Below are positions 1 through 64,000 of a DNA stretch of 64,000 nt, piece by piece; the first letter of the stretch is position 1, and each line of letters begins with the position of its first letter. The DNA is from Flavobacteriaceae bacterium D16 (GTDB lineage: Bacteria; Bacteroidota; Bacteroidia; Flavobacteriales; Flavobacteriaceae). The position numbers and the translations under genes are program-made. A model generated the notes under the pieces. That model saw nothing but the letters and a program-made list of their open reading frames with translations, was not told the DNA's origin and ran no database searches. The stretch lies in NCBI GenBank assembly GCA_021295155.1, contig JAJTJC010000036.1:806001-870000 (forward strand). The letters are read 5' to 3'.

Positions 1-429
1 GGTGTCTTCCTCAAAATTCTGGTCAAATTTATTGGTACGATACAGGATATTGTTAATCAGGCCGTCCTCAGAAGCGAGGTATTTTCCTAAATCCCGTTTG
101 GTGGGAGCGGTAAACTTAAAAGTCCGGGAATAAAATCCTCTGGGGTTGACCCCATAGCCACGTTGCAACTGACCCCCACTGCGATCCGTGTCGGCTTCCA
201 GCCAGGTCCCCGGATCTGATTCCAGAGCGATGGTTTCGCTACTCAATAGGGCCTGATAAAAAACATCGTCCAGGTGAAAAGCTATTTTTTTACTGACATG
301 CATTGTGCCGTACAGGTACGAGCTTTTTTCTAACCCATTCCCGGAAATTTCCCACAACAAACTATTCCGTTGCTGGGCATTCAGGAGGCTAAAAAAGCAA
401 AACAAAATACATGTGTATGTCAGGCGCAT
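1..429 (-). CDS. TraB/GumN family protein, N-terminal part (runs off left edge)
   Basis: The minus strand reads open from an ATG at 429 to the window edge, giving 143 residues without a stop. The protein starts with a signal peptide (MRLTYTCILFCFFSLLNAQ) and continues with LLWEISGNG and SSYLYGTMHV at about residues 24-44, the hallmark opening of TraB/GumN (erythromycin-esterase/TIKI-like) proteins. A stretch ending in ESDP at about residue 73 also fits. The family is predicted to hold exported metal-dependent peptidase-like enzymes, but no substrate can be given here. The C-terminal half is outside the window. It is divergent from hemH; the 270 bases between them show no convincing promoter. 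Confidence 0.8.
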   Translation of the reverse strand, partial: MRLTYTCILFCFFSLLNAQQRNSLLWEISGNGLEKSSYLYGTMHVSKKIAFHLDDVFYQALLSSETIALESDPGTWLEADTDRSGGQLQRGYGVNPRGFYSRTFKFTAPTKRDLGKYLASEDGLINNILYRTNKFDQNFEEDT

Positions 430-702
430 ATACTTCGGCGGTTTGGTTTGTTTACTACAGGTGTTGTACCAGCAATGTACTCCTTAACTGCAACCCAAAT
501 AAGCTGGGAATTCCTCCTACAGGTGGTTACTCCATAGGGATTATTTATGCAGGCATCAGAAAGTAATGGTCTATTTTTCAACGGAGATTACAGGTAAGTA
601 TTATTTTTGCCCTGTTAAAATAGACCCGGCTTTCAACCTCTTTGCTGAGCCTAAATATAAAAGCAAATACTAAAAAATTCCCGGATTTAACAAAAAAATG
701 TT

Positions 703-1737
703 ATGAAAAAAGGTGTGTTATTGGTCAATTTGGGTTCTCCTGACAGCCCTACTCCAAAGGATGTAAAACCTTATCTGGATGAATTCCTGATGGATGAAAG
801 GGTCATTGACGTACCAAAATGGTTGCGTACTCTTTTGGTGCGCGGAATCATTCTGCAAACACGTCCAAAAAAATCTGCAAAGGCCTACCAAAAGATCTGG
901 TGGGAAGAGGGATCTCCCTTGATTGTTATTTCTGAACGTTTCAGGGATAAGGTAAAAAAACAACTCTCCCTGCCCGTAGCGCTGGGGATGCGATATGGGT
1001 CTATGAGTATAGAAAAGGCCCTCGCAGAATTACAGTCGGAAGGGGTAGAAGAAGTGCTGTTAGTGCCGCTTTATCCTCATTATGCCATGTCATCGTATGA
1101 AACCGTAGTGGTTAAAACGCTGGAGGTACAACAGCAGAAATTTCCGAAAATGCATGTAACTACCATGCCTGCTTTCTATCGGAACCCGGACTATATCAAA
1201 GTACTCGCAGAAAGTATTGCAGAGGGCTTGAAGGATTTTGAATACGACCATATTCTCTTCTCTTATCACGGTATACCGGAACGTCATATTCGTAAATCTG
1301 ACCCCACTAAATTCCATTGCAAAATTGACGGTTCCTGTTGCAAAATCAATTCTGTAGCTCATTATACCTGTTACAGGCACCAGTGTTTTGATACCACGGA
1401 ACGGGTCATTGAACAGATGAACCTGGATACAACCAAGGTGAGTTCCTCATTCCAGAGCAGGCTTGCCGGAGATCCATGGTTAAAACCCTACACGGATTTT
1501 GAATTTGAAAGGCTTGCCAAGGAAGGAAAAGAAAGGCTCGCAGTGGTAACACCCGCTTTTGTGAGCGACTGCCTGGAAACATTGGAGGAAATCGCCATGG
1601 AAGGACAGGAGCAGTTTGAGGAGGCCGGCGGAAAGCATTACAAACACATACCTTGCCTTAACGATTCTGATCCCTGGGTAGAGCTCATGGTAAAGTGGAT
1701 CCAACAGTGGGAAGCTGATCAATCCCTTCCCGTTTAG
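703..1737 (+). CDS. hemH: ferrochelatase
   Basis: HemH inserts ferrous iron into a porphyrin ring at the end of haem synthesis. The 344 residues have the family length. They start with the typical KGVLLVNLGSPDSP, carry the catalytic-histidine motif FSYHGIPERH at about residues 187-196, and have the active-site stretch SDCLETLEEI near 288-297. A cysteine cluster at about 206-229 (CKIDGSCC, then CYRHQC) is common in bacterial ferrochelatases; a metal-binding role is only inferred. The stop codon directly abuts the start of the next gene, so the two are probably co-transcribed. A second haem gene, hemJ, lies 10.6 kb downstream on the same strand. Confidence 0.95.
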   Translation: MKKGVLLVNLGSPDSPTPKDVKPYLDEFLMDERVIDVPKWLRTLLVRGIILQTRPKKSAKAYQKIWWEEGSPLIVISERFRDKVKKQLSLPVALGMRYGSMSIEKALAELQSEGVEEVLLVPLYPHYAMSSYETVVVKTLEVQQQKFPKMHVTTMPAFYRNPDYIKVLAESIAEGLKDFEYDHILFSYHGIPERHIRKSDPTKFHCKIDGSCCKINSVAHYTCYRHQCFDTTERVIEQMNLDTTKVSSSFQSRLAGDPWLKPYTDFEFERLAKEGKERLAVVTPAFVSDCLETLEEIAMEGQEQFEEAGGKHYKHIPCLNDSDPWVELMVKWIQQWEADQSLPV

Positions 1738-3123
1738 ATGGGCAGGGTGTCCTCAGATCAGTTAGGGACTGAACCCATAGGACGCTTGTTAGTAAGGCAG
1801 GCCGTACCCGCTTCCATTGGGATACTGGTTATGAGCCTGAACATACTGGTTGACACCATCTTTGTTGGTAACTGGATTGGCTCAATTGCGATCGCTGCTA
1901 TAAATGTAGTTCTCCCTGTTTCATTCTTTATCGCTGCCCTGGGAATGGCAATCGGTATTGGGGGGAGCAGTGTAATTTCGAGGGCTCTGGGTGCAGACCA
2001 TAAAGAAAAAGCCAGAAAAACCTTTGGAAATCAGATCAGTCTTACATTGCTGGTCACCATATCCATGGTGGCACTGGGACTGTATTACATAGATGATCTT
2101 ATCCCGGCCTTTGGAGGGAAAGGGCTCATATTTGAACCGGCCAAGATCTATTACACTATTGTTCTATATGGTGTTCCATTTCTGGCCCTGTGTATGATGG
2201 GTAATACCGTGATCAGGGCGGAAGGGAAACCTCGCTTTGCCATGATTGCTATGATTATCCCGTCTGTGGGCAATCTGGTCCTGGATTACATTTTTATCAA
2301 CCTGCTGGACCTCGGCATGCACGGTGCTGCCTGGGCCACTACAGCAGGCTATCTCCTTTGTTTTGGATATATAGTTTACTTCTTTCTGTCTACTAATTCT
2401 GAACTTAAGATACGGGGACACCACTTTGCTTTGAGCCGTCAGATCCTGCGGGAGATAGGGGCATTGGGAATGGTAACCCTTTCAAGACAGGCCGTAACCA
2501 GTGTTACTTATTTATTGATGAATAATATTCTCTTTGAACTCGGGGGCGAAGCCATGGTGGCTGTTTATGCGATAATTGGAAGAATGTTGATGTTTGCCTT
2601 ATTCCCGGTCTATGGTGTTACCCAGGGATTTTTGCCCATAGCAGGGTACAACTATGGCGCGCATCACTATCAAAGAGTTAAGGAATCTATCTACACGGCT
2701 ATTAAATACGCTTCTATCATGGCCACCCTGGTATTTATTGGACTGATGGTTTTCCCTGAGGCCATAACCGCTCTATTTTTAAGTAACCGGGCAGATATTC
2801 CTGCAGAGGAGCTGCTTACCAATAGCTTTGTCCTTGAGAATACGCCAGGGGCCATGCGCTGGGTTTTTGCGGCAACTCCAATTATTGCTCTACAACTCAT
2901 TGGTGCTGCTTATTTTCAGGCGGTTGGTAAAGCCGTTCCAGCGCTATTACTGACCCTTACACGCCAGGGGTTCTTTTTTATACCCCTTATTCTGATCTTA
3001 CCCCGGTATATGGGTGAATTTGGTGTGTGGTTGTCCTTTCCTGTGGCTGATTTTCTCGCTACGGTAGTAACGGGATACTTTTTACGCAAAGAAGTACGCC
3101 ATTCATTAAATGCCGTTTCTTAG
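1738..3123 (+). CDS. MATE family efflux transporter
   Basis: This 461-residue integral membrane protein has the length and hydrophobic profile of a twelve-helix MATE (multidrug and toxic compound extrusion) antiporter. Typical stretches are QAVPASIGILVMSLNILVDT at residues 22-41, GIGGSSVISRALG near 79-91, and a repeat of the same fold in the second half. MATE proteins export organic cations in exchange for Na+ or H+. The ATG follows the hemH stop with no gap, which suggests translational coupling. Export of a porphyrin is conceivable from context but nothing in the sequence shows it. Confidence 0.92.
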   Translation: MGRVSSDQLGTEPIGRLLVRQAVPASIGILVMSLNILVDTIFVGNWIGSIAIAAINVVLPVSFFIAALGMAIGIGGSSVISRALGADHKEKARKTFGNQISLTLLVTISMVALGLYYIDDLIPAFGGKGLIFEPAKIYYTIVLYGVPFLALCMMGNTVIRAEGKPRFAMIAMIIPSVGNLVLDYIFINLLDLGMHGAAWATTAGYLLCFGYIVYFFLSTNSELKIRGHHFALSRQILREIGALGMVTLSRQAVTSVTYLLMNNILFELGGEAMVAVYAIIGRMLMFALFPVYGVTQGFLPIAGYNYGAHHYQRVKESIYTAIKYASIMATLVFIGLMVFPEAITALFLSNRADIPAEELLTNSFVLENTPGAMRWVFAATPIIALQLIGAAYFQAVGKAVPALLLTLTRQGFFFIPLILILPRYMGEFGVWLSFPVADFLATVVTGYFLRKEVRHSLNAVS

Positions 3124-3295
3124 GCGATAGTCCGCCTGTTAATTTCCCTTTTTTACCAACACGCATGCATATTGCAGATGGCCACGCTATTTTGCTCCCT
3201 CGTTACCGCCATGGGGTAAGGTTGAGGATTAAATGAGTGTGAACATAAATGGTTGTAGAATGATGAAATTGAGGATAACAGGTCGTAAATGGTAT

Positions 3296-3955
3296 ATGTT
3301 GAAAAGGAAACTGATGCATATTGCTTTGGTAGGACTGGCAATAGTTGGTCAGGCATGTGTGGAGGAGAGTGAGAGCAGGGAATATCGGAATGTAAACAGG
3401 GAAGTAGCGCGAAGCGATTTTGAAAACGCCCTGAAGGAATCAGCACGTAGTTTAGAGGAACTGGTGACATCCAGACCACAGCTATTCTATCCTGAGAAAG
3501 AGGTGACGATTGTGGGAAAATATAGGGATCAGCAATTAAAAAAAGTTCTGGACCCTGTGATTACAAGCAGTACTAAATTGTTGGAAACCTATGGCATTTC
3601 GGAATCTTTTCTCGAGCAGGAGATGGGAAATCCAAATGATCCCAGGCTGGCCCTCATAGGTGTGTGGATTGCGGAGCTGGAAAGACACGGTTTAGATACA
3701 CGGCACGTGAATCATGCTCAATTGGCCAATCTAAGTTTCTTTTTTGAAGAAAACACATGGATTGAAGATGATCCAGATTGGATGGAGTGTATGATGATAG
3801 CTGTAGGGGTAGATGCCATAATCGAGTTTGCCAAGGGCAATGTAACCGAAGCAATTGCTAAGAAAGCCATCAGAAAGATAGCATCGCGAACTTTAGGATG
3901 GGTTGGCGTGGCCCTGGCTTTGTATGAGTATGGTAACTGTATGGAATGGTATTAA
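3296..3955 (+). CDS. unrecognised lipoprotein with cysteine-bracketed C-terminus
   Basis: I do not recognise this family. The chosen ATG gives 219 residues with a lipoprotein signal: KRK, a hydrophobic stretch, then the lipobox VGQAC with the cysteine at residue 21. Earlier in-frame ATGs at 3233, 3260 and 3263 exist but place charged residues before the signal. The mature part is mostly helical and polar. The last 55 residues differ: CMMIAVGVDAIIEF, a basic helix, then GWVGVALALYEYGNC, so a hydrophobic Gly/Ala-rich segment lies between two cysteines. The next gene, a small two-helix membrane protein, starts 8 bases after the stop. See the separate finding. Confidence 0.7.
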   Translation: MLKRKLMHIALVGLAIVGQACVEESESREYRNVNREVARSDFENALKESARSLEELVTSRPQLFYPEKEVTIVGKYRDQQLKKVLDPVITSSTKLLETYGISESFLEQEMGNPNDPRLALIGVWIAELERHGLDTRHVNHAQLANLSFFFEENTWIEDDPDWMECMMIAVGVDAIIEFAKGNVTEAIAKKAIRKIASRTLGWVGVALALYEYGNCMEWY

Positions 3956-3962
3956 TTGAAAC

Positions 3963-4175
3963 ATGATGAAAAAATTCAAATACGGACTCACTTTACCCAG
4001 ATTACTGTTTTTTGTAGTCTTAATAACTACCGGAGCCTGGCATTTTGGGACTTACGGTTGGGAGGAAAGCAGGCCCGAAGAAATATGGTTAGGTTTAGTG
4101 TTGTTAGTTGCGTTACTGGGATCGTTAATCCTTAGGTTTTACCTGGAAAGGAAAAAAAGGAGTAAGACCCGGTGA
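3963..4175 (+). CDS. small two-helix membrane protein
   Basis: This 70-residue protein has two predicted membrane segments, about residues 10-30 (LPRLLFFVVLITTGAWHFG) and 42-59 (GLVLLVALLGSLILRFYL), and a strongly basic C-terminal tail (ERKKRSKTR). It begins ATG ATG, 8 bases after the lipoprotein stop, and is followed at once by a terminator, so the two genes form one short operon. No family is recognised. Its role could be linked to the lipoprotein, for example as an anchoring or protective partner, but that is inference from position only. Confidence 0.6.
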   Translation: MMKKFKYGLTLPRLLFFVVLITTGAWHFGTYGWEESRPEEIWLGLVLLVALLGSLILRFYLERKKRSKTR

Positions 4176-4192
4176 TTTGGGTTAGTGAGGGA

Positions 4193-4223
4193 GAAAGCCT
4201 TTGGTTTATAACTAAAGGCTTTC
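4193..4223. terminator. hairpin terminator between convergent genes
   Basis: The arms GAAAGCCTTT (4193-4202) and AAAGGCTTTC (4214-4223) are perfectly complementary across an 11-base loop. They lie between the small membrane protein gene and the convergent peptidase gene. T-rich sequence on the right and A-rich bases on the left make it usable in both directions. Confidence 0.8.
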
Positions 4224-4234
4224 TTATTTAAGAA

Positions 4235-5371
4235 TTATTGTTTCTGAAGTAAAGGCAACACTTTTTGTATGGGCAGTGCTTCTATTTTATGATTATTTCT
4301 GCCCGTCATGGTCCTCGCGGCAAAAAGAGAATTAATAATGGCTTCTTCCGTAGCCTCAATAACGGCAAGGAATAATGGACTCATGGCTTCATTTTTAACC
4401 ACTTCCTTGTTCTCAATCAAACCCCCTTTTTCCGAAAGTGAACGATTAGCCCTATGGGTGGAAAAGGCTATTACATAATCGCCACTGCCATTTGAAACAA
4501 TACCACCGGTTCTACCTAAACCCAACATCGCCCGTTTTGCCAACCTTTTCAGATTCCTTGAAGTTAAGGGCGCATTGGTCGCGACTACAATCATGCAAGA
4601 GCCGTCAGCATCATATAAAAAGCCTTTGCTATAATTACCCAATTCTTTGCCCAGAGGTACACCATTGATTTGAAGCACTCCTCCAAAATTGGATTGTACA
4701 AGTACACCTACCGTATAACCCCCTACTTTTTTGGGAAGTACTCTGGAAGACGTTCCAATACCTCCTTTGAATCCGAAACATACGGTACCTGTTCCCGCGC
4801 CAACATTGCCCTCTTTTACCGGCCCATTTCGTGCAGATTGAATAGCCTGGAGAACATGGGATTCTTTCAGGTGTCTGCCCCGGATATCATTGAGATAACC
4901 ATCATTTGTCTCACCTACCAGGGCGTTTACTGATCTGACATTTTCATTGCCAGGTAAATCCAGGGTATAAGAAATAACGGCATTCATCGCAGTGGGAACG
5001 CTTAGCGTATTGGTAAGTATAATAGGGGTTTCCAAAACACCCAACTCCTCCACCTGGGTTGAACCCGCAAGTTTTCCAAATCCATTCCCCACATAGATTC
5101 CAGCCGGGACTTTCTCCTGAAAAAGATTACCAGAATGGGGTAAAATAGCAGTAGCACCTGTACGGATCTGCTCCCCTTCAATAAGGGTGATATTCCCTAC
5201 GCTTACCTCTGGAACATCAGTTATACTGTTTAAAGGTCCGGTCTTTAATATTTCTATTTTAATATTGTAATCCCTCGCCCTTGCGTTTTGCGCATGGATG
5301 GGGATGTAAGAACCTGACAACATCAAAATGATGATCCAGGATAAACCCAGACTACTATTATTTATCTTCAC
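4235..5371 (-). CDS. P1 family peptidase (DmpA/BapA-type aminopeptidase)
   Basis: P1 peptidases are N-terminal-nucleophile aminopeptidases that cleave themselves into two chains; some members split beta-amino-acid peptides. This 378-residue protein has the family opening GPLNSITDVPEVSVGN after an export signal (hydrophobic WIIILMLSG, then HAQ), a central GAGTGTVCFGFKGGIG, and the region NAPLTSRNLKRLAKRA followed by LGRTGGIVSNGSGDYVIAFS. The Ser of NGSGD is the likely nucleophile. The longest frame starts at a TTG at 5380 with AAGG too close to it; the GTG at 5371, giving MKINN before the signal, fits better. Export points to periplasmic peptide or lactam breakdown. Confidence 0.85.
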   Translation of the reverse strand: MKINNSSLGLSWIIILMLSGSYIPIHAQNARARDYNIKIEILKTGPLNSITDVPEVSVGNITLIEGEQIRTGATAILPHSGNLFQEKVPAGIYVGNGFGKLAGSTQVEELGVLETPIILTNTLSVPTAMNAVISYTLDLPGNENVRSVNALVGETNDGYLNDIRGRHLKESHVLQAIQSARNGPVKEGNVGAGTGTVCFGFKGGIGTSSRVLPKKVGGYTVGVLVQSNFGGVLQINGVPLGKELGNYSKGFLYDADGSCMIVVATNAPLTSRNLKRLAKRAMLGLGRTGGIVSNGSGDYVIAFSTHRANRSLSEKGGLIENKEVVKNEAMSPLFLAVIEATEEAIINSLFAARTMTGRNNHKIEALPIQKVLPLLQKQ

Positions 5372-5423
5372 GCAAATCAATTCCTTAATATTTCAGGCCA
5401 GATAATTCTCCCTGTATAGTGTA

Positions 5424-5894
5424 TTATTTTATTGAGGTCAATTCAGGATCTGCAGCTACATGATCTACCACACATTTCCATTTGCCGTCATCTTGTTTTT
5501 TCCAGATAGTAACTGTTCGGAAATACTGGGTCATAGGATTACCCAATGAATCATTCACGGTAAATGATGATTTTTCAAGGAGGTAGCCCATATCGCCATT
5601 TTCCGAAATGTGAGCCTCATAGGGTTCCCACATAACTTTAAAGCCTGGGATATCCTTTGTACTCTCAAGCATAGCCATTATAGCCTCATGTCCCCTGAGC
5701 ATCGGCTGGCCCGATTGACACAGTTGGGCGTCTTCTGTCCAGTAGCTGAGGTACTCTTCGTTGCTTTGAGACTGTGCCCAATCCCTACTAGTAGCCATTA
5801 AAGCCTCTGCTTCAGCAGCTAAATCAATTTGCTTTTTTTCCTCGCAGCTCCAAATTAGTAAGACTGCCAACAGAAAATAAAATGTGGTTTTCAT
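5424..5894 (-). CDS. NTF2/SnoaL-like (DUF4440-type) lipoprotein
   Basis: The 156 residues begin with a lipoprotein signal ending in LLIWSC (cysteine 17). The rest reads as an NTF2-like alpha+beta cone: a helix with SRDWAQSQSNEEYLSYWTEDAQL, then RGHEAIMAML, then strands ending in YFRTVTIWKKQDDGKWKCVVDH. This pattern is typical of SnoaL/DUF4440 proteins found throughout Bacteroidetes, which bind small ligands or act as minor enzymes; the ligand cannot be told. It lies 52 bases upstream of the peptidase gene on the same strand and is divergent from the BNR protein gene. Confidence 0.8.
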   Translation of the reverse strand: MKTTFYFLLAVLLIWSCEEKKQIDLAAEAEALMATSRDWAQSQSNEEYLSYWTEDAQLCQSGQPMLRGHEAIMAMLESTKDIPGFKVMWEPYEAHISENGDMGYLLEKSSFTVNDSLGNPMTQYFRTVTIWKKQDDGKWKCVVDHVAADPELTSIK

Positions 5895-6097
5895 AATTAA
5901 AAAGGGTTAAGTGTTTCATATTTCTAGCTTCAATATAGCACATTTGGCCCTAATACACTGTGGCATTTCTATGGTCGTATTGAAAAATCCTGGACTTTTT
6001 AAACAAGTTAATCTTGATGTTTTCCGTAAATATCCATCGTTTAATATCTGACTCTTTTTCCCTACATTTAAGCCTGACTAACTCAAAAGAGCACCAT

Positions 6098-9000
6098 ATG
6101 AAACGCTTACCATTCCTGCTGGGGATTTGCTTCCTAATCTTCACCTTATATCCTGAAAACATAAATGCACAAAGGCGCAAAAAGTCTGCTTCTGCCACAG
6201 TGAAATATCCTGAAGCTTTGTACTCCAGTATGGAATATCGGCTTGTGGGGCCTTTTCGCGGAGGGCGTTCTGCTGCGGTTACGGGTGTCCCAGGTGAACC
6301 CAATTTGTTCTATTTCGGAGCTACCGGAGGTGGCGTTTGGAAGACAACAAACGGAGGCCGTTCCTGGGAGAATATTTCCGATGGTTATTTTGGTGGAAGT
6401 ATAGGTGCTGTTGAGGTGGCACAGAGTGACCCCAATGTAATTTATGTAGGAGGAGGGGAGAAGACCTTAAGGGGTAATGTTTCCTCTGGCTATGGAATAT
6501 GGAAAACGGTTGATGCCGGGAAAACATGGACTTCCCTTGGTCTGGAAAAAAGCAGACATGTTCCCAGAATACGAATTCATCCGAAAAACTCCGATATCGT
6601 TTATGCTGCGGTATTGGGCAATATCTACAAAGCTTCCCAGGAACGCGGTGTTTATAAAAGTACCGATGGAGGAAAATCATGGAGAAAAACCTTGTTCGTA
6701 AACGATCAGGCCGGAGCGGTAGACCTAGTCATGGACCCTAACAACCCCAGGATCTTATATGCCTCCACATGGAGAGCAGAGCGAACGCCTTATAGTTTAA
6801 GCAGTGGGGGAGAAGGATCTGCTTTGTGGAAGAGTACGGACAGTGGCGAATCCTGGACAGAAATATCCAAGAATGAAGGATTTCCGGATGGTACCCTGGG
6901 TATTATCGGGGTTTCTGTATCGCACAAAAATTCAGATCGTGTTTGGGCTATTGTTGAAAACAAGGATAAAGGCGGCCTTTATCGTTCAGATGATGGCGGT
7001 AAAAAATGGACCCTGGTAAATAGTGAACGAAAATTACGGCAAAGGGCCTGGTACTATACCCGCGTATATGCCGATACAGAAAATGAAGATGTGGTCTATG
7101 TGCTCAACGTTCGTTATCACAAATCAACGGATGGGGGAAAGACCTTTAAAACCTTTAATGCTCCTCATGGTGATCATCACGATCTCTGGATTGCCCCTGA
7201 AAACCCCAACCGCATGATCATTGGTGATGATGGAGGCGCACAGGTAAGTTATGACGGAGGAACCACCTGGAGTACGTATTACAACCAGCCCACAGCTCAA
7301 TTTTACAGAGTTACTACAGATAATGATTTCCCCTACCGCATTTATGTGGCGCAACAGGATAATTCCACAGTTAGGATACGGCACCGGAGTGACGGGTCCA
7401 GCATTAGTGAAGATGACTGGGAGCCTACTGCGGGCGGGGAGTCGGCTCATATTGCCGTAGATCCAACTGACGATGACATCGTCTATGGCGGAAGTTATGG
7501 AGGGTTTTTGACCAGGGTTAATCACGAAGCGGGTACGGTCAGGGCTGTTAACGTATGGCCGGATAACCCCATGGGGTACGGCGCAGAAGGCATGAAATAC
7601 CGGTTCCAGTGGAATTTCCCGATCATGTTCAGCAAGCACGATCCAAAGAAACTTTACACTTTTTCCAATCATGTACATCTGAGCACCAATGAAGGAGAAA
7701 GTTGGAAATTGCTGAGTGGCGACCTGACCCGAAATGACCCGGATAAGCTGGTTTCCAGCGGGGGGCCTATCACCCAGGACAATACAGGAGTGGAATATTA
7801 CTGTACTATTTTTGCCGCTAACGAAAGTCCTTTAAAAGAAGGACTTATATGGGTTGGTAGTGACGATGGCCTGGTACATGTAACGCAGGACGGCGGCGAA
7901 TCCTGGCAGAATGTAACGCCAATCAATATGCCGGAGTGGAGCATGATTAATAGCATTGAACCCTCAGCTTTTGATGAAGGCACCTGTTATGTTGCAGCCA
8001 CAAGATATAAACTGGGGGATTTTACACCCTATTTGTACAAAACTACAGACTATGGTAAGACCTGGAGTCTAATCACCAGGGGTATAAAAAATGAACATTT
8101 TACACGGGTATTACGGGAAGACCCAAAAAGGAAAGGTTTGCTCTATGCAGGTACGGAAACGGGCATGTATATATCTTTTGACGACGGACAGAACTGGCAA
8201 GCATTCCAACTGAACCTCCCCATCGTACCCATTACAGACCTTGCTATCAAGGATAACAATCTAGTTGTTGCAACACAAGGGCGCAGTGTTTGGATACTTG
8301 ATGACCTTACCGTTTTACACCAGCTTGAAGACAGCAAGAAATCAGCTTCAAACATCCTTTATGCACCTAAGGATTCGTATCGGACTAAAGGACGTGCAGC
8401 TTCCCGGCCATCCAGGACAGCGGGTCAAAACCATCCAAATGGTGTTGTTACTCACTTTTACCTTAAGGATTACGACAAGAAAGATACCGTAATGCTAACC
8501 TACACCAACGTAAAAGGAGATACCTTGGCAAGCTACAGTACGCACCCCAAGGAAAAAAAGAACACACTAAAAGCCGAAAAAGGCGGAAATACTCATGTGT
8601 GGGATACACGCGGAAAAGGGGCCGAATTACTTAAAGGAATGGTCCTCTGGTGGGCAAATCTAAACGGAGCAAAAGCGGTGCCCGGAAATTATAAGGTTCA
8701 CCTTAATGCTAATGGAGTAAATCAATCCCAGGATTTTAAAATCCTGGCGGACCCACGGGCTGAGGTAACTGTGGCCGATATGCAAAAGCAATATGACTTT
8801 ATCACTGATGTAAATACAACTGTGAACAGGGCACATCAGTCTATTAAAAAAATCAGAAAGATTGGCACGCAACTAGAGACCTTTATGAATCAGTATAAAG
8901 ATGACGAGCGCACCAAAGATTTGAGGGATAAGGCCAAGAAGATGAAAGAGTCATTTGAAGGAATAGAGAAAGCGCTTTACCAAACTAAGAACAGGAGTTC

Positions 9001-9235
9001 GCAGGATCCTTTGAATTTCCCTATCCGTCTTACTAATAAACTGGCTCATTTGAACAGCCTGGTCTCTTTGGATGATTTTCCTCCAACAGCTCAGGATATT
9101 CAGGTGAAAAATGAGTTATCACAAGAAATAAATAAACAACTGGAAGCTTTTGACAAGCTTGTAGACAGCGAAATCGAGGAATTTAATTCCGCATTTAATC
9201 AGCTGAATCTGAATTATCTGTTTATAGAAGAATAA
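6098..9235 (+). CDS. giant secreted BNR/VPS10-type beta-propeller protein (copy 1)
   Basis: The ATG at 6098 gives 1045 residues opening with a clean signal peptide ([15 protein letters not shown], then NINAQ); the longer frame from 6014 adds an unlikely leader. The N-terminal 750 residues hold at least ten Asp-box (BNR) motifs of the type S-x-D-x-G-x-x-W, for example [39 protein letters not shown] and TTDYGKTW. These form the sortilin/GH74-like propellers annotated as VPS10 or WD40/YVTN/BNR-like proteins. The C-terminal 250 residues include a beta region and a lysine-rich helical region. Such proteins may be glycosidases or protein-binding factors at the cell surface; no catalytic residue can be assigned. 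A paralog follows after 19 bases. Confidence 0.88.
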
Positions 9236-9254
9236 CAACCTTAACCCGAAGAGC

Positions 9255-12200
9255 ATGAATAGGCAACTGATGTTTTACCTCCTGGCTTTTATGGCCGTGA
9301 CCATAGGATGGAGTCAATCTGCAGAGGAATATTTTACCCCAATTAAATACAGGAATATAGGACCTTATAGAGGTGGCAGATCAGTAACTGCGACCGGAGT
9401 TTCCGGAGATCCCCTTACCTATTACATGGGAACAACAGGAGGAGGATTATGGAAAACAGAAGATGCTGGCCAGCACTGGAATAATATTTCAGACGGCTTT
9501 TTTGAAACCGGATCAGTTGGTGCAGTAGCCGTTTCCAGTTCCCATCCCAATATTGTGTATTGCGGAATGGGGGAACATGCCCCCAGAGGGGTGATGACCT
9601 CATACGGGGACGGGGTGTACAAATCCACAGATTCAGGTAAGACATGGACAAAAATAGGGCTTGAAAAGACCCAGCACATATCCAGGATAGTAGTTCATCC
9701 GGATAATCCTGAGATTGTCTACGTAGCAGCTCAGGGAGCATTGCACGGGCCCAATTCGGAACGGGGAGTATTCAAAAGCAGTGACGGAGGAGCCACCTGG
9801 GAGAAGGTTCTTTTTGTCAATAACCTAACAGGTGCATCCGAACTATCTATGGATCCTACGGCTCCCGATGTTTTATATGCGGCCATGTGGGAGCATCAAA
9901 GAACCCCTTATAAAGTGATCAGCGGTGGTCCGGGAAGCGGATTGTATAAATCATCTGATGGCGGCAAGAACTGGAGGCAAATTCATCAGGGCCTTCCGGA
10001 AGAGAAGGGTAAAATGGCCATAGCTGTAAGCCCGGCAAACCCCGATCGTGTATATGCGCTTATTGAAAGTGATTCTGAACAAGATAAAGGCGGACTTTTT
10101 GTTTCCACAGATGCAGGAGATTCCTGGAGCATGGTCAGTGGTGACAACCGACTTGTACAAAGAGCCTGGTATTACATCGAGGTGTTTGCCGATCCTAATG
10201 ACGAGCATACGGTATATGTGATGAGCGCTCCTGCCTTGAGATCTATAGATGGCGGTAAAACCTGGGAGCGACTCACTGGTACTCATGGTGATTTTCATGA
10301 TTTATGGATTAACCCCGATAATTCAAAAAACATGGTCATCGCTAATGATGGTGGGGCAGCGATCTCCTTCAACGGAGGAAAAACATGGTCTACCCAGGAA
10401 AACATGCCAACGGCACAGTTCTACCGTATTAATACGGACGAGCTGTTTCCATATAATGTCTATGGCGGACAGCAAGACAACACCTCTGTTAAAATAGCGA
10501 GCTTATCTATTGGTCGGGGAAGCATCAGCACTCAGGATTGGACATATGCCGCCGGGGGAGAGAGTGCATTCCTTGCATTTGATCCAAAAAATCCCCGATA
10601 TGTTTTGGGAGGGAACTATTTGGGTACTATCGAGGCACTGGATATGGAATCCAAATCGGGGACTAAAATAATGGCAGCCCCCATTCAGTATTTGGGTCGT
10701 GCTGCAAGGGACATGAAATATTTGTACAATTGGAATGCTCCAATTATCTGGTCACAACATGAACCCGGCACTTTTTATCATTGTGCACAATTGGTGCTAC
10801 GTACAAGGGATATGGGTGTTACCTGGGAAGAAATTTCTCCCGACCTGACGCGGAACATGGATGAAAAACAGGGTAAAGGTGGAGGTCCCTATACTGTTGA
10901 GGCAGTTGGGGCAGAAAACTACGGAACCATTGCCTATATGATAGAATCACCACATGAACCGGGTGTTTTATGGACGGGAAGTGATGACGGATTTGTTCAT
11001 ATTACACGAAATGGAGGGCAAACTTGGGAAAATGTGACACCAAAAGGCTTGAAAGAATGCCTGGTGAATGCTATAGATATATCGCCCCACGACCCTGCCA
11101 CTGCTTATATCGCAACAACCCGATATAAGTTAAATGACTATACACCGGCACTCTATAAGACCACCAATTACGGAAAAACCTGGACCAATATCAGCGATGG
11201 GATTCCTTACGGATCCTTCACCCGCGTGGTGAGGGAAGATGAGACCCGTAAAAATCTTTTGTACGCCGGAACGGAGAAGGGAATATATATTTCCTGGAAT
11301 GGGGGCGTCAATTGGGAACCCTTTCAATTAAATCTTCCCGTAACTCCAATAACTGATCTGAAAGTACATGAGGGAGACCTCATAGTAGCCACTTCCGGAA
11401 GGTCTTTTTGGATACTGGACGACCTTGAGGCAATTGCTCAATATCAGCCTAACAATGCCCAACTCTCCATAATGCGCCCTGCCATAACTTACAATGGAAG
11501 CTGGGGGAGTCAGCTAAGCAGAAGCTCCAGTAAATTTGACGGGACCCACCCTTTGGAAGGCGTTAATCCCGCTAATGGAATGGTGGTGTACTACAACCTG
11601 CCTGATTTAGATAGTGAACAGGAACTAATACTCACTATAAAAGATGCAAAAGGATCCATAGTCAGAACCATAAGCTCTGAAAAAGACCCAACATATAAAC
11701 CCCATAATGGAGGTGGTGCCCCACCAAAACCGGTTTTGAGTAAAAATCCGGGGCTTAATCGTTTTGTATGGGATATGGGATACCCTATTATGCCAGGAAT
11801 TCCGGATGTGTATATAGAAGCTAATTTCCGTGGACACAAGGCTGCTCCAGGGATGTATACCCTGGAACTTACGTTAGGAGAAAGTAAGGTTACTACTAGA
11901 GCTGAAATTAAAGCAATGCCCGGATTCCAAACAAAACCCGGACAGTATGACACCTATAATTCCTTTATGATTGATCTGGAAGGCAATCTAACTGAAATGC
12001 ATACTATGATCAACTCTTTATATGAGGTACAGGCGCAATTACAGGAAATCCTGAAGGAATTGGAAGAAGGACCTCTTAAATCACAGGGGAAATCACTCGT
12101 AGAGAAATTAAAAGCCTGGGATGAACAGATGATACAAAGGAAATCCAAGGCCTATGACGATGTTGAAAACTTCCCGAATAAGTTTACCGCAGAGTATTTA

Positions 12201-12389
12201 TTCCTGATCAATCAGACCAGCAGTGCCATTCCAAGGGTTAACCAGTCTTCCCGTGATCGGAAAACCGAGCTGGATAAACAATGGTCAGCGCTAAGGACAA
12301 CCGCAACTGAATTTATTGAAAGAGAATTACCGGCATACAATATAGCCTTGTGGGAGGCCGGGATAGGGGCGGTAAAAGTGCCTAAATAA
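9255..12389 (+). CDS. giant secreted BNR/VPS10-type beta-propeller protein (copy 2)
   Basis: This 1044-residue paralog of the preceding gene shares its architecture: a signal peptide ending in GWSQ, the opening [20 protein letters not shown], then repeated Asp-boxes ([56 protein letters not shown]). It also shares the strings RAWYY, HGDxHDLWI, PTAQFYR, QQDN and LDDL. Like copy 1, the last 250 residues leave the propeller and contain a helical region. The copies clearly arose by tandem duplication but have diverged strongly. The stop overlaps the start of hemJ by one base (TAATG), so both propeller genes seem translationally tied to the genes behind them. Confidence 0.88.
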
Positions 12390-12940
12390 TGGAGGCATAT
12401 TACAATTATATAAAAGCCCTGCATTTGATATTTGTAGTTACGTGGTTTGCAGGTTTGTTTTATATTCCACGCCTTTTTATTTATCACATTGAAGCCCTCG
12501 AAAAGCCTTCTCCGGATCGGGAGATACTGGCCAATCAACTTCGTTTAATGACCAAGCGTTTGTGGACGATAATAACCTGGCCTTCTGCTATTCTCTGCAC
12601 GCTCTTTGCAGTTTGGCTGCTTTTATTAATGCCTGGCTGGCTTTCACAACCCTGGATGCATGTCAAATTGGGATTTGTACTGCTATTGATTATTTATCAT
12701 TTGAGAACACATCAAATATACCATCAGTTACAAAAGGATGAAGCCCGCTATACCTCGAATTATATGAGGATATGGAACGAAGTAGCCACCCTGGTTTTGT
12801 TTGCAGTTACCTTTTTGGTGATACTCAAAAATGCTGTTAATTGGATATATGGCTTAGCTGGACTGTTCCTTCTGGCTGTATTGCTAATGCTTGGAATTCG
12901 TTTGTATAAACGAATACGAGAAAAAAATCCGGGGGCCTGA
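12389..12940 (+). CDS. hemJ: HemJ/CopD-like membrane protein, probable protoporphyrinogen IX oxidase
   Basis: This 183-residue, four- to five-helix membrane protein has the HemJ (UPF0093) pattern: YIKALHLIFVVTWFAGLFYI at residues 7-26 with the conserved histidine at 12, FIYHIEAL next to it, KRLWTIITWPSA, and WMHVKLGFVLLLIIYH with another conserved histidine at about 91. HemJ oxidises protoporphyrinogen IX to protoporphyrin IX, the step before ferrochelatase. With hemH at the start of the window, this suggests the last two haem steps belong to one neighbourhood now split by other genes. Databases often call Bacteroidetes members just CopD family. Confidence 0.8.
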   Translation: MEAYYNYIKALHLIFVVTWFAGLFYIPRLFIYHIEALEKPSPDREILANQLRLMTKRLWTIITWPSAILCTLFAVWLLLLMPGWLSQPWMHVKLGFVLLLIIYHLRTHQIYHQLQKDEARYTSNYMRIWNEVATLVLFAVTFLVILKNAVNWIYGLAGLFLLAVLLMLGIRLYKRIREKNPGA

Positions 12941-13055
12941 CTACAATGTTATAAAATAAGGGAGTTCCTAATACTAAAACTGCCAATGATCTGTTCAGAA
13001 GGCACGGAAATATTTGGATCGATTATTGCTATCTTTAAGACCAAATAAGGCGTAG

Positions 13056-14513
13056 TTGTTTGCAAAATTTTCTTTAAGGTCTCGGATTTTCATCTCCATG
13101 ATTTTGCTGGTGTTGATCGCCTCGGTGCTTATAGCCGGGGTAACCTTGTATCAATACCGGGAGCAATCACGGGATTATCATATAGTTAGACTGGAGCGTA
13201 AGGAGGCCCAAATAAAGCAAAGTATTGAATATGCCCTGAAAGAAACTACATACGCCGTAGTTACTGATAATCTTTCACTGATTTTTAGGGATGAAATCTA
13301 TCGGATTGCAGATGTCCAAAATGTCAATTTCAATATTTATGACTTGCAGGGGAATCTTATCAAAAGTTCCAAACCACGTTTTAGAAATGATTCCCTGGTT
13401 AGTATTTTACCTGCGGAAATCCTTACCAACCTCAATTCCAGCCCAACCAAGCGATACGTTCAGGACCGAGTACAGGGCAGAGACCGTTACAAAGCTTCAT
13501 ATACCTACATTACAGATAATCGTTTTAAACCGATAGGTATATTAAATCTTCCTTACTTTGAAGACAATTCTTTTAATGACATGGAATTGCGGGAGTTCCT
13601 AATAAGATTGGGAATGGTTTATCTGTTTATGCTTTTGTTTGCCATTGCCCTTGCTTATTTTATTTCGAAATACATCACCCGATCTTTACAAACTATATCG
13701 GAAAAAATTACCAAGACTGAGCTTGCCAAAAGAAATGAGAAGATCATTATTGAGAATCCTGGAGAAGAAATAGGCAAGCTTATTGACTCCTATAATGAAA
13801 TGATTGATGCTCTGGAAGAAAGTGCAGCTAAACTGGCCAGAAGTGAGCGCGAACAGGCCTGGCGGGAAATGGCCAAACAAGTGGCACATGAGATCAAGAA
13901 CCCACTGACGCCAATGCGGTTAAGCGTTCAGAGTTTTGAGAGAAAGTTCGATCCGGCAGACCCTAAGGCGCCAGAAAAAGTTAAGGAATATTGCAATACG
14001 CTGATTCAGCAGATTGATACGATGAGTAGTATAGCCTCGGCATTTTCTAACTTCGCTGAGATGCCTGCCCAGCAAAATGAGACTTTAAATGTTGTAAAAA
14101 CCGTCAAGCTAGCGCTCGACATTTTCAATGAAAATTATATCCATTTTATTGCGGAGGAAGAAGAAATTATCGCCAAATTAGACCGAACTCAATTGGTTCG
14201 GGTTGTAACTAACCTGGTTAAAAATGCTATTCAGGCTGTACCCGAGGTAGACGCCCCCAGAATATTGGTTTCAGTATCTTCAGATGGCAAGTTTGTAAAA
14301 ATTTCAGTGGCGGATAACGGTGTGGGAATTGCAGATGGAGTTCGTGAAAAGGTATTTGAACCTAAGTTTACTACTAAATCGAGTGGTATGGGGTTAGGTT
14401 TAGGGATGGTAAAAAACATCGTGGAAACGTATAAAGGGAGCATAACATTTACTTCTCAGAAAGGAAAGGGAACTGTATTTACCGTAAGATTTCCCAGAAT
14501 TCTAACAAAATAA
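13056..14513 (+). CDS. NtrY-like sensor histidine kinase
   Basis: In order the 485 residues show a membrane helix (about 11-32), an extracytoplasmic sensor region (33-185), a second helix (186-206), a HAMP linker (207-260), the dimerisation box EMAKQVAHEIKNPLTPMRLS with the phospho-accepting histidine at 278, then the ATPase boxes NLVKNAIQAVP (N-box), DNGVGI (G1) and GMGLGLGMV (G2). The AWREMA-VAHEIKNPLTPM form is typical of NtrY-type kinases. The start is TTG at 13056, with AAGG five bases upstream; the first ATG (13101) would cut off the charged N-terminus and part of helix 1. No response regulator gene lies beside it. A weak -7-like TATCTTTA lies at 13030. Confidence 0.88.
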   Translation: MFAKFSLRSRIFISMILLVLIASVLIAGVTLYQYREQSRDYHIVRLERKEAQIKQSIEYALKETTYAVVTDNLSLIFRDEIYRIADVQNVNFNIYDLQGNLIKSSKPRFRNDSLVSILPAEILTNLNSSPTKRYVQDRVQGRDRYKASYTYITDNRFKPIGILNLPYFEDNSFNDMELREFLIRLGMVYLFMLLFAIALAYFISKYITRSLQTISEKITKTELAKRNEKIIIENPGEEIGKLIDSYNEMIDALEESAAKLARSEREQAWREMAKQVAHEIKNPLTPMRLSVQSFERKFDPADPKAPEKVKEYCNTLIQQIDTMSSIASAFSNFAEMPAQQNETLNVVKTVKLALDIFNENYIHFIAEEEEIIAKLDRTQLVRVVTNLVKNAIQAVPEVDAPRILVSVSSDGKFVKISVADNGVGIADGVREKVFEPKFTTKSSGMGLGLGMVKNIVETYKGSITFTSQKGKGTVFTVRFPRILTK

Positions 14514-14527
14514 AATCTTTTTAAGCT

Positions 14528-15310
14528 ATGCAATTCGAAAACCTAATCGTGGAAATTGAAGACCATCTGGCTACAGTTATTATAAACCGACCAAAAAAGC
14601 TCAATGCTTTAAATAAGGAAACCATAAATGAGCTACACGATGCCTTTTCAACGCTGGAAACAGACACAGGGATACAAGTTATCATTGTAACCGGAAGTGG
14701 GGAAAAGGCCTTTGTGGCAGGTGCGGATATAGCTGAGTTTGCACATTTTTCAGTTAAAAAAGGGGAAGAACTTGCAGCCAGGGGACAAAAGGTCTTATTT
14801 GATTTTGTAGAAAACTTAAGTAAGCCGGTCATTGCTGCTGTCAATGGATTTGCTTTGGGAGGTGGACTGGAACTTGCTCTGGCATGTCATTTCCGTGTGG
14901 CAAGTGAAAATGCCCATATGGGTCTGCCCGAGGTATCGTTGGGGGTTATTCCGGGATATGGCGGAACACAGCGACTCCCCAGGCTTATTGGGAAGGGAAG
15001 AGCCATGGAATTAATTATGACGGCAGGGATGATCAATGCATCCGAAGCACGAGAATACGGTCTTGTCAATCATGTTGTGCCACAAGAAGAATTATTGTCT
15101 TTCTGTGGAGAGTTGTCTGACAGGATATCGAAAAATTCTCCGGTAGCTATTTCCTATGCAATAAAAGCTGTAAATACAGGTTTTATGAATACTGCCCGTG
15201 GATTTGAGGCCGAGATCAAGGCATTTGGGGAGTGTTTTGGAACCGCAGATTTTAAAGAAGGTACTTCAGCATTCCTCGAAAAAAGAAAGGCCAAATTCCC
15301 GGGGGCGTAA
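14528..15310 (+). CDS. enoyl-CoA hydratase/isomerase family protein (crotonase)
   Basis: The 260 residues match crotonase length and motifs. NRPKKLNALN lies near residue 19, the oxyanion-hole region GEKAFVAGADIAEF near 58-71, GFALGGGLELALACHFRVAS near 102-121, and MGLPEVSLGVIPGYGGTQRLPRL near 126-148. Both catalytic glutamates of true hydratases are present, in GGLELA and LPEVSLG, so hydration of 2-enoyl-CoA in fatty-acid or amino-acid breakdown is likely. It starts 14 bases after the kinase gene, suggesting one operon. The exact acyl-CoA substrate cannot be read from the sequence. Confidence 0.9.
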   Translation: MQFENLIVEIEDHLATVIINRPKKLNALNKETINELHDAFSTLETDTGIQVIIVTGSGEKAFVAGADIAEFAHFSVKKGEELAARGQKVLFDFVENLSKPVIAAVNGFALGGGLELALACHFRVASENAHMGLPEVSLGVIPGYGGTQRLPRLIGKGRAMELIMTAGMINASEAREYGLVNHVVPQEELLSFCGELSDRISKNSPVAISYAIKAVNTGFMNTARGFEAEIKAFGECFGTADFKEGTSAFLEKRKAKFPGA

Positions 15311-15333
15311 TAACCTCAAACGGCTTTTTTATT

Positions 15334-16884
15334 ATGAAAAACATGCTAACCGTACTGTTGCTATTTCTGGTATCGGGAATTGCCATAAGCCAGGAATTCC
15401 CCATATCTTTTGAAATTGGTGAGAGATATAACGATAGGTATAAATATTCCAATTTACTTACCATTGCGGACGATGGCAGCGGCGGCACTATTTTGGTCCG
15501 GGCTTATTACACTGGACTTATTCTCCATCCAAAAGGGTACCTGGTAGAGCATTACGACAAGAACCTTAAACTTATTGATGAATATAACTATAAGTTAAAA
15601 GGACACGATTTTGTCAATGGATATGTGAAGAACGGTCAATTGTATTTGCTGTTTCTTGATTATAATCTGGATACCTTATCCTATGAATATTCCATTCACA
15701 GAAGTCCGATTAGTGATTATAGGTTTACCGAGGAGACCCTCTTGAGTATCGCATCTGACGCGGTAGATAACCCCCTCGACAAGAATTATTACAACCGTAA
15801 TTTTGGTAGGGGATTTACAACTACCGTTTTATTTGATGAAGATCTCTCTGCTTTTGTTATTAGTACGCACTACAAAAAGGGGAAAGTGAACATGCATCGA
15901 ATACATGTATTCAGCACCTCCTTAAATAAGATGCTGGAACATGATTTCTCCGATGCCGTAGAAGATAAGAACTATGCTTTTGAACAGCTTGAGGTATCAC
16001 CTGACCTGAAATCGGTTTATGTGATGGGGAAGGCGTACTTTAAACGAAAGCGGTTCAAGGCCATGGAGCGGAGGTTTCAGTATGAGTTGATCCGAATTAC
16101 AGCTGAGGGAAGATCTATACAGACTTTTGACGGACCTGGGAAATATTCCGAAGCCTTAAAACCCATGCTAAATGGGGATAAGCTAATCTGTGTAGGGTTT
16201 TATGCAGACAGAAAGGACAATCGCTACAATGGGTTGGGCTACTTTGCCCTGGACCCGCTTACTTTGGATATCAATATCAAAAAATACAATCCGTTTTCAT
16301 CGCAATTCATGAAGGATAAGTTTGGCAAAGATGATACAGAGCAGGTAAAAAACCTGGTTTTCAAAAATGTAAGTTTTGCCAAAGATGGCTGTGTTCAGTT
16401 CAATGCTGAGGAGTATTTTGTTACCAATAGTATTCAATCCAATTCCAGTGGGGGTCGTGTGCGAGTCGAAAGATTCCATCACAATGACATTGTAAGTGCC
16501 AAACTGGGACCTTCCGGAGATTTGGTATGGGCAAGAAACATAAACAAATCTGAAGTTACCCAGGGAGACGGGGCCTACGTTTCATATTGTTCCTTTTCCA
16601 AAGGAGGCGACACCTATTTTTTCATCAGCTCAGCTGCGGAAAATCCGGAATTGTTGAATAACGAACGCTTGATTTTTAAGCAAGGTTTTAGCAGGAACCG
16701 GAATGTCTTTGTAATCCGCCTGAACGAACAAGGTAAGATGAGCTATAGGAAGATGATTGATAGTAAGGAAGCCAGATTGCCCCTTATGGTGTCCAAACCC
16801 CTTATGGATAAATCTAATGATGCCCTACTTTTCTATGCCAAACGGGGCACGAAGAAACAATTGGTGAACTTTTCTATCAATTAA
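15334..16884 (+). CDS. secreted protein of unknown function
   Basis: I recognise no family. The 516 residues start with a signal peptide (MKNMLTVLLLFLVSGIAISQ). The mature protein is strand-rich with regularly spaced aromatic and charged residues (for example VEHYDKNLKLIDEYNYKL, LDPLTLDINIKKYNPF, SGDLVWARNINKS). This resembles the uncharacterised periplasmic or surface propeller-like proteins common in Flavobacteria. Phrases such as VKISEV-like NKSEVTQGDG and a long FISSAAENPELL region give no catalytic motif. It follows the crotonase gene after 23 bases on the same strand and could be the last gene of that operon. Confidence 0.75.
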   Translation: MKNMLTVLLLFLVSGIAISQEFPISFEIGERYNDRYKYSNLLTIADDGSGGTILVRAYYTGLILHPKGYLVEHYDKNLKLIDEYNYKLKGHDFVNGYVKNGQLYLLFLDYNLDTLSYEYSIHRSPISDYRFTEETLLSIASDAVDNPLDKNYYNRNFGRGFTTTVLFDEDLSAFVISTHYKKGKVNMHRIHVFSTSLNKMLEHDFSDAVEDKNYAFEQLEVSPDLKSVYVMGKAYFKRKRFKAMERRFQYELIRITAEGRSIQTFDGPGKYSEALKPMLNGDKLICVGFYADRKDNRYNGLGYFALDPLTLDINIKKYNPFSSQFMKDKFGKDDTEQVKNLVFKNVSFAKDGCVQFNAEEYFVTNSIQSNSSGGRVRVERFHHNDIVSAKLGPSGDLVWARNINKSEVTQGDGAYVSYCSFSKGGDTYFFISSAAENPELLNNERLIFKQGFSRNRNVFVIRLNEQGKMSYRKMIDSKEARLPLMVSKPLMDKSNDALLFYAKRGTKKQLVNFSIN

Positions 16885-16917
16885 GATTTGGAATAACAAA
16901 TCTCCCTTTATTGGATA

Positions 16918-16937
16918 ATATCCATATATTTGGATAT
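16918..16937 (+). promoter_or_regulatory. dyad overlapping a TAnnTTTG promoter box
   Basis: The arms ATATCCA (16918-16924) and TGGATAT (16931-16937) form a 7-bp inverted repeat with a 6-base spacer. The Bacteroidetes -7 consensus TAnnTTTG is met by TATATTTG at 16925-16932, inside the dyad. The next gene starts at 16948, so the leader would be only about ten bases. No TTG at the expected -33 distance is present. An operator is possible but unproven. Confidence 0.35.
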
Positions 16938-16947
16938 ATTCCACTAT

Positions 16948-18021
16948 ATGAAAAAATCTTCGCTCATTAAGGGAAGGGGTGCACAAAGTAATCGACCCAA
17001 CCGTTTTCTTGCCCATGTCCATGAGCTTCGCAACGACTTTCTCGAGTATTGCCGTAAACAGGGGGAAGCTGAAGAACCTGCTAAAACCCAATATTTACCC
17101 ATACATCCCAAATCCATTGTCAATAAAGTAAAAAGTCCTGATCTGCGAATGGATTATTCGATGAATCCTTATCAGGGCTGTGAACATGGTTGCGTTTACT
17201 GTTATGCAAGAAACACTCACGAGTATTGGGGTTATAGTGCAGGGCTTGACTTTGAGAAACGAATTTTAATAAAATCAAATGCCTCCCAACTCCTGGAAAA
17301 CTGCCTGAAACGCAAAACCTGGAAAGCCAAAACAATCGTACTTTCCGGAAATACAGATTGTTATCAACCTGCGGAAAAGAAATACGGCATAACCCGTTCC
17401 TGTTTGGAGGTTTTTTTGAAATACCGGCATCCGGTGGGTATTATTACCAAGAACGACCTTATTCTAAGAGACCTGGATCTGCTTACAGAATTAAACCGGC
17501 ATAATTTACTAGCTGTGCATATTTCAGTCACCACCTTGTCCGAGGATACCAGAAGGATGCTGGAACCTCGCACTGCAACCATAAAAAAAAGACTACAGGT
17601 GATTAAAAAATGCTCTGAATCTGGCATTGGGGTAAACGCCATGCTTGCACCAATAATTCCAGGGATCAATAGTCACGAATTACTTGCCCTGGCAAAAGCA
17701 TGCGCAGCTCATGGTGCTGTTTCTTTCGGATATACGGTTGTTCGCCTCAATGGAGCCATTGGTATGCTGTTTACGGAATGGATTAAGAAAGCGCTTCCAG
17801 ACCGGGCCGAGAAGGTTTTAAAACAAATTGCATCCTGTCATGGGGGTCAGCTAAACGACAGTCGTTTTGGTATTCGCACCCGGGGTGAAGGACAACTGGC
17901 AGAGCAAATCAAGGAAATGGCCAGACTGGCTCGGTTAAAGTATTATAAGGGGAAGCAACTTCCAGCACTTGATACCACTTTGCATGAATCGCACAAAAGC
18001 GGGCAACTTCGCTTATTCTGA
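16948..18021 (+). CDS. PA0069/SplB-like radical SAM protein
   Basis: From the ATG at 16948 there are 357 residues (a TTG 18 bases earlier is in frame but falls in the promoter dyad). The radical SAM Fe-S motif is CEHGCVYC with cysteines at 78, 82 and 85, a CxxxCxxC spacing. YARNTHEYWG follows, then LSGNTDCYQPAEKKYGITR and SVTTLSEDTRRMLEPR. These mark the PA0069 (Rv2578c-like) group, related to spore photoproduct lyase. Its reaction is unknown; a link to repair of DNA or nucleic-acid damage is often suggested from the relationship, not shown. The basic N-terminus (KGRGAQSNRPNRF) is typical of the group. Confidence 0.88.
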   Translation: MKKSSLIKGRGAQSNRPNRFLAHVHELRNDFLEYCRKQGEAEEPAKTQYLPIHPKSIVNKVKSPDLRMDYSMNPYQGCEHGCVYCYARNTHEYWGYSAGLDFEKRILIKSNASQLLENCLKRKTWKAKTIVLSGNTDCYQPAEKKYGITRSCLEVFLKYRHPVGIITKNDLILRDLDLLTELNRHNLLAVHISVTTLSEDTRRMLEPRTATIKKRLQVIKKCSESGIGVNAMLAPIIPGINSHELLALAKACAAHGAVSFGYTVVRLNGAIGMLFTEWIKKALPDRAEKVLKQIASCHGGQLNDSRFGIRTRGEGQLAEQIKEMARLARLKYYKGKQLPALDTTLHESHKSGQLRLF

Positions 18022-18041
18022 TGTGCAAAGGTTCGGATAAT

Positions 18042-18701
18042 TCATCTTGTCCCCTCCCATTCCCCATAGAATTGTTCCAGGAAATCCAGCATGTATTGAT
18101 GGCGTTCTTCAGCAAGTTTTTTAGCTGTTTCGGTATTCATCTTGTCTTTCAGACCCAGTAACTTTTCATAAAAGTGATTGATAGTGGGTGCGGTTGACTT
18201 TTTATAGGAATCCTTACTCAAGTGAGTAACTGGTTTTATGTCCGGGTCGTATATGGGTCGATTGCGAAACCCGCCATAATTGAATGCCCGGCTAATTCCG
18301 ATGGCCCCAATAGCATCCAGGCGGTCTGCGTCCTGTACAATTTCAAGTGCTTTGGTTTTAGGGCTATTGCCTGGATCTTCAATGCTATTCTTGTAGGAGA
18401 TGTTCTCGATGATATCCACTACATCATCAATCACTGGTTGCGGAAGTTGGAGACTCGTTAGAAAGTTGGTGGCTATCTGAGGCCCTATGGATTCATCACC
18501 ATCATGAAACTTGGCATCAGCAATATCATGTAACAGCGCCCCGAGGCCTACGGTCAGCAGATCTACTTTTTCGCCCTCTGCGATGACCATAGCACTGCGG
18601 TAGACCCTCAGCGTATGAAACCAGTCATGACCTCCTTCTGCACCAAGAAGGCTTTTTTTTACAAAGGACTCCGTTGCTTTTAATATTTCTGTCCGGGTCA
18701 T
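18042..18701 (-). CDS. HD-domain metal-dependent phosphohydrolase
   Basis: The 219 residues contain the HD signature in order: GHDWFHTLRV with histidines at 25 and 29, ALLHDIADAK with H58-D59, and QDADRLDAIG with its aspartates near 125-130. This matches the YedJ-like family of small metal-dependent phosphohydrolases, whose physiological substrates are poorly known and may be nucleotides. It converges with the radical SAM gene and starts 2 bases after the stop of the upstream plsC-like gene, so the two minus-strand genes form an operon. Confidence 0.88.
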   Translation of the reverse strand: MTRTEILKATESFVKKSLLGAEGGHDWFHTLRVYRSAMVIAEGEKVDLLTVGLGALLHDIADAKFHDGDESIGPQIATNFLTSLQLPQPVIDDVVDIIENISYKNSIEDPGNSPKTKALEIVQDADRLDAIGAIGISRAFNYGGFRNRPIYDPDIKPVTHLSKDSYKKSTAPTINHFYEKLLGLKDKMNTETAKKLAEERHQYMLDFLEQFYGEWEGTR

Positions 18702-18703
18702 GG

Positions 18704-19435
18704 CTAAAGTTCTATGGCCTTTGTGATTTGCTTTTCTATCCTGGAGATCAGCATTTCTGGTTCACCAGTGTTTTCCATAGGAGGATGTACAGTGAATTTG
18801 AGATGTGACCCCAATCCATAAGGAAACTTGCCATAACGCAACATCTTCCATGAGTTGTTTATGGTCACAGGAACAAGCAAAGCAGAAGGGGCGTATTTCA
18901 TTATGGCTTTAAGGCCTTTGGCTTGAAATCTTTTTGGGTGCCCAGTCCTGCTTCGTGTTCCTTCAGGGAAGATAACTGCACTCCGATTGTGTTCTTCAAT
19001 ATACTTACCAAGTTTGGCAATCTGGATAAGAGCCTGTCTGCTGTCTTTTCGATCAATCAGAACCGACCCCCCATGTCTGAGGTTGTAGGAGACACTGGGA
19101 ATACCCTTTCCCAACTCAATCTTGCTGACAAATTTGGGGTGATGTGCCCTCATAAACCAGATCAGCGGGGGAATGTCATTCATACTCTGGTGATTTGCAA
19201 CAATAATCAGGGGTCTATCCTTTGGAATGTCATGAGGATTCTTGAAGGTGTACCAGGTTCCCAGCACATGAGTTATCCTTATCAGGCATAAATTGAGGAT
19301 ACTCACACTTTTTTTATGGGCATTGTAGCCGAAAATATTTAAACACAACCATTGTACAGGATGGAAAAGGACCAAAACAAATCCAAAAAGGACAAAGTAA
19401 ATGGCAGTTAATGGATAGGCCAGAATTTTTATCAT
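18704..19435 (-). CDS. plsC: 1-acyl-sn-glycerol-3-phosphate acyltransferase (PlsC family)
   Basis: The ATG at 19435 gives 243 residues; the frame extends two codons to a TTG that I did not use. A membrane helix (about 8-30) is followed by the acyltransferase block I NHQSMND with H82 and D87 (HxxxxD), block II near LIDRKDSRQ, and block III FPEGTRSRTG. PlsC adds the second acyl chain to lysophosphatidic acid at the inner membrane during phospholipid synthesis. Bacteroidetes carry several PlsC-like genes, some acting on aminolipids, so the exact acceptor is not certain. Confidence 0.88.
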   Translation of the reverse strand: MIKILAYPLTAIYFVLFGFVLVLFHPVQWLCLNIFGYNAHKKSVSILNLCLIRITHVLGTWYTFKNPHDIPKDRPLIIVANHQSMNDIPPLIWFMRAHHPKFVSKIELGKGIPSVSYNLRHGGSVLIDRKDSRQALIQIAKLGKYIEEHNRSAVIFPEGTRSRTGHPKRFQAKGLKAIMKYAPSALLVPVTINNSWKMLRYGKFPYGLGSHLKFTVHPPMENTGEPEMLISRIEKQITKAIEL

Positions 19436-19551
19436 ATGCAAAAATATGAATCCAAAAAGATTTTGCTTATACCACTGTTCAAATTGCAGGTAATATATTG
19501 ACGGATACCCAGTAATCTATGGGTTTTATAGCATCTTTCTCAGAAAATCAA

Positions 19552-19581
19552 TTGAAAATCTGAAGAATATATTTATCTTTA
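19552..19581 (+). promoter_or_regulatory. Bacteroidetes-type promoter of the yegP-like gene
   Basis: TTG at 19552-19554 lies 19 bases before TATCTTTA at 19574-19581, which differs from the TAnnTTTG consensus at one place. The transcript would start near 19588, about 20 bases before the ATG at 19610. Spacing and position both fit, so this is one of the clearer promoters in the window. Confidence 0.6.
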
Positions 19582-19609
19582 ACAAATAAGAAAATATAAT
19601 CATCAGACA

Positions 19610-19939
19610 ATGGGTAAATTCGAAATTAAAACGGACAAAGCTGGTAAATTCAGATTTAATTTGAAAGCCGGTAATGGTCAGGTTATTTTAAGTAGTGAAG
19701 CGTATAATTCGAAATCCGCTTGTGAAAATGGAATCGAATCTGTAAGGAAAAATTCTGCAGACGACGGACGTTTCGAGCGAAAGACTGCCAAAAACGGAAA
19801 AGCGTACTTTAATCTTAAAGCATCCAACGGACAAGTTATCGGAGCAAGTCAGATGTATGCCTCGGGAGCCTCAATGGAAAACGGGATTGCATCTGTTAAA
19901 AATAACGCGCCTGATGCTTCAGTTGATGATCAGACCTAA
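19610..19939 (+). CDS. YegP family (DUF1508) tandem-domain protein
   Basis: The 109 residues are two copies of the DUF1508 unit: KFEIKTDKAGKFRFNLKAGN (3-22) with GQVILSSEAY, and RFERKTAKNGKAYFNLKASN (54-73) with GQVIGASQMY. Each unit ends in an NGI-SV-N helix (ENGIESVRKN, ENGIASVKNN). YegP-like proteins are small, soluble and abundant, with a beta-beta-beta-alpha unit of unknown role. The gene has its own promoter and a strong terminator, so it stands alone. It is convergent with the bacilliredoxin gene. Confidence 0.92.
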   Translation: MGKFEIKTDKAGKFRFNLKAGNGQVILSSEAYNSKSACENGIESVRKNSADDGRFERKTAKNGKAYFNLKASNGQVIGASQMYASGASMENGIASVKNNAPDASVDDQT

Positions 19940-19961
19940 TTAGTTCTGGCATGAAAAAATA

Positions 19962-19987
19962 AAAGGCGGCCTGCAGGCCGCCTTTTT
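19962..19987. terminator. strong palindromic terminator
   Basis: AAAGGCGGCCTG (19962-19973) is the exact inverted repeat of CAGGCCGCCTTT (19974-19985), followed by more T residues. It lies between the convergent yegP-like and bacilliredoxin genes; the A/T flanks let it act on both strands. Confidence 0.88.
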
Positions 19988-20005
19988 GTTTATACGTAGG
20001 GATCT

Positions 20006-20416
20006 TTAACAATATTCGTCGTAAGCTCCCGTAAGGTTTTCAGCGATCATCTCAGCTGGTCGTCCTTCAATGTGATGCCTTTCAATCATATGAACCAATT
20101 CACCATCTTTAAACAGCGCCATGCTGGGTGAAGAAGGAGGGAAAGGGATCATCAGGTTTCTGGCAGCGTCCACTGCTTCAGTATCTACACCGGCAAATAC
20201 GGTGATAAGGTGATCTGGTGTTTTTGAATGCATCAGGCTCATTTTTGCGGCGGGCCTGGCATTAGCAGCAGCGCAACCACATACGGAATTTACCACAACC
20301 AGTGTGGTACCTTCTTGATTTATGGCCGATTGAACATCTGCTGCAGTATATAATTCCTGAAAACCGGCAGTAGCCAGGTCTTCTCTCATGGGTTTAACAA
20401 GTTCTGCGGGATACAT
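20006..20416 (-). CDS. BrxA/BrxB family bacilliredoxin
   Basis: The 136 residues match YphP/YqiW (BrxA/BrxB) in length and motifs: MYPAELVKPMREDLATAGF at the start, NSVCGCAAANARPA at about residues 44-57 with the CGC redox centre, and PSSPSMALFKDGELVHMIERHHIEGR near the end. Bacilliredoxins remove bacillithiol from mixed disulfides on cytoplasmic proteins, the resolving cysteine lying in the same CGC motif. Its presence suggests a bacillithiol-type low-molecular-weight thiol in this organism, but no biosynthesis gene is in the window. A well-formed promoter lies just upstream. Confidence 0.93.
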   Translation of the reverse strand: MYPAELVKPMREDLATAGFQELYTAADVQSAINQEGTTLVVVNSVCGCAAANARPAAKMSLMHSKTPDHLITVFAGVDTEAVDAARNLMIPFPPSSPSMALFKDGELVHMIERHHIEGRPAEMIAENLTGAYDEYC

Positions 20417-20442
20417 AGACTTTTTTTTTGTTTTTAGCGCAA

Positions 20443-20474
20443 CAAAGATAAGGAAAGAAGACTATTCTTTACAA
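20443..20474 (-). promoter_or_regulatory. Bacteroidetes-type promoter of the bacilliredoxin gene
   Basis: On the minus strand TTG (20474-20472) is followed after 21 bases by TATCTTTG (20450-20443), an exact match to TAnnTTTG. The start codon is at 20416, so the leader would be about 20 bases and T-rich. Confidence 0.7.
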
Positions 20475-20519
20475 GCCTTTCGCGATAGAGTATAGTTTAG
20501 AAGGTATTCTGTAAAGCCC

Positions 20520-20527
20520 TATCTTTG
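20520..20527 (+). promoter_or_regulatory. -7 promoter box before the DnaJ/TerB gene
   Basis: TATCTTTG matches TAnnTTTG exactly and sits 20 bases before the ATG at 20548. At the -33 position only TTTAG (20496-20500) is found instead of TTG, so the upstream element is weak. Confidence 0.5.
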
Positions 20528-20547
20528 GCGCGTTATTTTTACAGCTT

Positions 20548-21279
20548 ATGATCAAGTGGGTGGGTGGAATAATCGGTTACTTTCTGTTCAGGCTTCCAGG
20601 GGCGCTGATAGGGTTCATTGTTGGAAGTTTTATGGACAACATGGGGAGTTCCGGAAATCGGGATACCTTGTTTGGGGAACTAAACCGCAAAACTGTTTCT
20701 CCTGCTGATTTTGAATTAAACCTGCTATCGCTTTGTTCCATTGTAATCAAGGCAGACGGAAAGGCCACAGAAAGAGAACTCAATTATGTAAGGCAGTACT
20801 TCCTGAGCACATACGGCAAGGAGAAGGCCAATGCCATCTTTCGCACATTCAATGAGGTGATAAAAAAGAGGGAAGTGTCTGCCCAAAGGATCTGCACCTA
20901 CCTCAATCAAAGGACACGCTATGAAGTGCGTTTACAACTTTTGCATTTTCTATTTGGAATTGCTCAGGCTGATGGCGCCGTAAGCAAGGCTGAAATAAAT
21001 AAATTACATGAAATTGCAAGATTCTTAAGGGTAGGACGATACGATTATGAGAGCATTAAAGCCATGTTCGTCAGGACTACCGACAATGCTTACCGGATAC
21101 TTGAAATCCAAAAGTCTGCATCGGATGATGAGGTTAAAAAAGCGTACCGGAAAATGGCGAAGAAATACCATCCTGACCGCGTGTTGACTGAAAATGAGGC
21201 CATCAAAAAAGGCGCAGAGGAAAAGTTTAAAGAAGTTCAGAAAGCATACGAATCCATACAGAAAGAGCGCGGGATTTAG
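20548..21279 (+). CDS. DjlA-like membrane co-chaperone (TerB + DnaJ domains)
   Basis: The 243 residues start with a glycine-rich hydrophobic segment ([26 protein letters not shown], in two short helices). A TerB-like helical domain follows (about 50-165, with [18 protein letters not shown] and [20 protein letters not shown]), then a C-terminal J domain (about 180-243) with the HPD motif in KKYHPDRV. This order is that of DjlA, a membrane-anchored DnaJ protein that stimulates DnaK at the inner face of the membrane. Nothing nearby identifies the client. Confidence 0.88.
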
Positions 21280-21317
21280 GCAGTATGCTATTTAAGTTGA
21301 AATAAGAGTCGTAAACA

Positions 21318-21902
21318 ATGCAAGAATTTTGGTTCTATACAAAACTGGGGTTTAACCACGTAATGGATTTTGCCGCCTATGACCATATCCTTTTCCTGGC
21401 TGCCCTTGCTGTACCCTTTACCTTTAAAAGCTGGAAGAAAGTGCTCATCCTTTGCACCTTATTTACAGTTGCCCATTGCCTTTCACTTGCATTTTCTGCT
21501 TACGACATCGTCAGGGTAGATGTGGGGCTCATTGAATTTTTGATACCGGTAACTATCTTCCTGACCGGAATTTTCAACCTGTTTTACACAGGGCGCAATG
21601 CGGATCGAATGAAAATTCACTGGCACGCTCTGTTTACCACTTTTTTTGGTTTGATTCATGGTTTTGGGTTTTCCAATTACTTTAATATGATGATGGCCGA
21701 ACTAGAGGACAAATTAGTTCCGCTGATGGGGTTTGCCATGGGGATTGAAATTTCTCAGTTTCTAGTTATCCTGAGTATACTGCTACTGGGTTGGGTTTTC
21801 CGCTCCCGCCTTCAGGTTAACAGGCAAATCTATATCGCAATTTGTTCGGTTATTGTATTGCTTATTACAATCCCGATGCTGCTGGAGACTTTACCCACCT
21901 AA
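21318..21902 (+). CDS. HupE/UreJ family membrane protein
   Basis: The 194 residues form five or six membrane helices with the family marks: GFNHVMDFAAYDHILFLAAL near residues 11-30, FTVAHCLSLAFSAYD near 49-63 and GLIHGFGFSNYF near 113-124. The conserved histidines and aspartate are those proposed to carry a metal ion. HupE/UreJ proteins transport nickel or cobalt in some bacteria. In Flavobacteria this short form is usually far from hydrogenase or urease genes, and that is true here, so the substrate is unknown. It lies 39 bases after the DnaJ/TerB gene. Confidence 0.85.
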   Translation: MQEFWFYTKLGFNHVMDFAAYDHILFLAALAVPFTFKSWKKVLILCTLFTVAHCLSLAFSAYDIVRVDVGLIEFLIPVTIFLTGIFNLFYTGRNADRMKIHWHALFTTFFGLIHGFGFSNYFNMMMAELEDKLVPLMGFAMGIEISQFLVILSILLLGWVFRSRLQVNRQIYIAICSVIVLLITIPMLLETLPT

Positions 21903-21933
21903 CAATTTTCACTTAAAATTAACCGATAGAGTG

Positions 21934-21964
21934 TTGTAAGGCTGTGCTAAAGCAGGTATCTTAG
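21934..21964 (+). promoter_or_regulatory. promoter of the dCMP deaminase-protease operon
   Basis: TTG (21934-21936), 20 bases, then TATCTTAG (21957-21964), which has one mismatch to TAnnTTTG. Predicted start near 21971, about 33 bases before the TTG start codon at 22004. This supports an operon beginning with the deaminase gene. Confidence 0.5.
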
Positions 21965-22003
21965 TCACCTAGGCAAGTAATTCACCCTAATTGAAAGTTT
22001 CCC

Positions 22004-22456
22004 TTGAAAAAAGCTAAACAGGAAAAATACGACAAGGCATACCTAAGGATGGCTCAGGAATGGGGAAAGCTTTCTTATTGCAACCGGAAGCAGGTTGGAG
22101 CTATTGTGGTAAAAGACCGTATGATTATTTCCGACGGTTACAACGGAACACCAACAGGTTTCGAAAATATTTGTGAGGATGAAGAAGGATATACCAAATG
22201 GTATGTTTTGCATGCAGAGGCAAATGCGCTTTCTAAGGTAGCGGCATCTACGCAGTCCTGTGAAGGAGCCACCCTGTATATTACGCTATCCCCATGCAGG
22301 GAGTGCAGTAAACTGATTCATCAGGCGGGTATAAAGCGGGTAGTGTATCAGATTGCTTATAAGGACGACTCCGGAATTCGTTTCCTGGAGCGAGCAGGGG
22401 TAGAATTGGCACATATGCCTGTGATTGACAGTAACGAACCAACGGTCATAAAATAG
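22004..22456 (+). CDS. dCMP deaminase family protein (ComEB-like)
   Basis: The 150 residues carry the zinc-dependent deaminase motifs LHAEANAL (His and catalytic Glu, about 67-74) and SPCRECSKL (two zinc cysteines, about 94-102), with SDGYNGTP at 44-51, which is specific to deoxycytidylate deaminases. The enzyme converts dCMP to dUMP for thymidylate synthesis. The start is a TTG: the family begins a few residues before YDKAYLRMAQEWGKLSYC, which fits TTG at 22004 and not the later ATG at 22049. The stop is directly followed by the ATG of the protease gene. Confidence 0.9.
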   Translation: MKKAKQEKYDKAYLRMAQEWGKLSYCNRKQVGAIVVKDRMIISDGYNGTPTGFENICEDEEGYTKWYVLHAEANALSKVAASTQSCEGATLYITLSPCRECSKLIHQAGIKRVVYQIAYKDDSGIRFLERAGVELAHMPVIDSNEPTVIK

Positions 22457-24073
22457 ATGAAAAAAAGCAGGTATATATGGCCTTCGGTTTTGGCTCTGGC
22501 ACTCGCCATAGGAATTTTTATTGGAGGAAAACTCCACTTTAATGATACCCCGGAAAAATTATTCACCACCAATTCCAAGAAAGATAAACTCAACAGGTTG
22601 ATCGATTATATCGATTATGAATATGTAGATGACATTAATACAGACAGTATCGTTGATGTTACCGTAAACAACATTCTGGAAAAACTGGATCCTCACTCGG
22701 TTTATATCCCAAAGAACGAGATGAAGCGTGTGGCGGAAAATATGAAAGGTGATTTTGTGGGGATTGGGATAAATTTCTATATGTACCGGGACACCATAAC
22801 CGTAATTCGTACTGTCGAAAATGGTCCAAGTTACAATAAGGGAATCCTGGCAGGAGATCGTATTATGGTGGCCGATGAGGACACCTTATATGGCAAGCGG
22901 TTGCCCAGTGACAGGATTGTGGATATACTGAAGGGTTTTAAGGGCACAAAGGTTAAGCTGCAGGTATATAGAAAATCTCAGGATAAGTATTTTACAGTTA
23001 CGGTTAAACGAGATCGTATTCCCATAAGGAGTGTGGATGCTTACTATATGCTCACCCAAAATATGGGGTATATCAAAATTAATCGTTTTGCTGAAACCAC
23101 CTACCGGGAGTTTCGTGATGCCATCCGCGATTTGCAACAACAAGGGGCTTCAAAGTTGGTTCTAGACCTCAGGGATAATCCGGGAGGTTATTTAGGTATT
23201 GCGGAGCAACTGGCGGATGAGTTTTTACCGGATGACAAATTGATTCTCTATACCAAGAACAAGAAAGGACAGGTAGACAGCACCTATGCTACCTCAAGAG
23301 GAAGTTTTGAGGACAAACCCGTCTATGTGCTCATTAATGAAAGGTCGGCTTCTGCCAGTGAGATTATTGCTGGTGCCCTGCAGGATAATGACATAGGAAC
23401 TATAGTTGGACGAAGATCTTTTGGCAAAGGCCTGGTGCAACGAGAAATGGAGCTGGGAGACGGATCTGCTGTCAGACTTACCGTATCTCGCTATTATACC
23501 CCAACCGGTAGATCCATACAACGTGATTATCAGAATGGAATACAGGATTACTATCATAAGTTTTCCCAACGCTACAATTCGGGAGAACTAATATCTGTAG
23601 ACAGTATCAAGGTTGCTGATTCGTTAAAATTCAAAACGCCAAAAGGAAAAATTGTCTACGGCGGCGGCGGAATTATCCCAGACGTTTTTGTACCCATCGG
23701 GACTAATGAGGAAGAGGCTATTGAAGCCCTTGAGGGAAGAGGCTTTTTCAGTCGGTTTATTTTCGAACATCTTGAAGAAGACCGTAATCGTTACAACAGT
23801 TTCACCCGTGATGAGTTCTATAACGGGTTTAGTGTTGACGATATCGTTTTTGATCGCTTTATTGATTATGTACTTTCCCTAAAAATTAAGCTTGACTTTT
23901 ATGACTATGAGGAGATTATCAAGCTGTACCTGAAGGCCAATCTGGCGGAACAGCTTTTTTCACCGAATTTACATGCAAAGGTTAAGGGACTGGCAGATCC
24001 TATGCTGAAGGAAGTACTTAAAGTAGATCAACCTTTACTGCAACAGGCTGATGCTGTTGAAGAAGTACAATAA
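22457..24073 (+). CDS. S41 family C-terminal processing peptidase (CtpA-like)
   Basis: The 538 residues show one N-terminal membrane anchor or signal (8-24), a PDZ domain (about 95-185, GDFVGIGINF and GPSYNKGILAGDRIM), and the S41 protease core. The core has LVLDLRDNPGGYLG near 234-247, RSASASEIIAG with the likely nucleophile Ser299, and RRSFGKGLVQ with the general-base Lys324. Such tail-specific proteases trim periplasmic or exported proteins. It abuts the deaminase stop codon, so the two are coupled although their tasks seem unrelated; this pairing is common in Flavobacteria as far as I recall. The C-terminal 120 residues are helical and charged. Confidence 0.93.
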   Translation: MKKSRYIWPSVLALALAIGIFIGGKLHFNDTPEKLFTTNSKKDKLNRLIDYIDYEYVDDINTDSIVDVTVNNILEKLDPHSVYIPKNEMKRVAENMKGDFVGIGINFYMYRDTITVIRTVENGPSYNKGILAGDRIMVADEDTLYGKRLPSDRIVDILKGFKGTKVKLQVYRKSQDKYFTVTVKRDRIPIRSVDAYYMLTQNMGYIKINRFAETTYREFRDAIRDLQQQGASKLVLDLRDNPGGYLGIAEQLADEFLPDDKLILYTKNKKGQVDSTYATSRGSFEDKPVYVLINERSASASEIIAGALQDNDIGTIVGRRSFGKGLVQREMELGDGSAVRLTVSRYYTPTGRSIQRDYQNGIQDYYHKFSQRYNSGELISVDSIKVADSLKFKTPKGKIVYGGGGIIPDVFVPIGTNEEEAIEALEGRGFFSRFIFEHLEEDRNRYNSFTRDEFYNGFSVDDIVFDRFIDYVLSLKIKLDFYDYEEIIKLYLKANLAEQLFSPNLHAKVKGLADPMLKEVLKVDQPLLQQADAVEEVQ

Positions 24074-24094
24074 GCTACCGGGCAGGTATTCCGG

Positions 24095-24298
24095 TTATTT
24101 CTCGTCTATTTTTTTTTCAATCTTTTTGGACGTCTGGTAGATGAGCAGCAGGACTATTGCGCAAAGAGCCGCCACAATACCTATAAGGGCAATAATACTT
24201 TTACCTTCCAGCGGGTGCTCATAATCAATAAGTGTAGCATTATAGACGATCAGGGCCAGGGCCAGAAACACAAGAATTACAGTAACTGTTTTACTCAT
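24095..24298 (-). CDS. small two-helix membrane protein
   Basis: The 67 residues have two membrane segments, about 5-23 (VTVILVFLALALIVYNATL) and 35-54 (IIALIGIVAALCAIVLLLIY), and a charged tail (KKIEKKIDEK). The middle loop LIDYEHPLEGKSI is acidic. It starts 24 bases after the marC stop on the same strand, so it is probably co-transcribed. No family with a known role is recognised. Confidence 0.7.
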   Translation of the reverse strand: MSKTVTVILVFLALALIVYNATLIDYEHPLEGKSIIALIGIVAALCAIVLLLIYQTSKKIEKKIDEK

Positions 24299-24322
24299 AG
24301 TATTTAATATTCATCATAGGGA

Positions 24323-24907
24323 TTACCCTAAAAAAAGCTGATTGATGTTGGTGGCGAACAACTTTACAGCAATAGCCAGCAATACTACGCCAAACACCTT
24401 TCTAATAATCCCAACTCCGTTATTTCCCAGTAGTTTGCCAATCCTAGAAGAAGACTTTAATACCAGGTATACAAAGATAATATTAATGATAATGGCAATG
24501 ATGATGTTCTCCACATAAAACTCTGCCCTCAAAGCCAAAAGAGAGGTCATGGTACCAGCTCCGGCAATCAGGGGGAAGGCTATTGGCACAATAGATGCCG
24601 TTTCAGGTTTCTCATCCTTGTGTAGGTTTACACCCAGAATCATTTCTATGGCGAGGAAAAACATAACAAATGCACCCGCAACGGCAAAGGAGTTTACATC
24701 TACCCGAATAAGGTTCAGAATTTCTTCACCCACAAATAAAAAAGCCACCATTATACAGGCCGCAACAATCGATGCTCTTTCAGACTGAACATGCCCTACT
24801 TTATCCCTGAGACTTATGATAATAGGGACACTTCCCACGATATCGATTACAGCGAATAATATCATGCTTGCAGTAGCAATTTCCCGAAAGTTTAAATGCA
24901 AATCCAT
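24323..24907 (-). CDS. MarC family integral membrane protein
   Basis: The 194 residues form six membrane helices with the MarC pattern: FAVIDIVGSVPIIISL near residues 18-33 and PIAFPLIAGAGTMTSLL near 107-123, the latter with the conserved PLIAGPG-like turn. MarC proteins were once linked to multiple antibiotic resistance, but that role was not upheld, and their function is unknown. The gene leads a two-gene operon with the small membrane protein and is divergent from the DUF3109 gene. Confidence 0.9.
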   Translation of the reverse strand: MDLHLNFREIATASMILFAVIDIVGSVPIIISLRDKVGHVQSERASIVAACIMVAFLFVGEEILNLIRVDVNSFAVAGAFVMFFLAIEMILGVNLHKDEKPETASIVPIAFPLIAGAGTMTSLLALRAEFYVENIIIAIIINIIFVYLVLKSSSRIGKLLGNNGVGIIRKVFGVVLLAIAVKLFATNINQLFLG

Positions 24908-25000
24908 ACGTTTTAATTTAGCGCCGGCAAAGTTACGTTTTCCCCGGATATATTAATTCTCAATGGTAGAAAAATTATCGGAGCACCCCCTCCAATATAT

Positions 25001-25008
25001 TATCTTTG
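25001..25008 (+). promoter_or_regulatory. -7 promoter box before the DUF3109 gene
   Basis: TATCTTTG matches TAnnTTTG exactly. The start codon at 25021 or 25027 is so close that the leader would be at most about a dozen bases. No clear TTG is seen at -33. Confidence 0.45.
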
Positions 25009-25026
25009 CCGTTAACCGTTATGCCT

Positions 25027-25599
25027 ATGTTTCAGATTGGAAAAACACTGATTTCCGAAGATATCCTGGAAAACGATTTTGTCTGCAACCTGGATGCCTG
25101 TAAGGGTGCTTGTTGTGTGGAAGGAGAAGCCGGAGCCCCTTTGGAAGAAAAGGAGACCGGGGTTCTGGATGCTATATACCCGCAGGTTAAACCTTTTTTA
25201 AGGCCTGAGGGGATTAAAGCCATCGAAAGTCAGGGCACTTATGTAAAAGGTTTGGATGGTGAATGGGAAACACCTTTGGTGAATGATAAAGAGTGTGCCT
25301 ATGTGATTTTCACAGAACAGGGGATAGCCAAATGTGGTTTAGAGGAAGCCTTTGAGGCAGGAGCTACCCTCTGGAAAAAACCCATATCCTGTCATTTATA
25401 CCCGGTACGGGTTAAAGAATTCAGTGAGCTCACAGCTGTAAATTACCATAAATGGCAAATATGCAATCCGGCTTGTAGCCTGGGAAAAACCCTGGAAGTT
25501 CCTGTATATCAGTTTGTAAAAGATGCCCTTATCAGAAAATTCGGCGAAGACTGGTATCAGGAGTTGGAATCCGTTGGACGGGAGCACCTTAAAACTTGA
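25027..25599 (+). CDS. DUF3109 family cysteine-rich protein
   Basis: From the ATG at 25027 there are 190 residues. An ATG two codons earlier (25021) is equally placed; homologs as I know them begin MFQ-GKT. The conserved cysteines lie in DFVCNLDACKGACC (about 19-32), CAYVIF, IAKCGLEEAF, ISCHLYPVR and WQICNPACSLG. This pattern resembles the YkgJ-type metal- or Fe-S-binding families. DUF3109 has no proven function; metal binding is inferred from the cysteines. It has its own promoter box and no clear operon partner. Confidence 0.88.
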   Translation: MFQIGKTLISEDILENDFVCNLDACKGACCVEGEAGAPLEEKETGVLDAIYPQVKPFLRPEGIKAIESQGTYVKGLDGEWETPLVNDKECAYVIFTEQGIAKCGLEEAFEAGATLWKKPISCHLYPVRVKEFSELTAVNYHKWQICNPACSLGKTLEVPVYQFVKDALIRKFGEDWYQELESVGREHLKT

Positions 25600-25865
25600 G
25601 GATTCACTTTTTACGATGCGGACAGGGATTTTCATTTAGGATCTCACTTTTACCATTCGTAGAACTTTTTTTACAACTTATAGGATTTATTTTATTTTCA
25701 ACCACTTCCTTGCGACCTTCAATATCGCTAATAATCGAACCTAAGTTAAATTCAGGTCTCAGTATTAGAATTAGATAATCAACCTTCATAATAAATGGGG
25801 CACTAATTGAGGGTTGTGTATTAATTCTATAGTTTGAATCCTGATTGAGATGAAAAATCACTATC

Positions 25866-26030
25866 ATGAAAAAGAGTGTCATTTTATTTGCTGTTTTTCT
25901 ACTTGTTCTGATTGTTGCGGTAGTCTCCGAACGCCGGGAAGAAAAGGACTTTTCTAATAGTGTGGCCATGGGAGATGAGACCGGAACACAGCTTGTAACA
26001 CCCAGCCAGGATCTCGAAATAGACCGATAA
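25866..26030 (+). CDS. small membrane-anchored or secreted protein, 54 residues
   Basis: An ATG at 25866 opens a 54-residue frame with an ideal N-terminal signal or anchor (KKSVILFAVFLLVLIVAVVS, residues 2-21) followed by a charged, acidic tail (ERREEKDFSNSVAMGDETG and further). Codon use looks like that of its neighbours. It precedes by 28 bases another protein with an N-terminal anchor, so the two may be co-expressed. No homolog is recognised and no function is proposed. It is short enough to be missed by common gene callers. Confidence 0.6.
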   Translation: MKKSVILFAVFLLVLIVAVVSERREEKDFSNSVAMGDETGTQLVTPSQDLEIDR

Positions 26031-26058
26031 AGTTCCCTGAATTTTACCCCAAATCATT

Positions 26059-26610
26059 ATGCCCCCAAAACTACAGAACCGACTTAAGTCAGTGTTATGG
26101 ATTATCCTTCCGTTAATCCTTTTTTCCTTTATATCCAATCGTATCGCAGACAGTCCTGTGTCCGTCAATGATGGTACTTATGTGCTTACTGCTAGTAGTG
26201 GAACCCAGAAGGAAATTACGGGGACGGTTGCTTTCCGGGAACGGGAGGTAGTTTCCAAAAACGGGCATTTGCTTAATGTGCTTCAAATCAGTTTTAATAA
26301 TGCTAACCTGGAACAGGGTCTGAATATGGAGTTTTTGATTTCTGTGAGATCAGATAACGAAGCTATTACAGAAGGAAAGTACTATGTAAATCGCTATATA
26401 AGCGGGTTTGTAAGTGAATTTAACGGGGTATTTGGATATGCAAATTTACATTCCCAGGGGGAAGAACCCTACTTTTCCAAAACCGGTCATCTTCAATTAT
26501 CCAGTAAGAGCGATAAAGTCATAAAAGGCAACATGGATGTAAGCCTGCAAGATGTGGATGGAAAAAAACTTCAACTTCAAGGGAGTTTTAGTGCATTAAG
26601 GGAATATTAG
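26059..26610 (+). CDS. membrane-anchored protein of unknown function
   Basis: The 183 residues begin with a basic segment (PPKLQNRLK) and a hydrophobic helix (SVLWIILPLILFSFI, about 11-25), without a lipobox. The rest is strand-rich (DGTYVLTASSG, KEITGTVAFRER, LLNVLQISFNNAN, KLQLQGSFSAL) and looks like a beta-barrel or beta-sandwich domain held outside the membrane. I recognise no family. It is preceded by the 54-residue anchored protein gene and followed by the long nrdB leader. Confidence 0.65.
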   Translation: MPPKLQNRLKSVLWIILPLILFSFISNRIADSPVSVNDGTYVLTASSGTQKEITGTVAFREREVVSKNGHLLNVLQISFNNANLEQGLNMEFLISVRSDNEAITEGKYYVNRYISGFVSEFNGVFGYANLHSQGEEPYFSKTGHLQLSSKSDKVIKGNMDVSLQDVDGKKLQLQGSFSALREY

Positions 26611-27076
26611 TATCATAATAGGTGTTTTCTTAGCGCATACCATAACATGTGCAATTTAATAACATCGCAAGCGGCACTTCAATAATTTCCTGGAGAGTTA
26701 AACGAATCAAACAGTTTGTTATTCGCCTGTTATACAGCTTACTTCAACTTATCTACAGGTGTTTTTATTATTAATTCCTCGCGAGATATTTTTTTAGCTA
26801 CTCTCCCTTTTGTTTGGGAAACCAATGAGTACTTTTTTTTATACTTTTTGGTCTATTATTTTTTGTCTATCCATTACCGAAATTCCCTTAAAAGTTATGA
26901 TGTTGCACAAACTCAGTAGGCGTCTATGCCGAGGGCAGATTTCAACATAGCGTGTTAAAAACTTTGAAGCCTATTTGCTAAAACAGGCTTTACAATTTGG
27001 TAACAATTTTAAATATTTGTTAGCCCAACTCGCTTGTAGTTTTCACCCAACATTAATACCTAAAAAAATAGAGCAT
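26611..27076. other. 466-base intergenic region with candidate nrdB leader structure
   Basis: No convincing gene is seen. The AT-rich left half contains the 8-bp palindrome CTCGCGAG (26778-26785). The right half can fold. TGCC (26927-26930) pairs with GGCA (26934-26937). An overlapping, mutually exclusive pairing joins CG-CTATG (26921-26928, one bulged T) to CATAGCG (26946-26952). AAGCCT (26967-26972) pairs with AGGCTT (26985-26990). These positions make a structured 5' leader for nrdB plausible. No known riboswitch class is recognised. Confidence 0.4.
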
Positions 27077-28063
27077 ATGTCAGCCGCTGTTGAACCCATT
27101 TTGCAAGAAAATAAGGACCGATTTGTAATATTCCCAATTGAACACCACGATCTATGGGAATGGTATAAAAAATGTGAGGCCTGTTTTTGGACTGCAGAAG
27201 AAATAGATTTACATCAGGATTTAACTGACTGGAACAATAAGCTGAGTGACGACGAGCGTTACTTCGTAAAGCATATTTTAGCCTTTTTTGCAGCTTCAGA
27301 CGGAATTGTAAATGAGAATCTGGCAGAGAATTTTGTAAATGAAGTTCAGTATTCAGAGGCTAAATTCTTCTATGGGTTTCAAATCATGATGGAGAATATC
27401 CACAGCGAAACCTATTCGTTGTTGATAGACACCTATGTAAAGGATGAAAAGGAAAAGAACATCCTTTTTAAGGCTATCGAAAATTTCCCAGCGATCAAGA
27501 AAAAAGCTGACTGGGCTTTAAAGTGGATAGATTCACCCAGTTTTGCAGAAAGATTGATTGCCTTCGCAGCTGTTGAGGGGATCTTTTTCTCGGGAGCTTT
27601 CTGTTCTATCTTCTGGTTAAAGAAAAGAGGGCTGATGCCTGGCCTGACCTTCTCCAATGAATTGATTTCTCGTGATGAGGGTATGCACTGTGATTATGCA
27701 GTTCATATTCACAACAAACACCTGGTCAATAAGGTTCCGAAAGAACGCATTACAGCAATTATTGTAGACGCACTGAACATTGAACGAGAGTTCATCACAG
27801 AATCACTCCCGGTTAGTCTAATCGGCATGAATTCCAAGCTTATGACCCAGTACCTGGAGTTTGTAACAGACAGGTTACTGGTAGAACTGGAATGTGAAAA
27901 GGTTTACAATTCCACGAATCCATTCGACTTTATGGATATGATTTCCCTGCAGGGGAAAACCAATTTCTTTGAAAAACGTGTTTCCGAATATCAAAAGGCA
28001 GGCGTTTTGAACAAAGAAAAAGACACTGACTCCCAGAAAATAAGCTTCGACGCTGACTTCTAG
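27077..28063 (+). CDS. nrdB: class Ia ribonucleotide reductase, beta subunit
   Basis: The ATG at 27077 gives 328 residues, a normal R2 length; the open frame continues upstream from a TTG but the homologous part begins here. Metal and radical residues are visible. [12 protein letters not shown] carries the early acidic ligand region, [10 protein letters not shown] gives the ligands E106 and H109 and the radical tyrosine Y113 (E-x-x-H-x-x-x-Y as in E. coli E115/H118/Y122), and [19 protein letters not shown] supplies the second Glu/His pair. R2 makes the tyrosyl radical that drives reduction of ribonucleotides in NrdA. nrdB precedes nrdA, the usual order in Bacteroidetes. Confidence 0.95.
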
Positions 28064-28081
28064 GAAGTATGTTTAGAGCAG

Positions 28082-28098
28082 CCCCAAATTTCCTGGGG
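28082..28098 (+). terminator. short hairpin between nrdB and nrdA
   Basis: CCCCA (28082-28086) pairs with TGGGG (28094-28098) and is followed by TTTTGCTTT. The stem is only five pairs, so it may act as a leaky terminator or as an mRNA processing site that adjusts the nrdB to nrdA ratio. Confidence 0.4.
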
Positions 28099-28175
28099 TT
28101 TTGCTTTGCCTTAAAATGAAATGTTAAATTTATTTAACACTAATCCAACCAAGAGAACACTAATAATTGTAGCAA

Positions 28176-30653
28176 ATGTTTGTAGTAAAAAGAGACGGAA
28201 GAAAAGAACCGATCATGTTCGACAAGATCACGGCCCGGGTAAGAAAATTATGTTATGGGCTTAACGGTCTGGTAGACCCGGTAAAAGTAGCCATGCGGGT
28301 AATAGAAGGCCTGTATGATGGGGTGACCACCTCAGAATTGGATAATCTGGCTGCCGAAATCGCGGCAACATTGACTACAACACATCCGGATTATGCCAAA
28401 TTGGCGGCCCGTATTTCTGTCTCTAACCTCCATAAGAATACCAAGAAATCCTTTTCAGAAACGATGAAGGATCTCTATGAATACGTAAACCCCAGAACAG
28501 GGAAAAAAGCTCCCCTGTTGTCTGAAGAGGTTTATAAGGTCGTTATGGATAATGCAGACAAGCTCGATTCTACAATTATCTACAACCGTGATTTTGGCTA
28601 CGATTATTTCGGTTTCAAAACGCTTGAACGTTCATACCTGCTCAAATTAAATGGACAAATTGCAGAGCGGCCACAGCATATGCTGATGCGTGTTGCAGTT
28701 GGAATTCATGTGAATGATCTGGATGCTGCCATAGAAACCTATGAGCTGATGTCCAAAAAATATTTTACACACGCTACTCCTACCTTGTTTAATTCCGGCA
28801 CACCCAAGCCTCAGATGTCATCCTGCTTCCTTCTGGCCATGCGAGATGACAGTATTGACGGGATTTATGATACGCTGAAGCAAACAGCCAAAATATCACA
28901 ATCTGCAGGAGGGATAGGCCTTTCTATTCATAATATCCGGGCAACCGGATCTTACATTGCCGGAACCAACGGAACATCCAACGGGATTGTCCCAATGCTG
29001 AGGGTATACAATGATACAGCCCGCTATGTAGATCAGGGAGGGGGAAAACGAAAAGGTAGTTTTGCCATTTACGTAGAGCCATGGCATGCTGATATTTTTG
29101 AGTTCCTGGAGCTAAAAAAGAACCACGGGAAAGAAGAAATGCGCGCCCGTGACCTTTTCTATGCCATGTGGATCCCGGATCTCTTCATGAAAAGGGTAGA
29201 GGCTGATGGACAGTGGACCTTAATGTGTCCGAATGAATGTCCAGGTTTGTTCTCCACACACAGTGAAGAATTCGAAAAATTGTACACCCAATATGAAGCA
29301 GAAGGTAAGGGCCGGAAATCCATTAGGGCCAGAGAGCTTTGGGAGAAGATTCTGGAATCACAGATCGAAACGGGCACACCCTATATGCTGTATAAGGATG
29401 CCGCAAACCGAAAAAGCAACCAACAAAACCTGGGAACCATCCGATCCTCGAACCTCTGTACAGAGATATTGGAATATACTTCCAAGGATGAAATAGCCGT
29501 TTGCAACCTGGCATCAATAGCCTTACCGATGTTTGTGAAAAACGGGGAATTTGACCACCGGGAGTTATTCAAGGTTACTAAACGGGTGACCAAGAACCTG
29601 AACCGGGTAATCGACCGGAACTACTACCCCGTTAAAGAAGCAGAGAATTCCAATATGCGCCACCGTCCGATCGGACTTGGTGTGCAGGGCCTTGCAGACA
29701 CATTTATCCAACTTCGTCTTCCTTTTACCTCTGATGAGGCCAAGAAGCTGAACCAGGAAATTTTTGAGACCCTGTATTACGCTGCAGTAACGGCCTCTAT
29801 GGAACTCGCTAAGGACGAAGGGCCTTATTCTACGTACAAAGGATCTCCAATAGCTAAGGGACAATTCCAGCATAATCTTTGGGGGATAAAAGACGAAGAA
29901 CTCTCTGGCCGCTGGGATTGGGGAAAACTCAGGGAAAAAATTAAAAAGCACGGGGTTCGCAACTCCCTCCTGGTGGCACCTATGCCTACGGCGTCTACGT
30001 CGCAAATCCTTGGTAACAACGAGTGTTTTGAGCCCTATACTTCCAATATTTATACGCGTAGGGTACTTTCAGGAGAGTTTATCGTGGTTAATAAGCACCT
30101 TTTGGAAGATCTTGTAAAGCTTGGTCTTTGGAATGAGACCATGAAGCAGGAACTCATGAGGGCCAACGGTTCCATCCAGCATATCGATGTAATTCCTGAA
30201 GATATCAGAGAGCTTTACAAAACGGTATGGGAACTGAAGATGAAAGACATTATTGATATGTCCAGGCAACGTGGTTATTTTATTGACCAAAGCCAGTCTC
30301 TCAACCTCTTCATGGAAAATGCCAACTACTCTAAGTTGACATCAATGCATTTCTATGCATGGAAGAGCGGATTGAAAACCGGAATGTATTATTTGAGAAC
30401 AAAGGCCGCTGTAGATGCCATCAAGTTTACGCTGGACAACACCAAGAAAAAGGAGGTGCCGGTAAGCGTGGCTGCTGAAGCTGAAGTAATCGCTGCTGCT
30501 CCCAAGTCTGCAACAGATATTAAAGTGAAAACATCACCGGTTAAAACTGCTGAAACAGATGTAGAGCCTATGTCTCCTGAAGAGATGAAGGAATTGATCG
30601 CGCGAGCAAAAGAAGGGCAGGCCGATGATGATTGCCTGATGTGCGGGTCATAA
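28176..30653 (+). CDS. nrdA: class Ia ribonucleotide reductase, alpha subunit
   Basis: The 825 residues start with an ATP-cone (about 1-90, [20 protein letters not shown]), the allosteric activity site. The catalytic domain follows with [16 protein letters not shown] (first active-site cysteine), [25 protein letters not shown] (radical-transfer cysteine and Glu) and the loop [24 protein letters not shown]. The tail after about residue 755 is an Ala/Lys-rich linker ending in DDDCLMCGS, whose CxxC accepts electrons from thioredoxin or glutaredoxin. Together with NrdB it reduces NDPs to dNDPs aerobically. A dyad GTTAAA-4-TTTAAC at 28123-28138 in the nrdB-nrdA gap could be a regulator site; no NrdR box is recognised. 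Confidence 0.96.
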
Positions 30654-30713
30654 CCTGTAGATTCAAGTATAGAGCTCGCTTGTATCTTTTATAAATTAGT
30701 GTTTATTGATCGA

Positions 30714-30768
30714 AAAACACCCAGGAAGGGTCCGCACCTCACGAAATGGACCCGGACCAGGGTGTTTT
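30714..30768 (+). terminator. long two-part hairpin after nrdA
   Basis: The outer arms AAAACACCC (30714-30722) and GGGTGTTTT (30760-30768) and the inner arms GGGTCC (30728-30733) and GGACCC (30748-30753) form one elongated hairpin followed by a T-rich run. It is the likely end of the nrd transcript, though unusually long for a simple terminator. Confidence 0.7.
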
Positions 30769-30877
30769 GTTTTATGGGATATCCTTTTTAAAAAGTACGA
30801 TCAAATCTTTGAAAAATTGGGCACGGAAACCCCGCTCAGGAAATTGAGCGACGGTAAAGAAAGAAGTAAAGTAGACC

Positions 30878-30964
30878 TTAGTCTTTAAAATACGGCCTGA
30901 TCACCAAAGAAGATAGTGCTAAAAGGGCCGAATAAACGCATAAAATGATGATATAGTAATCCAT
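30878..30964 (-). CDS. possible 28-residue single-helix membrane peptide
   Basis: An ATG at 30964 on the minus strand opens a frame of 28 residues ending at 30878. Residues 2-22 (DYYIIILCVYSALLALSSLV) are a well-formed membrane helix, followed by the polar end IRPYFKD. The layout resembles very small membrane subunits or regulators such as KdpF-like or CydX-like peptides, but no relation is claimed. It fills part of a 511-base stretch (30654-31164) otherwise holding only the nrd hairpin. A TATGTTGC box, near the -7 consensus, lies about 20 bases upstream. Translation is unproven. Confidence 0.3.
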   Translation of the reverse strand: MDYYIIILCVYSALLALSSLVIRPYFKD

Positions 30965-31164
30965 CTTTAGCAGTTTTAAGGCAACATATATATTTACGGA
31001 ATAAAACTGCTTTTTGGATTATCCAGGGGCTTAAAATTTCTATAAAAAGAGTCTATTCCCAAAAAGGGAACCATAAGATAAGATGATTGATAAGCCTGAT
31101 ATTAATTCCAATATGTGCTGCCACTGAGGGCAATCCGCTCCATGAAATGCTTCTTTTCAAAAGG

Positions 31165-31821
31165 CTATAATTGTGGTGACCAGACCTTACTCCCGGTTAA
31201 TTCATTTACATCTGCACAGGCTATGTATTCCCCGGGTACGGAGGCATAGGGAAGGACTTCTTCACCTACATATTCAGTGTTCTTATATGCCCAAATGGCA
31301 AAGCTGCGTAAGGTAGATGCCAGGTTGGCATTGGCCACTTCCTCAGCCAATTCCGCAGTTTCACCTTTTGCCATGGCTTCCATATAAGCTCCCAAGGCTT
31401 CCTGATTGGCTTTTTCTTTTTTAGGATCAAGCACCTTTAAGGCTGAAACCAGAACAGGTTCGATATCTTCACTGTCCAGATCCTCCAGATTTTCCTTCCC
31501 AGATGTCCTGAGCGCAGTACTTCCAAATTTTCCCATCAACATGCGAATAAAACCTTGATCTTCCAGTGGCGTAACCTCGTCCAGGTATCGGTCAATAAAG
31601 ATGTGTACATTCACTTCAGATGCTGATGGGGTATCGGTTTTGGGCAGGAGTATGTCTACCAAATGGGTAAGTACGTTCCCTTCTCCGGGACTAAAAAACC
31701 GCGGCGTCCAGTTTACCGCTGATTCTCCTTTACAACTTTTCAACAGGCTGATTACTGTAGGTGTGGCTACGGTATAGCCCATAGCAAGCCCTATATTCTT
31801 AAGTGCTTTTCTTCTGTCCAT
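31165..31821 (-). CDS. gluconate 2-dehydrogenase subunit 3-like small subunit (Tat-type lipoprotein)
   Basis: The 218 residues match the subunit-3 family: a twin-arginine start (DRRKALKNIGLAMGYTVATP) with a possible lipid-attachment cysteine in SLLKSC (residue 30), then FFSPGEGNVLTHLVDILLPKTDTPSASEVNVHIFID, which is diagnostic. Such small subunits carry the Tat signal that takes a partner GMC flavoprotein across the membrane already folded. Its start overlaps the stop of the GMC gene by one base (TAATG), so both subunits are made in a coupled manner. It would act in the periplasm, probably tethered to a membrane. Confidence 0.88.
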   Translation of the reverse strand: MDRRKALKNIGLAMGYTVATPTVISLLKSCKGESAVNWTPRFFSPGEGNVLTHLVDILLPKTDTPSASEVNVHIFIDRYLDEVTPLEDQGFIRMLMGKFGSTALRTSGKENLEDLDSEDIEPVLVSALKVLDPKKEKANQEALGAYMEAMAKGETAELAEEVANANLASTLRSFAIWAYKNTEYVGEEVLPYASVPGEYIACADVNELTGSKVWSPQL

Positions 31822-33533
31822 TAGAGTAATCCTTTTTTAAGTTGCCCAGCTGCATGATTGGCTGCCCTTGCCGTAAAGGCCATATAGGTAAGTGATGGAT
31901 TGACGCAAGACGCAGAGGTCATGAAGGCCCCATCGGTAACATAAACATTCTTTACAGCATGTATTTGATTATATCCATTCAATACAGATGTCTTGGGATC
32001 CCGGCCCATGCGCGCAGTACCCATTTCATGAATTCCAATCCCCAGGGCCCCCGGATCGTCATAGGCTTCCACGTCATGTAAACCAGCTTTGGTCAACATT
32101 TCAACTGCCTGCTCTTTTATATCTTCACGCATTTTCCACTCATTTTCCCCAAATTCGGCATCAAAGGTAACAGTAGGTAATCCCCAGCCATCGAGTTTAT
32201 CGTAGTCCAGGGTCATGCGGTTGTGCTCATAGGGTAATACTTCACCAAAACCACTCATGCCAAACTGCCAGCCCCCAGGTTTAAGGATGGCTTCTTTCAG
32301 ATTTTTTCCGTGAGACATCTCAGCTATAGCATCCTGCCAGTTACCTCGGGATGCAGAACCCTGATAGCCGTATCCCCGAATAAATTCTTTAGAATCAGAT
32401 TTACCTCCCAGATTCCTGAAACGTGGCAAGTATATTCCGACAGGCTTACGTCCTTTATAATATTTATCTTCAAAGCCATCATATTTTCCAGAAGCACCAG
32501 CATCCAGATGGTGATCCATGATATTTCTACCCAGCTGGTCCGAGTCGTTGCCCATTCCATTCGGGAAACGGTCTGATTTGGATTGCATCAGGATTGCAGT
32601 TGACGCAATGGCTGAAGCACATAGGAAGACAATCTTGGCCTTGAATTCAAACGCTTCTTTGGTTTCCCGGTCAATTACCTTTACACCGCTAGCCTTTTTG
32701 GTATCCGGGTCATAAATAACCTCATGAACTATTGAATCCGGACGAAGGGTAAGATTCCCGGTTCGCTCCGCAGCAGGAAGGGTAGAAGAAAGACTACTGA
32801 AATAAGCCCCAAAAGGACATCCCCGCATGCAGCGGTTCCTGAACTGACAGCGGTTACGGCCATCATACTTCTTATCGCTATTAATATGGGCAACACGGCC
32901 AGCTGTGAGGAAACGATCATCGTATTGTTCCAGCAATTTTTCCCTGATATGTTGCTCCAGGCAGTTAAGCTCGATCATGGGTTCAAACTGTCCGTCTGGC
33001 AGCTGTCGTAACCCAAGCTTTTCCCCCGTCACCCCAATATAGGATTCCACCTTGTCGTACCAGGGAGCTATGTCTTTATAGCGTACCGGCCAGTCAACAG
33101 CAATGCCGTCTATTTTATTGGCTTCGAAGTCCAGAGCACTCCAGCGGTAGCTGTGCCTACCCCAGGTGATGGAGCGGCCTCCCACATGGTATCCCCGCAT
33201 CCAGTCAAATCGTTTGATCTCATTGTAAGGGTGTTCCAGGTCGTTTACAAAAAAGTGATTATGCGCCGCCCGGGTAGTGTAACCGGTCCTGGCCTGCTTT
33301 AGTTGTTTGGCCTGATCCTCCCGGCTAAGGGTGCCTCCATTATCGAAGTCCCAGGGATCCATATTAGCGGTTTTATAGTCCTTAATATGCTCTACCATGG
33401 GACCACGCTCGAGAATCAGTGTTTTTAATCCCCTTTCACATAATTCCTTTGCAGCCCAGCCTCCGCTGATACCTGTACCAACAACAATGGCGTCATAAGA
33501 CGCCTGTTCTTCATTGTAATAGAATTTACCCAT
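31821..33533 (-). CDS. GMC-family FAD dehydrogenase with Fe-S cysteine motif (glycoside 3-dehydrogenase-like)
   Basis: The 570 residues begin with the FAD-binding fold AIVVGTGISGGWAAKELCERG (residues 15-35). The second GMC block follows as RGYHVGGRSITWGRHSYRW. Cysteines 229, 235 and 239 in RCQFRNRCMRGC have C-x5-C-x3-C spacing, very like the cluster that binds a 3Fe-4S centre in bacterial FAD glucose dehydrogenase and is reported for FAD glycoside 3-dehydrogenases. The C-terminal catalytic His/Asn pair lies in GIHEMGTARMG and SCVNPSLT. No signal peptide is present, which fits export bound to the Tat small subunit encoded next. Oxidation of a sugar hydroxyl, perhaps at C3, is inferred from these features and the neighbours. 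Confidence 0.85.
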   Translation of the reverse strand: MGKFYYNEEQASYDAIVVGTGISGGWAAKELCERGLKTLILERGPMVEHIKDYKTANMDPWDFDNGGTLSREDQAKQLKQARTGYTTRAAHNHFFVNDLEHPYNEIKRFDWMRGYHVGGRSITWGRHSYRWSALDFEANKIDGIAVDWPVRYKDIAPWYDKVESYIGVTGEKLGLRQLPDGQFEPMIELNCLEQHIREKLLEQYDDRFLTAGRVAHINSDKKYDGRNRCQFRNRCMRGCPFGAYFSSLSSTLPAAERTGNLTLRPDSIVHEVIYDPDTKKASGVKVIDRETKEAFEFKAKIVFLCASAIASTAILMQSKSDRFPNGMGNDSDQLGRNIMDHHLDAGASGKYDGFEDKYYKGRKPVGIYLPRFRNLGGKSDSKEFIRGYGYQGSASRGNWQDAIAEMSHGKNLKEAILKPGGWQFGMSGFGEVLPYEHNRMTLDYDKLDGWGLPTVTFDAEFGENEWKMREDIKEQAVEMLTKAGLHDVEAYDDPGALGIGIHEMGTARMGRDPKTSVLNGYNQIHAVKNVYVTDGAFMTSASCVNPSLTYMAFTARAANHAAGQLKKGLL

Positions 33534-33677
33534 TTAAGTGTTTCCCTTTTTGGACGAAATAGATTCTAAATATAAAATTATTTTTCTACATTTAGCTGAA
33601 CACCCTATTTGTTTGGCAGTTTCCGAAAAGGCCTGATAAAAGGGGTATTATTACCAAAAACATAACAAGCTGTTACC

Positions 33678-34676
33678 ATGATGAACAACACAATGATCAA
33701 GAAGAGTTTTGTCTTACTATTTGCACTCGCATTCTCCGTAATTTCCTGTAAAGAAGTGAAAAAAACAGAGCAAGCAACCACCGAGGAATCTGAAGAAGTT
33801 ACTATGCAGGGAACCACTGAGTTTCCTTTATCCCTCGCACAATGGTCTATCCACCGTATGATCTGGGACGGTGCTGATCCATACTCCTTTGCTGAAAAGG
33901 CTCACGGATGGGGATTCACCGGACTGGAGTATGTAAGTCAGTTATACAACAAAGAACTCGAAGCCGCAGGCTTTTCTGAAGAAGCTATGAACAACTTTGT
34001 ATCACGCTCCAATGCCGAGGCCGAAAAGTATGGCTTGACTAACCTCATTATAATGATAGACGGACAGGGCGACCTTGCCACCTCCGATGCAGAAGAGCGA
34101 AAAAGCGCCGTTGAAAACCATTTTAAGTGGGTAGATGCGGCAGCGGCTCTGGGATGCCACTCCATCCGGGTCAATCTTTCAGGCAGTTCTGACCCCGAAG
34201 AATGGGTGCCTAACTCTGTAGATGGACTTACCCAGTTGGCTACTTACGCCAAGGACAAAAACATCAATGTAATTGTTGAAAATCACGGAGGACTGTCTTC
34301 CAACGCTGCATTACTTGCTAAGGTGATGAGGACTGTGAACATGGAAAACTGCGGAACCCTACCGGATTTTGGAAACTTCTGTATCCGGCGTAATGTGCCT
34401 TCTGATTATTCCAAAGGTTGCGCAGAGATGTATGATTTATACCAAGGAGTAGAAGAATTAATGCCTTTTGCAAAAGCCGTAAGTGCCAAATCGCACAATT
34501 TTGATGAAGCAGGAAATGAGACTGAGATAGATTACGGCAAGATGCTGCAGATTGTTAAAAATGCGGGATACTCTGGTTTCATTGGAGTAGAATATGAAGG
34601 AAATGAACTGGGAGAGGAAGAAGGTATTATTGCCACGCGCGACCTGATACTACGGGAGGCTAAAATGCTTCAATAA
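33678..34676 (+). CDS. exported TIM-barrel sugar isomerase/lyase-like lipoprotein
   Basis: The 332 residues start with a lipoprotein signal ending in AFSVISC (cysteine 24) and an acidic linker (TTEESEEVT). The xylose-isomerase-like TIM barrel follows. LSLAQWSIHRMIWDG marks strand 1, GFTGLEYVSQLY strand 2, ALGCHSIRVNLSG strand 4, NVIVENHGG strand 5 with a metal-ligand Glu, GTLPDFGNFCI strand 6 with Asp, and GVEYEGNELGEEEG strand 8 with Glu. Family members are isomerases, epimerases or, in 3-keto-glycoside pathways, eliminating lyases. Export to the periplasm and divergence from the dehydrogenase operon suggest it acts on the same sugar. Confidence 0.85.
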   Translation: MMNNTMIKKSFVLLFALAFSVISCKEVKKTEQATTEESEEVTMQGTTEFPLSLAQWSIHRMIWDGADPYSFAEKAHGWGFTGLEYVSQLYNKELEAAGFSEEAMNNFVSRSNAEAEKYGLTNLIIMIDGQGDLATSDAEERKSAVENHFKWVDAAAALGCHSIRVNLSGSSDPEEWVPNSVDGLTQLATYAKDKNINVIVENHGGLSSNAALLAKVMRTVNMENCGTLPDFGNFCIRRNVPSDYSKGCAEMYDLYQGVEELMPFAKAVSAKSHNFDEAGNETEIDYGKMLQIVKNAGYSGFIGVEYEGNELGEEEGIIATRDLILREAKMLQ

Positions 34677-34692
34677 TCCATAGCAAGTATAA

Positions 34693-35136
34693 ATGAAAGC
34701 ATTCTTCAACCAGGTTTTTGACTATAATTTCCAATGCAACAAAAAACTAATTCATAGCTGCACGGAACTTAAAACGGTCCCAGAAGAAGTCATTCGTTTA
34801 TTCAGTCATTTACTCAACGCCCATCATATCTGGAATTCCCGTATGCTAAGAACAGCTCCGGTACATGAAGTATGGCAGCTTCATGATATCCAATACTGGG
34901 GGGAACTGCATTACGAGAACCAGCGCAACTCTTTTGAAATAATTACCAACGCAGATAGTTTTGAGAAGCGGATAGATTACGAAAGTTCAGAAGGAAAATC
35001 GTATTCCAATTCCCTTCAGGATATTCTGTTTCATATCATCAATCACTCAACACATCACAGGGCCCAGATTTCTTCGCTATTCCGAAGTAACAAGCTGGGA
35101 CCAATACCTATGGATTACATCATATACAAACGCTAA
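34693..35136 (+). CDS. DinB-like metal-binding protein
   Basis: The 147 residues fit the DinB/YfiT four-helix bundle, with histidines in LLNAHHIWNSRM (about 37-48) and HIINHSTHHRAQI (about 116-128) supplying the usual three-histidine metal site. Members include thiol-transferases that use bacillithiol or mycothiol, and many of unknown role. Given the bacilliredoxin gene in this window, a thiol-related role is possible but unsupported by anything more. It starts 16 bases after the TIM-barrel gene and 11 bases before the permease gene, in the same operon. Confidence 0.85.
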   Translation: MKAFFNQVFDYNFQCNKKLIHSCTELKTVPEEVIRLFSHLLNAHHIWNSRMLRTAPVHEVWQLHDIQYWGELHYENQRNSFEIITNADSFEKRIDYESSEGKSYSNSLQDILFHIINHSTHHRAQISSLFRSNKLGPIPMDYIIYKR

Positions 35137-35147
35137 ACGAGCAACTA

Positions 35148-36377
35148 ATGAAAACAGCCGTTAAGTTTCAGTTGTCGTTTATGATGTTTCTTGAGTTTTT
35201 TATCTGGGGAGGCTGGTTTGTTACCATGGGGATATATTTGCCCAACACCTTAAAATCATCAGGGGCTGAGATTGCACTGGCATACTCTACGCAATCCTGG
35301 GGCGCTATTATTGCACCCTTTATTATTGGATTGATTGCAGATCGTTATTTCAATGCAGAACGGATTCTGGGATTATTGCACCTGGCCGGGGCATTTCTAA
35401 TGTATCAGATGGCCAATGCTGAAGAATTTCTGGTCTTTTACCCGTATATCCTGGGCTATATGATCCTGTATATGCCTACTCTTGCCCTGGTTAATTCCGT
35501 AGCCTTTAACCAAATGGATAATCCCGCAAAGCAATTTTCTCCTGTACGGGTTTTTGGAACGGTGGGTTGGATTACGGCCGGGCTGGTGATCAGCTATGTC
35601 TTTCAATGGGACGCTGAAGAGAACGTAGCCCAGGGGATGCTGCGCAATACCTTTCTCATGACTGCGGTAGCTTCTGTAATCCTTGGATTATTTAGTTTTA
35701 CCTTACCAAAAACAGCACCCAGGGTTGATAAATCGGAAAAGGTTTCCATTTCAGGAATCCTTGGATTAGATGCCCTGAAACTCCTGAAAGACAGGAATTT
35801 CCTGGTGTTTTTTATGGCTTCCATACTCATTTGTATCCCACTTGCCTTTTACTACCAGCATGCCGGACAATTCCTGGGGGAAATTGGAGTTAGCAACCCT
35901 GCCGGAAAAATGACTATTGGTCAGGCTTCCGAAGTTATATTTATGCTCTTGCTTCCGTTATTCTTTGCACGATACGGGTTTAAAAAGACTATCCTTTTCG
36001 GGATGCTGGCCTGGGTGTTGAGGTATATCCTGTTTACCTATGGCAATGCCGATGAACTGGTCTTTATGCTCTTGATAGGTATTGCCCTACACGGGATTTG
36101 TTATGACTTTTTCTTTGTATCAGGCCAAATTTATACCGAGACTAAAGCGGGGCCAAAGTATAAAAGTGCCGCCCAGGGTCTTATTACACTGGCAACTTAT
36201 GGAGTGGGAATGCTGATCGGGTTCTGGATCGCCGGGATAATTACAGATTTCCATGCCTTAGGGGAAAACAGTCATAACTGGGAAGGCATTTGGATATTTC
36301 CAGCCGTTTTTGCCGTTGTGGTATTTGTATTATTTGCCATTCTGTTTAAGAATGAAAAAATAGTGTATAAACATTAA
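35148..36377 (+). CDS. NupG-like MFS permease (nucleoside:H+ symporter family)
   Basis: The 409 residues form about twelve membrane helices with the nucleoside:H+ symporter pattern: QLSFMMFLEFFIWGGWFVTMGIYL at the start, GAIIAPFIIGLIADRYFNAERIL in the first loop region, and RVFGTVGWITAGL near residue 130. In Bacteroidetes this family often lies beside TIM-barrel and Gfo/Idh/MocA genes rather than nucleoside genes, so it probably imports a sugar or an oxidised sugar (a keto-sugar) here. That substrate is inference. It is 16 bases upstream of the dehydrogenase gene. Confidence 0.85.
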   Translation: MKTAVKFQLSFMMFLEFFIWGGWFVTMGIYLPNTLKSSGAEIALAYSTQSWGAIIAPFIIGLIADRYFNAERILGLLHLAGAFLMYQMANAEEFLVFYPYILGYMILYMPTLALVNSVAFNQMDNPAKQFSPVRVFGTVGWITAGLVISYVFQWDAEENVAQGMLRNTFLMTAVASVILGLFSFTLPKTAPRVDKSEKVSISGILGLDALKLLKDRNFLVFFMASILICIPLAFYYQHAGQFLGEIGVSNPAGKMTIGQASEVIFMLLLPLFFARYGFKKTILFGMLAWVLRYILFTYGNADELVFMLLIGIALHGICYDFFFVSGQIYTETKAGPKYKSAAQGLITLATYGVGMLIGFWIAGIITDFHALGENSHNWEGIWIFPAVFAVVVFVLFAILFKNEKIVYKH

Positions 36378-36393
36378 ATATAAGAACCTTCAT

Positions 36394-37530
36394 ATGCCTA
36401 AGAAAATCAGACTTGGAATAATAGGAGGAGGCGGCGATTCCCTCATCGGGGTTTTGCACCGTGTAGCTTCATTTATCAATGACAATTACGAAATTGTTGG
36501 GGCTGTTTTTAATCCTAATCATGAGCAAAGCCTTTCATTCGCCAGGGAAATCGATATCCAGACCAACAGGATCTATAAAGATTTCTACACACTCATAGAA
36601 GAGGAGATGAAACTTCCAGCCGGGGAACGGATTCAGGTATGTTCCGTACTCACCCCTAATTTTCTCCATTTTCCAATGGCAAAAAAATTACTAGACAATG
36701 GCTTTCATGTGATTTGTGAAAAACCAATGACCACCACCCTGGAAGAAGCAAAGATCCTTCAGGAAGCACATAAGAAAGCCGGGACTGTATTTGGCCTTAC
36801 CCACACCTATACGGGATACCCCATGGTGCGACAAATGCGGGAAATGATCAGGGCAGGGGAGCTGGGAAAAATTCACAAGGTTGATGCCCGCTACTATCAG
36901 GGTTGGATTAATTCTGTAATACACGATCCTGAATCACGTTCCAAAGTCTGGCGCCTTGATCCCAAGAAGGCCGGGATCAGTTCTTGTATGGGCGATATAG
37001 GGGTACACGCCTTTAATATGGTGGAATATACCACGGGTCTGAAAGTAAAATCCCTGTTGTGTGATTTTAACTACCTCTATGACGATAATCAAATGGATGT
37101 TGATGGTACTGTTCTGATTAGACTTGGGAAACATGTTAAGGGGGTGATCCGAAGCAGCCAGGTGGCAACAGGTGAGGAAAACGGACTGGCTATTCGTATC
37201 TATGGCGAAAAAGCAGCCTTGCTCTGGGAACAGGAACGCCCGAATTTCCTTTACAAAATAAGCGATACAGGACCTGCACAGATTTATAAACCGGGGCATG
37301 CCTTTAATTCAGAATTGTCTCTGGACGGCACCAAACTTCCACCGGGCCACCCGGAAGGTATTTTTGACGCCATGGCAAATATTTACCTGGGCGTGGCACG
37401 TGCAATCCGGGGTGAAGAGTACAACGATGGGGAATTTCCTACCATGCTCGATGGGGTCAGGGGGCTCAATTTCATTGAAGCCACTGTTGCCTCCCATAAG
37501 GCAGGTAATGTCTGGGTAGACCTGGAGTAA
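36394..37530 (+). CDS. Gfo/Idh/MocA family sugar dehydrogenase
   Basis: The 378 residues begin with the nucleotide-binding fold RLGIIGGGGDSLIGVLHRVA (5-24), the variant typical of a Bacteroidetes subgroup. The cofactor-domain motif HVICEKPMTT is near residues 107-116 and the substrate domain includes DIGVHAFNMVEY, with the catalytic-site histidine. These cytoplasmic NAD(P)-dependent enzymes oxidise or reduce sugar hydroxyls; relatives act on C3 of glucosides. It closes the operon with the lipoprotein TIM barrel, DinB and permease genes and could reduce a 3-keto-sugar after uptake, or oxidise an intact one. Confidence 0.88.
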   Translation: MPKKIRLGIIGGGGDSLIGVLHRVASFINDNYEIVGAVFNPNHEQSLSFAREIDIQTNRIYKDFYTLIEEEMKLPAGERIQVCSVLTPNFLHFPMAKKLLDNGFHVICEKPMTTTLEEAKILQEAHKKAGTVFGLTHTYTGYPMVRQMREMIRAGELGKIHKVDARYYQGWINSVIHDPESRSKVWRLDPKKAGISSCMGDIGVHAFNMVEYTTGLKVKSLLCDFNYLYDDNQMDVDGTVLIRLGKHVKGVIRSSQVATGEENGLAIRIYGEKAALLWEQERPNFLYKISDTGPAQIYKPGHAFNSELSLDGTKLPPGHPEGIFDAMANIYLGVARAIRGEEYNDGEFPTMLDGVRGLNFIEATVASHKAGNVWVDLE

Positions 37531-37561
37531 ATAAGATTATCTAGGTAATTGGGATTTTTAT

Positions 37562-38026
37562 TTAGTTGGGGAATACTTTCTCGAAGACTTCACATACCAC
37601 AATCATACTTGCTCGTGGTTCCCTGGAAAATTCGGCTAACTCACGCGTATAATATTCCCAATGGGTCTTTTTCCAGTAATCAAGGGACTTATCTCCCTCG
37701 CCTTCCAGTTTGGCATAAGACCCCCGGATACTGAAAAATGGTTTGAGCTTTACTGCTACAGTCCTGACGATACAACGGGCTTTGCCATTCCAGTCGGTTA
37801 TCACGGTAAAATCTCCGATTTTTGGAAGTCGTTCCCCACGGAGTTGTAGCCCAAGCAGGGAGTGTGAGGTTGCCCTTTTAGTGCCGGATAGCACCAGTTT
37901 AAGGCAGGTCTGACAGTCTTTTTCATTATCACAGAAATGTGTAACTCGCGGCTCATCCGCAAAGGCATATTCCAGATGGGTGTCCAGAAAGTCGCCCCAC
38001 ATATTACGTGCTGATGCATTATCCAT
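37562..38026 (-). CDS. ASCH domain protein
   Basis: The ATG at 38026 gives 154 residues; the frame runs 26 codons further upstream but that part is hydrophobic and unlike the family. ASCH features are visible: MWGDFLDTHLEYA at the start, LKLVLSGTKRATSHSLLGLQ at about residues 43-62, GDFTVITDWNGKARCIVRTVAV, and EGEGDKSLDYWKKTHWEYY. ASCH domains resemble the PUA fold and bind RNA; some members hydrolyse N4-acetylcytidine. This one lies convergent to the sugar operon and splits it from the second TIM-barrel gene. Confidence 0.85.
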   Translation of the reverse strand: MDNASARNMWGDFLDTHLEYAFADEPRVTHFCDNEKDCQTCLKLVLSGTKRATSHSLLGLQLRGERLPKIGDFTVITDWNGKARCIVRTVAVKLKPFFSIRGSYAKLEGEGDKSLDYWKKTHWEYYTRELAEFSREPRASMIVVCEVFEKVFPN

Positions 38027-38283
38027 AAGTAGGGTTTTTAGGTGTAATTGGGACACAGAGAACAACGAAGCCAAAAACAATATCGAATAACCGCAAGATA
38101 ACATTGCCGGATATGGTGTTATTGTTTTTCTGAATCTTCATGATCACTGTTTTAATTCTCTTGTATTTCCTATATTTAACTATAGCCTTTTATTTGGGTA
38201 AAAAGCCTATAATTTCAATAAATATAGGGTATTATTCTGAAACCAAATAGCTAACTCAACAACTGAAAAACCAAGATGAGCAT

Positions 38284-39336
38284 ATGAAAACTATAAAAGG
38301 TCCGGCCGTATTTCTCGCTCAATTTGTGGATAGCAACCCTCCTTTCAACTCTTTGGATGGCATGTGCAAGTGGGCAGCAGATCTCGGCTACAAAGGGATA
38401 CAGATTCCTACCTGGGAACATTTTCTAATTGATCTGGACAAGGCTGCAGAAAGCCAGGACTATTGTGATGAGCTTAAGGGTAAGATCAATTCCTATGGCC
38501 TGGAAATAACAGAACTATCTACACACCTGCAGGGGCAATTGGTAGCTGTTCACCCGGCCTATGACCTGATGTTCGATAATTTTGCCCCTGATGCCTTAAA
38601 GGGTAACCCCAAGGCACGTACGGAATGGGCTGTGGAGGTGGTAAAAAAAGCAGCTACGGCGAGCAGGAGACTGGGGATTAAAGCTCATGCCACATTCTCC
38701 GGGGCTTTGCTCTGGCATACCTGGCACCCCTGGCCTCAACGTCCACCTGGACTGGTAGAAATGGGCTTTGAAGAGCTCGCTAAAAGATGGCTTCCCATAC
38801 TAAATCATTTCGACGATCAAGGTGTGGACGTCTGTTATGAAATACACCCGGGAGAAGACCTGTTTGACGGGGATACTTTTGAACGCTTCCTGGAAGCTAC
38901 TGGAAACCATAGAAGAGTGAATATTTTATACGACCCAAGCCACTTTGTGCTGCAACAATTGGATTATATCACCTACATCGACCACTATCACCAATTTATA
39001 AAGGCTTTTCATGTAAAGGACTCGGAGTTTAATCCAACAGGGAAGAAAGGTGCCTTTGGAGGTTATAACGATTGGGGCGAACGTGCAGGACGCTATCGCT
39101 CACCCGGAGACGGACAGATCGATTTTAAAACCATCTTTTCCAAGCTCACCCAGTACGGATGTGATGTCTGGGCCGTAATGGAGTGGGAGTGTTGTATCAA
39201 AAGTCCTGAACAGGGGGCCCGGGAAGGAGCCAAATTCATCCAGGATCATATCATTGAAGCTACACAGAAAACCTTTGACGATTTTGCGGGCGGTGAGACA
39301 GACAAGGACATGCTCAGGAAAATACTAGGGAACTAA
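38284..39336 (+). CDS. cytoplasmic TIM-barrel sugar isomerase/epimerase or lyase
   Basis: The 350 residues carry no signal peptide. The TIM-barrel metal site can be followed: VCYEIHPGEDL (Glu), NILYDPSHFVLQ (Asp), FIKAFHVKDSEF (His and Asp) and WAVMEWECC (Glu). This is the set of ligands of xylose isomerase-like epimerases, and it resembles the subgroup found next to Gfo/Idh/MocA genes. Activity could be epimerisation of a keto-sugar or elimination from a 3-keto-glycoside. The gene has a 257-base upstream region with AT-rich blocks but no firm promoter. Confidence 0.87.
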   Translation: MKTIKGPAVFLAQFVDSNPPFNSLDGMCKWAADLGYKGIQIPTWEHFLIDLDKAAESQDYCDELKGKINSYGLEITELSTHLQGQLVAVHPAYDLMFDNFAPDALKGNPKARTEWAVEVVKKAATASRRLGIKAHATFSGALLWHTWHPWPQRPPGLVEMGFEELAKRWLPILNHFDDQGVDVCYEIHPGEDLFDGDTFERFLEATGNHRRVNILYDPSHFVLQQLDYITYIDHYHQFIKAFHVKDSEFNPTGKKGAFGGYNDWGERAGRYRSPGDGQIDFKTIFSKLTQYGCDVWAVMEWECCIKSPEQGAREGAKFIQDHIIEATQKTFDDFAGGETDKDMLRKILGN

Positions 39337-39346
39337 AAACTTGTAT

Positions 39347-39703
39347 ATGGATTGGGGATTATTGATCGGGGTGTTATCTCCCTCACTCATTGTGATTCTT
39401 GCGGGCTTAATCTGGCAACAGTTTCCACCGAAGAAGATAAATCATCTTTATGGTTACCGTACCCAAAGAAGCATGAAAAACCAGCAAACCTGGGATTATG
39501 CCAATCGTATTGGCCCGGTTATGTTTATTAAAACCGGGAGTTACTTGCTTTTAATAGGTGTTTTGGCTTATTGGCTCAGCGAACCCACCGGGGCCATATG
39601 GATTAGTGGGGTGACTATGGTTGTTGGCCTGATCGCTGGAGTTATAGCTTGTGAAAGGAAATTGGAAAAACGGTTCGATGCGGAAGGAAATCCAAAGGGA
39701 TAA
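39347..39703 (+). CDS. SdpI-like membrane protein
   Basis: From the ATG at 39347 there are 118 residues with three membrane helices (about 5-24, 53-74, 80-102). The SdpI/YhfL family mark HLYGYRTQRSMKNQQTWDYANRI is split over residues 33-55. SdpI of Bacillus gives immunity to a secreted toxin, but the domain is widespread in small membrane proteins of unknown role. It starts 10 bases after the TIM-barrel gene and 38 bases before yicC; a GGCCA/TGGCC inverted repeat (39703-39727) lies in that gap. Confidence 0.85.
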   Translation: MDWGLLIGVLSPSLIVILAGLIWQQFPPKKINHLYGYRTQRSMKNQQTWDYANRIGPVMFIKTGSYLLLIGVLAYWLSEPTGAIWISGVTMVVGLIAGVIACERKLEKRFDAEGNPKG

Positions 39704-39741
39704 GGCCATTTTTAACTAACTTTGGCCAAATTATTTGATCT

Positions 39742-40599
39742 ATGATTCAATCCATGACCGGTTTCGGGAAACACGTGATTCAGCTCCCTGATAAGAAAAT
39801 AACGGTAGAAATAAAATCACTCAATAGTCGAAACCTGGACATGAATGCCCGTATGCCATCTGCTTACAGGGAGAAAGAACTGGCTTTACGCCAGAAGGTG
39901 GCTGGAGCACTCAAAAGGGGTAAGATCGATTTGGGATTGTATGTGGAAATTACAGGTGAAGAGACCAGTTCACAGATCAATAACGGGGTGGTTAAAGGAT
40001 ACATGAACCAGCTGTCTGAAATAGTTCCCGGAGAAGAATTAAAACTACTGGAGATGGCCTTGCGATTGCCAGATGCTGTAAAAACTGAAAAGGGAGCAGT
40101 AGATGAAGCCGAGTTTAAGGCCATACAGGAAGCCATGGATGCTGCTTTGGAAGAAATTCAGCATTTCCGGACAGCAGAAGGAAGTGCCCTGCAACAAGAT
40201 TTTAGTTCCCGGATCAGTGAATTGAAGGTTCTTCTCGAAAAGGTCTCCGAAATGGATACGGACCGACTGGCAACCATTCGGGAACGTTTGGAAAAGGCGG
40301 TGGCCGACTTACAGACCGAGGTGGATGCTAACCGATTTGAACAGGAATTGATCTACTACCTGGAAAAATATGATATCACCGAAGAGAAAGTACGCCTTGC
40401 CAATCATTTGGAGTATTTTCTCAGTACCATGGCCGCAGCCGGGGCCAATGGGAAAAAATTAGGATTCATTAGTCAGGAAATAGGTCGGGAAATCAATACC
40501 ATAGGATCTAAGGCCAACTATGCTCCTATGCAACAGTTGGTGGTGCAGATGAAGGACGAATTGGAAAAGATCAAAGAACAAATGTTAAACGTACTTTGA
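39742..40599 (+). CDS. yicC: YicC/YloC family endoribonuclease
   Basis: The 285 residues match the family from start to end: MIQSMTGFGKHVIQ, EIKSLNSRNLDMNARMPS at about 23-40, and the conserved C-terminus EEKVRLANHLEYF, GKKLGFISQEIGREINTIGSKAN. YicC is an RNase shown in E. coli to promote decay of a small RNA. In many bacteria yicC lies next to gmk, as here, where the stop overlaps the gmk start by one base (TGATG). Confidence 0.95.
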   Translation: MIQSMTGFGKHVIQLPDKKITVEIKSLNSRNLDMNARMPSAYREKELALRQKVAGALKRGKIDLGLYVEITGEETSSQINNGVVKGYMNQLSEIVPGEELKLLEMALRLPDAVKTEKGAVDEAEFKAIQEAMDAALEEIQHFRTAEGSALQQDFSSRISELKVLLEKVSEMDTDRLATIRERLEKAVADLQTEVDANRFEQELIYYLEKYDITEEKVRLANHLEYFLSTMAAAGANGKKLGFISQEIGREINTIGSKANYAPMQQLVVQMKDELEKIKEQMLNVL

Positions 40600-41204
40600 T
40601 GAAAGGGGGAAAGCTCATCATATTTTCAGCACCTTCAGGGAGCGGTAAAACAACTATTGTCCGCTACCTTCTGGAACAACCTGAGCTCAACCTGGCTTTT
40701 TCAATATCTGCCACAAGCAGGCCAAGGCGGGGAAAAGAAAAGCATGGGGAGCATTATTATTTCCTGTCCATTTCCGAATTCAAGAAACATATCAAAAATG
40801 GAGACTTTCTGGAATGGGAGGAAGTATACCGCGACAATTTCTACGGCACACTGAATAGTGAGGTTGAGCGCCTTTGGAACGAGGGTAAAAATGTGATTTT
40901 TGATATCGATGTAGCAGGCGGCCTGCGAATCAAAAAGAAATTCCCGGAAAAAACCCTGGCGGTATTCGTAAAACCCCCTAGTGTGGATGAACTCAAGATC
41001 CGACTCAAGAAAAGAAGTACGGAAAGTGATGAAAAGATCAATATGCGTATCGCCAAAGCTTCTGTAGAGCTGGCAACAGCGCCACAGTTTGACAAGGTTA
41101 TAAAAAATTACGACCTGGATCAGGCCCTGAAAGAGGCCCATCAACTGGTTGCTGAATTTGTTGGGGCAGATAAGAAGTCAGCGGATAAAAGGTCGAAAAG
41201 CTGA
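40599..41204 (+). CDS. gmk: guanylate kinase
   Basis: The ATG at 40599 gives 201 residues. The P-loop is APSGSGKTTI (about 10-19), followed by SATSRPRRGKEKHGEHYYFLS, the GMP-binding region, and EWEEVYRDNFYGT and NVIFDIDVAGGLRIKKKFP. The enzyme phosphorylates GMP to GDP with ATP in nucleotide synthesis. It is translationally coupled to yicC and 27 bases upstream of nadD, forming an operon of three housekeeping genes. The lysine-rich tail (KKSADKRSKS) is not part of the core fold. Confidence 0.96.
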   Translation: MKGGKLIIFSAPSGSGKTTIVRYLLEQPELNLAFSISATSRPRRGKEKHGEHYYFLSISEFKKHIKNGDFLEWEEVYRDNFYGTLNSEVERLWNEGKNVIFDIDVAGGLRIKKKFPEKTLAVFVKPPSVDELKIRLKKRSTESDEKINMRIAKASVELATAPQFDKVIKNYDLDQALKEAHQLVAEFVGADKKSADKRSKS

Positions 41205-41231
41205 AACAAGCGAATAAAGGACCATAGGAAT

Positions 41232-41816
41232 ATGAAAAAAGTTGGACTTTATTTCGGGACTTTCAACCCCATCCATATTGGCCATCTGGTGATCGCAAAT
41301 TACCTGGTGGAATTTTCAGACCTGGATGAGGTGTGGTTTGTCATAACACCCCGCAGTCCTTTTAAGCAAAAGCATTCCTTATTGGACGACCACCATCGTT
41401 ATCAGATGGTTTTTGAGGCAATTGAAGACTATCCTGGTCTTAAAGCCAGTAAGGTAGAATTCGATTTACCTCAACCCAATTACACCGTGAACACCCTGGT
41501 TCATCTGGGGGAGCAATATGGGTCAGATCACAAATTTTGTCTGATCATGGGAGAAGACAACCTGAAGACCTTTCACAAATGGAAGAACTATGAGGTAATT
41601 CTCGAAAACCATGAAATTTATGTATATCCACGGGTTTCCAACGGTAAGATACCAATTCAGTTTGTGGGACATAAAGGCATTCACAAAGTAGACGCCCCCA
41701 TAATGGAAATCTCATCCACATTTATCCGCAAGCAACACGGGGCAGGCAAAAATATACGTCCTATGTTACCAGAACGGGTATGGAAATATATGGATGAGAT
41801 GAACTTCTATAGATAA
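41232..41816 (+). CDS. nadD: nicotinate-nucleotide adenylyltransferase
   Basis: The 194 residues contain the nucleotidyltransferase motif GTFNPIHIGHLVIAN (9-23), the substrate region PRSPFKQKHSLLDDHHRYQM, LIMGEDNLKTFHKW near 103-116, and the second ATP motif EISSTFIRKQ near 157-166. NadD joins AMP to nicotinate mononucleotide, the penultimate step of NAD synthesis. It is the last gene of the yicC-gmk-nadD operon and is followed by a hairpin terminator. Confidence 0.95.
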   Translation: MKKVGLYFGTFNPIHIGHLVIANYLVEFSDLDEVWFVITPRSPFKQKHSLLDDHHRYQMVFEAIEDYPGLKASKVEFDLPQPNYTVNTLVHLGEQYGSDHKFCLIMGEDNLKTFHKWKNYEVILENHEIYVYPRVSNGKIPIQFVGHKGIHKVDAPIMEISSTFIRKQHGAGKNIRPMLPERVWKYMDEMNFYR

Positions 41817-41821
41817 ATACA

Positions 41822-41851
41822 AAAGGTCCCACCTTTGAAGGTGGAACCTTT
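41822..41851. terminator. terminator between nadD and the convergent PepSY-like gene
   Basis: AAAGGT (41822-41827) pairs with ACCTTT (41846-41851) and CCACCT (41829-41834) with AGGTGG (41839-41844) around the loop TTGA, with one C/A mismatch between the two stems. Confidence 0.75.
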
Positions 41852-41901
41852 CGTTCCCACAATACAGCTATAGCGTTTATGCTATGCTTATAGGTTACTA
41901 A

Positions 41902-42408
41902 CTATAGGAATTCTCCGTCTTCGTTCATTTTAACCCTGAGTACCTTGTCGCCATTTTTCAACTTAAGTTTATAGGTTTTCTTTGCACCTTTGGTTTCGGC
42001 ATAAGAAACACGATAAACATCTTTTACAATAGTCCAGTTAGGATATCTTTTCAGAACAGCTTTTTTAACAGCATCTGGTAAACTGACGTTGTTAAATTTT
42101 TCAATAGTCCTGATAATTTTTCCATCAGCATCATAAACGGCTACGAGCTTTCCATCAGGGATAAAGAATGATACGGTATAGAATTCAAAATCATCCTGAT
42201 AATAGTCCTGGGTGGTCACGTCATATGCTGCCGCTTTGCGTTCCAGCATTTTAACTGGTATGGCAGCTTCGGTGTTATCTACTTGATTCAGATACTTGTA
42301 ATTCACCGCCATAACGACGACCTCTGATAATTCTTCTGTTTTCACTACCTGTGAAAATAAGGGGCTGGCTAGGCCAAGAACAAATAAACCAACAATAAAT
42401 TTTTTCAT
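41902..42408 (-). CDS. secreted PepSY-like (DUF2874-type) protein
   Basis: The 168 residues start with a signal peptide (MKKFIVGLFVLGLASPLFSQ). The mature region shows the pattern of putative beta-lactamase-inhibitor-like/PepSY-like proteins: strand GKLVAVYDADGKIIRTIEKF, helix LPDAVKKAVLKRYPNW, then strands TYKLKLKNGDKVLRVKMNEDGEF. The family name comes from a fold likeness; no inhibitor activity is implied. It is a single gene between two non-coding gaps. Confidence 0.75.
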   Translation of the reverse strand: MKKFIVGLFVLGLASPLFSQVVKTEELSEVVVMAVNYKYLNQVDNTEAAIPVKMLERKAAAYDVTTQDYYQDDFEFYTVSFFIPDGKLVAVYDADGKIIRTIEKFNNVSLPDAVKKAVLKRYPNWTIVKDVYRVSYAETKGAKKTYKLKLKNGDKVLRVKMNEDGEFL

Positions 42409-42568
42409 AATACTGGATTTTAATTCGGATTCCTGTTATGGTTCATGGTATTGAACTGTGGCTAATGTAAGTAACCTAAAGATTTGAAACTATGATCTTG
42501 GTCAGTTTCCCAAGGAATGCTGACTTGTGTCATTTGAAAAGATTGATGGAAAGCCTATGAAAGTGGCT

Positions 42569-43282
42569 CTAATTAGTATTTAGCGTATCCGTTCCCAGAT
42601 ATCCGTTGTCTTTGTTGTAGTACCAGGCCCGTACTTTGGGCATACGGATACCCTGAATTAATTCTTCGCCCTCCAACAGAATATACTCCCCATCATTTTT
42701 GGACTCATCATGAAAGAACTGGTAGACCTCCATGGCATAGGTTTCCGGATTGAAGTAGAAATACCAGGTATCTTCCCCGACTTCCTGATCATAGGTGACC
42801 TTTAAAACCAGGTAGTTCTTATTTTTGAATTTCTTTTTCTGAATAACTGGATCAAGCTGAGTACCTGGGTCTTTCAGCTTCATTGGCAGGCCGTACAGGT
42901 AGGTATAATAATCCTTCATAAGGTTCGCCCGTTCACAATTCAGCTGTTTAGCCTCAGCTTCTTCGGTTGTGTAGTCTTTACTTCCATTCAATAGCAACGA
43001 ACAATTATCCCCTTCAAGTAGGTAGGTCAGTTTTGTGCTAGCCCGATTCACGTTCAGACGAAAGTAAGATCGTGGTAGATCCAGGCTTATTTTGCTTTTT
43101 CTCACCGGACGGTTGGGGCTTTCCATTACCACAATAAATTCTCCCTTAAAGGCATTCCATTGGTTTTCTGGATCGTGATAGGCAATTGCTTTTTGTAACA
43201 ATTCCGAACCGCTGAGTTGCTGCGCAATTGCGATCAGTGGAAAAAAGATCGTTGCAGTTAAGAATAAAAGAAGTTTGCGCAT
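42569..43282 (-). CDS. secreted DUF6503-like protein
   Basis: I use the ATG at 43282 (237 residues), because a TATCTTAG box at 43311-43304 would put the transcript start next to the alternative ATG at 43300. A signal peptide (MRKLLLFLTATIFFPLIAIAQ) is followed by SGSELLQKAIAYHDPENQWNAF and strand-rich sequence with FKNKNYLVLKVTYD, WYFYFNPETYAMEVYQFF and RMPKVRAWYYNKDNGYLGTD, as in DUF6503 proteins of Flavobacteria. The fold may resemble the lipoprotein carriers LolA/LolB; function is unknown. It is divergent from the Na/Pi transporter and shares an intergenic 11-bp repeat array with it. Confidence 0.7.
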   Translation of the reverse strand: MRKLLLFLTATIFFPLIAIAQQLSGSELLQKAIAYHDPENQWNAFKGEFIVVMESPNRPVRKSKISLDLPRSYFRLNVNRASTKLTYLLEGDNCSLLLNGSKDYTTEEAEAKQLNCERANLMKDYYTYLYGLPMKLKDPGTQLDPVIQKKKFKNKNYLVLKVTYDQEVGEDTWYFYFNPETYAMEVYQFFHDESKNDGEYILLEGEELIQGIRMPKVRAWYYNKDNGYLGTDTLNTN

Positions 43283-43320
43283 CGCCAGGAATATTTTCAT
43301 GGCCTAAGATACAGAATCTA

Positions 43321-43358
43321 TTAACTTTACATTAAATTAACCATAACGCAACATTTAC
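43321..43358. promoter_or_regulatory. 11-bp direct-repeat array (Pho-box-like) between DUF6503-like and Na/Pi genes
   Basis: On the plus strand TTAAC (43321), TTAAA (43332), ATAAC (43343) and TTTAC (43354) recur exactly every 11 bases. PhoB/PhoP boxes use the same spacing, and the unit resembles the Bacillus TTAACA box. A TATCTTAG box faces the minus-strand gene ten bases away at 43311-43304. Regulation of the phosphate transporter is inferred from the gene next to it. Confidence 0.5.
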
Positions 43359-43376
43359 CTAAAACAATAAGGATCT

Positions 43377-45155
43377 GTGGACTACGGCATTGCGGACATC
43401 TTAATATTATTGGGCTCCCTGGGGCTCTTTCTCTTTGGGATGAAGGTCATGAGCGACTCCCTGCTAAAACTGGCCGGGAATCGCATGCGTGCCATCCTGG
43501 CTACGATGACCTCCAATCGTTTTCTGGGGATCACCACGGGCTTCCTGATCACTTCGGTGATACAATCTTCTTCGGCCACCACACTTATGGTAGTTAGCTT
43601 TTCCAACGCTTCTTTATTAACCCTTCCAGAGGCCATCAGTGTAATAATGGGGGCCAATATAGGGACTACGGTAACGGCCTGGATAATTGCTATTCTCGGT
43701 TTTAAGGTGAGCATGAGCTCTATTGCCCTTCCACTGGTAGGTGCAGGCATGCTCCTTACATTTTCCAAAAAGGAACGTTTTCAAAACTGGGGGGTTTTTA
43801 TCGTTGGATTTGCGGTATTGTTCATTGGTTTGCAATTCCTCAAGGATGCCATGCCCAATATAAATGAGAATCCCGGCATACTTGAATTCTTGAGGAGATA
43901 TACTGAAGGGGGCTACGCGTCTATCCTGTTGTTTATGATGCTTGGAACCGTGCTCACGGTTTTGATCCAGTCGTCCAGCGCTACCATGGCCCTTACATTG
44001 CTGATGACGGCGGAAGGCTGGATTCCCTTTGAAATGGCAGCGGCGATGGTTTTGGGAGAAAATATAGGGACTACTATTACCGCTAATATCGCGGCCATAG
44101 TAGCCAATTTCCAGGCGAAGCGAACGGCCCGTGCACATTTGATTTTTAACCTGTTGGGGGTGCTTTGGATGTTGCTGCTTTTTTATCCTTTTATTAGAAT
44201 GATCGACTGGTTAACCCAGTTTCTCGGTTCGCCTTCCCCATTCGTGCAGGTTGCTGCGGTTCCTGTAGCTATATCCCTTTTCCATACCGTGTTCAATATC
44301 CTCAACACCCTCCTTTTGGTTTGGTTCCTGAAACCTATTTCATGGGTTGTTCAAAAAGTGGTTCCTGAAGTAATCCCCCCGGAAAAGCAGATTGAAGAAC
44401 CCAAATATCTCAACGAAAAGATGTTGAAATATCCGGAGACCGCCATTGCCACCCTGGAAAAAGAGACAGACTACCTGTTTCGGAATGCCATTTTTGAAAT
44501 CGTGACCCATGCCCTGAATATCCACAGGCAGGATGTGCTGTCTGACTTGAAATCCAAGAAGGTTGTCAAGAAGTCAGTAAGTGATTTTAAGACTGATGTG
44601 CGGGCCCTTTACCTGGCTAAAGTAAAGACTATTTACGGTGAGATCATTCGTTTTGCATCACAAACACAAACGAGACATGCGCTTACGGTCGCACAGAATA
44701 AACGCATAGCCCAAATTAAAATAGCAAACCGCAGGATGGTTTCCATTATTCGGGATGTTACGGATCTCAATCGAAATGTAAGCCTTTTCCTGGAATCGGA
44801 TAACGAACATGTAAAGCAGCAGTATAATAATTTCAGAAGGGTAGTAGTTAAGGTGCTCAGAGTGATCTATTCTATATCCAGGGAAACGGATCTTCATCAA
44901 TATCTCACAGACCTACAAAATCTTGAAAGGGATATACAGAAGAGAATGGAAGCAGGCAATATCGAGATTGATGCCCTGATCCGAAATGATGATATTACTA
45001 CGGATATGGCCTCTTCCCTGGTGAATGACCAGGACCATGTTGAGGATTTGGTAGAGAAGTTGATTTTCGTGGCTGAACTACTTTATATATCCCGAGACCC
45101 GCTTGCCTTGAATAATCAGGACCTATCGGAAGTCGATACTATGCTTTCCGTGTAG
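43377..45155 (+). CDS. Na/Pi cotransporter with C-terminal PhoU-like domain
   Basis: The start is GTG at 43377, giving 592 residues; the next ATG (43440) would remove the first helix and the conserved GSLGLFLFGMKVMSD. The transport domain (about 1-320) holds the inverted-repeat marks TSVIQSSSATTLMVVSF and TVLIQSSSATMALTLLM, the QSSSAT motifs of the NptA/PNaS family. After about residue 345 a long helical region (ATLEKETDYLFRNAIFEIVTH and onward) resembles PhoU. These proteins bring in phosphate with sodium; the PhoU-like tail may sense or control flux. A second phosphate transporter lies 0.6 kb downstream on the other strand. Confidence 0.92.
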   Translation: MDYGIADILILLGSLGLFLFGMKVMSDSLLKLAGNRMRAILATMTSNRFLGITTGFLITSVIQSSSATTLMVVSFSNASLLTLPEAISVIMGANIGTTVTAWIIAILGFKVSMSSIALPLVGAGMLLTFSKKERFQNWGVFIVGFAVLFIGLQFLKDAMPNINENPGILEFLRRYTEGGYASILLFMMLGTVLTVLIQSSSATMALTLLMTAEGWIPFEMAAAMVLGENIGTTITANIAAIVANFQAKRTARAHLIFNLLGVLWMLLLFYPFIRMIDWLTQFLGSPSPFVQVAAVPVAISLFHTVFNILNTLLLVWFLKPISWVVQKVVPEVIPPEKQIEEPKYLNEKMLKYPETAIATLEKETDYLFRNAIFEIVTHALNIHRQDVLSDLKSKKVVKKSVSDFKTDVRALYLAKVKTIYGEIIRFASQTQTRHALTVAQNKRIAQIKIANRRMVSIIRDVTDLNRNVSLFLESDNEHVKQQYNNFRRVVVKVLRVIYSISRETDLHQYLTDLQNLERDIQKRMEAGNIEIDALIRNDDITTDMASSLVNDQDHVEDLVEKLIFVAELLYISRDPLALNNQDLSEVDTMLSV

Positions 45156-45257
45156 TCGGTAAAGGTCCTTTTTCAACTTTTCTAAGCTATTTGGTATCAT
45201 TTATAGAATATTTTGATAAAATTAAATATCTGTAAAACAGATAGATATGGATATAAT

Positions 45258-45321
45258 GTAAATATAATGTAAACAAAAAGTTACATAAACATTTATTTAA
45301 AGTAAAATAATTGTATCTTTA
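45258..45321 (+). promoter_or_regulatory. 11-bp repeat array plus -7 box before the MORN-repeat gene
   Basis: GTAAA (45258), GTAAA (45269), GTTAC (45280), ATTTA (45291) and GTAAA (45302) are spaced by 11. A TATCTTTA box follows at 45314-45321, with the last repeat where a -33 element should lie and no TTG present. This is the arrangement expected when an activator replaces the upstream promoter element. The sequence is very AT-rich, so chance matches are a risk. Confidence 0.4.
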
Positions 45322-45363
45322 CGCCGTTAAATCATAGTAAAGTCACGTTTAAAAAGTATTGTT

Positions 45364-45714
45364 ATGAAAATAGTTACGACATTGATAGTATTCTTATTTG
45401 TTTCCCTCATATATGCCCAGGAAGTAAAACCCATTTTTGAACAACAGGGAGATATGGTGAAGGCCATTTATTTCCATGATAATGGTGTTGTTGCACAAAC
45501 AGGATTCTATGAAGATGGAAAACCTGAAGGAGAATGGAAAATGTACAATAACGAAGGCAAAAAAATAGCCTTGGGTCAATTCACTTCTGGAAAGAAAACT
45601 GGCAAATGGTTTTTTTGGGAAGGAGAAGGACTTCGTGAAGTAGACTACACAGACAACAAAATTGCTAATGTCATTAAATGGACTGATTCCGAGTCAGTAG
45701 TTCTCAACAAATAA
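45364..45714 (+). CDS. secreted MORN-repeat (YwqK-like) protein
   Basis: The 116 residues start with a signal peptide (MKIVTTLIVFLFVSLIYAQ) and hold three MORN-type repeats: YFHDNGVVAQTGFYEDGKPEG, WKMYNNEGKKIALGQFTSGKKTG and WFFWEGEGLREVDYTDNK. The Y/W-G-NGKK-G rhythm is that of the proteins labelled YwqK-family antitoxin, but in Bacteroidetes these short exported forms are not shown to be antitoxins and no toxin gene is next to it. Its place between two phosphate transporter genes and its repeat-array promoter suggest expression under the same conditions. Confidence 0.82.
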   Translation: MKIVTTLIVFLFVSLIYAQEVKPIFEQQGDMVKAIYFHDNGVVAQTGFYEDGKPEGEWKMYNNEGKKIALGQFTSGKKTGKWFFWEGEGLREVDYTDNKIANVIKWTDSESVVLNK

Positions 45715-45732
45715 AATTTAAGAACCCAATAA

Positions 45733-45763
45733 AAAACCGCGTTTGAAAAGACGCGGTTTTTTT
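45733..45763. terminator. strong terminator between MORN-repeat and PiT genes
   Basis: AAAACCGCGT (45733-45742) is perfectly complementary to ACGCGGTTTT (45751-45760) around an 8-base loop, followed by TTT. It is flanked by A-run and T-run and so serves both convergent genes. Confidence 0.9.
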
Positions 45764-45776
45764 ATGTTTTAATCTA

Positions 45777-48056
45777 TCATTTGTTATCCTCTAAAACTGC
45801 TGGTTCAATATTACCATCATATTCAATATAATAGAGTTCCAGCAAGGCCATAAGCGCTTTGATCAGATCTCTGGTCTCTGTTAGTAAGTTAAAGTATAAA
45901 GTAGTGTTTTTTGGGCTGGACTCCTCGCTTCTGGTCCTGGCAATTTGCCTCGAAATCTTGTCACTCACCATGTCAAACAAAGCCTGTTTGCGGTTTAAAA
46001 CCCCGCCAATTTCTTCAAAGGATTTATGAATAAACGCTTCCCGGGTTTGGTCCAGTAGGTTTTCCAATTCCACATCCAGCTCTTTCAGTTCGCGGATCTG
46101 ACTGTAGGTGAGTTTTTTGTGGTTGTTGTTGACATGTTTATGACTGATCTTGCCAATATATTCGAGTGATTGCGCCATATCCTGCAGATAGTCCAGAATG
46201 TTCAGATAAAAATTACTGGCCCCAACACTGGCTTCATCCAGATTTTTAATAAAGTAGAAAATATTATCTCTTAAATGGTCTATCTCCTTAGACAACTTGG
46301 AAACCTGGCGCATTCCTTTCTTAAGCAGATCCAAATCGTGCCGTCCTAGTCCGTCAATGGCGTTGGTATATATTTTATTGCTCCGTTTGGCCACATTTGA
46401 TATGTTATCTGCACTTTCCGTAATAACTCCTTGAATAGAGCTGCTTTCGGCTCTCCTCAGACCATCTTCAATTTTTGCTTTTCTGTTTTGTTTTCTATGG
46501 CTGATGTAGTTCCTTATCAGAATGAACCCGGCAAAAACAAGTAAAAAGATAAGCCCAATAAATCCTCCTATATGGATAAGATAAGCCACAATGGCAGCAG
46601 CAACAAAAGCACTAAGGGCTGTCATAAACCAACCGCCAATTACATTTAATACCCCGGCTACCCGATATACAGCACTGTCCGCTCCCCACGCGCGATCAGC
46701 CAAGGAAGTTCCCATAGCTACCATAAAGGTTACATAAGTAGTGGATAACGGAAGTTTCATAGAGGTGGCAATAGATATCAATACACTAGCTACCATGAGA
46801 TTTACAGCTGCCCTAACCATGTCAAAGGCGGGTTTATCCAAAACCTTGTTCTTTGGGTTGTAAATATTAGGTTGAATGAATTGTCGGTCTATTCGGTCTC
46901 TTACCCTCATGGGAAGCATGCCATTGATGCTTTCGTAGGTCCTTACGGAAAATTTTACAACCTGCCTGGAGAGGTAATTGGGCTGAAACCGTTCCTGTCC
47001 CTCATCCTGACGGGATAGATCCACACTGGTTTGGACTACTTTGCGGGCTTTTGTAGAAAACCAAAGCGTAATCACCATTATCATGCCTGATAGTAACAAG
47101 AGCAGTGTTGGTGTCTGTACTGCAGCATTCAGACTCTCCATGGTGTATTCCGAGGCGGGAATCCCCATGCCCTGCCAGTCCTGATACGATTGTAATGCGG
47201 CAATAGGAACGCCTATAAAGTTAACCAGATCGTTTCCTGCAAAGGCCATGGCCAGGGCAAAGGTGCCCAAAACAATAATGACCCGATAGATATTGGCTTT
47301 AAAAATGGCCGTAATTCCCCGTGAAACTATACTCCAGAATACAATATTGGATATAATAAACAACAGAGTATTGGTGTTGACCCATTCAGAAATATAGCCA
47401 TCGAAAATGGCTGCACTTTTTAAGCCTTTGATAAGTATAAAATATACGATGGCTGTAATCGCCAACCCTCCAAATATAGCCCCTGTCCATTTTGGTTTTT
47501 CCTCAAACTTAAAGGAGATCAGTAGGCGGGAAACAAATTGTACAAAAACCCCTATAGTAAAGGCTACAACTACAGACAGCAGTATCCCAAAAATAATTGC
47601 AGTAGCTTTTTCGGTATTGATATAACCGGCCAGATCTGCGAATCCCCCTCCTGCGTCAATTATTTTGATGGTAGATATAGCAACTGCTGCTCCTAATAGT
47701 TCAAAGACAATAGAAACCGTAGTAGAGGTAGGCATGCCCAGGGTATTGAAAAAATCCAGCAAGAGGATATCCGTGAGCATCACGGCCATAAAGATGATCA
47801 TGATCTCGGAAAACATAAATTCACCAGGGTTAAAAATCCCTTTACGGGCTACCTCCATCATACCGCTGGAAGAAATGGCTCCCATAGCAATTCCGATACT
47901 GGCCACAATCATGATGGTCCGGAAGGAAATGGCTTTAGAGCCAATTGCTGAATTCAGGAAGTTAACGGCATCATTACTTACTCCTACCACAAGATCGGTG
48001 ATGGCCAGTGCGGCCAGAGCAATAATCATCACCAAATAAATATCTTCCCCCATCAA
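45777..48056 (-). CDS. PiT-family phosphate transporter with fused PhoU-like domain
   Basis: At 759 residues this is far longer than a simple PiT (400-500). The PiT signature appears twice, as VGVSNDAVNFLNSAIGS (about 24-40) and AFAGNDLVNFIGVPIA (about 271-286), with GMPTSTTVSIVFELLGAA and KLPLSTTYVTFMVAMGTS in the two halves. About ten to twelve helices reach residue 510. The last 230 residues are soluble and helical (ADNISNVAKRSNKIYTNAI, KLSKEIDHLRDNIFYFIKNL, LTETRDLIKALMALLEL), as in PhoU. PiT proteins use a proton or metal-phosphate gradient. In many bacteria the PhoU-like partner is a separate small gene beside pit; here it is fused. Confidence 0.9.
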   Translation of the reverse strand: MMGEDIYLVMIIALAALAITDLVVGVSNDAVNFLNSAIGSKAISFRTIMIVASIGIAMGAISSSGMMEVARKGIFNPGEFMFSEIMIIFMAVMLTDILLLDFFNTLGMPTSTTVSIVFELLGAAVAISTIKIIDAGGGFADLAGYINTEKATAIIFGILLSVVVAFTIGVFVQFVSRLLISFKFEEKPKWTGAIFGGLAITAIVYFILIKGLKSAAIFDGYISEWVNTNTLLFIISNIVFWSIVSRGITAIFKANIYRVIIVLGTFALAMAFAGNDLVNFIGVPIAALQSYQDWQGMGIPASEYTMESLNAAVQTPTLLLLLSGMIMVITLWFSTKARKVVQTSVDLSRQDEGQERFQPNYLSRQVVKFSVRTYESINGMLPMRVRDRIDRQFIQPNIYNPKNKVLDKPAFDMVRAAVNLMVASVLISIATSMKLPLSTTYVTFMVAMGTSLADRAWGADSAVYRVAGVLNVIGGWFMTALSAFVAAAIVAYLIHIGGFIGLIFLLVFAGFILIRNYISHRKQNRKAKIEDGLRRAESSSIQGVITESADNISNVAKRSNKIYTNAIDGLGRHDLDLLKKGMRQVSKLSKEIDHLRDNIFYFIKNLDEASVGASNFYLNILDYLQDMAQSLEYIGKISHKHVNNNHKKLTYSQIRELKELDVELENLLDQTREAFIHKSFEEIGGVLNRKQALFDMVSDKISRQIARTRSEESSPKNTTLYFNLLTETRDLIKALMALLELYYIEYDGNIEPAVLEDNK

Positions 48057-48099
48057 ATTTCAAATAAAGACAAAAATGGAACTATATTCTGTTTCCGGC

Positions 48100-48126
48100 G
48101 TTAATATAAAGTTATCAATGATAAAC
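48100..48126 (-). promoter_or_regulatory. 11-bp repeat triplet upstream of the PiT gene
   Basis: Read on the minus strand, GTTTA (48126-48122), ATAAC (48115-48111) and TTAAC (48104-48100) are spaced by exactly 11. The gene starts at 48056. The promoter -7 box is poor (TATAGTTC near 48083). The same unit and spacing occur at the other phosphate-island promoters. Confidence 0.4.
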
Positions 48127-48132
48127 TCAAAA

Positions 48133-48155
48133 ACCACCATGATGGTCATGGTGGT
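48133..48155 (-). terminator. terminator of the TonB receptor-lipoprotein operon
   Basis: ACCACCATGA (48133-48142) and TCATGGTGGT (48146-48155) are perfectly complementary with a 3-base loop. On the minus strand the stem is followed by TTTTTG. It lies 49 bases past the lipoprotein stop. Confidence 0.82.
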
Positions 48156-48203
48156 CTTTATCCTTGAGATTTCGGACTGTTTTTTCGGTGGGCTAAGCCG
48201 CGT

Positions 48204-49403
48204 TTAGTTTATTCCTACGGTCCATCCTGCTCCCCAGGTGGCCACATCTGTTCCGGTACCGTTACCGTCACCTGAGATAAAATCAGCTTCGGTAAAGGTA
48301 AATCCTGTATCATTTTTCAACTTGGTAACCACGTTATTAAAAGTAACGTCTGTTACGCTTAGCAGGCCATCAAGCACACCCTGTCCCGTTGGGTTGTCAC
48401 CAAGGTCACCATCCAGGTCAAAGGCCTCATCAAAGTCGTTGATTACCACGTTGGTGAAGATTCCCTGAGTACCGGCACGCAAACGGATGGCTTCACTTCC
48501 GTCATCGGCACCAGCAACAGTTACGTTAGTTACGGTTGGGGCAGAGAAATACCCGGCCACATTGCTGAAGTCTGTATTGTATCCGTCGCACTCAAAGGCT
48601 TTATCATGTGAGGCTCCGTGCTGAACATATACATCGGTCAGCGTTCCTGTGTAGCCTTCTGTCCAGTCTATCGAATCGTCTTCAGAATTGACTACCACCA
48701 GGTGGCTGGCGTTTACGGTTCCTCCAAAGAATTCGAATCCATCATCAGATCCTTCAAAGATTTGCACGAAATCAATGGTAGTACCACTACCCACTGCATA
48801 GAGGGAAAGACCATTAAGCTCAGCATTACCGTCAATAGCACCTCCGGCATACTCGATACGCAGGTACTGGATATTTCCTGAATTATCCGCTGCAGTATCT
48901 CCCCCATAGGAAAGACCACCTACTTCGGATGTAGCGGTATCCGTTGAACCATCTGCTGTGGAGTTGATAGGAGCACGACCGCAGATTACCAGGCCACCCC
49001 AGTCACCTGAAGAGGGTGAGTTGGCATTGGAGGTCATAACAATTGGGTTACTCGCATTCCCTACAGCATTGATTGAAGCTCCCTGCTGAATAGCGATATA
49101 AGCATTAACCCCTACAGGCTGTGCTTTGATCGTCATACCGGCTGGAATAGTTAAGGTGGTGCCATCAGCCATAAGCACAGGTCCGGTTACAATGTATTCC
49201 ACATCCGGATCCAATGTCAGGTTTTCGGTATATACCCCGCTGAGGTTTACCGTAGTATCTGCTGGCGGCTCACCACCTCCCGGAGCATTTACAATGTTTG
49301 TAGTACTGTTATCGTTTATAACAATATCCGGGGTGTCGTCGCTTTCACAAGCAATGAATAAAGCAGCGGCGAACCCTAAAATTAACAATCTGTTTTTCAT
49401 CAT
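48204..49403 (-). CDS. surface lipoprotein with beta-helix-like repeats, partner of the TonB receptor
   Basis: The 399 residues start with a lipoprotein signal ending in AALFIAC (cysteine 19), then the acidic ESDDTPD typical of lipoproteins exported to the Bacteroidetes cell surface. After a Thr/Pro-rich linker come many short strand repeats rich in Gly, Asn and Asp (LTIPAGMTIKAQ, ANSPSSGDWGGLVICGRAP, NGLSLYAVGSGTTIDFVQIFEG, DDGSEAIRLRAGTQGIFTNV), as in right-handed beta-helix or pectate-lyase-like proteins. The strongly acidic character suggests calcium or other cation binding. It starts 17 bases after the receptor gene and is not SusD-like. No catalytic site is evident. Confidence 0.8.
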   Translation of the reverse strand: MMKNRLLILGFAAALFIACESDDTPDIVINDNSTTNIVNAPGGGEPPADTTVNLSGVYTENLTLDPDVEYIVTGPVLMADGTTLTIPAGMTIKAQPVGVNAYIAIQQGASINAVGNASNPIVMTSNANSPSSGDWGGLVICGRAPINSTADGSTDTATSEVGGLSYGGDTAADNSGNIQYLRIEYAGGAIDGNAELNGLSLYAVGSGTTIDFVQIFEGSDDGFEFFGGTVNASHLVVVNSEDDSIDWTEGYTGTLTDVYVQHGASHDKAFECDGYNTDFSNVAGYFSAPTVTNVTVAGADDGSEAIRLRAGTQGIFTNVVINDFDEAFDLDGDLGDNPTGQGVLDGLLSVTDVTFNNVVTKLKNDTGFTFTEADFISGDGNGTGTDVATWGAGWTVGIN

Positions 49404-49420
49404 TCTGAGTTTAATTTGAA

Positions 49421-52243
49421 TTAAAATTTATATTTAAGGGTTAGCCCTACGTTAACCCCAAGGTTATACTCTCGTATTACAATATCTCCTATACCTGTAT
49501 TTTCCCGGATCAGGGAGATGTCTGGATTTAATAAGTTACTAGCATTCAGATTAGCTTCGAAGTGCTCCCCAAAAGCATTTCTCCACACAAAATTTAAAGT
49601 AGGAACTGATTTTTCAACAATGTTCCCCAGGCTACCCGCACCCAGCGAAAAAATCCGATCTGAGAAATACGAATACACCAGGGTAGCTTTAGGCTGGTAT
49701 TTACCGAATACCGGGCTGAAATTTAAATCTGCATTCATTATAAAGGGAGAAGCCCCTTCCAGTTCATCAGAATCCCTGTCAAAGGAAGTACCAAAGGTAT
49801 TATCCTCGCCCGCAGGGATATCTTTCAGGTCCTGCTTTGTTTTGGTATAAGCGGCATTAAGTCCAAGGGATAGAACACCAATCCCGTCCGCGCTCGACAA
49901 CAGGTTTTTGCGCACCTCCAATTCTACTCCATAAACCTCAGCTTTATCCCCGGTTCGAAAAAAGCGTTGTGTTCCTGTAGCATCGGCTGCAACCACCCGG
50001 TTAACAGGATCCAGGATAGTTTTTGCAAAGGCAGCAACAGAAATAATTTCACCCTGATCCAGGAACCACTCGTATTTCAGGTCAAAGTTGTATACATCCG
50101 AGTAAGTAGGACCTTCTCCCGAAAGTCCTCCCAGCAAATCCGGGTTACCTCCTACCCGTTGGGTAACAGATTCATAAACAAAAGGAGCTACCTCCTTAAA
50201 TTCCGGGAAAGATGCCGTTTTACTAAATGCGAATCGCAAGTTGCTATCATCGTTAAGTGCATAACGAATGTTCAAGCTGGGGAGGAATATGTTTTCGTAG
50301 ACATTTCTTTCCCCCGGATCGTCTGGTCTGATATTGATTACCTCATAAACCACGTCCTGACTGAAGGATTCAACGCGAATCCCTGGTATGATACCCAATT
50401 TCTCTCCCAAATTAATTTGTGCATTTGCGAAAAGCCCGTGAATATTCAAGTTGCCCTTATACGTATTCTCAGGAAGACCGGGACGGTTTCGATTCCCTAT
50501 CTCATTATTAATAGGATTTAAGACAATCAGATCATACAATCCACTACCAGCAGGAATATTTATATTCTCGACGTTAAAGATAGAATTGAAATTGTTTACA
50601 TCCGTGACTGGGGTATTGTCCCGATCCTGTATTTCATAGCCGTAGCGGATACTGTTGAACCTACGTTCTTTTCTCCTTCCGTTATATCCAAAATTTAAGG
50701 AAACCTTCTCAGAGAGTTCGAAGCCTAGATTAATGAAACTGTTTAACTCGTCGTCTTCAATACTCTGAAAGAATCGCTGGTTGTCAAAAGCAATATTGGT
50801 ATAGAACACCGGGTTTGTAGCGGGATCATTATCGAGAGCCAACTGGTAATTCTCAAGAGTGATGCGCTTACGATCCGGTTCATCAGAAAAGACTTTGTTA
50901 AAACCAACTCCCCAACCCAGGGAAATATTATCATCAAATTTGTGGGTGCCGTTTAACTGGTTTACAAAGATCATGTCCTGGTTGAACTGCACATTCATGA
51001 CGTAAAATCCCTGGTCGGTATCGATAATCGCATCCCGGTTGGTACCTTGTCCCTCTGTGCCATAATACCCGACAGCATCAGAAGAGCTGTTAATAAATAA
51101 AGAGTTAAAGTTTACTTTGTGGTTCTCATTTATTCGATAACCAATATTACCCAGTGCAGTCGTTGTAGTTTTATAGGCATATTCCCGAACATTTGGGAAA
51201 CTTACCTTGAGTACGTTGGTGAAATCCACCGCAGGGCCTTCCCAGATTTCATAGCCATTTCTAAAGCTGGCCGCGCCAAAAAAACTCAGTCTTGAAGCTT
51301 TGCCGAAAGAATAAGAATATCCCCCTTCAATAGCTCCCGAAAAGTTTACCGGGTCCCAGGCGCTTTGTGGGTCTACACCATGCGACAATACAATAGCAAA
51401 GGGATCATTATCATAACGGTTATAGAATCCATAATTACTTGGTCCTTCACTCCTAACAAAATCTTCACCCGCGGCATTGGAATTCTGTCCGCTACCCAGG
51501 GTGACTTCAAAGTATCCATTCCCGGTGTAATTCTTGGAATTGATATTGACATTTCCTGCGGCGAAGTCTCCATAAAAAGAGGTAGAGTAGGCTTTATTAA
51601 CCGCAACATTTTCAATAATGCTTGAAGAGAAAAGGTCCAGATTTATATTCTTCTTATTGACGTCATTAGAGGGAAGTGATAAACCATTCATGGTGGTGGT
51701 TTGATACCGGTCTCCCAAACCCCTAACATAGACATTACTAGATCCTTGTTGCTTAGAGATTCCTGATATCTGGGCTACAGCTGCGGCTGCATCATCAATA
51801 CCTTTCAGGCTTAGCGCTTCGGCACTAATGGCCTCCTGTATGATAAGGGATTTTTTCTGCTCCAGCAACAAGGCAATTTCAGAATCCTTTCTTGTAGATG
51901 TTGTAATTACCACTTCGTCCAGGCTAACACTACCGGTTCCTAAGGCTGCATTTATCTGGGTTACCTTATCCGCTTCCACGATTACGTTGGGAATTTCCAG
52001 GGTTTCATATCCCAGGAAACTAAACACCAGGGTATAAGTTCCAGGCTCCACTGCCGGTAGTTCATATAAACCGTCGAAATCTGAGGTAGTCCCTTTTGAT
52101 GTGCCCTTAATTAAGACATTTGCAAAAGCAAGAGGTTCATTATTGGCATCCTTGTCCGTAAGTTTACCCACGATGCTTCCGTTTTGCTGGGCAAAAGTGA
52201 AACCTGTAAAACAGATTAATATAAAGGTCAGTAATGGTCTCAT
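49421..52243 (-). CDS. TonB-dependent receptor (CarboxypepD-like N-domain)
   Basis: In order the 940 residues show a signal peptide (ending GFTFAQ), a carboxypeptidase-regulatory-like domain (22-105, IVGKLTDKDANNEPLAFANVLIKG), the TonB-box region SLDEVVITTSTRKDSEIALL (about 112-131), the plug (about 135-235, SSNVYVRGLGDRYQTTTMNGL), and a 22-strand-type barrel ending in the aromatic LGVNVGLTLKYKF. It lacks the SusC signature and its partner is a beta-helix lipoprotein instead of SusD. The substrate is unknown. Two phosphate transporters nearby and a long 11-bp repeat array upstream point to uptake of a phosphorus compound, as inference. Confidence 0.92.
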   Translation of the reverse strand: MRPLLTFILICFTGFTFAQQNGSIVGKLTDKDANNEPLAFANVLIKGTSKGTTSDFDGLYELPAVEPGTYTLVFSFLGYETLEIPNVIVEADKVTQINAALGTGSVSLDEVVITTSTRKDSEIALLLEQKKSLIIQEAISAEALSLKGIDDAAAAVAQISGISKQQGSSNVYVRGLGDRYQTTTMNGLSLPSNDVNKKNINLDLFSSSIIENVAVNKAYSTSFYGDFAAGNVNINSKNYTGNGYFEVTLGSGQNSNAAGEDFVRSEGPSNYGFYNRYDNDPFAIVLSHGVDPQSAWDPVNFSGAIEGGYSYSFGKASRLSFFGAASFRNGYEIWEGPAVDFTNVLKVSFPNVREYAYKTTTTALGNIGYRINENHKVNFNSLFINSSSDAVGYYGTEGQGTNRDAIIDTDQGFYVMNVQFNQDMIFVNQLNGTHKFDDNISLGWGVGFNKVFSDEPDRKRITLENYQLALDNDPATNPVFYTNIAFDNQRFFQSIEDDELNSFINLGFELSEKVSLNFGYNGRRKERRFNSIRYGYEIQDRDNTPVTDVNNFNSIFNVENINIPAGSGLYDLIVLNPINNEIGNRNRPGLPENTYKGNLNIHGLFANAQINLGEKLGIIPGIRVESFSQDVVYEVINIRPDDPGERNVYENIFLPSLNIRYALNDDSNLRFAFSKTASFPEFKEVAPFVYESVTQRVGGNPDLLGGLSGEGPTYSDVYNFDLKYEWFLDQGEIISVAAFAKTILDPVNRVVAADATGTQRFFRTGDKAEVYGVELEVRKNLLSSADGIGVLSLGLNAAYTKTKQDLKDIPAGEDNTFGTSFDRDSDELEGASPFIMNADLNFSPVFGKYQPKATLVYSYFSDRIFSLGAGSLGNIVEKSVPTLNFVWRNAFGEHFEANLNASNLLNPDISLIRENTGIGDIVIREYNLGVNVGLTLKYKF

Positions 52244-52267
52244 TCAGAAGGTTTTCATTTTCTGGGG

Positions 52268-52364
52268 CAAAGAAAGGCTGAGGGTGTAAAGGTCCTGTTA
52301 CCTGCAGGTTAAACCTTTATGTAGTTTGCGTTACCAAAATGTTATGTGATTAAGCCAATGTTAA
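52268..52364 (-). promoter_or_regulatory. eight-unit 11-bp repeat array and -7 box upstream of the TonB receptor
   Basis: On the minus strand the units TTAAC (52364), TTAAT (52353), ATAAC (52345), GTAAC (52334), TACAT (52323), TTAAC (52312), GTAAC (52301) and TTTAC (52290) are spaced by 11, except one 8-base step between the second and third. The run ends ten bases before TTTCTTTG (52275-52268), one mismatch from TAnnTTTG, which lies about 25 bases before the ATG at 52243. Both order and spacing look like an activator array. Confidence 0.5.
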
Positions 52365-52430
52365 GTGGTAAGAAACGCCTTTCAACCAGCAAGTAATTAA
52401 AAGATGTAACTTGCGGTTTAAAAAATTCAG

Positions 52431-53774
52431 ATGAACTGGGAACAATTGCTTTCACTTAAGCGTTACGGGGACACAAACAAGAGAATAAGAAAGGAACAAG
52501 ACCCTACAAGGCTGGGGTTTGAAGTGGATTATGACCGGGTGATCTTCTCTGCAGCCTTCCGGAGTTTACAGGATAAAACACAGGTAATTCCGCTGTCCAA
52601 AACCGACTTTGTGCATACCCGGCTAACCCACAGTCTGGAAGTCTCGGTAGTGGGCCGAAGTCTGGGGCGTTTGGTGGGACAAAAGTTACTTAAAGCACAT
52701 CCCTATCTACAGGAAACCCACGGCTATCAGTTTAACGATTTTGGGGCCATAGTAGCTGCCGCTGCCCTGGCACATGACATTGGAAACCCTCCTTTTGGCC
52801 ATAGTGGAGAGAAGGCCATTGGGGAATTCTTTTCCTCTGGCTCTGGGAGCAGGTACAGAGACCAACTGACCGATAAACAATATGAAGACCTCGTAAGCTT
52901 TGAGGGTAATGCCAACGGCTTCAAACTGCTGACCGAATCCCGGGAAGGAGTATCCGGCGGTCTACGACTTAGCTATGCCACTCTGGGTGCCTTTACTAAA
53001 TATCCCAAGGAATCCCTGCCCAAGAAACCAACCAGGCATATTGCCGATAAGAAATACGGGTTTTTTCAAACCGAAACAGATTTCTTCAAAGAACTGGCAG
53101 ATGAACTTGGGTTGGAGCGCCGCGGCAAGGCTTCGGATATCTCCTATTCCCGCCATCCCCTTACTTTCCTGGTAGAGGCAGCAGATGATATTTGCTATAC
53201 CATCATAGATTTTGAGGACGGCATTAACCTGGGGCTTATCCCGGAAGAATATGCCCTGGAATACCTGATAAAACTGGTAAAGGACAACATAAACACTAAA
53301 AAGTATAACGGCCTGGCACATATGCAGGATCGTCTAAGTTATCTGCGGGCTCTGGCTATCAACACCCTGATCGCCGATGCAGTTCGGATATTTATGGAGC
53401 ATGAAGAAGACATATTGAACGGGATATTTGATACTGCTCTTTTGGATAAGAGTCAGTATAAAGCCCAGATTGCAGACATCATAGACCTCAGTGTAGCACG
53501 TATATACCGCTCTGATGAGGTTATTGAAAAGGAGATCGCCGGTTATCGAATCCTTGCAGATATCTTAGAAGTATTTACGGATGCGCTGATAAGCGATAAG
53601 CAGGGAAGAGCCTCTAATTATGATCGTTTGATGATAGGGTTGCTACCCCCCGTTTTTAGGAACTCTTCGGGCGGGGTGTATGAAATTCTGCTAAATACTT
53701 CCTGTTATGTAGCCAGCTTGTCCGACCGGGCGGCCGTGCATATCCATAACAAAATCACTGGGAAGACGCTTTAG
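52431..53774 (+). CDS. dgt: deoxyguanosinetriphosphate triphosphohydrolase family protein
   Basis: The 447 residues fit the dGTPase family: YDRVIFSAAFRSLQDKTQV at about 34-52, HTRLTHSLEVSVVGRSLG with the first metal histidines, and AAALAHDIGNPPFGHSGE (about 110-127) with the HD pair and the conserved GHxGE. The enzyme splits dNTPs to nucleosides and triphosphate, limiting the dNTP pool that the nrdAB pair makes. Substrate range may be broader than dGTP. The 3' end overlaps the convergent DUF3078 gene by 4 bases. Confidence 0.93.
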   Translation: MNWEQLLSLKRYGDTNKRIRKEQDPTRLGFEVDYDRVIFSAAFRSLQDKTQVIPLSKTDFVHTRLTHSLEVSVVGRSLGRLVGQKLLKAHPYLQETHGYQFNDFGAIVAAAALAHDIGNPPFGHSGEKAIGEFFSSGSGSRYRDQLTDKQYEDLVSFEGNANGFKLLTESREGVSGGLRLSYATLGAFTKYPKESLPKKPTRHIADKKYGFFQTETDFFKELADELGLERRGKASDISYSRHPLTFLVEAADDICYTIIDFEDGINLGLIPEEYALEYLIKLVKDNINTKKYNGLAHMQDRLSYLRALAINTLIADAVRIFMEHEEDILNGIFDTALLDKSQYKAQIADIIDLSVARIYRSDEVIEKEIAGYRILADILEVFTDALISDKQGRASNYDRLMIGLLPPVFRNSSGGVYEILLNTSCYVASLSDRAAVHIHNKITGKTL

Positions 53775-54886
53775 AAATTATAAGCCAGGCCAATACCCAG
53801 CAGTTGCCTGAATTGGATCTTCGGTACACCGGGATCGATCACGGATCCGTCATCTGCGCGAACTTCATCAAAGCGGATGTCATCATCATAGATAATTTGT
53901 GTCCCGATGTTCGCCTTAATAAATTCATTTACCTGCAGGTTCAAATTCAATTCCCAGTCGATATCCACATTTCCGAAGGAACGCAGGTAGTCTGTGTATA
54001 GGCTCAGCCGATGGTCGAGGACCATATTTTTAGCAATTTCCTTTTTCCAGGAGTTGTTGATCAGGATCCCGAATTCTATAAAGGTATTTTCCCCGGGGGT
54101 AATGATGTTACCCGTATCATCCCTGATGGCTTTTTTAACCCCGAAGGCCCCATCGTTAGCCAGGTCCTGGTCTAACACAAAAGTGGCTTTGAGTGAAGCC
54201 GGAGAGAGGTAGAGGTTAAATCCTTTTCCCTCGGGTATGTATGAGGTTCCTGCCCCGAAAAACAAGTATCCGGGAGCCATAAAACCTGAAATGGGTGTAC
54301 TGCGATCCGGGTATTTGAAACCGTTGGAGATTTGGGTATTGAAATTAGCCTTTACCGAATAAAACCAATGATTAAGTGTATCCCTTCGGTACCCAACTGT
54401 AGAACTAAGACGGATTGCATCGTCAGTCTTTCGGAGTTGCCTTCCTTCCTGGGCATTCACCCCGTAACGGATAACCAGGGAGTTATCCCACTGAAAGTAC
54501 CGGAATTTATAGTTACGTTCAAACTTAAGTCCGCCCAGTGCAGAAACCGAATTCTCACCCCCTGCATTCCAGTTCACAAAAGCGACCTCGCTAAGGGTGA
54601 GCGTGAATTCATTTTCCTTGGTCCAGAAGGAAGGGATCCTGAACCTTCTCCTACGTTTTGTCAGGGGCTTTGTGCCCTTAAAGGTTAGCTTGGGCACGGT
54701 AAGGTTTACCCCTCGGGGGATGATTTTTATCTTATACTGTTGTGCCCGGATTACAATGGTATCAATCCTCGTAGTGTCTACTTCAGGAAGCGGCGGTATA
54801 CTGTCCTGGGCCAGCGTTTTAAGAGGAAGTACAGATACGATCCCCAGAAGAATTACAAGTGTATAATGGGATGGTTTAATCTTCAT
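53771..54886 (-). CDS. DUF3078 outer-membrane-type protein
   Basis: The ATG at 54886 gives 371 residues. A signal peptide (ending LKTLAQ) precedes an unstructured segment rich in Asp, Thr and Arg (TTRIDTIVIRAQQ, KRRRRFRIPSFWTKENEF). Many amphipathic strands alternating aromatic residues follow (SEVAFVNWNAGGENSVSALGG, YRRDTLNHWFYSVKANFNTQISNGF) and the chain ends LLGIGLAYNF, with a terminal phenylalanine like an outer-membrane barrel. DUF3078 is Bacteroidetes-specific and unassigned. Its start lies inside the last codons of dxs (11 bases shared), so it is translationally coupled to that gene. Confidence 0.88.
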   Translation of the reverse strand: MKIKPSHYTLVILLGIVSVLPLKTLAQDSIPPLPEVDTTRIDTIVIRAQQYKIKIIPRGVNLTVPKLTFKGTKPLTKRRRRFRIPSFWTKENEFTLTLSEVAFVNWNAGGENSVSALGGLKFERNYKFRYFQWDNSLVIRYGVNAQEGRQLRKTDDAIRLSSTVGYRRDTLNHWFYSVKANFNTQISNGFKYPDRSTPISGFMAPGYLFFGAGTSYIPEGKGFNLYLSPASLKATFVLDQDLANDGAFGVKKAIRDDTGNIITPGENTFIEFGILINNSWKKEIAKNMVLDHRLSLYTDYLRSFGNVDIDWELNLNLQVNEFIKANIGTQIIYDDDIRFDEVRADDGSVIDPGVPKIQFRQLLGIGLAYNF

Positions 54887-56645
54887 CAAGCACTCTTAGA
54901 AATTCGGACTGGAGGGATTGTGCATCTATACCCGCAAGTTTATGCAGTTCCTCAACCGGTCCATGTTCAATAAATTCATCAGGAATTCCCATGATGTTGA
55001 TTTTTGCAGAACTATTGCTGTTACTGGCGTACTCCAGAATTGCACTGCCAAAACCTCCGCTGCGGCATCCATCCTCCACGGTAAAAATAGTAGTATAGCG
55101 CGATAAAACCTCGTCCATTAGCTCGGTATCAAGTGGTTTTGCAAAACGCATATCGTAATGAGCTGCTTTCCCTTTAAGCTCTGGATGATTTAATGCCTCA
55201 GATACAGTATTCCCAATAGGTCCCAGGCTCAAAACCGCAATCTGACTGCCCATTTGCAGGCATTGGCCTTTGCCAATGGTAATTTTTTCAAAAGGCACTT
55301 CCCAATTTTTAGTAACTCCTCTTCCCCTTGGATACCGTATGGCGATGGGGTGGGACAGGCCCAATTGCGCCGTGAACATCATATGACGTAACTCCTCCTC
55401 GTTCAGGGGCGAAAAGATCACCATATTAGGAATACACCGCAGGTAAGCAATGTCGTATATGCCATGATGGGTAGCACCGTCTTCACCTACCAATCCGGCC
55501 CGGTCCAGACAGAAAACCACAGGAAGGTTTTGGAGGGCAACATCGTGTATTACCTGATCATAGGCGCGTTGCAGGAAGGTTGAATAAATGTTACAGAAGG
55601 GGATTAGTCCATCAGCAGCCATTCCGGCGGACAGGGTAACGGCATGTTGTTCGGCAATACCAACATCAAAAGCTCTTTCCGGGATTTCATCCATCATAAA
55701 TTTCAGCGAACTTCCTGTTGGCATGGCCGGAGTTATTCCAACAATACGCTTATTTTCCTTCGCCAGGGATACTATTGTATGGCCAAATACATCCTGGTAT
55801 TTAGGAACCTCAGATGCCTGGCCTGAGATCAGGTCTCCGGTTTGGTTATCGAACCTGCCCGGGGCATGGTAGGTTACCTGGTCTTCCTCGGCTTTTTTAA
55901 GGCCTTTTCCTTTTGTAGTGGTTATGTGTAATAATTTGGGACCCCCGGTATTTTTGAGCTGATCGAGCACACTTAATAATCCCGGGAGATCGTGCCCATC
56001 TACCGGGCCGGTATAGTGCAGGTTCAGGGATTCAAAAAAATGCTCCTCTTTGATGGTGCCATTCTTGGTGCGGCCAAGGTAATTTTTGAGGGCGCCTACA
56101 CTGGGATCTATGCCAATAGCGTTGTCATTGAGTACAATTAGCACATCTGCTTCGGCCACTCCGGCATGGTTGAGTCCTTCAAATGCCATCCCACTGGCGA
56201 TAGAGGCATCGCCAATAACTGCAATATGTTTTCTTTGGTTATTTCCCTGTAATTGCGCTGCAATAGCCATACCTAAGATTGCGGAGACAGAGGTAGAACT
56301 ATGACCGGTTCCAAAGGGGTCAAAATCACTTTCGGAACGGCTTGGGAAACCACTTATGCCACCTATTTGTCTCAGGCTTTCAAAATGTCCCTTACGACCG
56401 GTCAGAATCTTGTGCCCGTATGCCTGGTGCCCTACATCCCATATAAGCCTATCCTCAGGGGTGTTGTAACAATAGTGTAGTGCTATGGTAAGTTCCACAA
56501 CTCCCAGGCTGGCTCCTAAATGGCCTTGTTTTGCAGCAACCACGTCAATAATAAACCTCCTCAATTCCCTGGCCAGAGCGGGAAGCTGTTCGGGCTTAAG
56601 TTTGCGGAGGTCGGCTACCCCATGTATGTATTCCAGCAGTTCCAT
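54876..56645 (-). CDS. dxs: 1-deoxy-D-xylulose-5-phosphate synthase
   Basis: The 589 residues, slightly shorter than E. coli Dxs (620), contain VVAAKQGHLGASLGVVELTIALH with a catalytic histidine, WDVGHQAYGHKILTGR, and the thiamin-diphosphate site IGDASIASGMAFEGLNHAG running to VLNDN. The transketolase domain includes FCLDRAGLVGEDGATHHG and the C-terminal domain TVEDGCRSGGFGSA. Dxs condenses pyruvate with glyceraldehyde 3-phosphate, the entry step of the MEP isoprenoid pathway. It is divergent from tadA and coupled downstream to a DUF3078 gene. Confidence 0.96.
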   Translation of the reverse strand: MELLEYIHGVADLRKLKPEQLPALARELRRFIIDVVAAKQGHLGASLGVVELTIALHYCYNTPEDRLIWDVGHQAYGHKILTGRKGHFESLRQIGGISGFPSRSESDFDPFGTGHSSTSVSAILGMAIAAQLQGNNQRKHIAVIGDASIASGMAFEGLNHAGVAEADVLIVLNDNAIGIDPSVGALKNYLGRTKNGTIKEEHFFESLNLHYTGPVDGHDLPGLLSVLDQLKNTGGPKLLHITTTKGKGLKKAEEDQVTYHAPGRFDNQTGDLISGQASEVPKYQDVFGHTIVSLAKENKRIVGITPAMPTGSSLKFMMDEIPERAFDVGIAEQHAVTLSAGMAADGLIPFCNIYSTFLQRAYDQVIHDVALQNLPVVFCLDRAGLVGEDGATHHGIYDIAYLRCIPNMVIFSPLNEEELRHMMFTAQLGLSHPIAIRYPRGRGVTKNWEVPFEKITIGKGQCLQMGSQIAVLSLGPIGNTVSEALNHPELKGKAAHYDMRFAKPLDTELMDEVLSRYTTIFTVEDGCRSGGFGSAILEYASNSNSSAKINIMGIPDEFIEHGPVEELHKLAGIDAQSLQSEFLRVLDED

Positions 56646-56708
56646 CAGCGGGCATAAAGGTACGCTAATTTCGATTTCCTTACCGACGAGTCTCTTCCCT
56701 AAAAATGG

Positions 56709-56716
56709 TATTTTTG
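56709..56716 (+). promoter_or_regulatory. -7 promoter box before tadA
   Basis: TATTTTTG matches TAnnTTTG. It ends six bases before the ATG at 56722, so the transcript would be leaderless or nearly so. No TTG is present at -33, which lowers confidence. Confidence 0.35.
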
Positions 56717-56721
56717 TAGCT

Positions 56722-57171
56722 ATGGAATTTAAGTTAGACGATGCCTATTTTATGAAAAAGGCACTTCAGGAAGCTGAAATAGCTTTCGAAAAAGGGGAGG
56801 TGCCCGTTGGTGCTGTTATCGTTGTTAAAGACCGCATTATTGCACGGGGGCATAATCTTACGGAACAATTACACGATGTAACCGCACATGCCGAAATGCA
56901 GGCCATCACAGCTGCCTCCAATTTTTTAGGGGGTAAATATTTATATGACTGCACCCTGTATGTAACCCTGGAACCCTGCCAGATGTGTGCCGGGGCTTTG
57001 TATTGGAGTCAGATAGCCAAGGTAGTGTTTGGGGCATATGATCCCCAGCGTGGATTTACAACAATGGGGGGCCAGTTACATCCTAAGACAGAACTGGTAG
57101 GGGGTCTTATGGAAGAAGAAGCAGGAGAATTAATTAAACGGTTTTTTATACAGAAAAGGAACCTCAATTAA
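56722..57171 (+). CDS. tadA: tRNA adenosine(34) deaminase
   Basis: The ATG at 56722 gives 149 residues, the normal TadA length; the open frame continues upstream across the dxs start and that part is spurious. Zinc and catalytic residues are in VTAHAEMQAI (His and Glu, about 54-63) and TLEPCQMCAGAL (two cysteines, about 83-94); QRGFTTMGGQ follows. TadA converts adenosine 34 of tRNA-Arg(ACG) to inosine. It is divergent from dxs and convergent with the cold-shock gene. Confidence 0.95.
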   Translation: MEFKLDDAYFMKKALQEAEIAFEKGEVPVGAVIVVKDRIIARGHNLTEQLHDVTAHAEMQAITAASNFLGGKYLYDCTLYVTLEPCQMCAGALYWSQIAKVVFGAYDPQRGFTTMGGQLHPKTELVGGLMEEEAGELIKRFFIQKRNLN

Positions 57172-57172
57172 T

Positions 57173-57199
57173 AAAAAAACCCCGGGTTTTCCCAGGGTT
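57173..57199 (-). terminator. terminator of the cold-shock gene
   Basis: On the minus strand AACCCTGGG, loop AAAA and CCCGGGGTT form a stem (57199-57191 with 57186-57178, one mismatch), followed by a run of seven T (57179-57173). It ends the cspA-like transcript and lies just past the tadA stop. Confidence 0.82.
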
Positions 57200-57222
57200 C
57201 TGTGCGATCAAAATAAAATATA

Positions 57223-57417
57223 TTAGCCGATCACTTCTACTTGTGCAGCGACCATACCTTTTCTTCCTTCTTCTTCTTGGTATTCTACTTTGTTGCCTTC
57301 TCTAAGCTCCACCCCGTTCAATGCAGTAACATGAACAAAAATGTCCTTACCGGTCTCATCGTTGGTAATGAATCCATAACCTTTGGATTCATTGAAAAAT
57401 TTAACTACTCCAGTCAT
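57223..57417 (-). CDS. cold-shock domain protein
   Basis: The 64 residues are one cold-shock domain: TGVVKFFNESKGYGFI with the RNP1 motif KGYGFI, and DIFVHVTAL with RNP2. The end EGRKGMVAAQVEVIG is typical. CspA-like proteins bind single-stranded RNA and DNA and loosen mRNA structure. The 75-base upstream region is almost pure A/T, which may form the 5' leader used in cold regulation of such genes. It is a single gene with its own terminator. Confidence 0.95.
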   Translation of the reverse strand: MTGVVKFFNESKGYGFITNDETGKDIFVHVTALNGVELREGNKVEYQEEEGRKGMVAAQVEVIG

Positions 57418-57492
57418 GTAAAAAATTTAAAAAAATAATAATACTCGAAGTTAATACATAAAAAAGGGATTCGGGCAATGAATATAAAATTT

Positions 57493-57756
57493 TTAAGAAT
57501 CCCCCTGCCTTTTTTGCTTCTTCTCTCGCATTTTCCTGATATTTTCGTCAGTCAGCATGTAGTCTTTTACCTTTTTACCCTTGCTTTCCTTGATCAGGAA
57601 TAGGGGCATAGCTACCAGAAAAAGCCCTACTGTTCCAAAGCCAATATATTTGTTTGCCAGCGGCAGCTGTTCATCTTTAATGGAGAAACCATAGATAATG
57701 GAACCTATAGAAGCCAGGACCACCAGGACAATAAAATATTTCACTTTGAACTTCAT
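57493..57756 (-). CDS. small two-helix membrane protein
   Basis: The 87 residues have two membrane segments (about 5-24, VKYFIVLVVLASIGSIIYGF, and 37-55, YIGFGTVGLFLVAMPLFLI) and a cytoplasmic basic tail (ENIRKMREKKQKRQGDS). It starts 3 bases after the ClC gene stop on the same strand, so it is surely co-transcribed with it. Similar small proteins sit behind ClC genes in other Flavobacteria as I recall, but I cannot check. A helper or subunit role is possible. Confidence 0.75.
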   Translation of the reverse strand: MKFKVKYFIVLVVLASIGSIIYGFSIKDEQLPLANKYIGFGTVGLFLVAMPLFLIKESKGKKVKDYMLTDENIRKMREKKQKRQGDS

Positions 57757-57759
57757 AAA

Positions 57760-59544
57760 CTAAACGCTAAAATTAATCAACTTTCTTCTATAGGAGGTAA
57801 GCAATTTGGACCTGGAGATGAAACCGTAGTATTTGCCTCCCCGGATCACAGGAAGGTTCCAGGCACCGCTGTCCTGAAATTTCTGCATCACCTGTTTCAT
57901 ACTGTCACTCTCGTAAAAAATATGTTCCGGGGCCGAATGCATAAAACTGCCAACCGTAACCTTATCATACATCGAACTGTCGAACATAACCGCTCGGATA
58001 TCGTCCAGATGAACAATCCCAATCAGGGCTTTTTCATCATTCACCACGGGAAAGATATTTCGGGCAGATTTAGCCACAGTATCATGCAGCATTTTCCCCA
58101 GGGTCATTTCTTGTCGAACCTCTTTAAAGTTCCGCTCTATAACGTCGTCTATCTGCATCATACTGAGTACGGTCTGGTCCTTGTCGTGTGTGATAAGTGC
58201 ACCAATTTTGGCCAGTTCACGGGTGTAGATATTGTGTTCAACCGTATTTTTACTGATGAGGTAGGAAATAGCTGCTGTGATCATCAGAGGGACAAAAAGT
58301 TCGTATCCTCCAGTGATTTCTGCAATAAGAAATATAGCAGTAAGTGGCGCGTGCAGTACTCCGGCAATCAAACCAGCCATCCCGATCAGGGTAAAATTGC
58401 TTTCACTTACAAAAAAACCTAGGCCTGAGTTGTTGATTACCTTGGCTACTACATGGCCCAGGGAACTTCCCATAACCATGGTGGGGATGAAGATACCGCC
58501 AACCCCTCCGGCGGCAAAGGTTGTAGTCATTGCCACTGCCTTGAAAATGGTAATACCAAAGAGCAGGGCAATTACCACCCAGATGTTTTCCATATAGGCA
58601 TCGAAAGGGGTTGCCCCCAGGGCTTTAATGGGGTCGCCCAGCAGCAGGTCGTTGATAAAGCCAAATCCTTCTCCGTAAAGCGGGGGGATAAAATAAAGCA
58701 TGACCCCAATAGCAACTCCGCCGATCAATAAGCGGTATTTTGGGCTTTTAAAAGGCCTGAATAACCTCAGGATTCCAAAATACATTTTGGTGAAATAGAT
58801 GGAGGCCACAGCGGTACCTACCCCCAGCAAAATATAAAAGAGGGTGTCTTTGATCTGGAAGGAATCCTGAATGGAGAAATTGATCAGGTTTTCTTCCCCC
58901 AGGAAGAAATAGGAGGTTATTATACCAGAGATGGAAGCCAGGATTAAGGGTAACAGCGATAGCATAGTAAGGTCCAGGCTGAATATCTCAACAGCGAAGA
59001 TAATTGCTGCAATGGGCGATTGAAAGATGGAAGCAATAGCCCCGGCAGATGCGCAGGCAATTAGCAGCGAACGGTTATTGGCATTGACATGGAACAACCT
59101 TCCAAAATTGGAACTTATGGCCGCGCCTGTTGCTACGGCAGGCCCTAACAGTCCCACGGAACCCCCGAAACCAACCGTTAGGGGAGCGGTAATCAATGGC
59201 CCCGAAATCTGTTTGAGGGACATGATCCCCCTTTTTCTGGAAAGGGCATAAAGAATAGAAGAAACAGCATGTTCCATACGCTCCTTATGCACATACTTAA
59301 CATAGAGAAAGACCAGTGTAAGTCCGATTATGGGGATGATGAAATACAGTTGGTTGTCGGAAAAGATAATACCTTTCTCCAGCGAAGCCTGAATGAAATA
59401 GGTAAGGTTCTTTAAGGTTACCGAAGCCAGGCCTGCCAGCAGGCCTACCGCTATGCTCATTACATAGATAAAGCGTTTACTGGATACATGCCTGTATCGC
59501 CACTTGTGTAATTTTGTAAGTAAGTCAGCGTATTTACCAGCCAT
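57760..59544 (-). CDS. ClC family anion transporter with CBS pair, gating glutamate replaced by leucine
   Basis: The 594 residues have the ClC membrane domain (about 25-430) and two CBS domains (about 445-590, MHSAPEHIFYESDSMKQVMQ in the second). Selectivity motifs are visible: EHAVSSILYALSRKRG, LTVGFGGSVGLLGPAVATGAA and AGGVGGIFIPTMVMGSSLG. In ClC antiporters the second motif is G-x-E-G-P with the external gating glutamate (E148 in E. coli ClC-ec1). Here it reads GLLGP with Leu133, encoded TTA at 59148-59146. Loss of this residue uncouples proton exchange in studied ClC proteins, so this one may be a passive channel. CBS domains suggest control by adenine nucleotides. Confidence 0.9.
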   Translation of the reverse strand: MAGKYADLLTKLHKWRYRHVSSKRFIYVMSIAVGLLAGLASVTLKNLTYFIQASLEKGIIFSDNQLYFIIPIIGLTLVFLYVKYVHKERMEHAVSSILYALSRKRGIMSLKQISGPLITAPLTVGFGGSVGLLGPAVATGAAISSNFGRLFHVNANNRSLLIACASAGAIASIFQSPIAAIIFAVEIFSLDLTMLSLLPLILASISGIITSYFFLGEENLINFSIQDSFQIKDTLFYILLGVGTAVASIYFTKMYFGILRLFRPFKSPKYRLLIGGVAIGVMLYFIPPLYGEGFGFINDLLLGDPIKALGATPFDAYMENIWVVIALLFGITIFKAVAMTTTFAAGGVGGIFIPTMVMGSSLGHVVAKVINNSGLGFFVSESNFTLIGMAGLIAGVLHAPLTAIFLIAEITGGYELFVPLMITAAISYLISKNTVEHNIYTRELAKIGALITHDKDQTVLSMMQIDDVIERNFKEVRQEMTLGKMLHDTVAKSARNIFPVVNDEKALIGIVHLDDIRAVMFDSSMYDKVTVGSFMHSAPEHIFYESDSMKQVMQKFQDSGAWNLPVIRGGKYYGFISRSKLLTSYRRKLINFSV

Positions 59545-59604
59545 CCCCGGAACCTATATTTAAAGGTATTAAAATTCCGTCAGGAAAAAGGACCCCATCA
59601 ATTC

Positions 59605-61353
59605 CTAAAGGTCTAATTTCAAATTCAGTTCCTTTAATTGTGCTTTATCTATTGGTGCCGGAGCATCAATCATGACATCCCTTCCGCTATTGTTTTTTGG
59701 AAAAGCGATAAAATCCCGAATCGTTTCCTGTCCGCCCAAAATGGCAACAAGGCGATCCAACCCAAAAGCAATGCCTCCGTGAGGCGGGGCACCATATTGA
59801 AACGCATCCATCAAAAATCCAAATTGAGCCCGTGCTTCCTCTTCGCTAAAACCAAGATGTTTGAACATGGTGGCCTGGGTTTCTTTGTCGTGAATTCTGA
59901 TGGATCCTCCTCCAATTTCATTTCCATTGAGCACCAGGTCATACGCATTGGCCCTCACAGCAGCCGGATCTGTCTCTAGCAATTCCATTTGTCCGGGTTT
60001 GGGTGATGTGAAAGGATGGTGCATCGCATGGTAACGCGCTGTTTCCGGATCAAACTCCAGAAGGGGAAAATCTAGTACCCATAATGGGGCAAACTCATCT
60101 GTTTTCCGCAGCCCAAGACGCTCTGCCAGCTCCATCCGAAGGGCACTCAGTTGATTTCGGGTTACATCGGTTTCCCCTGATAGGATACAAATGAGGTCGC
60201 CTGCCTTAGCTCCGGTGGCCTCTGCCCAGCTAGACAGGTCTTCAGCAGTATAGAATTTATCCACAGAAGATTTATAACTACCATCCTCATTGCATTTTAC
60301 ATAGACCATACCTTTGGCTCCTACCTGAGGCCTTTTTACCCAGTTTACAAGGGCATCGATTTCTTTGCGGGAGTAAGTCGCTCCGCCTGGAACAGCAATC
60401 CCTACCACTAATTCTGCCGAATTGAACACCTGGAAATCACGGTGCTGGGCAATCGCATTTAATTCCCCGAACTCCATTCCGAAACGTATGTCAGGTTTGT
60501 CCGAACCATATCTCCGCATTGCTTCATCATAGGTAAGACGCGGGAAGGGGCCACTTTCTATATTATGGATGGTTTTAAGCAGGTGACGTACCAGCCCTTC
60601 AAAGGCATTGAGGATGTCCTCCTGTTCCACAAAAGACATCTCACAGTCGATCTGGGTAAACTCCGGCTGCCGGTCTGCCCTCAGGTCCTCATCCCGAAAA
60701 CATTTAACGATCTGAAAATATTTATCAAGCCCGCCTACCATCAGTAATTGCTTGAATGTCTGTGGTGACTGAGGTAAGGCATAAAACTGCCCTTCGTTCA
60801 TCCTGCTTGGGACCACAAAATCGCGTGCCCCTTCAGGGGTAGATTTGATCAGGTAGGGGGTTTCTACCTCAATAAACCCCTGTTCTGAGAGGTATTTACG
60901 AACTTCCATGGTAACCCTGCTTCGGAAGATAAGGCTATCCTTAACCGGGTTACGACGTATATCCAGGTAGCGGTATTTCATGCGGAGGTCATCTCCACCA
61001 TCCGTTTTGTTTTCTATAGTAAATGGGGGCAATAGTGCCTCATTGAGAATGGTTATTTCGGAAACCAGCACTTCTACATCCCCTGTAGGCAGGTTAGGGT
61101 TCTTTGAGGTCCGTTCAATAACCTTGCCTTTTATCTGAATAACATACTCACGTCCGAGGCTTCTCGCTTTTTCAAGCAGGCTGGCATCACTCCTTTCCTC
61201 ATCAAAAACCAATTGTGTTATCCCGTAACGATCCCGAAGGTCTACCCAAACAACAAAACCTTTGTCTCGTAGTTTGTGCACCCAACCGGATAATAACACC
61301 TCCTTATTAATATGGGTTTCCCGTAGTTCACCGCAAGTATGATTTCTGTACAT
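59605..61353 (-). CDS. aspS: aspartyl-tRNA synthetase
   Basis: The ATG at 61353 gives 582 residues; the frame extends eight codons further without family likeness. The N-terminal OB fold is [24 protein letters not shown], class II motif 2 is [18 protein letters not shown], the bacterial GAD insertion covers about residues 280-410, and motif 3 is [15 protein letters not shown]. The enzyme charges tRNA-Asp with aspartate. It stands alone, 60 bases upstream of the ClC gene, with an unusually plain upstream region. Confidence 0.96.
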
Positions 61354-61480
61354 AACACCTACTGAATTTAGCCGCAAATGTAAGAAGATAAGCTTGTTTG
61401 CGTAATATGGAAAGCGGTAAAATTACAACCATAAAGATCAAATAGTTACAAATTGACAGCTTAGAAAAAGCCAAAAATAG

Positions 61481-61510
61481 TTTTGTGGACAGGAATTGTT
61501 CATTACCTTG
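61481..61510 (+). promoter_or_regulatory. possible promoter of the SusC-type receptor gene
   Basis: TTTTG (61481-61485), 18 bases, then TACCTTG (61504-61510), one T short of TAnnTTTG. The gene starts at 61541, so the leader would be about 25 bases. Confidence 0.35.
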
Positions 61511-61540
61511 TTTTTCATAAACCAATACAAATATTTTATT

Positions 61541-64000
61541 ATGGAACACAAACTACTTGGAAAAGCATTCCTATGGTTATGCCTGCTGATCCCGCTTATC
61601 GGGTTTTCGCAGGGGATAGTCAGCGGTAATGTTACCGATGCCGCCTATGGTGGTCCTGTGGCCGGAGCCAATGTTGTCATCAAAGGCACGAGCACCGGAA
61701 CCACAACGGATTTTGACGGAAATTATGAGATTAGTATTTCAAGTTTCCCAGCCACTCTGGTGTTTTCTTCACTGGGGTATGAGACTCAGGAAGTTCGGGT
61801 AACCGGAGCCAGAACGCTTAATGTATCGCTTGGAGAGTCTGCAACTGGCTTAGACGAAGTGGTGGTTACCGGTCTTGGTACAAACATCAAACGGAGTAAC
61901 CTCGCCAACGCGGTCTCCACAGTTTCTTCACAGGAACTGGTGGGAACCACAGCACAAACTACACTGGACGGTGCCCTTTACGGGAAGCTTACCGGGGTTA
62001 ACATTACCTCTTCTTCCGGTGCACCCGGTGGGGGTTTTGCACTCAGGTTGCGGGGTATTTCCTCTATTAATGGAAACAACCAGCCACTTTATATTGTAGA
62101 CGGGGTTTATGTGAATAATGCAGAAATTCCCTCCGGATTACGTTTTGCTTCCGGTGCCAATCAGGGGAATGAAGAGAATTCCTCCAACCGTATTGCTGAT
62201 ATCGACCCCAACGATATTGAAAACATTGAGGTGTTAAAAGGAGCTTCTGCTGCGGCTATCTATGGAACCCGGGCAAATGCAGGGGTAGTAATCATTACCA
62301 CAAAAAGAGGACGTCAGGGAAAAACCGATATCCGCTTTAGCCAGGATACTGGTTTCAACACCATTATCAAGAAACTGGGAGTACGACCCTGGACTGCACA
62401 AAGTGTTGAAGACACCTTTAGTGCTGCAGAGGCCGATTTATACAACCAGGCAATTGCTGGTAGAGGCCTCATTGATTATGAAGATGAAATCTATGGAGAA
62501 ACAGGATTTATTACCGATACTCGTATCAGCGCAAGCGGCGGTGATGATAAGACCCGCTTTTTTGTAGGGGCTTCCTACCGGGATGAAGAAGGAATTATTG
62601 AGAATACCGGATTTAATCGTTTTTCAATTCGGGCTAATATTGATCATGAGATCTCCAAGACCTTCAGTTTTTCTACCTCCTCTAATTTTGTTAGAAGTAC
62701 TTCTAGCAGGAGTTTTACAGGTAACGAGAATGAAGGTGGATTGAGCTACGGATATAACCTGGCCTTTACACGGCCCTGGATCGATCTGTTCCCGGACGAG
62801 AATGGAATTTATCCGGACAACCCCAATTCAGCAGGTAACCCGATTTTAGTTAGGGATCTGGCCAAGAATGAGGATACCAACAACCGTTTTATACAAGGTA
62901 TGAAGTTAACCACGAACATCCTGGATTCCGGAAACAATGTGGTGAGACTTATATTTAACGGAGGTATTGATTATCTGGCTAACGAGACCTATGTTTACGT
63001 TCCTGAAATTCATCAGGCCCAGCGCGGTAACCAAAATGGTTTCGTTGGAGTAGGAAAGAATATTTTCACCAACTACAACTACCAGGCTATTGGAGTCTGG
63101 AATCACGATGCCATGGGCGGAGATCTTGCCCTTACCACACAGGGCGGTATTTCCTATCTGGAGCAGCAAACAGATCTGGTATTTAATCAGGCTACCCAGC
63201 TAATCCCAAATCAAACGAACCTTGGACAGGGATCTGCCCAGGAGATCACTCAGACTACATCTGACGTTAAGGAATTTGGATATTTTGCCCAGGTTGAAGG
63301 GAATTTCAAGGACCAATTAATTGGTACAGTAGGATATCGTCTTGATAAGTCTACCTTGAATGGTGACCCCAATAAGTTTTATGGTTTTCCTAAAGCATCG
63401 CTGGCGGTGAACCTGCATAATTTTGATTTCTGGGAAGGATCATCTTTCCTCGATAGATTAAAGTTGAGAGCTGCATATGGGGAAACAGGTTCCTCCGGGG
63501 CCTTTGGTTCTGCTTTTACCAGCCTTGACCAGGTATCCATTGGTGGAAATGGAGGTTCCTCAATTAATGCACTTAAAGGAGATCCAGATATTGAGCCCGA
63601 AACTTCTTCGGAGTTTGAAGTTGGTTTTGATGCAGGACTTTTCAATGATGTAAGCCTTGAGGTTTCGTATTATAACAGGAATGTTAATGACCTCCTGCTT
63701 AACAGGGTAGTACCAACATCTACCGGTTTTGGATCCGAGACCACCAACCTTGCAGACCTCAAAAACTATGGTCTTGAAGTTGGGTTGAACATCAATGCAT
63801 TCAACGAGGAAAACTTTATATGGAAATCAACAGTGAATTTCTGGTTTAACCGTTCTGAAATTACACGCCTTGATGTTCCGGCCTTCCCACAACCAGGAGC
63901 AGGATTTGGATTGGGCCTTGGAACCTTCTATATAGAAGAGGGAAAACCCGTAACCCAACTTGCTGGTAATGTAGATGGTGTACCAACACAAATTGGTAAT
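61541..64000 (+). CDS. SusC/RagA family TonB-dependent receptor (right end missing)
   Basis: The frame is open from ATG 61541 to the window edge, 820 residues without a stop; full members have about 1000. A signal peptide (ending LIGFSQ) is followed by the carboxypeptidase-like domain (GIVSGNVTDAAYGGPVAGAN and DFDGNYEI), the SusC mark DEVVVTGLGTNIKRSNLANA (about 106-125), and the plug with RLRGISSINGNNQPLYIVDG and IEVLKGASAAAIYGTRANAG. Barrel strands follow. SusC proteins import glycans or peptides with a SusD lipoprotein lid; a susD gene would be expected just outside the window. The substrate cannot be told. Confidence 0.94.
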   Translation, partial: MEHKLLGKAFLWLCLLIPLIGFSQGIVSGNVTDAAYGGPVAGANVVIKGTSTGTTTDFDGNYEISISSFPATLVFSSLGYETQEVRVTGARTLNVSLGESATGLDEVVVTGLGTNIKRSNLANAVSTVSSQELVGTTAQTTLDGALYGKLTGVNITSSSGAPGGGFALRLRGISSINGNNQPLYIVDGVYVNNAEIPSGLRFASGANQGNEENSSNRIADIDPNDIENIEVLKGASAAAIYGTRANAGVVIITTKRGRQGKTDIRFSQDTGFNTIIKKLGVRPWTAQSVEDTFSAAEADLYNQAIAGRGLIDYEDEIYGETGFITDTRISASGGDDKTRFFVGASYRDEEGIIENTGFNRFSIRANIDHEISKTFSFSTSSNFVRSTSSRSFTGNENEGGLSYGYNLAFTRPWIDLFPDENGIYPDNPNSAGNPILVRDLAKNEDTNNRFIQGMKLTTNILDSGNNVVRLIFNGGIDYLANETYVYVPEIHQAQRGNQNGFVGVGKNIFTNYNYQAIGVWNHDAMGGDLALTTQGGISYLEQQTDLVFNQATQLIPNQTNLGQGSAQEITQTTSDVKEFGYFAQVEGNFKDQLIGTVGYRLDKSTLNGDPNKFYGFPKASLAVNLHNFDFWEGSSFLDRLKLRAAYGETGSSGAFGSAFTSLDQVSIGGNGGSSINALKGDPDIEPETSSEFEVGFDAGLFNDVSLEVSYYNRNVNDLLLNRVVPTSTGFGSETTNLADLKNYGLEVGLNINAFNEENFIWKSTVNFWFNRSEITRLDVPAFPQPGAGFGLGLGTFYIEEGKPVTQLAGNVDGVPTQIGN

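What the first reader, a model, noticed from the sequence alone, without database searches (positions are those of the whole stretch)
43321..52364. Four promoters of the phosphate island carry 11-bp-periodic TTAAC-like arrays
Seen: TTAAC/TTAAA/ATAAC/TTTAC every 11 bases at 43321-43358; GTTTA/ATAAC/TTAAC at 48126-48100 (minus strand); eight units with one 8-base step at 52364-52286 (minus strand); GTAAA/GTAAA/GTTAC/ATTTA/GTAAA at 45258-45306. Two arrays end 10 and 7 bases before a -7 box at the place of the missing -33 element; a third box faces the minus-strand gene ten bases from the 43321 array. Known: PhoB (E. coli) and PhoP (Bacillus, TTAACA units) bind direct repeats with 11-bp period. 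Inference: a Bacteroidetes PhoB regulon covering Na/Pi, DUF6503-like, MORN, PiT and the TonB receptor with its lipoprotein. Consensus and orientation look different from enteric boxes.
Basis: partly seen in the sequence, partly recalled or inferred. Interest (0 to 1): 0.72.

Follow-up and report, generated by a model that had tools for sequence, protein, structure and literature searches.

The report
Phosphate-gene control sites in marine Flavobacteriaceae
Short DNA words repeated every 11 bases sit in front of this bacterium's phosphate-uptake genes and of their counterparts in many related bacteria, most likely as landing sites for a phosphate-starvation regulator, which gives a usable signature for predicting phosphate-controlled genes in this family.

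Summary
The arrays are real. A unit matrix trained on other genomes ranks the TonB-receptor, Na/Pi and MORN promoters as the top three dyads and top three triads of the 64 kb window. Two of the three exact triads in the 3.22 Mb genome lie in this island (reversed control 6). In related loci, 11-bp spacing of TTAAC-like words is strongly enriched before TonB-receptor, PiT and Na/Pi orthologues, on the sense strand only, also after thinning related sequences.

New: the arrays are locked to the -7 box. TTTG starts 14 bases after the last unit at 40 of 42 TonB-receptor promoters with a dyad and 25 bases after it at 74 of 80 PiT promoters, one repeat apart. At MORN and phoB-like genes the arrays are conserved but reversed. 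Matches elsewhere also precede PstS-like, porin and alkaline-phosphatase genes.

Best reading: a PhoB-type Pho box of Flavobacteriaceae. Binding and phosphate response are untested; a PhoB-absence test was inconclusive. Corrections: Na/Pi register 5 bases off, MORN array reversed, DUF6503 weak.

The parts
52286..52364 (-). TonB-receptor promoter array, eight units at 11 bp with one 8-base step
   Evidence: sequence; best dyad of the window; exact triad 52286-52311; orthologues
52268..52275 (-). -7 box TTTCTTTG of the TonB-receptor promoter, 10 bases after the last unit (TTTG at +14)
   Evidence: sequence; 14-lock match C11:858267-858300; 40 of 42 orthologous promoters with a dyad
48100..48115 (-). 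PiT promoter dyad ATAAC-N6-TTAAC
48071..48078 (-). -7-like box CATTTTTG of the PiT promoter (TTTG at +25 from the last unit)
   Evidence: 25-lock match C11:854071-854114; 74 of 80 orthologues
43321..43358 (+). Na/Pi promoter array; favoured register TTTAC 43326, TTAAC 43337, GCAAC 43348; read backwards it also lies before DUF6503
   Evidence: 11-bp spacing in 11 Na/Pi upstream regions; no fixed -7 offset
43304..43311 (-). -7-like box TATCTTAG facing DUF6503
   Evidence: sequence
45258..45284 (-). MORN promoter array GTAAC/TTTAC/TTTAC, reversed relative to the MORN gene
   Evidence: exact triad; 30 MORN promoters; best triad of the window
45314..45321 (+). -7-like box TATCTTTA of the MORN gene
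   Evidence: sequence
49421..52243 (-). TonB receptor, 940 aa
   Evidence: Pfam PF00593, PF13715, PF07715
48204..49403 (-). lipoprotein-like protein downstream of the receptor; no Pfam or NCBIfam match
45777..48056 (-). PiT phosphate permease, 759 aa, with a PhoU-like tail below the Pfam cut-off
   Evidence: PF01384; PF01895 20.7 bits, cut-off 23.5
45364..45714 (+). small MORN-variant protein, 116 aa
   Evidence: PF07661 below cut-off
43377..45155 (+). Na/Pi cotransporter, 592 aa
   Evidence: PF02690; TIGR00704
42569..43300 (-). DUF6503 protein
   Evidence: PF20113

Best explanation
The arrays are the Pho box of Flavobacteriaceae: tandem head-to-tail binding sites, unit roughly NTAAC(C/A)TTA repeated every 11 bp, for the PhoB-like OmpR-family response regulator of the genome (G000 C11:287121-287807, paired with a PhoR-like kinase). 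At the TonB receptor and PiT the phosphorylated regulator would bind the sense-oriented tandem, take the place of the -33 element and recruit the sigma factor to the -7 box. The distance to that box is fixed at 14 or 25 bases from the last unit, one repeat apart, so both geometries keep the same helical face. At phoB and MORN the same repeats run backwards, probably autoregulation and a different mode of control. Shown by sequence: arrays, orientation, spacing lock, conservation, association with phosphate genes. Inferred: that the PhoB-like protein binds them, that binding activates, and that low phosphate is the signal.
For: Pairs of TTAAC-like words at spacing 11, sense strand: receptor set 71 (mean of other spacings 3.3, highest 13; 45 promoters), PiT 82 (4.0, 14; 80), Na/Pi 12 (0.3, 2; 11); antisense 1, 2, 0; CTP and DUF3078 controls 0. 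Thinned to <65% identity: receptor 22 (0.4; 15), PiT 8 (0.2; 10), Na/Pi 9 (0.1; 9). Lock 40 of 42 and 74 of 80, 12 of 15 and 20 of 21 named genera. At receptor or lipoprotein genes divergent from phoB the same lock appears (5 of 8 at 14, 1 at 25). phoB promoters carry the repeats reversed: 38 pairs (mean of others 2.9, highest 11; 30 loci). 25-lock pattern in 80 genomes: 62 matches, control 22; of 30 sampled, 18 precede PiT, one an alkaline phosphatase; of 30 sampled 14-lock loci, 7 precede receptors like the window's, 5 lipoproteins, one a PstS-like protein, two Porin_O_P. Best NCBIfam model of the L001 regulator is PhoB. Published phosphate response of such genes in relatives.
Against: No binding or expression data for this organism. 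The PhoB-like protein scores below the PhoB cut-offs (210 of 270, 209 of 296 bits). The dyad and the triad are not enriched in the genome as a whole, and the 14-lock count (83) is not far above its control (56). PhoB-absence test: of three genomes without a PhoB-like hit, G023 lacks a dyad at PiT, G048 has one, and G055 lacks one at PiT but has a 25-lock array before a porin-like gene just upstream of PiT. Five of 16 genomes with both PhoB-like gene and PiT have no dyad within 220 bases of PiT. Na/Pi promoters show no fixed -7 offset (0 of 7 at a common place). In Riemerella, pstS rose 8-fold in the phoPR mutant (PMC5399024, passages), and in F. johnsoniae OprP was not induced (PMC8115612, passage).
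Confidence: 0.81

Rival explanations
1. The arrays are bound by the other OmpR-family regulator of the genome (RprY-like, C22:47915) or by another regulator with 11-bp direct repeats, and the signal is not phosphate.
For: OmpR-family regulators share tandem binding; the L002 regulator is well kept (72-84% identity in three genomes that lack a PhoB-like hit), and one or two of those three still have such arrays at PiT or the porin beside it. The Riemerella PhoP motif is called ArcA-like by its authors (PMC9603813, passages); which of the two regulators it corresponds to was not tested.
Against: The genes reached without choosing them by function are phosphate genes; phoB-like promoters carry the repeats and receptor/lipoprotein genes with locked arrays lie beside phoB. 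G023 has the RprY-like gene but no dyad at PiT. I did not examine the promoter of the RprY-like operon.
Confidence: 0.13
2. The reversed arrays at phoB and MORN belong to divergent promoters and are ordinary forward arrays of neighbouring genes.
For: Where the divergent gene at phoB is a receptor or lipoprotein, a further array is locked to that gene's box (5 of 8 at 14, 1 at 25). A few 14-lock matches lie just upstream of MORN genes and point away from them (G059, G019, G047, G040).
Against: In the window the gene upstream of MORN is Na/Pi in tandem, so no gene diverges there. In 21 phoB loci with other divergent genes only 1 has TTTG at 25 and none at 14; the commonest offset, 44, has 5. MORN backwards: 3 of 29 at 25, 1 at 14, while 12 of 26 anchored MORN promoters have the -7 box at one offset in the MORN direction.
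Confidence: 0.2
3. Chance periodicity in AT-rich intergenic DNA.
For: The dyad and triad are not enriched over reversed controls in the genome as a whole; single shuffles of the window reach comparable top scores.
Against: Spacing 11 stands alone, on one strand, in orthologous promoters, also after thinning, and is locked to the -7 box.
Confidence: 0.01

Closest known systems
Pho box of E. coli and Streptomyces (PhoB, PhoP)
   Same: Two or more 11-bp direct repeats before phosphate genes; number and conservation of units vary (PMC4415409, passages)
   Different: Conserved core is TTAAC-like, not CTGTCAT or GTTCACC; partner is the Bacteroidetes -7 box (PMC9723704, passages); fixed distance in two registers; reversed arrays at phoB and MORN
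Bacillus PhoP box (TTAACA units, recalled)
   Same: Core word nearly the same, 11-bp period
   Different: Different phylum and promoter type; the B. subtilis orientation rule could not be found in the library
Riemerella anatipestifer PhoP motif, DAP-seq (PMC9603813, passages)
   Same: Most conserved nucleotides TTTAACA, in the order Flavobacteriales (order recalled); autoregulation by EMSA
   Different: In the passages seen no 11-bp array, orientation or distance to the -7 box is described; 583 peaks and virulence/redox targets; orthology of that PhoP with the L001 regulator was not tested
Phosphate regulons of F. johnsoniae (PMC8115612) and B. fragilis (PMC3547664)
   Same: Gene content: TonB receptor plus lipoprotein beside phoB; pst and a phosphate permease (passages)
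   Different: 'pho box' and 'promoter' do not occur in the F. johnsoniae main text; 'consensus' and 'repeat' do not occur in the B. fragilis main text
Predicted Pho boxes near plcP in marine bacteria (PMC4796936, passages)
   Same: Pho boxes predicted by computer for marine isolates, a flavobacterium being among the strains studied
   Different: No sequence in the passages seen; whether a flavobacterial box was among them was not visible

Membership tests
Pho box (operator of PhoB/PhoP) | two or more direct repeats of 11 bp | tested here: met
Pho box (operator of PhoB/PhoP) | lies in promoters of phosphate-acquisition genes | tested here: met
Pho box (operator of PhoB/PhoP) | fixed place relative to the core promoter | tested here: met
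   receptor and PiT: met; Na/Pi: no common offset; phoB: offsets 41-50
Pho box (operator of PhoB/PhoP) | E. coli core CTGTCAT | tested here: not met
   core is TTAAC-like; the review says the consensus varies between species, so this is not defining across phyla
Pho box (operator of PhoB/PhoP) | cognate PhoB/PhoP regulator in the genome | tested here: inconclusive
   PhoB is the best model but below cut-off; single match in 57 of 60 family genomes; absence test inconclusive
Pho box (operator of PhoB/PhoP) | bound by the phosphorylated regulator | not testable with these tools
   needs EMSA or footprint
Pho box (operator of PhoB/PhoP) | gene responds to phosphate limitation | not testable with these tools
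   published only for relatives
PhoB equivalog (NCBIfam NF053854, TIGR02154), regulator L001 | score above the curated cut-off | tested here: not met
   210.3 of 270 and 209.3 of 296.2 bits
RprY equivalog (NCBIfam NF051850), regulator L002 | score above the curated cut-off | tested here: not met
   287.7 of 370 bits, best model

The most novel reading that the evidence does not exclude
One regulator uses the same 11-bp repeat in two opposite orientations as two distinct kinds of promoter control across Flavobacteriaceae. Sense-oriented arrays, locked one repeat apart (14 or 25 bases) to a Bacteroidetes promoter without a -33 element, activate transport genes. Reversed arrays at phoB and at a conserved small MORN gene tune or repress. 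The MORN protein would be a core, so far unstudied part of the phosphate response.
Probability: 0.35. Interest if true: 0.68.

Novelty: new variant of a known kind. Interest (0 to 1): 0.56.

Why it matters
Flavobacteriaceae are abundant in the sea and on plants (recalled, and stated in the abstracts). Their phosphate genes are known from transcriptomes and proteomes, but in my searches (open-licence library only) I found no published 11-bp Pho box for them, only the short Riemerella motif and unspecified box predictions near plcP (PMC4796936). A box with a defined unit, orientation and distance to the -7 element would let phosphate regulons be predicted from sequence. It gives a direct test of how an activator works at promoters without a -33 element, and it names a small conserved MORN gene as a candidate new member.

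Tried and rejected
Loose dyad as a genome-wide finder: not enriched. TAACN{3,14}TAAC in the own genome: 1042 matches, reversed control 2990, only the first places listed, not used. Phase lock at Na/Pi: none. Phase lock of reversed arrays at phoB: offsets spread over 41-50. The third exact triad (C11:217060) lies before a SusC-type receptor gene next to a LacI-type regulator gene; judged chance. PhoB-absence test: in a first reading two of three genomes seemed to fit, but G055 has a 25-lock array before a porin-like gene just upstream of PiT, so only G023 fits and the test is inconclusive. The Bacillus orientation rule (activated versus repressed genes) was not found in the library and is not used. 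MORN looked negative on its plus strand in the first set (plus 1, minus 43) and I first took it for the weakest claim; the MORN search showed a reversed array. A standalone PhoU family was not found at E<=0.001, but the PiT tail alone gives a sub-cut-off PhoU match, so PhoU is not strictly absent.

Rows dropped: upstream regions with an alignment starting after residue 40 or with under 100 bases were left out (e.g. receptor 48 to 45, lipoprotein 20 to 17, Na/Pi 12 to 11). In one search the window's own MORN and phoB were left out. In one search a few second or partial MORN matches were not typed as anchors, and PiT anchors were known only for the 19 genomes with a match.

Full report
Setting. 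The window is G000 C11:806001-870000 of a 3.22 Mb genome of unstated name. Among the 80 PiT loci (Flavobacteriaceae as far as titled at that rank or below, plus some uncultured bins), the TonB receptor is closest to that of Lentiprolixibacter aurantiacus L070 (90%), although PiT there is only 65% identical. Genes: DUF6503, Na/Pi cotransporter, a MORN-variant protein, PiT, a lipoprotein-like protein without Pfam match, a TonB receptor. The genome has two matches to the OmpR-type DNA-binding domain: a PhoB-like regulator with a PhoR-like kinase (L001) and an RprY-like one with a kinase (L002). Their best NCBIfam regulator models are PhoB and RprY, all below cut-off.

Observation. A unit matrix trained on orthologous promoters of other genomes (113 distinct units; window and L070 left out) gives as its three best dyads and three best triads in the 64 kb the TonB-receptor, Na/Pi and MORN regions; the PiT dyad ranks tenth. 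Shuffle p-values of the four intergenic regions are 0.001-0.008 for dyads; for triads 0.001 in three and 0.051 for PiT. The exact triad TWAC-N7-TWAC-N7-TWAC occurs three times in the genome, twice in this 9-kb island (about 2e-5 for uniform placement, my arithmetic), while the reversed pattern occurs six times, so it is the place and not the number that stands out. The dyad alone is not enriched either (17, control 21).

Conservation. Upstream regions of orthologues in the 80 loci were tested for the distance between five TTAAC-like words. The receptor set (45) includes receptors for which only the N-terminal domain aligned. On the sense strand spacing 11 stands far above all other spacings: 71, 82 and 12 pairs at receptor, PiT and Na/Pi, against means of 3.3, 4.0 and 0.3; antisense 1, 2 and 0. 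The lipoprotein set (17) has 5 (mean 0.25). CTP and DUF3078 promoters show none. HD shows it only on the minus strand (69); in the window and many loci HD is divergent from a receptor gene. DUF6503: 3 plus (highest other 4), 5 minus (highest other 2), so no clear array of its own. Thinned to <65% identity the result stands.

Phase lock. TTTG of the -7 box starts 25 bases after the last unit in 74 of 80 PiT promoters and 14 bases after it in 40 of 42 receptor promoters with a dyad. Counted without a condition on the next base: 75 of 80 and 40 of 45, in 20 of 21 and 12 of 15 named genera. The two distances differ by one repeat. The window's own PiT and receptor fit the two locks. TAnnTTTG as the -7 consensus is from PMC9723704 (passages); the boxes here are near matches (TTTCTTTG; CATTTTTG). 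At receptor or lipoprotein genes divergent from phoB the lock is 14 in 5 of 8 and 25 in 1. Na/Pi promoters show no common offset (7 with a dyad).

Reversed arrays. The phoB-like gene (30 best of 57 genomes with a match, of 60) and the MORN gene (30 best of 95 genomes with a match, of 120) carry the same repeats on the opposite strand: 38 pairs at phoB (mean of others 2.9, highest 11) and 51 at MORN (4.2, 14); sense strand 3 and 0. By my reading of the neighbouring proteins, the gene divergent from phoB is a receptor or lipoprotein in 9 of 30 and another gene, often a small secreted sorting-domain protein, in the rest. Of 29 non-own MORN loci 26 have the anchor pair, 15 of them a third unit at +22, and 12 a -7 box at one offset; 15 of the 29 have PiT, a receptor or the lipoprotein within 1.5 kb. 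At phoB the offset to the box is not fixed.

Search by pattern alone. Dyad plus locked box was searched in 80 genomes, one per genus: 62 matches (control 22) for the 25-lock, 83 (control 56) for the 14-lock. 34 and 44 of them lie within 10 kb of a PiT, MORN or phoB place known; the remaining 28 and 39 are near or below the control counts. Loci were returned for 30 matches of each. 25-lock: 18 precede PiT (one is the window's own), one a lipoprotein like the window's, one an alkaline phosphatase, one a porin-like barrel not tested in Pfam, nine other or no genes. 14-lock: 7 precede receptors like the window's, one a distant receptor (28% over 169 aa), 5 lipoproteins, one a PstS-like protein, two Porin_O_P porins and one similar porin not tested in Pfam; two loci could not be placed; eleven precede other or no genes. 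PiT and receptor hits are partly expected, since the pattern was drawn from relatives; PstS-like, porin and phosphatase are not.

Regulator. The PhoB-like gene has a single match in 57 of 60 family genomes and carries the repeats before it. Absence test: of 16 genomes with PhoB-like gene and PiT, 11 have a dyad at a PiT gene. Of three genomes without a PhoB-like hit, all with an RprY-like gene, G023 (99% complete) lacks a dyad at PiT, G048 (82%) has one, and G055 (86%) lacks one at PiT but has a 25-lock array before a porin-like gene just upstream of PiT. This does not decide.

Literature. F. johnsoniae: receptor, lipoprotein and PhoB beside each other, listed as induced by phosphate depletion (8.02, 9.91, 3.06 in the same column; header not seen), OprP not (PMC8115612, passages). 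B. fragilis: PhoB binds the pstC promoter (PMC3547664, passages). Riemerella: PhoP motif TTTAACA and PhoP autoregulation by EMSA (PMC9603813, passages), but pstS is higher in the phoPR mutant (PMC5399024, passages). Pho-box architecture of two or more 11-nucleotide direct repeats, consensus varying by species (PMC4415409, passages). Pho boxes predicted near plcP in marine isolates, sequences not seen (PMC4796936, passages). No paper describing an 11-bp Pho box of Flavobacteriaceae came up; the library is open-licence only.

Verdict. New here are the phase lock in two registers, the reversed arrays at phoB and MORN, and the wide conservation. What protein binds and what it does remain to be shown.

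Noticed in passing
G000 whole genome; window 45777-48056: No standalone PhoU family and no Porin_O_P match at E<=0.001, while a PhoB-like/PhoR-like pair is kept; the PiT tail has a PhoU-like match below cut-off. How phosphate is sensed without a PhoU-coupled Pst system is open.
   Followed up: partly
L100-L129 upstream of the phoB-like gene: The gene divergent from phoB is often a small secreted protein with a C-terminal sorting-domain look (by eye), in other genomes a TonB receptor or lipoprotein.
   Followed up: no
window 52345-52353; PiT promoters of several Maribacter loci (L016, L017, L020-L026): An 8-base instead of 11-base step occurs in the receptor array of the window and L070 (TTAAT-ATAAC) and as TTAAC-ttc-ATAAC at several Maribacter PiT promoters; unexplained.
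   Followed up: no
L160 1501-1526 (G000 C11:217060-217085): The third exact triad of the genome lies before a SusC-type receptor gene next to a LacI-type regulator gene.
   Followed up: partly
L238 and L241: Two 25-lock matches in different genera precede similar small secreted lipoprotein-like proteins (164 and 165 aa) of unknown role.
   Followed up: no
L070 and window: Receptor 90% but PiT only 65% identical between the window and L070, which suggests PiT replacement or paralogues in this lineage.
   Followed up: no
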